Shown piece by piece: positions 1 to 26,264 of a stretch of DNA of 26,264 nt (the stretch's first letter is position 1; every line of letters begins with the position of its first letter). Source of the stretch: a virus. The notes under the pieces were generated by a model. That model ran no database searches and had not been told where the DNA came from. It saw only the letters and a list, made by a program, of their open reading frames with translations. The position numbers and the translations under genes are program-made. The stretch lies in IMG/VR virus record IMGVR_UViG_3300033151_000180, positions 1 to 26,264 of that record, one strand, 5' to 3'.

Positions 1-591
1 TCCCGACCCGCCGTTACGGTTCTCAGGATTCCAGTAGTCCTCGGCCACCTGCGTGGCCACCTGCCCGTGCAAGTAATCCTCAAACGCCTGCGCTTTCTCC
101 GCGTCGCGAAGCTCCGCGTTCGTGTCAGCCTCGGCCTGCGCCTTGGTCTTCGGCCCGATAGGCTTGGCGTAATCGTCGGGCTTGGTGAGGTCAAGCTTGG
201 CCCGGTACTCTTCCTCTTCCTTGGCTTTCTGGGCCTGCTCAGACTCAAGCTGCTTGACAGATTCCTCGTAGGCCTCTTGTGAGGCTTGCTGTTTTGGAGT
301 CAAGCTCATGCGACCGGCGGCACGTTTGCCTGCTGCACTGGGCTTGCCGGTTTTATCAGTGAACATGCTCGGCTGGTGGGGCGTGCGAGTACGCTCGTCC
401 ACACCACCCATGGCCTGTTCTTCCTCGGGGATAAAGCTGACTGTCGGCTCGCCTCCAAACATGTCGGGCTGCTCAGGCTTCTGGTCTATCAACATCTCCA
501 ACTTGTCGGCAATGCGGTTCATGGCCTGTACTTCTGGCGACTCGGGTGCTCTGGTTACGATATACGCCGCCTTACCTCGCTCCCCTTTCAC
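1..591 (-). CDS. Fourth segment of the large protein, open at the window edge
   Basis: Continuous open frame of 197 codons from GTG 591 to the window edge with no stop; the in-frame stop above it is at 601-603. 'VKGERGKAAYIVTRAPES' completes the end of the GNAT-like domain, then follow helical and charged linkers ('MNRIADKLEMLIDQKPEQ', 'QQASQEAYEESVKQLESEQA', 'KAKEEEEYRAKLDL'). No further enzyme domain is visible before the edge. It carries the reading frame expected if one base is removed from about 592-600, so it is probably the same gene as the three segments above it, giving at least 1,150 residues so far. GTG 591 is only the first possible start after the break, not a genuine gene start. 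Confidence 0.72.
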   Translation of the reverse strand, partial: MKGERGKAAYIVTRAPESPEVQAMNRIADKLEMLIDQKPEQPDMFGGEPTVSFIPEEEQAMGGVDERTRTPHQPSMFTDKTGKPSAAGKRAAGRMSLTPKQQASQEAYEESVKQLESEQAQKAKEEEEYRAKLDLTKPDDYAKPIGPKTKAQAEADTNAELRDAEKAQAFEDYLHGQVATQVAEDYWNPENRNGGSG

Positions 592-1099
592 TGCAGGCTG
601 TTACATTGTACCCTCGCCGCTCCAGTGCTTCGTACACACGTCGGGCTTCGGGTGAAACAGCCGCGCCTGAGTGTACTACTCTACCGGCGGCCAACTGCGC
701 ATCAATGAATTTCTTGTATAAAGCTACTCCGAACCCACGGCCTTTCAAGTCGGAGTCTAAGTCCAAAGTCTGATCAATCTGCGTTACACCTGCCTCGTGG
801 TCGACCGTGTACGTTATCCCTCCTATCTTATTTCCTTTGGAGTCTCTCATTTTCAAGGTTATGAGACCTTCTTCATCTGCCTCCAGTTCTTCAAATGTAG
901 CTTGTTCGGGGGACTCTGGCTCGGGTGCTGGCTCGGGTGCTGGCTCGGGTGCTGCCCTAACTTCGCGCCAAACATCTTTACTTATACGCTCATCTGCGGC
1001 GACCCACAGTTGCTCCCCGGCAAAAGTCGTTTTCAAGATGCCTAACTGAAGCCACGTACCCTGAAGCTGCTTTCTTGGCCGCCTCTTCAGAAAAACCAA
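572..1099 (-). CDS. Third segment of the large protein: second GNAT-like domain
   Basis: Only the part from about 1021 downward is meaningful; the first 26 residues from the 1099 start are an out-of-phase shadow of the previous segment. The segment continues 'FAGEQLWVAADERISKD', then a PEPA repeat linker (twelve-base tandem repeat on the plus strand at 916-951), then a complete GNAT-like domain: 'GNKIGGITYTVDH', the acetyl-CoA-binding loop 'LKGRGFGVALYKKF' and the end 'ARRVYEALERRGYNVT'. Frame is lost a third time around 592-600; the stray end is 'ACSERGAR'. With the missing base restored the protein reads on as 'PAVKGERGKAAYIVTRAPE' in the next segment. Confidence 0.75.
   Translation of the reverse strand: MVFLKRRPRKQLQGTWLQLGILKTTFAGEQLWVAADERISKDVWREVRAAPEPAPEPAPEPESPEQATFEELEADEEGLITLKMRDSKGNKIGGITYTVDHEAGVTQIDQTLDLDSDLKGRGFGVALYKKFIDAQLAAGRVVHSGAAVSPEARRVYEALERRGYNVTACSERGAR
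916..951 (-). repeat. 12-base tandem repeat encoding a Pro-Glu-Pro-Ala linker
   Basis: Three exact copies of CTGGCTCGGGTG on the plus strand, read on the minus strand as PEPA repeats, just before the second GNAT-like domain. The same unit occurs twice more at 1244-1267. Repeats of this kind change copy number easily and make hinge length variable. Confidence 0.85.
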
Positions 1100-2660
1100 G
1101 AACTTTTACCAACCTGTTCTTCATGGCCAACGCGCCCTTAGGCAGCTTACCAAGAGATTGTACCTGTTGGTCAAATTCCTCCTCTGACGGCATCCTCTCG
1201 CGCACGGTGACTTGTACATCTTCAGGCCGTAAGGCCCTTGGTGCTGGCTCGGGTGCTGGCTCGGGTGTGGTGTCCACCTCCATCCCCGGCAGAGTCTGCT
1301 GGGTCTGGTCAAATCCTGTGCCCGGGTCAACGCCAAGGTTCACGTCTGACTTGAGCGTCATGTCGGTAGTGTCTGACTCGGTGGTTCCAAGCTCACGGGT
1401 CTTGCCCGGTGTCGCCACGTCGCCAAGCAGTATGTCCTGCTGGTTAGGCAGGGAACCGTCGGCCTTGGGCTGGTGCCGTGTCTTGAGTAATTCCTGCTGG
1501 GCTGGTGCTTTCGTTATTGAGAACACAGAACCCTGAGCTGCGCCGGGGACATGCCAGCCAGTCTTCTCGTTGAAGGTAGCCTTCGGATTTGTCGTGACCT
1601 CGTAGCCCTTCAGCTTCAACGCCGCGTATGCGCGACCGGCAGAGGTAGAAACCGAGTTATCTGACTCGACTGTGCGCCCTTCCCCGCGTTGGATAGCAGG
1701 GTCAAGTTCCTCAGTCAACGAAACCCGCGCTGTCTTGCCATCGTTGACAACGTCGTATCCGATTCCACCGACAACTTCCCCGTTCAACTCTGCTACATGT
1801 CGCCGGTCATGGAAGCCTCCTTCTTCTATGTCGACATACTCCACCTCGGTTCCCTGCTCAACCCCTTCATCTATATTTTTCCGGCGCTGGTCACGCGGTG
1901 AAAGTTCCGGGCCGAGTAACTCGCCCTCAACAGGAGGAGGAGGAGAGGGGGGAGGCGAAGATGGCTCATCTGGTATGTCAGGCAGGTCAGCGGCACCAGC
2001 TTGTTCCCCCGCTGCGATCACAGGGGTAGGTGCATCCGGCATATCCGGCTCAGCGATAGGATCAGTGATTGGTTTCGGCTTGGGAGCAGGAGCCTCAGCA
2101 GAGCCAAAAGCTGCAGCCATGGCTCCTTCGGTCACACCACCACCCATCATGCCAAGGAAGCCCTGATTGGCTGCCTTCACGTAGTCAATAGGCTTGCCCG
2201 TTGCCAGCTCGCCGACAGCGGACTGGCCTGCCTCCTCTGGGAACTCAGTAATGCCTCCGCCAACGAAGCCTTTGGCCAGTCGGGTAAGGAAGGATTTGCC
2301 TGACGCAGCAAGGCCTTCACCTGCGCCGCCGGTCACGAAGGCCAGCGGAGCAATGATGCCAGCAGCGAAGGACGCGGACTCAGCGGCGGACTCGTGAGCC
2401 TCCTTGAGTGACTTGCCCTCCTCGCGAGCGTCTTCAAGCACTTCCTCGTACACAGACTTGTACGTTTCTGCCGTCACGTAGGCAGAGTTAGCTGCGCCGA
2501 AGCTGCCAGCCTTGGTTAATTTCGGGTACTTCTCTGTAATCTTCTTGAGCTTCTTGATCTTGTTCACGCCCTTGAGGAGCTTGAACCCGCCGGTAACAAT
2601 ACCCGCCGACGGTATGGCAGAGCCAGCGATCAAGTGTGCCACTTGGCGCAGGTTTGGCAT
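990..2660 (-). CDS. Second segment of the large transglycosylase protein, with first GNAT-like copy
   Basis: Not a separate gene in origin: its frame is open from 2693 and continues the transglycosylase protein. It holds Gly/Ala-rich helices of membrane-active type ('GGGITEFPEEAGQSAVGEL', 'GFLGMMGGGVTEGAMAAAFG'), a Pro-rich linker (about residues 195-245), then a GNAT-like region ('AELNGEVVGGIGYDVV...GRAYAALKLKGYEVT'). This copy lacks about 15 residues that the second copy has where the acetyl-CoA loop should be. A Pro-Glu repeat (PEPAPEPAP) and a helical region follow. At its end the frame is lost again at a TTTT run (1022-1025 on the minus strand), leaving the stray tail 'CRGATVGRRR'. A gene finder would start it at ATG 2660, an internal Met. 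Confidence 0.8.
   Translation of the reverse strand: MPNLRQVAHLIAGSAIPSAGIVTGGFKLLKGVNKIKKLKKITEKYPKLTKAGSFGAANSAYVTAETYKSVYEEVLEDAREEGKSLKEAHESAAESASFAAGIIAPLAFVTGGAGEGLAASGKSFLTRLAKGFVGGGITEFPEEAGQSAVGELATGKPIDYVKAANQGFLGMMGGGVTEGAMAAAFGSAEAPAPKPKPITDPIAEPDMPDAPTPVIAAGEQAGAADLPDIPDEPSSPPPSPPPPVEGELLGPELSPRDQRRKNIDEGVEQGTEVEYVDIEEGGFHDRRHVAELNGEVVGGIGYDVVNDGKTARVSLTEELDPAIQRGEGRTVESDNSVSTSAGRAYAALKLKGYEVTTNPKATFNEKTGWHVPGAAQGSVFSITKAPAQQELLKTRHQPKADGSLPNQQDILLGDVATPGKTRELGTTESDTTDMTLKSDVNLGVDPGTGFDQTQQTLPGMEVDTTPEPAPEPAPRALRPEDVQVTVRERMPSEEEFDQQVQSLGKLPKGALAMKNRLVKVLGFSEEAAKKAASGYVASVRHLENDFCRGATVGRRR
1244..1267 (-). repeat. Second copy of the PEPA-encoding 12-base repeat
   Basis: Two exact copies of CTGGCTCGGGTG on the plus strand, the same unit as at 916-951, in the linker between the two GNAT-like regions. 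Recombination between the two arrays would delete about 300 bases. Confidence 0.85.
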
Positions 2661-3462
2661 GTCGAACTGGACTTCCCCATCCTCGTCGATTCTTCATCCA
2701 CTCTGGGATGGTCTCGCGTACGTCTTCACCTTGCTTCTGCAGGTACGCTGCAAACTTGTCGGTAACATCGTCGTCGCCGAATCCGAAGTCGGCCATGTCA
2801 GCCAGTAGGGAGCCAACATCGTACGCACTGGCCCACAGGGATTTACCAAGCCCTTCCATCTCATCGCCCATCTTGGCGAAGAATCCACCCGGCGCTTCCG
2901 GGCCTTTGGGGGTCAGCGGAGATTGTGAGGCGCGGCGGATTGCTGTCTCAGCCTCGGTGCGTTTGTATAACTCTTCTGTCGGGGTGGATACCTTGTCCTC
3001 AAGACCTGTCAGCGACATGTCGGGAGCGGTGCCACTCGTTTGCGACAAGTGGCCAGCCTTCACCTTGTCAATATGGTTGCGGGTTTCTTCGGGCAGGTCA
3101 TCAAACTTACCGCCGTTCTTAATCCAGTTCTCAGTAGCGTCCGGCCCCCAATTATACGCAGCAAGGGCATGTTCAATGTTGCCATCAAACCTCTTCAACA
3201 TCTGGCTTGTGTAATCCGCCATAAACCGTATGCTCTCTCCCGGGTCGTCGAGAGGTTTACTTGGATCAAACGGGGTCACTCCGTAGCCGGGTTTGGCTGC
3301 GGTGGAAGGCAGAATCTGGCCCAACCCTATTGCCCCTTTTGGAGACACCGCACTGGGGTTGCCAGAACTTTCCTGCAGTATGCTGGCTTCAAGCAAGGCT
3401 GGGTCAAGCCCGTACCGCTTGGCGTTCTGTCGAATCAGGTCGGCGTAGTCTTGGACGGCCAT
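2488..3462 (-). CDS. N-terminal part of a very large protein: lytic transglycosylase (SLT) domain, frameshifted
   Basis: Start of a large virion protein that would cut peptidoglycan during DNA entry. Residues 1-140 are an SLT domain: catalytic Glu31 in 'ASILQESSGNPSAV', then 'GAIGLGQILPSTA' and 'ALAAYNWGPDAT', the three hallmark stretches of the goose-lysozyme-like family. Residues 150-257 are a linker with helical segments. In this frame the last 67 residues (after 2692) are out of phase and meaningless; the real protein continues in the next frame from 2690 ('IDEDGEVQFDMPNLRQV'), as if one base had been inserted at 2690-2692. The ATG at 3462 has GAGGAAA upstream. It is treated here as a fragment of one gene running from 3462 past the window edge. 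Confidence 0.88.
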   Translation of the reverse strand: MAVQDYADLIRQNAKRYGLDPALLEASILQESSGNPSAVSPKGAIGLGQILPSTAAKPGYGVTPFDPSKPLDDPGESIRFMADYTSQMLKRFDGNIEHALAAYNWGPDATENWIKNGGKFDDLPEETRNHIDKVKAGHLSQTSGTAPDMSLTGLEDKVSTPTEELYKRTEAETAIRRASQSPLTPKGPEAPGGFFAKMGDEMEGLGKSLWASAYDVGSLLADMADFGFGDDDVTDKFAAYLQKQGEDVRETIPEWMKNRRGWGSPVRHAKPAPSGTLDRWLCHTVGGYCYRRVQAPQGREQDQEAQEDYREVPEINQGWQLRRS

Positions 3463-3465
3463 GCG

Positions 3466-4398
3466 TTATTTCCTCGGGCGGTAACTTGCCTGCGGTACTT
3501 CGGGTTGGAGTTCTTCACCTGATACTGGGCCTGCATTGGAGTCTAGGTACCTTTTATCTCCGAGCATCAGCCGCTCAAACGGGCCACCGATATGTTCCTG
3601 ATACCCCTCTACAACTGCGTTAATGCCTTTGAAGTACGGGTCAAACTCTCCGCCTCCGTAAATCTCGCGGCCCGCCGCACCAAGTCCTTCAGCAGACATG
3701 AGTCCGAACTCCCTTCCAAGCTGTCGTGGTTGGCCTTCAACAAAGGAAGTTTTGCCCCCCTCACTGCTCTCCCCACTGCCTGTAAAGCTATCCCATGCTC
3801 GGCTCATCCACCCCTGTTCTTCCTCTTCAGGAACAACTTCTTCACCGCCCTCTTCAGCGGCCACCGGGTTAAGTTCTGTGTAGGTAGCAGGGTACTGAGA
3901 AAGTACCTGCTGCAAGTTGAACTCAGGCGCATCTTCTGCGCGACCGATAGTGGTGTTGTACGCACCCTCCAATCCCTTATACAGCTTCTCAAGTTTGGCT
4001 ATATCTGGGGCGGTCTCTGGTGTGTACAAACCTGCCTCGATCATTTTCTGCAGCGCGAGCTTAGGCTCACCGTCGAACTTGACCATGTTGTTAAACGTCT
4101 CAAGCTCCTGCGCTGACATTCCGTCCTTGCCATAGACACTTGAGACCATGGCACCGGCGCGGTTGTAGAACTTGTCTTCCCTCTTCTCGGCAATGTTGGT
4201 GGCTGCTGTCGACTTGTCGAAAGCCAACCGCTCAGTCATGAGACCTTGTCGCCCCTCGGAAATTTTCAGTAAGTTTTCCTGCCGTTGCTTCTCAAGAGAC
4301 AGCTTGCGATCTTCCCGGGCGTTCTGCTGGTAAAGCTGAGCTTGGTTGCCAGCTTCCATCAAGCCAGCACCGGCGGCTCTCATCATCCTGCGTCCCAT
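3466..4398 (-). CDS. Virion / ejection protein of unknown function, 310 residues
   Basis: The N-terminal third is a long charged helix ('YQQNAREDRKLSLEKQRQENL'), likely coiled coil, preceded by a basic start 'MGRRMMRAAGAGLMEAG'. The middle is helical ('LETFNNMVKFDGEPKLALQKM'). The last third is Glu/Gly rich and likely disordered. No enzyme motif or family recognised. Translationally coupled on both sides: the ATG overlaps the preceding stop, and the next gene starts three bases after its own stop. Position just before the transglycosylase protein matches the internal virion set of podoviruses. Confidence 0.75.
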   Translation of the reverse strand: MGRRMMRAAGAGLMEAGNQAQLYQQNAREDRKLSLEKQRQENLLKISEGRQGLMTERLAFDKSTAATNIAEKREDKFYNRAGAMVSSVYGKDGMSAQELETFNNMVKFDGEPKLALQKMIEAGLYTPETAPDIAKLEKLYKGLEGAYNTTIGRAEDAPEFNLQQVLSQYPATYTELNPVAAEEGGEEVVPEEEEQGWMSRAWDSFTGSGESSEGGKTSFVEGQPRQLGREFGLMSAEGLGAAGREIYGGGEFDPYFKGINAVVEGYQEHIGGPFERLMLGDKRYLDSNAGPVSGEELQPEVPQASYRPRK

Positions 4399-5279
4399 TA
4401 TCTACTCCCTCTCGGCATCCGGTTCGGGTCGCCCATCAACGCGTCAGCCTGCTCAGCCGGTGGCGGTATTACTGGTGGGGTAACAGGTACACCCCCGTCG
4501 CCCTCTTCAGGGTATCCGCTAGGTGGGTTAACCCCGTAGTATGTGTATTCACCGACGTTAACTTTATCGTCGTCGCGTTGCCATTGAGGCCTCTCGGCGT
4601 AGTCAACGGCTGGCCCGCTTGGCCCGTAGCTTGGTTCTGGGGATAACCCTGCGGCGGCGGACATGAGCGGCGAATCAGTAACCTTCTGCTTGGCTGCGGC
4701 TTCCATGGCGTCAGCCAGTGGCCTGCGTGCACCCAGTGCGGCTTCGTTGCCTGCTCGCATCATGTCGTTAGGGTTCATACCCTCGGCCTTGGCCCGGTTA
4801 TTCACGTAGTCAAAAGCCTTATTGATGCCCTTGTCTGCCATGTAATCGCGCATATCAGTAGCGGCTATCTGCTTCTGTTCTTCCGTGAACCCTGCTGCTT
4901 CTAGCTGCTCGCCATGGAGCACAGCTACCTTCAGAAGTACATCTTCCTTGAGCTGGGTTATATTTGTCCCGTCCATTACTTGATTGGCGGCTACCCCGAA
5001 CTCCTCGACCATGTCGATGGCTTCAGTGGTAAGGCCAAGAACAATATCCATGTCCATTTCGATGGTGGCCGTCTTGGCATTTTTATCCATAACGCCCCTC
5101 ACCGCCTTGTAGGCAATGTTGGCCATCGTCTGCCGCGTGTCGGTGCTGTCCCGCAGAAGCTTTTCGATCTGCTCAGAGCCAACGCCGTGGATATACTCCA
5201 TAACGTCCATGACCATGGTGTCGAATAACTCTTGCTCCCTCGGGTCAACGGGTGGCGTACCTTCAACTTGTCTAGGCAT
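4398..5279 (-). CDS. Virion / ejection protein of unknown function, 293 residues
   Basis: Mostly helical and acidic in the first 190 residues ('EQELFDTMVMDVMEYIHGVG', 'IEMDMDIVLGLTTEAIDMVEE'), then Pro/Gly-rich and probably disordered to the end, where 'EQADALMGDPN' repeats the motif found at the end of the previous protein. No recognised family. The ATG at 5279 overlaps the previous stop by eight bases and has GGAG nine bases upstream; a TTG two codons earlier is less likely. Its stop shares a base with the next ATG (TAATG). Function in the ejection set is inferred from gene order. Confidence 0.75.
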   Translation of the reverse strand: MPRQVEGTPPVDPREQELFDTMVMDVMEYIHGVGSEQIEKLLRDSTDTRQTMANIAYKAVRGVMDKNAKTATIEMDMDIVLGLTTEAIDMVEEFGVAANQVMDGTNITQLKEDVLLKVAVLHGEQLEAAGFTEEQKQIAATDMRDYMADKGINKAFDYVNNRAKAEGMNPNDMMRAGNEAALGARRPLADAMEAAAKQKVTDSPLMSAAAGLSPEPSYGPSGPAVDYAERPQWQRDDDKVNVGEYTYYGVNPPSGYPEEGDGGVPVTPPVIPPPAEQADALMGDPNRMPRGSR

Positions 5280-6156
5280 TTGCAAATTCTCCCCAGTCGC
5301 CCATCAAGGCGTCTGTCTGGACTCTCCCATCGGTTCCTCGCTGCATGCCTCCGGGCATAACTGACTGCTGTGCCCGACTCTGCTGCGCGTTCATTAAGCC
5401 ATCGGCGGCCTCACTTCCTCCCCCACCGGCTCCAACAATGGCTCCTTCGCCGCCCCCAGCTCCGGGTACGGCAAGGGCGCTGCGGCCCGGGCCGACTTCG
5501 CCGTCCTTGGTGGTTCCGTAGTAGTCCACGTTCTTGAACTCACTTGGCTGGCCCGCCATGGCCAAAGCTGCACCGGCGATAGGCGCGATAACTGCTCCGT
5601 ATTTCATGGCTGTGTCAAGCGACAAGCCTTTTGTGGCTGCGTCTTTCGTGGCCTGTGTGACCGTGGTCTTGGCTGCGTCCGAGATTCCGGGGACGATTGC
5701 CGTACTGCCTTCGGCCAAGGCTACCTCGCCCATGGTACTTCCAACTACACCCGGCATACCTGCAGACGCGGCGGGAGCGGCTGTACCTGCGAGCACGCTG
5801 GCTGAGTTGGCTGTCATTCCCGGCATCATGGCTGCGTTGGCCGCCAGTCCTGTATCTACACCAACCGCTCCTGTTCCAATTATGGCTTCGCCTGCTGCAG
5901 TAGCTTCGCCAGCGGCGGCGGCACCGAAGCCTCCCTCGCCGATTCCAAACGTACCTGCGATGGCTGTCGCTCCCGACCACATGGTCGAGCCGACTGCTCC
6001 CATAAATCCCCCGAAGGAGTTCACTCCTGCGAAGGCAGTGAACCCTACACTGGCTACGCCCGCTGTAAACACGGTGGCAGCGACAAGGGCTATAACCATC
6101 CAGTTATCCTTGACGAACTTCCAAGCTTTCTTCAGGCCTTTCTTGATAAAACTCAC
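5272..6156 (-). CDS. Gly/Ala-rich membrane-active ejection protein candidate, 294 residues
   Basis: The N-terminus is a basic amphipathic helix ('SFIKKGLKKAWKFVKDNW') followed by a hydrophobic segment ('MVIALVAATVFTAGVASV') long enough to cross a membrane. The remainder is Gly/Ala/Thr rich with hydrophobic patches and few charged residues, then a Gly-rich tail ending 'TDALMGDWGEFANA'. This fits a protein that inserts in the host envelope during DNA ejection. The start is a GTG at 6156 with AGGAG eight bases upstream, overlapping the previous stop by four bases (GTGA); a longer frame from 6195 has no such site. A holin is less likely because of the length, low-complexity body and place among the virion genes. 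Confidence 0.75.
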   Translation of the reverse strand: MSFIKKGLKKAWKFVKDNWMVIALVAATVFTAGVASVGFTAFAGVNSFGGFMGAVGSTMWSGATAIAGTFGIGEGGFGAAAAGEATAAGEAIIGTGAVGVDTGLAANAAMMPGMTANSASVLAGTAAPAASAGMPGVVGSTMGEVALAEGSTAIVPGISDAAKTTVTQATKDAATKGLSLDTAMKYGAVIAPIAGAALAMAGQPSEFKNVDYYGTTKDGEVGPGRSALAVPGAGGGEGAIVGAGGGGSEAADGLMNAQQSRAQQSVMPGGMQRGTDGRVQTDALMGDWGEFANA

Positions 6157-6611
6157 GCTGCTTTCTCCTGTGCTTCCTGCAAGTCCATGACCCACGCGTC
6201 GCCAACGGAACGGAACCCTGACAACTTGTAGAACATGTGCACTTTGCCGGTCGGGTCTTCATTGGCGATGCCCATAATAATTTTACTTGCGCGGTGCTCT
6301 CTGGCCCAACGCTTAAACTCACCCAGTATCTCAATCCCACCGGCCTCACACATGAAGTGAATGTCCGTGGCGTAGACCATCTTGTTAAAGATAAACTGGT
6401 CTACCGTAGCCAGTAGAACCCCAACGATGCGGTCAGTGTCATTGCGCACGATCAGAATATCTGAACCATCCTCTCGTACTACCCTCACCATGTTCCGCTT
6501 GAATAGCACCGGGTTAAAATCAATCTCTGCCCAAGACGACTTCACGTGCTGGGACTTACAGAACCTCACAATCTCCGTGACGGCTAAATAGTTTGCAACG
6601 CTTGCCTTCAC
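6153..6611 (-). CDS. GNAT-fold acyltransferase-like protein in the ejection block, 152 residues
   Basis: Reads as a Gcn5-related N-acetyltransferase fold: strands 'SDILIVRNDTDRIVGVLLATV' leading to an acyl-CoA-binding helix region ('GGIEILGEFKRWARE') and the family's typical end 'MFYKLSGFRSVGDAWVMDL' (aromatic, then Gly-Phe, then a final strand). The usual Q/RxxGxG/A loop is not clear, so catalysis is uncertain. Stand-alone GNAT-like proteins occur among podovirus structural genes, where they may modify host or virion proteins. The GTG start overlaps the previous stop (GTGA). Two further GNAT-like segments lie in the large protein at the low end of the window. Confidence 0.75.
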   Translation of the reverse strand: MKASVANYLAVTEIVRFCKSQHVKSSWAEIDFNPVLFKRNMVRVVREDGSDILIVRNDTDRIVGVLLATVDQFIFNKMVYATDIHFMCEAGGIEILGEFKRWAREHRASKIIMGIANEDPTGKVHMFYKLSGFRSVGDAWVMDLQEAQEKAA

Positions 6612-7861
6612 GCAACACCGGGAAGCGACGCAGACTCTCGACCAATCTCAGGACTCTGAGGGCTGCCATACTGCTGAACGCTTGGATCACTTGCCGACGG
6701 GTCTTCAGGGTTGTAGTTCTGCTCCACACCCGCGTCACCTCCGCTGCTTCCGTTGTACTCAGGGTATCCCGCCCACGCCAGATTACTCGGCCACCAAGGC
6801 GGAGCGTAATTATTATCCGCGTCACCAACCGCAGCTTGCGCAGGTGTGACTTCAGGCGGAAGCGTGTTGCCTGTCTTCGGGTCGTAGTTCGGCGGATTGA
6901 CGAAGGTGCCATCATCGTTGTAATAATCTTTCATGGTGGCGTCGAGGTTCCGCACAGCCTGCTCGCGCTGGGCTGCTGTGAACTTCGGATTGTTGTTCGT
7001 CATGATCGAGCTGTACATTTCAGCAAACGCTTGTTCGCGAGTTACGCCGTACTTGGTGGCGGAGTCAAGCTGCGACTGCGCCCATGACAACGAGTTGGTA
7101 AGCATGTTTTCTTCGCTCGTCCAGTCCCGGTTGAGCTGGTTCTGCCACGCGGTGTTCGCCTGCGTGTCTTCCCGATCCTCAATTCCGATCATGGCCTTGC
7201 GAATGTCACCATACCCTGACAACTGTTCGGCAAGAACCTGCTGGTCACGTCTGGCCCCGGCTTCCATACCGGCGATACCGGCACGTGTGCCAAGCTCGGC
7301 GTTCAGCCTGCTGGCCTCGTTCGTTGCTGCCATGTTTTCACTGGCTGTCTTGCCATAAGTGTTGGCGTCCTGAAGTGCAAATGGCTGGGCACCGGAGATC
7401 ATGGCCCCCTGTGCGGCACCAGTAGCCAGTGAACTGTTCATCAATCCACGTGCTCCGCCCCTTGCCAACCCTTGGGCAGCGGCTTGCTGCATTAACGGCG
7501 AGTTGGAAGCGAGCATCTGCTGCAACTGGTACTGGGACAGCTCGTTCTGTCCGACCTGTCGGTTGGTTGCGTTCGCCCGGGTGGCGTTCACGTCGTAGTT
7601 CCGGTCGGCGTACTTAGAATCTCCGATGGCTCCGATAGTGTCCATCAGCCCGCCGGTCATACCGACGTTTATGTTGTAATTTTCCTTCCCGTTAATGCCC
7701 GTCTGGTACCCGTACTGGTCAAGATTTTCGTCAGGTACGTAGTCAGGCCCGGTTGTCGGGCGGGACTCACTTGGCGGCGGCTCAACCAGCGGGTTCTCAA
7801 CGGGAGGCTGAGTAGTTACTGGGCCGTCGTCGTAGCCATTGTTTTCACCGGGTGCTGCCAT
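6608..7861 (-). CDS. Internal virion / ejection protein candidate, 417 residues
   Basis: N- and C-termini are Pro, Asn and Gly rich and look disordered. The central 100-340 region is helical and Ala/Gln/Asn rich with the segment 'QGLARGGARGLMNSSLATGA', a pattern that recurs in structural proteins placed after the tail hub of BPP-1/Bcep22-type podoviruses. No enzyme motif, signal peptide or membrane segment. It follows the hub by three bases with AGGTGA before the ATG and overlaps the next gene (GTGA). A role in the set of proteins ejected with the DNA is inferred from gene order and composition. Confidence 0.75.
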   Translation of the reverse strand: MAAPGENNGYDDGPVTTQPPVENPLVEPPPSESRPTTGPDYVPDENLDQYGYQTGINGKENYNINVGMTGGLMDTIGAIGDSKYADRNYDVNATRANATNRQVGQNELSQYQLQQMLASNSPLMQQAAAQGLARGGARGLMNSSLATGAAQGAMISGAQPFALQDANTYGKTASENMAATNEASRLNAELGTRAGIAGMEAGARRDQQVLAEQLSGYGDIRKAMIGIEDREDTQANTAWQNQLNRDWTSEENMLTNSLSWAQSQLDSATKYGVTREQAFAEMYSSIMTNNNPKFTAAQREQAVRNLDATMKDYYNDDGTFVNPPNYDPKTGNTLPPEVTPAQAAVGDADNNYAPPWWPSNLAWAGYPEYNGSSGGDAGVEQNYNPEDPSASDPSVQQYGSPQSPEIGRESASLPGVA

Positions 7862-7864
7862 AAA

Positions 7865-10800
7865 TCACCTGTCGTCTCGGAGTTCAGCGTCGTTCAGGAA
7901 TGTAATCATCTGAACAACATGGGGAAATTCTACCGCACTTTTGTGTGCGATGCGTAGGGAGACAGCGAACCCTCTGGCGGTAAGCCTGCCCTTGGTGTAC
8001 TTTTCAGTGGTAACATCTTCGGGTTTCATCTCTTCCGAACCAAACGGAATAGACTCATACGGCTGCTCTGGATTATCCATCGCTTCGTAGTTCACACTTC
8101 GGGACACGCGCATGTTGGCATACCCTGCCACCTTGCCGTGAACATGGAAGACACTGAACCGTTTGGCTTTGCCGGGAGCAGGTGCGCCCGTCTGCTCAGA
8201 CTTGCCATAGTAGTGCGTGAGTTCGATATAGGCCTCGATGGCGAACCCGTCGAAGCTGCGGCCCCTGTCCAACTCGTAGACAAAGTCCGTCTCGGGTGTA
8301 ACTACCGCAATCCCTGCCTGTGGTGTGTGCGGCCTCTCCTCAGTGGAGAAAAACGCGTGATCTTTGCCGGACGTACTCACCCCCGACGCGGTGGCGTAGA
8401 CCCGAGCGAACTGCTCACGGGAGGCGTTAAACCAATACTGCTGGATTGTGTTCTGGGGTTCCTTCTCCGGGCCAACATAGGTCAGGGTCAGGACATATCC
8501 GTCGGCGAAAAACAGGCGGTACTGGTTCTTGTTGCGCACCACCACGCTGTTCACTACAGACTCGTCGGTAGTCTCCACACCTGCTGCCGACTGGAGGCGG
8601 CGGAGCAGCCACGGTGACACATCGTAGGTCAGCGGAGCCGTGAAGAAATCAGAGTACTGATCCATGGTCTCCAGCGTTTCGATTCCACGGAAGCTGGCGA
8701 AGATGGGCCGGTTGCCAATGTTCTGTACCGTGTACTCAATGGCTCCAACTTTATGGTTCACGACCTGCTGCTCAACTGTCTCAAGCGCAGCTTCGCCGAA
8801 GCCTTGTACGGCCCCGATCAGGACGTTCGTAGTCGACTCAGTGAACACTGCCAACGCCTTGCCAGCGGCAGGCATCAAGCCGGTAATCTTGTCCCCGAAC
8901 CCGTAGCTCGCAGCCAGCCCTGTTGAAGCACTGAAGTCAAGCGGGTCTGGGCCAGATGCGTACACCTCTCCCCAGATGTAGCCAAGGTGGAGCCTGTTCT
9001 CGTGAGGCGCAATGTGCCGGGGCTTATCATCCTCCACGTCCACGCCTGTTGGGATGAAGTCGAGCGTCTCGCCGTCGTACCAGAAAGCAAAACCAGCGCC
9101 GCTCACACCGTAGATAGCGTTCTGTTCTTCGGTGGCGAAAAAGTTGTACGAGATCATCTGGTATCTGGAGTGGTTCTCGTCCAGAAGTCTCGATCCCGGC
9201 AGTGTCGGCGTAGCCACACTTCCTGAGAGGGTGCATATTTGCAGGCCTGTGCCTCCCGGCTCTGTCCACACTTCCGTACCCGAGGGTATGGAGGTTATAG
9301 ACCAGTCTTTCAGGCGGAAGTAGCCAGCGGCCAAACCGGGTACAGGGATTCCCCCGCCCCACTGGCCTGACTGAACTACTGTACTCTCGACACTTATGTA
9401 CCCAATGTCTGTCGTTCCCGTCGGGTCGTACAGGTACAGCTTCGCTCCCGGCAGGCGGTCAACGACAACCTGAAGGGCCACGGCATCGAGTGTTGGCTGA
9501 CAAGGTGACGAGTATGTCTTCGCCACAAAATGGATACCGAAGTCCGACGCGTTAAGTGCCTGCGGCGAAGACGGTGCCCAAGGAATATTCCCCGAGGTGT
9601 AGTCCAGAAGGTTCGGGGCTACCGGGCAGCTTGCAGAGGTGCCAGAATTTGAGGGGGCGGTAATTATTCTTACCTTCCACGACGCCCCGAAAGTACCGGC
9701 GTCTCGGCATGTGAACACTGCGCGAACCGACTTCACCACGTCGTTGTCCAGCAGGCCCAACTTGAAGTCGCGTGCTTTCAGGTACAGCGAGACCCCTACA
9801 AGCCCGGGAATCTGCCCGCCTGCTATGTTGCAGCTTGAGGTTACGCCGTCTTTTAGTTTTATATCGTCCAGCGGGGTTGACCAAGCGCCTTGCGTTCCTG
9901 TGCCTTGAACCACTGAGTTCGGGAATTTGGTAATCGTCACAGCAGTTGGGTTTGCCGTATCCAAGGGATCGACCAAGCCGTCTACGAATGACAGCACGCT
10001 GCCGGTTGTCGCGGCTTCCCAGCCATCGTCCGTGCTTTTCCACATGGTGGCAAGGTCGGACTTGCTTGACACCGACTCGGGAGCCAATGCGAATTTCTGG
10101 TGCAGGAACATGACTGACTCAATGGTCATGGCTCCTGTCTGGGTTTGGTTATTAAATATCTCAGAGATGGTCGGGCCGGTATCGGGGCCGTTTATGAACG
10201 CAGCCACTCCCAACGCGTTGTCACTGTCGAAGCTGCCGTCACGTCTGTCTACCTCACCAACGGTGCCTGCCCATGCAGACGTGTCGCCAAGGACAGAGTC
10301 TCCGAACTCGAACAGTCCCGAACCTGTGTTGAACCTGAGTGTCAGCGCGATGTGGAAAACCTCACCTGCCCCGACTGTAAAGCCGTCCTGATTGATGGCC
10401 GTGATGTTCACGTACCGATCATCATTGGCCCCGGTAGAAACCAAGCCAACCTGACCAGCGTCGTTATACACGTACATGCCGGGTATAAGCGTGCCTTCGT
10501 CGCCCTCAGCTACCTTGATCTGCAGCATGTCGCGTATGGCATGAAGCTGATCTTCGTGGTAGTGCAGGCCAACAATGGTGCCGCCACCCGGGACGGGCTT
10601 GACCACACCGCGCAGGATTTCCGCGTAGGTACTCAGCGTACCGAGGAAATCCTCGTGCCTGCTGTGTATGTCTGACAACTTGTAGACAGTGACACTGGCT
10701 TCGGCGAGTACAAACGACCACGTATCTGCTTTATCTGAGATCACACTGCCCCAGCGCGGGCGTACCCGGCCTTGGCGAAATACGATTGACAGTGATGTAA

Positions 10801-11104
10801 CGCCGCCTGACTCAACGTAGTCCACCATCGTACCAGATGATCCGTCCTCATCTTCAAACGTCCAGACAAGATCAGTCGGCTGATCCTGCGGCGTTCCCGT
10901 CACGTCGTCGGTGGGCAGGATCACTACCCAGTAGTCGGTAGCGGAGGGAGAGATGTGCCCATCGAAGCGTTCCCAGCCGTCGATGCGGGCGTACCCACGT
11001 TCCCAACCAACCTCGTAGTTCAGGCAGGCTCGGATTCGACCGGGCAGGACGGCGGGTCTGGCGCGTACTAAATCGAGACCACCGTCGAGGAGGACATTAT
11101 CCAC
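7865..11104 (-). CDS. Tail hub / nozzle protein, 1079 residues
   Basis: A very large beta-rich tail protein. Its N-terminus 'LDGGLDLVRARPAVLPG' followed by 'CLNYEVGWERGYARIDGWERF' is typical of the tail-tube/nozzle proteins of large podoviruses. The C-terminal part has 'NQYRLFFADGYVLTL' and a beta-propeller-like alternation around residues 700-950. It plays the part of T7 gp12 but is longer than that protein. The start is a GTG with GGAG five to six bases upstream, two bases after the adaptor stop. It is the largest complete gene here. The family call is good; an exact structural match cannot be checked without a search. Confidence 0.85.
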   Translation of the reverse strand: MDNVLLDGGLDLVRARPAVLPGRIRACLNYEVGWERGYARIDGWERFDGHISPSATDYWVVILPTDDVTGTPQDQPTDLVWTFEDEDGSSGTMVDYVESGGVTSLSIVFRQGRVRPRWGSVISDKADTWSFVLAEASVTVYKLSDIHSRHEDFLGTLSTYAEILRGVVKPVPGGGTIVGLHYHEDQLHAIRDMLQIKVAEGDEGTLIPGMYVYNDAGQVGLVSTGANDDRYVNITAINQDGFTVGAGEVFHIALTLRFNTGSGLFEFGDSVLGDTSAWAGTVGEVDRRDGSFDSDNALGVAAFINGPDTGPTISEIFNNQTQTGAMTIESVMFLHQKFALAPESVSSKSDLATMWKSTDDGWEAATTGSVLSFVDGLVDPLDTANPTAVTITKFPNSVVQGTGTQGAWSTPLDDIKLKDGVTSSCNIAGGQIPGLVGVSLYLKARDFKLGLLDNDVVKSVRAVFTCRDAGTFGASWKVRIITAPSNSGTSASCPVAPNLLDYTSGNIPWAPSSPQALNASDFGIHFVAKTYSSPCQPTLDAVALQVVVDRLPGAKLYLYDPTGTTDIGYISVESTVVQSGQWGGGIPVPGLAAGYFRLKDWSITSIPSGTEVWTEPGGTGLQICTLSGSVATPTLPGSRLLDENHSRYQMISYNFFATEEQNAIYGVSGAGFAFWYDGETLDFIPTGVDVEDDKPRHIAPHENRLHLGYIWGEVYASGPDPLDFSASTGLAASYGFGDKITGLMPAAGKALAVFTESTTNVLIGAVQGFGEAALETVEQQVVNHKVGAIEYTVQNIGNRPIFASFRGIETLETMDQYSDFFTAPLTYDVSPWLLRRLQSAAGVETTDESVVNSVVVRNKNQYRLFFADGYVLTLTYVGPEKEPQNTIQQYWFNASREQFARVYATASGVSTSGKDHAFFSTEERPHTPQAGIAVVTPETDFVYELDRGRSFDGFAIEAYIELTHYYGKSEQTGAPAPGKAKRFSVFHVHGKVAGYANMRVSRSVNYEAMDNPEQPYESIPFGSEEMKPEDVTTEKYTKGRLTARGFAVSLRIAHKSAVEFPHVVQMITFLNDAELRDDR

Positions 11105-11105
11105 G

Positions 11106-11879
11106 TCAACTCCGGGTTCCGGGCATTGTGTATTCCTTAAGCTGGTCGCGCCTGAGTTTGTTCATCCAATCTCTGGCCAGCTTGGCGGCTCGTTGAACCT
11201 GCTTGTCAGCTTCATCGAACATGGCGTAGTACACCATCGCCTTGTAGATAATAAGCATGTGGTACTTCAGTGGAAGCCCGCGTGGAGTGTCCTCATCTGT
11301 GAGGAACTCGTGAGGAAGGAGTTTGTATTCAAACTGAATATGGTAATCGTCGTCGCTTGGCGACGCGTCGAAAACTATGCAGCCGGTTCTGTCTATCGAG
11401 TACCGTGATGGCTGCCCAAACGCAGTCTTGTTCATCCTGTCCCGGTCGCCGAAAAATCTCTCGGGGTGGACGTAGTAACAAATCTGGGGGTTGGGCTGCT
11501 GCGTGCTTCCGTCAACCATCCAGATATACCTGTAGTCTTGTGGCGCAACGAAGGGAACTATGTAGTCATAGAACGCCTCATCCGGGTCACACTCTTCTGG
11601 AAGGCACCCGTTGCAATCTGGTTCGGCCAGCTCTGCGATAGCGTAGGAAGTCTGGCCCCTAACCAGTGGCATGGAGGCACGGCGCACCATGAAATTCCAC
11701 TGGTCTTGGTCTTCCTGAATCTCAATCCACGCCTGCCGTACCCAATTTATCAACCGTGTTCGGTGCTCCGTTGTCTCCCCGTAGGCAGTCGCGGGAGGCA
11801 CCTCGACGGTCGTGACTTTGCTCTCAAGCTCCGTGCCTGTCTCAGAGGCCAGACGTTTTACAAGCTCAAGATAGTTCAT
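11106..11879 (-). CDS. Head-tail adaptor (gateway) protein, 257 residues
   Basis: Links the portal to the tail. The N-terminus 'MNYLELVKRLASETG' and the helix 'RLINWVRQAWIEIQEDQDQWNFM' match the pattern of podovirus adaptor/connector proteins, in which an early helical pair is followed by a beta domain and a C-terminal helical region ('KAMVYYAMFDEADKQVQRAAKLARDW'). It is immediately followed, two bases after its stop, by the large hub gene, the usual arrangement. A Cys-rich turn 'PDCNGCLPEECDP' is unusual for the family and could bind metal or be a disulfide-poor loop. No strong ribosome site is visible, so it may depend on coupling to the upstream gene. Confidence 0.8.
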   Translation of the reverse strand: MNYLELVKRLASETGTELESKVTTVEVPPATAYGETTEHRTRLINWVRQAWIEIQEDQDQWNFMVRRASMPLVRGQTSYAIAELAEPDCNGCLPEECDPDEAFYDYIVPFVAPQDYRYIWMVDGSTQQPNPQICYYVHPERFFGDRDRMNKTAFGQPSRYSIDRTGCIVFDASPSDDDYHIQFEYKLLPHEFLTDEDTPRGLPLKYHMLIIYKAMVYYAMFDEADKQVQRAAKLARDWMNKLRRDQLKEYTMPGTRS

Positions 11880-11882
11880 GGT

Positions 11883-12665
11883 TTAACCCGCTGCTTGTGC
11901 TAGGCCAAGAACTCCACCATCTGCTGCGCCCAGCTCGATGCGGGAATCCCGTACACCAATGCGTTCCATTACAGCCAGCTTGATCTGCTCTGGCCCCCAG
12001 TCTGGCTTAATGCGTACCGCAGTGAGGTGGCACATCTCGCGGAACTGCGCTTCGGAGTACCCTTTAAACTCGTCGGTAAGCTCACAGAGCTGTGCCAACA
12101 TGTCGAGCATATCCTTCGGTTTGTCTGCTGTCTTGGGATCATCACCCAAGTCAGAGAACATGAACCGCATTGAGGGAACCCATGAGGTCTCGAAGTAAAT
12201 CCGGCCTTCATCATCAGTCTTGCGCTTCCGAACCATGCGCTTGCCTGCGGTGAGCTGGAGAATATTCCAAATCGGGTAAGGGATGGCACACTCTACGCCC
12301 ATCGGAACGTAGCAGTGGAGTCTTCCCCACGCCATAAATTGTGGTCTGGTGGATTCGTGATCCATCGACCTGTGCAAGATCACCATGCGACGACGGCCTT
12401 GCCAGCCTGCCTGTGCCCGGAGATTCAAGCGTGCGAGTCCCATTGCCTTTAGACGCTTGGCGTCAGCAATGTCCTCGGGTGTTTCTTCAACAACCTCGCC
12501 GTAGTGATCGCTGTCTTCCGACATGGCGTCAATCAGCATCTTACGAAGGGTTGCACCGTTGTGACTCTTGGAAAACTTCAAGCCGAGTCGCTCGCAGTAT
12601 CCCCGTAGTGCGGTCAAGTCTGCGCCATCAAATCCGGTCTGGGCGGCTTCTGTAACACTATCCAT
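11883..12665 (-). CDS. Structural-module protein of unknown function, 260 residues
   Basis: I do not recognise a family with confidence. The first 45 residues ('LTALRGYCERLGLKFSKSHN...LRKMLIDAM') read as a small helical SAP/HeH-like unit such as often precedes capsid-associated proteins. The rest is a mixed fold with 'RRRMVILHRSMDHES' and 'YVPMGVECAIPYPIWNILQLTAGKRMVRK', then a helical C-terminus. This pattern, with 'V.IP......L....' followed by a basic stretch, is reminiscent of small head-binding proteins located after the N4-gp56 capsid gene. Position between capsid and adaptor suggests a head protein. The start is chosen on the AGGAG at 12673-12677; the stop is three bases from the next ATG. 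Confidence 0.75.
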   Translation of the reverse strand: MDSVTEAAQTGFDGADLTALRGYCERLGLKFSKSHNGATLRKMLIDAMSEDSDHYGEVVEETPEDIADAKRLKAMGLARLNLRAQAGWQGRRRMVILHRSMDHESTRPQFMAWGRLHCYVPMGVECAIPYPIWNILQLTAGKRMVRKRKTDDEGRIYFETSWVPSMRFMFSDLGDDPKTADKPKDMLDMLAQLCELTDEFKGYSEAQFREMCHLTAVRIKPDWGPEQIKLAVMERIGVRDSRIELGAADGGVLGLAQAAG

Positions 12666-12672
12666 TTTATAG

Positions 12673-12677
12673 CTCCT
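12673..12677 (-). promoter_or_regulatory. Ribosome binding site that fixes the start at 12665
   Basis: AGGAG on the minus strand, followed by seven bases (CTATAAA) and the ATG at 12665. This places the start eight codons inside the longest frame, which would begin at 12689 with no ribosome site. Confidence 0.75.
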
Positions 12678-12693
12678 GTGTGGTCTCAAAACA

Positions 12694-12716
12694 CCCGACA
12701 GCGATGTGCTGTCGGG
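12694..12716 (-). terminator. Intrinsic terminator-like hairpin after the capsid gene
   Basis: On the minus strand an eight-base-pair, GC-rich perfect stem (CCCGACAG / CTGTCGGG) closes a seven-base loop and is followed by TGTTTTG. It lies 24 bases after the capsid stop and before the ribosome site of the next gene. The U tract is interrupted, so it may be a partial terminator or an RNA 3'-end stabiliser, letting some transcripts read through to the tail genes. Confidence 0.75.
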
Positions 12717-12739
12717 CTTAACGCTTTACTCAGCTACGA

Positions 12740-13804
12740 TTAAACGTAGAGCTGAGTCAGATCATCGGTAGCGCCGACCTCGATACGAACAACCCACTCG
12801 TCGTTCAGGATCAGTTTCAAGTCCCACCAACGACAGGCAACGTATGAACGCTGGTCAGTCGGGTCAGACTTGGAAGCACCGGAAAGGACGTTGATTTTCA
12901 CACCGCCGTAGCCTTTCTTGCCTGCGCCCTTCAGATCGACAGTACCCAGCGCGTGCTTACCGCACACCAAGATTGGGTAAACGTCAACAGTGGCACCACC
13001 AGTAGACTTCAGGTTGGTAGTACCGACCGCTGCGCCTGCGTTCTCATAAGGAGTAAGCTGCGGAGTGGTCAGGATGCGAGCGTTTTCGATTGCGCCGAAC
13101 TCGTACTCGGACACGATCTTCTTGGCACCGTATTCTGCAGTGGTCTTGAAACCGGGCAGCATGCGAATGTCAGGGTGAAGATCGGTGTGCGTGAACGCGT
13201 AGAACGCAGCTTCGATTGGGTATGTGCCTTCGTTCAGCCCGCCGTGGTCAACCGTAGTAAAACGGGTAGCCTTGGCAGCCATGAGAGAACGCACGGCTTC
13301 TTGGAACTCACCGAGAGATACTGGTGTAGCAACGAGATTGCGGTCAGCAACACCGCCGCCAAAGATCACGTTGGTTCCCTGCGTGAAGGCAGCCCAACCT
13401 ACCGCTTCCTTGATGTTGGCAACGAGATCAGCCAGTACATCAGAAGAATCACGGATGGCGTTGTCTTCGCCCAGCTCGCGCATGCGGCTGGTTATCTCGA
13501 AAATCTCAGCGAACTCGCCAAGCGTTCCGAAAACATCTTCGTACGCCAGACCACGAGACGCGGGGTTTACACCCTCTGTAACCTGATCGGTGTGGGCATC
13601 CACGTTGACAGCGCGACGGAACGCAATGGTTTCCGCTTTGTTGGCAGGGATGAATTTCTTGTCGCACGCCAAGTCCAAGACCAGTTGTGGTCTTGCGCGT
13701 TCGAGAAGGTCGAGTTCGGCATATACATTGGTTCTGTTACCCGGGCCTGTTGCGGCACCGCCGTAATCACCAACACCGGCATACTGTCTGGTTTGTGTAC
13801 CCAT
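12740..13804 (-). CDS. Major capsid protein, N4-gp56 type, 354 residues
   Basis: The main shell protein. The N-terminal region 'ELDLLERARPQLVLDLACDK' followed by 'ANKAETIAFRRAVNVD' is typical of the N4-gp56 family of HK97-fold capsid proteins, as is the later 'TPYENAGAAVG...VYPILVCGKHALGTVDL' section near residue 270-310. Length fits the family. GAGG lies 11 bases before the ATG. It is followed at 12694-12716 by a hairpin resembling an intrinsic terminator, which would separate this highly expressed gene from those below it. Identity is well supported by family motifs and by position after the scaffold. Confidence 0.93.
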   Translation of the reverse strand: MGTQTRQYAGVGDYGGAATGPGNRTNVYAELDLLERARPQLVLDLACDKKFIPANKAETIAFRRAVNVDAHTDQVTEGVNPASRGLAYEDVFGTLGEFAEIFEITSRMRELGEDNAIRDSSDVLADLVANIKEAVGWAAFTQGTNVIFGGGVADRNLVATPVSLGEFQEAVRSLMAAKATRFTTVDHGGLNEGTYPIEAAFYAFTHTDLHPDIRMLPGFKTTAEYGAKKIVSEYEFGAIENARILTTPQLTPYENAGAAVGTTNLKSTGGATVDVYPILVCGKHALGTVDLKGAGKKGYGGVKINVLSGASKSDPTDQRSYVACRWWDLKLILNDEWVVRIEVGATDDLTQLYV

Positions 13805-13829
13805 GACTTAAGTTACCTCAGCAAAATAG

Positions 13830-14930
13830 TTATCGTCTGTCGCGCTGCGCACGTAAGCGTCGTTCGACTTCTACATCCCAGATTTCTTCATCTGACATGA
13901 ATTGCTCGGGATTCCCCTGTGGTCGGCCTATGCCTCCACCTTGTGGTTCTAGTCCCGGCACCGAACGGATTTGCTCGCGTCGCTGGCGCACCGTTTTTGT
14001 TGGCGACTGGTTGACTGGTTTCTGCTCAGAACCTGCTGGGTTTTCCAACTGGCGCTGTGCCCATACATCCTGCTTGTACCGATCAAGGACGTAGATACAT
14101 TCAGACGCATCCTTCGAGTCTGCCATTCTGGATACTGAGGCGGGTTGCGCCTGTAGCCATTGGCCGAATCCTTCAGATGGTCGAACCTGCATCCAGTCTG
14201 GGTGAGCTGCGGCTAACGTGTTTAAGCTCTGCTCACGCTGTTGACCGAAAGAAGCCTGCTGTATATCTTGCAGACCTTGCGACACGACTCCGAGTTGCTG
14301 TTGCAAGTCTTGGGCGTGTGTTGCCTGTCGTCCAAACAGAGCGCCAATTGCTTTTGCTTCTTCAGGGAAAGCTTCCTTGAACTCAGCAAACTCCGGTACG
14401 TCGCCCAAGTCCAGTGTTGGAGTTGGAGAAGCAGCGGGCAGTTGTTGCCCCGGTTGTTGGCCACTTGTTGCTGAGGAGTTCGGTGCTTGGGCAGGAGGAC
14501 GCTGGCCAGCGTGCTCTACCTGTGAGCGAAGTCTCTCGTTGGCTTGCTGCATCGGGGCCAATCTTCCGTGCAGGGCTGTGTACTGTGATCTCACGTCAGT
14601 GAGATCGGTGTTCATTAAGTCAAATGCCGCCTTGGCATCATCGTCAAGGTCAGCATACCACGCCGGTTTCTCTTCCTCAACGACCTGTTGTTTATCAGGG
14701 GTTACGTTCTCTACAGGTTTGGAACCTGCCTCTTCCTCTTCACCCGGCAGGGGGTCGGCTGCGGGTGCGGCGGGCATGGGGGTTTGTACGCCGCCACCAT
14801 CGGTAGGGTCAGGGTCAGGGTCAGGTTCAGTTCCGTTCCTGCGGTTTACTTCCTGCTCGAAAAGCTGCTCATCAGTGAGCTGGGTGTCAGGCTGTTCTTC
14901 AGTCTCAATCTTCTTCAAAGGTTGATTCAT
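13830..14930 (-). CDS. Capsid scaffolding protein, 366 residues
   Basis: Guides capsid assembly and is then removed. Evidence is composition and place: directly before the major capsid gene, strongly acidic N-terminus with a DPDPDP repeat (encoded by the GGGTCA tandem repeat at 14806-14823 on the plus strand), Gln/Pro/Ala-rich low-complexity stretches, helical coiled-coil regions ('LAPMQQANERLRSQVEHA', 'LQQQLGVVSQGLQDIQQ') and a basic C-terminus 'VERRLRAQRDRR' suitable for capsid binding. Scaffolds share little sequence, so homology alone would not name it. No protease motif is visible. It overlaps the 68-residue gene by 26 bases and ends 25 bases before the capsid gene. Confidence 0.82.
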   Translation of the reverse strand: MNQPLKKIETEEQPDTQLTDEQLFEQEVNRRNGTEPDPDPDPTDGGGVQTPMPAAPAADPLPGEEEEAGSKPVENVTPDKQQVVEEEKPAWYADLDDDAKAAFDLMNTDLTDVRSQYTALHGRLAPMQQANERLRSQVEHAGQRPPAQAPNSSATSGQQPGQQLPAASPTPTLDLGDVPEFAEFKEAFPEEAKAIGALFGRQATHAQDLQQQLGVVSQGLQDIQQASFGQQREQSLNTLAAAHPDWMQVRPSEGFGQWLQAQPASVSRMADSKDASECIYVLDRYKQDVWAQRQLENPAGSEQKPVNQSPTKTVRQRREQIRSVPGLEPQGGGIGRPQGNPEQFMSDEEIWDVEVERRLRAQRDRR

Positions 14931-15111
14931 CGTCGGGGTCTCCGGTCAGGTCTAAGATTATAAATCTCAAGGCTTTAATATACCCACGCAAGAAAGCTGT
15001 CTCAGTCTCGGTCTTGTTCGGGCGTTCGAGTGCGTCACGTTTTTGCTCAATGAGACCTTCTATCTTCTCAATGTGCAGACGGACGGCTGGGTCAAATCTA
15101 TCCATCTTCAT
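14905..15111 (-). CDS. Small helical protein between portal and scaffold, 68 residues
   Basis: A short acidic protein, mostly two helices with the segment 'ETAFLRGYIKALRFIILDL', a pattern seen in small proteins placed between portal and scaffold in several podoviruses. Function unknown. The ATG at 15111 overlaps the portal stop (ATGA); a second ATG six bases later (15105) is also possible and has AGGA closer to it. The last 26 bases overlap the start of the scaffold gene in another frame. It is real by context and codon character, but no role can be assigned. Confidence 0.7.
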   Translation of the reverse strand: MKMDRFDPAVRLHIEKIEGLIEQKRDALERPNKTETETAFLRGYIKALRFIILDLTGDPDDESTFEED

Positions 15112-17570
15112 CCTACTGAGTCAAAACCCATTGACATATTCTGGGCCTTGAGCTGTTCACGGTACTTGTCGATCTGCAGTTTAGCAGCGTCGAAGTAGTC
15201 ACGGCTACGGCGAGTCTGCTCATCCATCTGTAGTGTGGCCATAAGGTTTTCGCGCTCCGAGCTGATACTGGCGTTGAGTTTTTCGTACTCAAGGCCTTCC
15301 TTGCTGGCGATTTCTATCAGCTTGGTCTCACGCCTGATCAGTTCCTTCTGCATGTCGTGCTCACGGTCACGCTCTTTGTCCTGAAGCTCAGCATACTTCA
15401 ACTCCAGCTTCATGATCTCGGCATGGTCAATAACCTCCATGTCGCGAGAGCCTGATTCCGCAGCACGTGTCTGTTCGGACTGTGCCTTCGCGTTGTTAAG
15501 GTTCGTCTCAGACTCCAGCTTGGCAATCTCTGCCTGCTGAACAGGGTCAGGCTGAACATTGGCGGCATCAGCCTTCTTCTGCTCGGGCGATTTTACCAAC
15601 GTGTCGATAGGGATTTCAAGGAAGCTGAGGTAAATCCTGTACAGCTCCTCCATGTCCAACCCGGCTTTAAGCTCAGGGTCTCCGAGAGCCATCTGCAGCA
15701 GCATCTGTACATGCTGGGCTTGGGTATCTTTGACTAGAAGGTGGCTCGCGCCCCGGACTTCAACTTGGAAGTCGCCCTTAATATCCTCCTCGTCGCTCTC
15801 CATGAACCATTGGTACAGGCCTGTTATCAACCCGTTGGTAATGTTGTCGTCCCAAGCATGGGCAGACTGTCGCTGCACGATGTTGGTCTGGTTCATGATG
15901 GTTATCTGGGCAGCGCCTGACAGCCCTTGCTGCTGGCTGCTGGCCTGCCCGTCGCCAAGCATGAGCGGGAGATTCGTGTTGGTGTCAGCGTTCTGCAATG
16001 CCTGCTGATAAACCGGCATCGTGGTGTTCACGGTGGACGGAATGGTAATGGAGTCAATGGCCTGCTTCATCGGCACGTCAACGTCGTTCTTGTACCAAAG
16101 TTTCGGCCCGTTGATGTGGTACGACTTGTCAGCGGGGATTAGAACACCCTTCTCGATGGCGATCTGTGGCCCAGCACTCACGCTCACGTTGTGGAGTATG
16201 CTGCTCCACACCATGTCGATAACGTACTGATCATCACGCATAACGAACGGAACGCCGAAGCCGAAAATACTGGTCTCGTCTTCCTCGTAGTTCCACACCC
16301 GGTACGGGAGTGTCGAGGTGGCTTCGAGTGGGGCCATGTCAACCCGGAGAACAAGGTTGTCGGCGAACCACACAGCACCGTAGTAGCTGGTCAGCTCATC
16401 ATCTTCTTCAATGGGAAACCCCATCTGGCGCAGGACTTCTGCGTCGATAACACCCTCGTACTCCCACACGGCATAGGTATTCTCATACCTCGACATGTTG
16501 TGATTAGTGATAGCTGCCCGCTTCGAGAGGATGCCTTCGACTTGGCCCAACGAGGGGCGGGTCTTGAGCAGTTTGGAGGTCTGGTCAGGGTAAAACCCGT
16601 GGCTTTCCACCATCTGCTGCAGTTGGGTTCGCGAGAGCAAGTGAAGCTCGAAGGCATGCTCGGCTTCTTCAATGCACCGGGCGCGTTGTGGGAAAAACAT
16701 CCACGGTGAGACTCGGGCCACACCGGGAACCTTGACCTTCTCAACCTTGAGTACAGCAATCTCACCTTCATCGTCACGCTGATTGTCGTAGGAACGCTTG
16801 ATCTGGTACCGGACATACGGGCCTTTTATGATCCCTGTGCCGAGCTTGCACCCATCCATGATCACACTGCGTCCCATCTTCGGGTACCTGTTCTCTGACA
16901 ACACGTCGCGAATACGCTGCTGCATCTTGCGGCACCGGCGATGAGATACTTTCTGTGCCAGCTCGTCGTAATTTGGTTCTTCCATTGGGGGTGGGGGTGG
17001 AGCCTGCTGGCCCTGCGGCATACCGGGAGCCATTGGCCCGCCTTGCTCGCCCATGCCCATCTGGTCGGGAGGCATGGCTCCCATTAACGCCTGCTCGGGA
17101 GGGGGAGGGGCACCGCCCGCCTGTTCTGGTGGGGCGTTTGCGGCTTGCTCCTTCTTGTATTCTTCCATGATCAAATTCATGGGAACATCAGGATAGGGTG
17201 AGGGGTAGATTGCCCAGTTGGGCATGTTGGTTGGGAACAGCATGTCGCCGATTCTTGCCGACGCGATGCGAGTCTTGCTTCTGGTTTTGTTATCGACTGC
17301 GCTGCCTCTGGAGTTACTTCGAGATGTACGGTCGTAGCCTGCTGTAATGTCTTCCTTGTCCCAGCCGCCTTCAGGCAAGCCCCAATACTGGGCTTCGTCA
17401 GCCAGCATCCTATTCTCTACTGAGGTCTTGTCGGAAATGGCCTTGCCAAGCTCCGTGGTTAATTCCCGCGTCAACCCGCTGAACATTTCGTCGCGGCGTT
17501 CAACCGAGCGCAACTTCTTTTCCTGTTCCTCTACGGAGATTTCTTCGACTGTTTCGGCCTGATCTTTCAC
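15108..17570 (-). CDS. Portal protein, 820 residues
   Basis: Ring at the head vertex through which DNA enters and leaves. The N-terminal half carries 'RIASARIGDMLFPTNMPNW', matching the 'R....L.D.LFP.....W' region of large podovirus portals. 'YVIDMVWSSILHNVSVSAGP' and 'ISGAAQ'-type helices follow in the stem and wing area (about 448-560). Residues 143-197 are a low-complexity insert of Pro, Gly, Met and Gln ('GAPPPPEQALMGAMPPDQ'), likely a disordered loop. Residues 675-808 are strongly charged and helical, as expected of a C-terminal barrel or coiled coil. The size is at the upper end for portals but normal for the large podovirus type. The GTG start overlaps the terL stop, and the stop overlaps the next ATG (ATGA). 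Confidence 0.93.
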   Translation of the reverse strand: MKDQAETVEEISVEEQEKKLRSVERRDEMFSGLTRELTTELGKAISDKTSVENRMLADEAQYWGLPEGGWDKEDITAGYDRTSRSNSRGSAVDNKTRSKTRIASARIGDMLFPTNMPNWAIYPSPYPDVPMNLIMEEYKKEQAANAPPEQAGGAPPPPEQALMGAMPPDQMGMGEQGGPMAPGMPQGQQAPPPPPMEEPNYDELAQKVSHRRCRKMQQRIRDVLSENRYPKMGRSVIMDGCKLGTGIIKGPYVRYQIKRSYDNQRDDEGEIAVLKVEKVKVPGVARVSPWMFFPQRARCIEEAEHAFELHLLSRTQLQQMVESHGFYPDQTSKLLKTRPSLGQVEGILSKRAAITNHNMSRYENTYAVWEYEGVIDAEVLRQMGFPIEEDDELTSYYGAVWFADNLVLRVDMAPLEATSTLPYRVWNYEEDETSIFGFGVPFVMRDDQYVIDMVWSSILHNVSVSAGPQIAIEKGVLIPADKSYHINGPKLWYKNDVDVPMKQAIDSITIPSTVNTTMPVYQQALQNADTNTNLPLMLGDGQASSQQQGLSGAAQITIMNQTNIVQRQSAHAWDDNITNGLITGLYQWFMESDEEDIKGDFQVEVRGASHLLVKDTQAQHVQMLLQMALGDPELKAGLDMEELYRIYLSFLEIPIDTLVKSPEQKKADAANVQPDPVQQAEIAKLESETNLNNAKAQSEQTRAAESGSRDMEVIDHAEIMKLELKYAELQDKERDREHDMQKELIRRETKLIEIASKEGLEYEKLNASISSERENLMATLQMDEQTRRSRDYFDAAKLQIDKYREQLKAQNMSMGFDSVG

Positions 17571-19066
17571 ACTGCTCTCCGGTTTCCGTAGAAGTTAACT
17601 TCTCTTATATTATCATCACTTGAGGAACCACGTGCTTCGGTCTCAGTTTTAGCGTACTTCAACCCTGTCAACGCGTAGCGAAGGGAGTCAATCAGATCGT
17701 CGAACCTGTCTACAACCTTGCCGTTTTTATCGCGGTGGTAACGCCTGAGTTCTTCAAGCAGCCGGGGGCAGGTCTCAAGGATTTTCAGCCTGCCCTCGGT
17801 CATGCGTTCCTGAATCAACATGATTCCAGACTCAATGCTGCCCGGGCCTTTTATGGCTCGCTTGAGCTTGAGTCCATGCTTCTTGTAAATCTTGATCATC
17901 TTGTCGCCGTCGGCCTGATTGGTGCCTGCGGTTTCTGAGATTCCGATTATCCATTTCCCTCGGGCGTTGATGGCTCCAACATGCACGGCGGGTGAGGCCT
18001 TGGCCTCCCGGTGCTCCGAGTAAACATAGATGGTGTCCGTCTCACGATCATGGGCCAGCCACAACGCAGCAGTTGGATGCACCCAGCCAAAATCCAGCCC
18101 ATATATTCTGGGCCAGTACTTCGGAATTTCCGTGGCCCGAATGGTGTAGCTGTCCGGGTCGGTGATAAACACCGCGCCCGTTCCCAACTGGGGTTCCCCG
18201 AAGCGCCTCGCTCGCAACTCGTGGGGCTTGTACCGGCGCTTCATATCGTCGATCATTTCTTTCGTGATATGGGCTACATCATCCCACCAGATATTGATGG
18301 TGAACACGGTGCCATCTTTGGCCCGAGCCATTAAATCCTGAACCAACGGGGTCTCGCCCTTCAGCGGGGTGAACGTGTTGAACACGATTCCGCCCGTGGT
18401 CATGGTACGCATCAGGTTCTCCGAATGTATATCCTCTGGAGCTTCCTCATCTTCCCAAATAACGTCGCGTTCCACGCCTTCAAATGCAGTACGGCCTTGG
18501 TCGTAGGAGCGTAGTCGAAGCATCGACCACCCGCCTGATTTGTGCTTGACAGGAACCCCATCAAATAATCCTGACGCGGCCCTACTGGCAGAACATTTAT
18601 CTTGCTCAAGATTTTCCCCGGGTATTAAGCCTGTGCCAAACTCACCCTGCTTTCCAAGAAGAACCTGCTGAACGGTATCTCTCGTGATCTTGGCTTCCTT
18701 ACCGCAGGCGAGGGCTTGGACAGGCCGAGCGAATCTTTTGCCTGACCACCAATGGGGATACTCGCCCGTAAGGTGGAGAGTGATTTCATATCCTCCAGCA
18801 ACTGATTTTCCCGAGCGGTTGCCGCCAAAGACAGCTCGTTCTCGGTAGTCTCTTCCGGCGTTGAAAAACTGAACATGCTTTCTGTATCCATCACGGCCTG
18901 TAACTCCATCATCTGTGAAATATTGGTCAATCTGGCGCTTCTCAATCCGCTCGCCTCTCTCTTCCAACAGGGCGAGAAGTTCACGCCTCGCTTCCTCCAT
19001 GTCGGACGGGAGGGTGGACTCAGTAGCCTCGAAGGGAATTTCTCTTGGTGGTAGAACCTGCGTCAC
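17567..19066 (-). CDS. terL: Terminase large subunit (packaging ATPase and nuclease), 499 residues
   Basis: Motor that pumps DNA into the procapsid and cuts the concatemer. Walker A is 'GGNRSGKS' at residues 81-88. Walker B with the catalytic Glu is 'DVIWEDEEAP' at 201-210, followed by the coupling motif region 'GGIVFNTFTPL'. The RNase H-like nuclease domain starts at 'IYGLDFGWVHPTAALW' (Asp325) and ends with 'DRFDDLIDSLRYAL' (453-466), the typical C-terminal acidic motif of this family. Length is normal. The start is a GTG overlapping the small-subunit stop (GTGA), and the stop overlaps the portal GTG in the same manner. All catalytic motifs are present, so the protein should be active. Confidence 0.97.
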   Translation of the reverse strand: MTQVLPPREIPFEATESTLPSDMEEARRELLALLEERGERIEKRQIDQYFTDDGVTGRDGYRKHVQFFNAGRDYRERAVFGGNRSGKSVAGGYEITLHLTGEYPHWWSGKRFARPVQALACGKEAKITRDTVQQVLLGKQGEFGTGLIPGENLEQDKCSASRAASGLFDGVPVKHKSGGWSMLRLRSYDQGRTAFEGVERDVIWEDEEAPEDIHSENLMRTMTTGGIVFNTFTPLKGETPLVQDLMARAKDGTVFTINIWWDDVAHITKEMIDDMKRRYKPHELRARRFGEPQLGTGAVFITDPDSYTIRATEIPKYWPRIYGLDFGWVHPTAALWLAHDRETDTIYVYSEHREAKASPAVHVGAINARGKWIIGISETAGTNQADGDKMIKIYKKHGLKLKRAIKGPGSIESGIMLIQERMTEGRLKILETCPRLLEELRRYHRDKNGKVVDRFDDLIDSLRYALTGLKYAKTETEARGSSSDDNIREVNFYGNRRAV

Positions 19067-19878
19067 TTGGCACCAACTTTTACTTTCTCTGGTGTAACGT
19101 CAATCACGTTGGCCAGCGACGGGTGTTTTTCAAGCAGTGCTTGTATCCGAGAATCCAGCTCTGTCGTCTTGAACCCCGACAGGTCGCCAGTGATCTCGAT
19201 CTTCTTGGTGAACATGCCGAGCATCTTTGCCACGGAATCCAGCGCCTTGGACGCGGCTGCGTAGTTGCAGGTGAACTGGCCAATCGGTCGGCCCTTCTTG
19301 TCGTAGACAGGTTCAATCTGCATGGCCCGCTCTGCCAGTGTGACCTGCCTCTCCATCACCCACTCAGGGCCAAAGCTGGAGGCTTGCGGGAGTCTGACTT
19401 TCGGAAGCTGCATGATTCCGTTTGATGAACCCGTCTGGTTCATAACATTCTCTAGCAACTCGGTGTCAGAGAGCTGCTGCAGATTACCCATGGGCTGGTT
19501 CTGCTTCCCGATCTGCGCTTCACGTTCTTTCACGGCGGCTTCTGAGACCCCAAAATCGTCGGCCTCAAACATCGGGGTATTTCTCAGGCGCTCTACAATC
19601 TCAGCACTGGTCTTCCTGCCGAGCTGCTGCTCCCTACGGGCTGTCAGGATGTTGATGCACGCGGCCACTTTCGGCAGGTGCACCAGTAAATTTGGGTTCT
19701 GTTCTTTGGGTAGGTTTACCCGCTCCGCCGCTTTCTTCGGGGAGCCACACAGCACGAACGCACGGGCGAAGTCGTACTGAATATCCGTCAGGTTCGACAG
19801 GTTGGTGATCAAGGTGTTCGCATCATTTCCGACGGTGTCCTTTAACCACTCGTCGACAGGGTCTCTAAACGATTTCAT
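19063..19878 (-). CDS. terS: Terminase small subunit, 271 residues
   Basis: Recognises phage DNA and loads it on the large terminase. The region around residues 31-57 ('LTDIQYDFARAFVLCGSPKKAAERV') reads as a helix-turn-helix of the type found in small terminases, with the 'A..F...G....AA' pattern of the Terminase_2-like families. After it comes a helical middle and a C-terminal tail ('KIEITGDLSGF') like that of other small terminases that end in an 'EITG' stretch. The length is somewhat above the usual 150-200 residues. It begins one base inside the lipoprotein stop (TGATG) and its own stop overlaps the GTG of the large subunit (GTGA), so the two are made from one message. The identity rests on the helix-turn-helix, the tail and the position directly before terL. 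Confidence 0.85.
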   Translation of the reverse strand: MKSFRDPVDEWLKDTVGNDANTLITNLSNLTDIQYDFARAFVLCGSPKKAAERVNLPKEQNPNLLVHLPKVAACINILTARREQQLGRKTSAEIVERLRNTPMFEADDFGVSEAAVKEREAQIGKQNQPMGNLQQLSDTELLENVMNQTGSSNGIMQLPKVRLPQASSFGPEWVMERQVTLAERAMQIEPVYDKKGRPIGQFTCNYAAASKALDSVAKMLGMFTKKIEITGDLSGFKTTELDSRIQALLEKHPSLANVIDVTPEKVKVGAK

Positions 19879-20078
19879 CAGTCAATCTCAGTCTTCACTT
19901 CAACAGAGCAGTTTGGGTCGATGTTCCACGTCTTCATGATCTCATCAGCCTGTGCGCCGGAGAACCCCTTCACCGTAACAATGCAGCCGTCAACGATCAT
20001 GATCTCACCGCCAGTCTGTTTGCTGGCAAAACACCCAGATAGAAACACAGCCATGAGCAGGGGAGTTATTCTGCTCAT
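19878..20078 (-). CDS. Small phage lipoprotein, 66 residues
   Basis: The N-terminus 'MSRITPLLMAVFLSGC' is a short lipoprotein signal peptide: a basic residue, a hydrophobic core and a perfect lipobox L-S-G-C. The mature part is about 51 residues, starts Cys-Phe (no Asp at +2, so outer-membrane sorting is expected in a Gram-negative host) and has two further cysteines ('VDGCIVTV', 'DPNCSVEV') that could form a disulfide. The predicted layout is strand-helix-strand. I chose the ATG at 20078 because it gives the classic signal peptide and has AGGGG eight bases upstream. A GTG at 20111 overlapping the preceding stop (GTGA) would add 11 residues and could also be used. It lacks the Pro-rich body of Rz1 spanins. 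Its place between fibre genes and terminase fits a superinfection-exclusion or lysis lipoprotein, neither proven. Confidence 0.8.
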   Translation of the reverse strand: MSRITPLLMAVFLSGCFASKQTGGEIMIVDGCIVTVKGFSGAQADEIMKTWNIDPNCSVEVKTEID

Positions 20079-20086
20079 GACTGCTA

Positions 20087-20091
20087 CCCCT
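20087..20091 (-). promoter_or_regulatory. Ribosome binding site for the lipoprotein
   Basis: AGGGG on the minus strand, eight bases before the ATG at 20078. It supports the internal start that gives a normal lipoprotein signal peptide rather than the GTG at 20111. Confidence 0.55.
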
Positions 20092-20107
20092 ATATCCGGT
20101 GTGTTGG

Positions 20108-20599
20108 TCACCGGAGCATCATTTCCAGATTGAGTGTCATGGGGAGACTGTTTTTTTGTTGAATATTAAAATAAACGACAGTCTGCTCACCCGCAGGGAA
20201 TGTGTAGTCAACAGCCGCACCAGCACCAAGGTCTTCAATGGAATCAAAAGCACCATCCGTAGACATGTTGGGTTTCTTCGACAGGGTGGCACGGTAAGGT
20301 GCAGTGCCTGTAGCGCGTTGGCTGACAACGAACAGCGCGGGCTTGCTAAGCTTCGGAATGATAATGCCCACCGACAGGATCGATGTCGGCACTTTGAAGT
20401 CGGCAGTGCCATTGCTGAGATAGTTGCTCGGCGGAAGCTCCTTGCCGAACAGGTCAGTACAACTCTTGTACGTCACGGTATTGGGTACTTCCGGTGGCTT
20501 CGGTACGGGATTGTATGTTGCGCCCAGATCACCACCATCGCCTGACTGCTGTGCTGCAATCGAGTCAAGTTGTTCTTGTGTAAGTGTAATCGAAACCAT
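20108..20599 (-). CDS. Virion-associated protein of unknown function, 163 residues
   Basis: I do not recognise a family. The N-terminus 'MVSITLTQEQLDSIAAQQ' is a short strand and helix, followed by a Gly/Pro linker and then a beta-rich domain with strands such as 'TSILSVGIIIPKL' and 'KPALFVVSQRATG'. There is no signal peptide or membrane segment. A strong AGGAG sits eight bases before the ATG, 12 bases after the fibre stop, so it is co-expressed with the fibres. Its stop TGA overlaps a GTG (GTGA) that can start the lipoprotein gene. The beta-rich make-up and position suggest a decoration protein, a fibre tip or a fibre-associated protein; that is inference only. Confidence 0.7.
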   Translation of the reverse strand: MVSITLTQEQLDSIAAQQSGDGGDLGATYNPVPKPPEVPNTVTYKSCTDLFGKELPPSNYLSNGTADFKVPTSILSVGIIIPKLSKPALFVVSQRATGTAPYRATLSKKPNMSTDGAFDSIEDLGAGAAVDYTFPAGEQTVVYFNIQQKNSLPMTLNLEMMLR

Positions 20600-20610
20600 T
20601 TTTACTTCTC

Positions 20611-22191
20611 CTATGTTTTGTAACTAAAGTTAATGCTCATGTAGCCATTCGATTCCAGATTGCTTCCCTGCAGTGGTGCTTCCGCCGTGTCTTCGCTCAG
20701 CTTAACAAGCTGGACACTTGTTGCGCCACTCTCCATGCGTCCGCTAACGTAGCGTGCGGCTGTTGGGCTGCTGCCCAGCTTAACCTCTTTGCCGGGTACT
20801 GCGAAACCTGTCGCGTTTGCGCACGCTGTTGGGAACCCTCCGACGGACAGCGCACCAGCCGATCCACCTGTGCTCCACGTGACCCGACCCGAGCAGATGG
20901 CCATGCCCTCAACGTACGCAACGTGGATAGTACCACCGACCCCACTTGCGCCGGTAAGCGTTGGTGTGAAACTTGTCGCGGAGGAAGGTGCTGGCTCGCC
21001 TTGATAACCCTGCGGGCCTTGTGAGCCATCGTCACCCGTCTGTCCGGGTGCGCCTTGGAACCCGGGCGAACCCTGAGCACCTGTGTTGCCGATAGAACCT
21101 CTATCCCCTTGCGCACCTTCGGCACCTTGAGCACCTGTACCGCCCGTGTTGCCTGTTAAACCTTGCGCACCTTGCGCACCATCCGCGCCGTCGTTGCCCG
21201 CGTTGCCTTTCAGGCCCTGTGCGCCCTGCGGGCCATCAGAACCCTGCGCCCCTGCCAACCCGCCGTCACCCTGCGGGCCTGCAACCGTTGAATCTGCACC
21301 AGTTAGGCCTTGGGCACCATCGGCCCCTTGGGCACCATCAGCCCCTTGCGGGCCTAGGATTGGGCCGATGTTAACCCACGCTGACGTACCGTCGAACACG
21401 ACAATATCGCCAACCGTACCGGGGCCATAAGGACTCGGTGGGGCAAGTGGGTCTGTGTCTGTCAAAGCCCACGCTTCGTTCTGTACAGGCGACGGCAGCA
21501 GGGCAATGTTCGCCCACGTGTCGATGCCTTTGAATATTACGGACTGCGCTGGGTCGCCCTGCGGGCCAACATCTCCCTGTGGGCCGGGGACGTTGGATAC
21601 GCCTGCGCTCCCTTGAACGCCCTCGTCACCTTGGAAACCTTGGAAACCCTGCGGGCCTTGTGGGCCTTCCGGGCCTTGGATCGGGCCGATATTCTCCCAC
21701 TCAATACCTGTCCATACCACCGCGTCGCCAACCTTTGCTGGTCGCAAGGGGCCAATGTCCGGGTCGTCAATCGGTGGGGCGTTGGGGTCTGCGTCAACCA
21801 GTACCCACAAGTCGTTAAGGATCATGCTGGTTAGCAACGCGATGTAAGCCCACGTGGCTGTACCCTTGAAAGCGAAGCCATAGCCCCGGTCGCCTTGCGG
21901 GCCTTGCGGGCCTTCCAGCACTTCAAGCTGGCCAACATTAACCCACTCTGTACCGTTCCATACTACCCAATCGCCCGGTACGGCTGGGCCAATCGAACTA
22001 TCTGGTGCGCCTGCCACCGGCTCGATAAGTTCCCACGCGTCCCCTATGCCGGGAGCCGGGACAAGCGCAATGTTGTCCCACGAGTCGTGGCCTTGGGGGA
22101 TGAAGCTGATCGACGGCTCGCCTTGAAACCCCTGTGGGCCTTGCGTACCGGGGACTCCGTTGAAATTCAGGTAACTTGAAAGTAACGTCAT
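20611..22191 (-). CDS. Modular collagen-like tail fibre protein, 526 residues
   Basis: Residues 1-26 open with a short Gly-X-Y segment. Three related globular modules follow at about residues 27-92, 104-173 and 216-282. Each runs through a 'F-K/I-G...TWANIALL' strand, a 'W.L.D' strand, a Pro-rich turn and a 'GD.VVW.GT.WVNIGP' strand, and each is separated from the next by GPQG segments. Residues 280-400 are a long collagen-like block. Residues 401-526 form a separate C-terminal domain beginning 'SFTPTLTGASGVGGTIHV' that is probably the tip. The gene follows its neighbour by nine bases with an AGGAAA ribosome site. Module order and similarity to the other fibre gene suggest both are built from the same interchangeable parts. 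Fibre identity is well supported; the receptor is unknown. Confidence 0.87.
   Translation of the reverse strand: MTLLSSYLNFNGVPGTQGPQGFQGEPSISFIPQGHDSWDNIALVPAPGIGDAWELIEPVAGAPDSSIGPAVPGDWVVWNGTEWVNVGQLEVLEGPQGPQGDRGYGFAFKGTATWAYIALLTSMILNDLWVLVDADPNAPPIDDPDIGPLRPAKVGDAVVWTGIEWENIGPIQGPEGPQGPQGFQGFQGDEGVQGSAGVSNVPGPQGDVGPQGDPAQSVIFKGIDTWANIALLPSPVQNEAWALTDTDPLAPPSPYGPGTVGDIVVFDGTSAWVNIGPILGPQGADGAQGADGAQGLTGADSTVAGPQGDGGLAGAQGSDGPQGAQGLKGNAGNDGADGAQGAQGLTGNTGGTGAQGAEGAQGDRGSIGNTGAQGSPGFQGAPGQTGDDGSQGPQGYQGEPAPSSATSFTPTLTGASGVGGTIHVAYVEGMAICSGRVTWSTGGSAGALSVGGFPTACANATGFAVPGKEVKLGSSPTAARYVSGRMESGATSVQLVKLSEDTAEAPLQGSNLESNGYMSINFSYKT
20992..21354 (-). repeat. Collagen-like repeat block of the modular fibre
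   Basis: Encodes residues 280-400 of the 526-residue fibre, rich in GAQG, GPQG and GADG triplets, and joins the three globular modules to the C-terminal domain. Confidence 0.85.
21349..22113 (-). repeat. Three related globular fibre modules
   Basis: Modules at 21916-22113, 21673-21882 and 21349-21546 each encode about 66-70 residues that align over 'TWANIALL', 'W.L.D', a Pro-rich turn and 'GD.VVW.GT.WVNIGP', separated by short Gly-X-Y stretches. They have diverged enough to be old duplications. Confidence 0.8.
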
Positions 22192-22200
22192 GTCGTTTTC

Positions 22201-23094
22201 CTATGAGAAGGCGAGGCTTAGCAAGAACGCGTTAAGCGTGTCTGGGGAGCCTGAAATACTCGCCTCCGCTGTGAAGGGTATGGCTGCGCTGGAGCCTACA
22301 GGAACCCCACGATACATGTGGGCATACTGAGCCTCCGTAGCAGGGGCGCTCCATGCAACCGCGTTGTATTCATTAGGGTCTACGCTAAGTATGGGGAACC
22401 CTGCAGTGGAATCCGAGACGTTACCTACCCAGAAAGTAACCAGTGTGTACGCCCCTTGTACCTCGTTGCCGGGTAATGTGAGGGAACCGCCCGTCTGGTT
22501 ATTCACTTCACCTTGGTAGAAATCAATTCCGTTGTCATAAGTTTGCCCCGGCCCAACTGTGACCGTGAACACTTGGGTCAGCATAGATAGCCCAGTCTGT
22601 GGCTCGGCACCGTAGTCGGCTGGAGCGATTACAACATCGCAAGTCTCCCCGGTAGGTACGTGGAATACTTGGACATACGCTGTGCTATACGGGCCTGACC
22701 CGCCCGGAGCTACTTTGGTATCGAAGGAAGGAGCGACTCCATTTACCGTGTTGAAAAAATCGTCGGGTGTGCCAGAAGATGGAGCAATAGCCTGCGCTTG
22801 TATGACCAAGATAACGAACCTATCCGCGTGGGCTACACCGATAGGTACCCCGTTCATAGGTACGGAACCTGTTGGTGGTACGGGGTTGGATAGGAGACTC
22901 TGCCTGAACTGAACCATGGACTCTGCTTCAAGTGAGACCCATTGTGTACCGTCCCAGATAGACTTCTTGAGACCTGCCTCACCACCCGTCACATTCACAA
23001 ACCCACCAGCGTCCGCGACATGTTGAGGCCAGATGTTCTCGCCCGCGTGCATCGAGTCGAACGAACTGCCGTTGAACATGTGCGCCTTGGGCAT
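22201..23094 (-). CDS. Fibre-associated protein, possibly the distal part of the preceding fibre
   Basis: A 297-residue protein with no collagen repeat. A TTG at 23112 would give a longer form, but the ATG at 23094 shares its A with the stop of the upstream fibre (TAATG), typical of translational coupling, so I start it there. The N-terminus '[15 protein letters not shown]' and 'IWDGTQWVSL' near residue 45 belong to the short beta-motif family that recurs in phage fibre modules ('GDIWID...WDGTQWV'). The rest is Gly, Thr and Val rich and looks like a beta-structured receptor-contact or decoration domain, but I recognise no specific family. It lies between two collagen-like fibre genes, so a role in the fibre or in host contact is likely. 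It may once have been, or may still be, one protein with the upstream gene. Confidence 0.75.
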   Translation of the reverse strand: MPKAHMFNGSSFDSMHAGENIWPQHVADAGGFVNVTGGEAGLKKSIWDGTQWVSLEAESMVQFRQSLLSNPVPPTGSVPMNGVPIGVAHADRFVILVIQAQAIAPSSGTPDDFFNTVNGVAPSFDTKVAPGGSGPYSTAYVQVFHVPTGETCDVVIAPADYGAEPQTGLSMLTQVFTVTVGPGQTYDNGIDFYQGEVNNQTGGSLTLPGNEVQGAYTLVTFWVGNVSDSTAGFPILSVDPNEYNAVAWSAPATEAQYAHMYRGVPVGSSAAIPFTAEASISGSPDTLNAFLLSLAFS

Positions 23095-25598
23095 TAGCTG
23101 TTGTCGATCCAAATGTCGCCAACGGCTGGGCTACCCGGAGCCGCTGCCGCCACGGTGACAGTGACCGAAGTACCTGCCGAACCTGTTGCGCCGCTGTCGC
23201 CTTGTGGGCCTGCACCACCAGTCGCGCCATCGTCACCCTGTGGGCCTGCGCCGCCCGTCGCGCCCTGCGCTCCGTCGCCACCCTGTGGGCCTTCACCACC
23301 TGCGTTACCTGTATCGCCTTGTGGGCCGGGTTCACCTTGGGCACCGTCTCCGCCGTCGTCACCCTGCGGGCCAGCAACTGTACTTGGTGCGCCGGTTGCG
23401 CCCTGCGCTCCATCGCCGCCTTGGGTACCGGGAGCACCGTCCGCGCCTTGAGAACCTGTTCCGCCATCGTCACCCTGCGGGCCGGGTACGGTCGAGACCG
23501 CGCCTGTTGAACCCTGCGCTCCGGTGTCGCCTTGTGGGCCAGCGACCACTGAGTCCGCGCCAGTAGCACCTTGAGCACCATCCTCACCCTGCGGGCCTGC
23601 AACAGTCGATGGGCTACCTTGCGTACCCTGCGCTCCGTCAATTCCTTGCGGGCCGGGTACGGTTGAGGCAGCGCCTTGTGGGCCGGGAACAGTTGAGTCG
23701 GCACCCGTTACACCAATATCACCTTGGGCACCAGTGTCTCCGATCTCACCTTGGAAACCCTGCGGGCCTTGGGCACCTTCATCACCTTGGGCACCTTCAT
23801 CACCTTGGAAACCCTGCGGGCCTTGTGGGCCTGCAACCGGCTCGGCGCTTATGCGCCAGAACATTCTGACCTGCTGGTTGTTGCCCAGCGGTACCCCGGT
23901 CACATCGAAGCTCGCCACAGGTACTTCAAAAATATCCCCGTTCAAAACTGCGGGGCCGGTCACATCGTACTGCTCGGCGTTATTCACATCGCCGTCGTCA
24001 TGAATGTTCAGCCAATCAGTGGTGTCAATGTTCTCTAAGAACAGCGTCAGATCATCGCCGATCTGATCCGTTTTGTTGATGTACAACATGACGGCAAGGG
24101 CTGGGTCTACTCCGTTGCGAGAGATATACCCCGAGCCGGGTGTTGTGGTGGCAGCGTTGCTAGACCTGTAGTCAAATTCGTGTACGCCGAGCACTGACTT
24201 CGGTGTTCTCGGAACCCATAGGCCCAAGCCCACGTTCCATGTCAGAACCTGCCCGTCACTGTTGCCTGAAGTATCCACATCTGTGTGCGTTGTCAACGCG
24301 TGGGCAGCAGAGCCTGAACCTTCTTCTCCTTGAAAACCCTGCGGCCCCTGACTACCTTGCGCCCCTGTCGAGCCGTCGGCACCTTGTGGCCCCGCTACCG
24401 TCGAGTCGGCACCTTGATCACCTTGCGGCCCTGTCAGTCCTGTTGTGCCCTGCGGCCCCGGTACAGTTGAAGCCACACCTTGATAGCCCTGCGGGCCTGC
24501 TGGGCCTAAATCTCCATCGCCGTCAACACCATCCACGCCCTGCACACCAGTCGGGCCTTGTGCGCCAGTCGGGCCAGTTGCGCCAGTCGGGCCTGCGACT
24601 CCGGGGTTGCCCTGCGGGCCATGCACGCCTTGGAAACCCTGCGGGCCTTGGTCGCCCTCTTCGCCTTCAGCACCAATGGCATCGGGGTTGATCGCCCAGT
24701 TGCCGTTGCCGTCATAGACAAACAGCGTCGTACCCCAAGCGAGGTCGATAATAAAATGGTCGTCGATTTTATCAATTGTGTAGTCCGGGTTCTCCGGGTT
24801 ACGCAAGACATAACAGTATCGATTGATGCAGTTGCCGGACACGTCCAGCACTTCTGTGAAGTTGTCTTTCACCGGGTTGGCAGGGAGAACAATACCGATC
24901 ATATCGAACTCGGTGTTCACGCCATAGGGCGTGTTGCTCTTGGCATACAGGCTGGCTTCGGTGTAGACAAAATCAGAATTGATAAACCCCGGGCCACCGA
25001 GATTCTCGGTGTACGTGACCATGGAGTAAACATCAGATCGTAGGCACACCAGCTCCAGCTTGGAACCGGCAGGCATCTCAATATCTTCAGTAAACGGTAC
25101 GCCTTTGTGGATAACCTGAACACCGGAGTTGATGCTCTTGAAGCGGACAATCACAAGCCCGCCTGATTTCCTTCCGTTGTGAAGAACCACGGTACTCGCA
25201 GGTCGCCCACCAGTCAGATCGCAATGTTGAACGACAAGGTCAGGCGCGGTGAAAGTCAGTCGGGCGTTGCCGTTGGTGACTGTAACGTCGCCGGGAACAC
25301 CCAGCCAAATTCTGTCATTGATGGTCTGCGCGGCTGCGCCGATTACCCAACGTACGTTGGCCGCGTCCCATGATACTAAACACGGCACGCCGGTCTGGAA
25401 GAAATCCACTTCCGCCGGAACGTAATCATCTTCCATGTCCTGCCAACGAACAGCGGGAAAGTACCCGCTGCAGTCGTTAAGTGAAATCTCTACATGTTCT
25501 TGGTTTGGTTGGTCAGGAACCAACACGAAGCTATCTTGGTTTCTAAGGAGACCGTCGGTCACGCCGTCCGCTTGGATGCAATATCTTGTGGTGGCCAT
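23094..25598 (-). CDS. Collagen-like tail fibre protein, 834 residues
   Basis: Large fibre-type protein. Residues 1-308 are a non-repetitive beta-rich region, probably the virion-attachment part. Residues 309-428 form a Gly-X-Y collagen-like block dominated by GPQG, GFQG and GAQG. Residues 430-588 form a second globular domain. Residues 589-809 are a longer Gly-X-Y block. The last 25 residues end in '[14 protein letters not shown]'. The triplet is broken at intervals by an (S)TVxGPQG insert, for example at residues 376, 398, 634, 644, 663, 701 and 738. Collagen-like segments are common in phage fibres and form trimeric rods. The start is supported by GGAGG six bases before the ATG. The stop overlaps the next ATG (TAATG). 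The C-terminus looks cut short, because the 'GDIWID' motif normally leads into another module, and the next gene could supply it. Confidence 0.88.
23172..23834 (-). repeat. Collagen-like repeat block, long
   Basis: Encodes residues 589-809 of the 834-residue fibre: Gly-X-Y triplets, mainly GPQ, GAQ and GDD types, with STV breaks. Two exact copies of a 23-base element (CCTTGGAAACCCTGCGGGCC plus three bases on the plus strand) lie at its upstream end, at 23749-23771 and 23803-23825. Confidence 0.85.
24315..24674 (-). repeat. Collagen-like repeat block, short
   Basis: Encodes residues 309-428 of the 834-residue fibre, with [16 protein letters not shown] and GPQG runs. Contains another exact copy of the 23-base element at 24628-24650. 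Confidence 0.85.
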
Positions 25599-25625
25599 GC
25601 CTTTCCTCCGTAGGTTCCTACAATA

Positions 25626-26264
25626 CTAGCGTAAAGTAGATGCTCCGTACACTCCCGGCTTCAGCGCACCTAATGTGAAGTGTAGGTATGCCAACTTGTT
25701 CTCTTCGTGCCATTTCGAAGGGAACCAAGTGTAGCTTCGGTGCCGAATAAACTTACAGGTTGGTTCGCCAGCGTGGCTGCCCAAGAACTTGTGCTGGTTT
25801 GCTTCAGTGTAATAATTAACTGACCAGTCATTCCAACCGGACTTGTGGCTCGGGTCGCCCCAAGCTCCCAAACCTTCCGTACTCGGCGTGTTGGCAATAA
25901 ACATCCCGCCGGGGACGAGTACGCGGTGGATTTCTTCCATGATACCGACCACGCATTGTCCGGCAAAGTGGCGGCAATCGACGCCCTTGCACGGTTCCAT
26001 GTGCTCTAGGAAATCCTGCGCGAACACAGCCGTCACAGAATTATCCTCCAGCGGGATTCCAAACCTTAAATCATGATCTATGTCTGCGCCCTTGTAAGCG
26101 ATTGTCAACCTGTTGGGAGTGTCTTTGCATCCTCCCAACTCGACGACAGGTAGGCCGGTGCGCTTGGACTCGGCCTCAATAAGCTGTACCAGATTCCTGT
26201 CGCCAAGGGCGCTGGAGGTACGCTGGATTTCCTTGACATTATTTAGCCAAGTGTTGGAGCCGTC
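25626..26264 (-). CDS. SAM-dependent methyltransferase, 5' end outside the window
   Basis: The frame is open to the window edge, so only the C-terminal 212 or so residues are visible. A TTG at 26138 could be taken as a start, but the 42 codons above it (26264-26139) are open and protein-like, so the gene almost certainly begins outside. The fold reads as a class I (Methyltransf_11-like) methyltransferase: a degenerate motif I 'VVELGGC', an acidic strand 'YKGADIDHDLR', then 'DNSVTAVFAQDFLEHM' and 'EEIHRVLVPGGMFIANTPS', which match the post-I region and motifs II-III of the family. The usual glycine-rich GxGxG loop is reduced to GGC. It sits 27 bases upstream of the first fibre gene. It might methylate a sugar, a virion component or a small substrate; the substrate cannot be read from the sequence. 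The methyltransferase fold is fairly sure, the role is not. Confidence 0.75.
   Translation of the reverse strand, partial: DGSNTWLNNVKEIQRTSSALGDRNLVQLIEAESKRTGLPVVELGGCKDTPNRLTIAYKGADIDHDLRFGIPLEDNSVTAVFAQDFLEHMEPCKGVDCRHFAGQCVVGIMEEIHRVLVPGGMFIANTPSTEGLGAWGDPSHKSGWNDWSVNYYTEANQHKFLGSHAGEPTCKFIRHRSYTWFPSKWHEENKLAYLHFTLGALKPGVYGASTLR

Follow-up and report, generated by a model that had tools for sequence, protein, structure and literature searches.

A probable DarB-like giant gene carrying tandem GNAT-like domains at the end of a podovirus-like virion module

Polyvalent proteins are multi-domain products of genes in late-gene positions, and their published description lists LPD38, peptidoglycan-cutting and GNAT domains among their components (Iyer et al., 2017, PMC5512222). 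In the T7 gp16-type family, for which ejection and wall cleavage have been described, gp16 itself comprises 1,318 aa (PMC8954989). The giant protein gp69 of phage JC1 has been detected in virions by mass spectrometry (PMC9144972). JC1 serves here as the Bcep22-like comparison because a search of the collection did not turn up Bcep22; the JC1 gp69 (4,515 aa) contains an SLT domain at residues 71-164 and LPD38 at residues 4196-4401.

The window, the whole stretch of DNA analysed here, is a phage record of 26,264 bases, with a virion module of podovirus-like type on its minus strand. The genes for tail fibres, terminase, portal, capsid and connector are followed by a separate, solo acetyltransferase gene (6153-6611, minus strand; phrog_1249 E 7e-7), three small genes and then a giant gene, which closes the module where the contig ends. 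The solo acetyltransferase gene has a homologue in Pseudoalteromonas phage vB_Pun_Y3 (Y3; E 5e-8) and lies where JC1 has gp63 and Y3 has its acetyltransferase gene. The three small genes (3466-6195, minus strand) are recognized by gene order alone, as searches for sequence matches found none; their place is held in JC1 by virion-associated genes and in Y3 by three unnamed genes. Elsewhere in the window, positions 7865-11104 encode a 1,079-aa protein that has no Pfam match but resembles the Y3 stabilization protein (532 aa) at both ends; ~575 residues lie between the matching ends vs 76 in Y3. Two long tail-fibre-like genes (20611-22191 and 23094-25598) have several PHROG tail-fibre families in common.

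The region at the contig edge is, with good confidence, the first half of one DarB-like polyvalent giant gene of a Bcep22/933W-like podovirus. Its product would be carried in the head and leave with the DNA, combining a wall-opening SLT domain with exchangeable GNAT cargo that may acetylate host proteins or counter defence.

One reading frame in a sibling contig

The region is covered by four consecutive frames on the window's minus strand (3462-2488, 2660-990, 1099-572 and 591-1), in the order reported earlier, and the first-pass annotation had taken them to encode a single protein. This is borne out by a sibling contig, IMGVR_UViG_3300013101_000079, which aligns to the window gap-free over 8.8 kb at 95.9% DNA identity and contains the same region as a single intact ORF of 1,535 codons (L002:9173-13780), with a plausible ribosome site upstream. 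The proposed order of parts is also that of the sibling frame: SLT, Gly/Ala-rich helices, GNAT 1, PEPA linker, GNAT 2 and charged helices. When codons of the two contigs are compared, dN/dS ranges from 0.00 to 0.24 across the eight segments, so all the pieces were translated in one frame until recently; every window segment is under purifying selection, and chance open frames would not give values of 0.24 or below. Separate genes with starts of their own were considered and rejected because the sibling ORF is unbroken, its segments forming one frame. As for close relatives of the whole protein, searches returned one other contig in viral_contigs and none in genome_contigs.

The N-terminal SLT lytic transglycosylase domain (about residues 1-140; 3043-3462, minus strand; Pfam SLT E 9.9e-24) is present in both window and sibling, a feature of the Bcep22/JC1 DarB-like giants. 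In the window it contains the catalytic-Glu motif QES..SPKGA.GLGQ and AYNWGP, has SLT70-type PDB matches and matches the PHROG T7-gp16-type internal virion protein at the N-terminus of the profile (E 1.1e-25). A further segment (2690-3042, minus strand) leads to a Gly/Ala-rich helical region (2100-2689, minus strand) with hydrophobic stretches, evident in the sibling hydropathy. This region is nearly identical in the two contigs (dN/dS 0.01) and weakly matches the N-terminal part of the N4-type virion RNA polymerase (phrog_2206, E 1.7e-5). By analogy with T7 gp16, the giant protein would be carried inside the head and leave it together with the DNA, the SLT domain would open the peptidoglycan, and the helical and LPD38 parts may constitute a conserved delivery chassis. 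The packaging and ejection model comes from the literature on gp16 and on polyvalent proteins, and is standard for the class (PMC8954989, PMC5512222).

A patch at window 3143-3790, which takes in the greater part of the SLT domain and the last part of the gene before it, diverges from the sibling, with dS 0.65 vs 0.05 just after, a pattern that suggests allele exchange by recombination.

Interruptions in both copies

The breaks between the window frames had been put down to single bases at three places, an explanation that alignment to the sibling does not uphold. Relative to the sibling, the window is missing 26 nt near 2690 (the first frame break), 51 nt near 1681 (17 codons, in frame) and 5 nt near 601 (the third frame break), and has 292 nt extra at about 955-1246 (minus strand), within which the second frame break lies. 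One base at each of three places is thus the net effect on the frame, because each out-of-frame event shifts it the same way. The insertion encodes an extra, third small domain between PEPA-coding repeats, present in the window and absent from the sibling, the first part of which has no Pfam match. Flanking repeats were considered as an explanation for the losses of 26 and 5 nt, but microhomology is absent there; the 51-nt loss has 3 bases of it. The four indels fall in a stretch of 3.4 kb, vs none in the adjoining aligned 8.8 kb. Since every segment is still under purifying selection, the breaks are either very recent events in this genome or errors of assembly close to the end of the contig.

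The contig edge truncates the charged helical region (1-544, minus strand); the sibling frame runs for ~1,060 further residues, comprising charged helices, one TAG and LPD38: residue 1535 is followed by the TAG (L002:13778-13780) and then, in the same frame, by a 595-codon ORF (P0002) containing LPD38 (E 3e-27), for which no evident ribosome site of its own was found. Because the sibling frame continues in this way, the intact giant protein is probably about 2,140 residues long, judging from sequence.

The TAG itself is anomalous, as relatives are open at that site. ctsTn925 is contiguous across it, the site lying within an NP-F-N-ARD motif also found in the Vibrio and MetMV giants. No in-frame stop occurs within 300 codons upstream of the LPD38 match in any of 83 relatives, some of which reach the contig end first, and in 69 of the 83 the frame is open for >1,000 codons. 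All eight relatives that also match sibling residues 1090-1535 have that match and LPD38 in one open frame. Reading of the TAG as an amino acid was considered and discarded because TAG terminates other genes of the window and the sibling. With frame breaks in one copy and a TAG in the other, a complete, uninterrupted gene of this lineage has therefore not been seen.

These interruptions raise the question of whether, in this phage, the window gene has truly decayed to a pseudogene or exists naturally as several separate genes. The concentration of indels in the giant gene and the in-frame stop of the sibling would fit such a state. It is nevertheless fairly unlikely, given that selection is intact across all segments, that the same segments form one frame in the sibling and that P0002 has no ribosome site of its own, while the breaks are concentrated in the terminal 2.7 kb of the contig, the part in which assembly is weakest. 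A single giant gene with recent or artefactual breaks is the reading followed below.

Beyond the sibling giant gene, a 228-aa Pro/Gln/Gly-rich protein without family matches follows directly (L002:15592-16278), and a 1,088-aa primase/DUF927-type protein is encoded just beyond on the opposite strand (L002:16275-19541).

Tandem GNAT-like domains

The two GNAT-like regions of the giant gene, copy 1 (1510-1860, minus strand) and copy 2 (545-905, minus strand, with the third frame break in it), had been proposed from the window sequence, and structure prediction of both now agrees with a GNAT fold in each. The case is strong for copy 2 (pLDDT 75; VIA-align Z 11.8 to GNAT folds) and moderate for copy 1, modelled from the sibling with moderate confidence (pLDDT 67; Z about 8). 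In the sibling protein copy 2 also matches Pfam Acetyltransf_1 (E 6.5e-6, 26.8 bits vs a cut-off of 20.7); the third window frame (1099-572) gives a weak Pfam GNAT match just under the cut-off (E 0.0014). By sequence the two copies are paralogues, with 39% identity and a local score of 178 vs a shuffle maximum of 60.

The acetyl-CoA loop, [QRK]xxGx[GA], is found in both sibling copies as RGKGAG (copy 1) and KGRGFG (copy 2), each accompanied by the conserved Tyr. The roles of the glycine loop and of this Tyr are well established for GNATs. Copy 2 of the window retains the loop and the Tyr, whereas copy 1 has lost the loop together with the next helix through the 51-nt deletion, which had escaped the first-pass annotation. 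The window copy as sequenced therefore does not support the earlier picture of two working GNATs.

Whether the GNATs are catalytic at all bears on their role, as leftover or structural folds could instead contribute to packing or binding in the virion. The damaged window copy 1 would suit such a role, as would the models of both copies, which have no helices ahead of the first strands although most GNATs do, and the failure to find close GNAT relatives in other phage giants. A non-catalytic role is unlikely all the same, since neither sibling copy has lost the glycine loop or the conserved Tyr and dN/dS is 0.16 for copy 1 and 0.24 for copy 2.

If the domains are active, their substrates may be nucleic acids or small molecules, as in Mom-like DNA modification or TacT-like acetylation of aminoacyl-tRNA, instead of host proteins. 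A GNAT fold by itself is compatible with different substrates, and TacT and small-molecule acetyltransferases are among the fold matches of the GNAT copies. Against this, the GNATs of polyvalent proteins are placed in a RimI-like, protein-modifying clade by Iyer et al. (PMC5512222), and RimI is among the best fold matches to copy 2, albeit with many ties; a substrate other than protein is accordingly rather improbable.

The favoured picture is one in which the GNATs are exchangeable cargo, released or displayed in the host, that would act early in infection by acetylating host proteins, RimI-like targets being the most likely, or by countering defence. More tentatively, and with some doubt, one ejected chain may deliver a transglycosylase together with a pair of protein acetyltransferases, the cargo being swapped or gained by recombination at the repeats that encode the Pro-Ala linkers. 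The extra window domain between linker repeats suggests a gain or swap of this kind, and the two contigs, which are nearly identical but differ in one entire domain flanked by linkers, would then offer a snapshot of cargo exchange. If host proteins are indeed the substrates of the GNAT pair, the opening minutes of infection would provide a directly testable case of protein acetylation carried out by a phage protein that has been injected.

Comparison with other phage giants

SLT and GNAT domains were surveyed in 77 LPD38 records, including the sibling, with the Acetyltransf_1 and SLT models only; giant frames were defined as >1,000 aa. An SLT domain lies within a giant frame in 2 of the 77, the sibling and a metagenomic record (G059) in which a single frame of 5,218 aa contains both SLT and LPD38, many of the records surveyed being fragments. 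A GNAT match within a giant frame was found in nine (the sibling and eight others), a count from which divergent GNATs may be missing given the Acetyltransf_1 model. Two GNAT matches in one giant frame are confined to the sibling (0 of the 76 other records). Among isolated phages, only the SLT and LPD38 ends were matched, the middle piece matching nothing. Searches with the GNATs alone gave nothing significant in phages, nothing in plasmids and no relatives in viral_contigs.

The sibling protein shares with polyvalent proteins the combination of SLT and two GNATs in one frame, with LPD38 after the TAG. Tandem GNATs with PEPA linkers are not met in the available part of the published description, and a metallopeptidase, unlike in the polyvalent proteins described there, was not found in the giant studied here (PMC5512222). 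The resemblance to T7 gp16 lies in an SLT domain placed at the very N-terminus and, behind it, a largely helical body that includes hydrophobic stretches. It does not extend to homology over the whole length: the main PHROG match is confined to residues 4-188, and sequence similarity was not found past roughly the first 185 residues.

Other phages carry giants in which part of this arrangement recurs. The 3,421-aa giant of Y3 occupies a syntenic position in a related virion module but has no SLT or GNAT match, and its cargo consists of DdrB-ParB, ART, methyltransferase, LPD5 and LPD1. The giant of Ruegeria phage 45A6 (3,912 aa) resembles the present one in its GNAT cargo and C-terminal LPD38; it differs in having a single GNAT stretch and no SLT match, and in carrying a helicase and a methylase.

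The comparison with Bcep22- and DarB-type phages made in the first-pass annotation is supported by JC1. Its gp69 begins with SLT and ends with LPD38; the sibling encodes these two end domains as well, LPD38 in the same frame but after one TAG. In both JC1 and the window the giant is the last large gene of the virion module, immediately preceded by several virion genes and a solo acetyltransferase gene. They differ in the middle of the protein, where gp69 has methylase, helicase and LPD3 and the giant described here, less than half as long, has two GNATs. Giant ejected proteins of the Bcep22 type thus vary around recurrent ends, SLT and LPD38, each phage having a middle of its own. As the end domains and the gene order match those of the virion protein gp69, neither the family nor the concept that polyvalent proteins are injected is new; what is new is the tandem-GNAT cargo.
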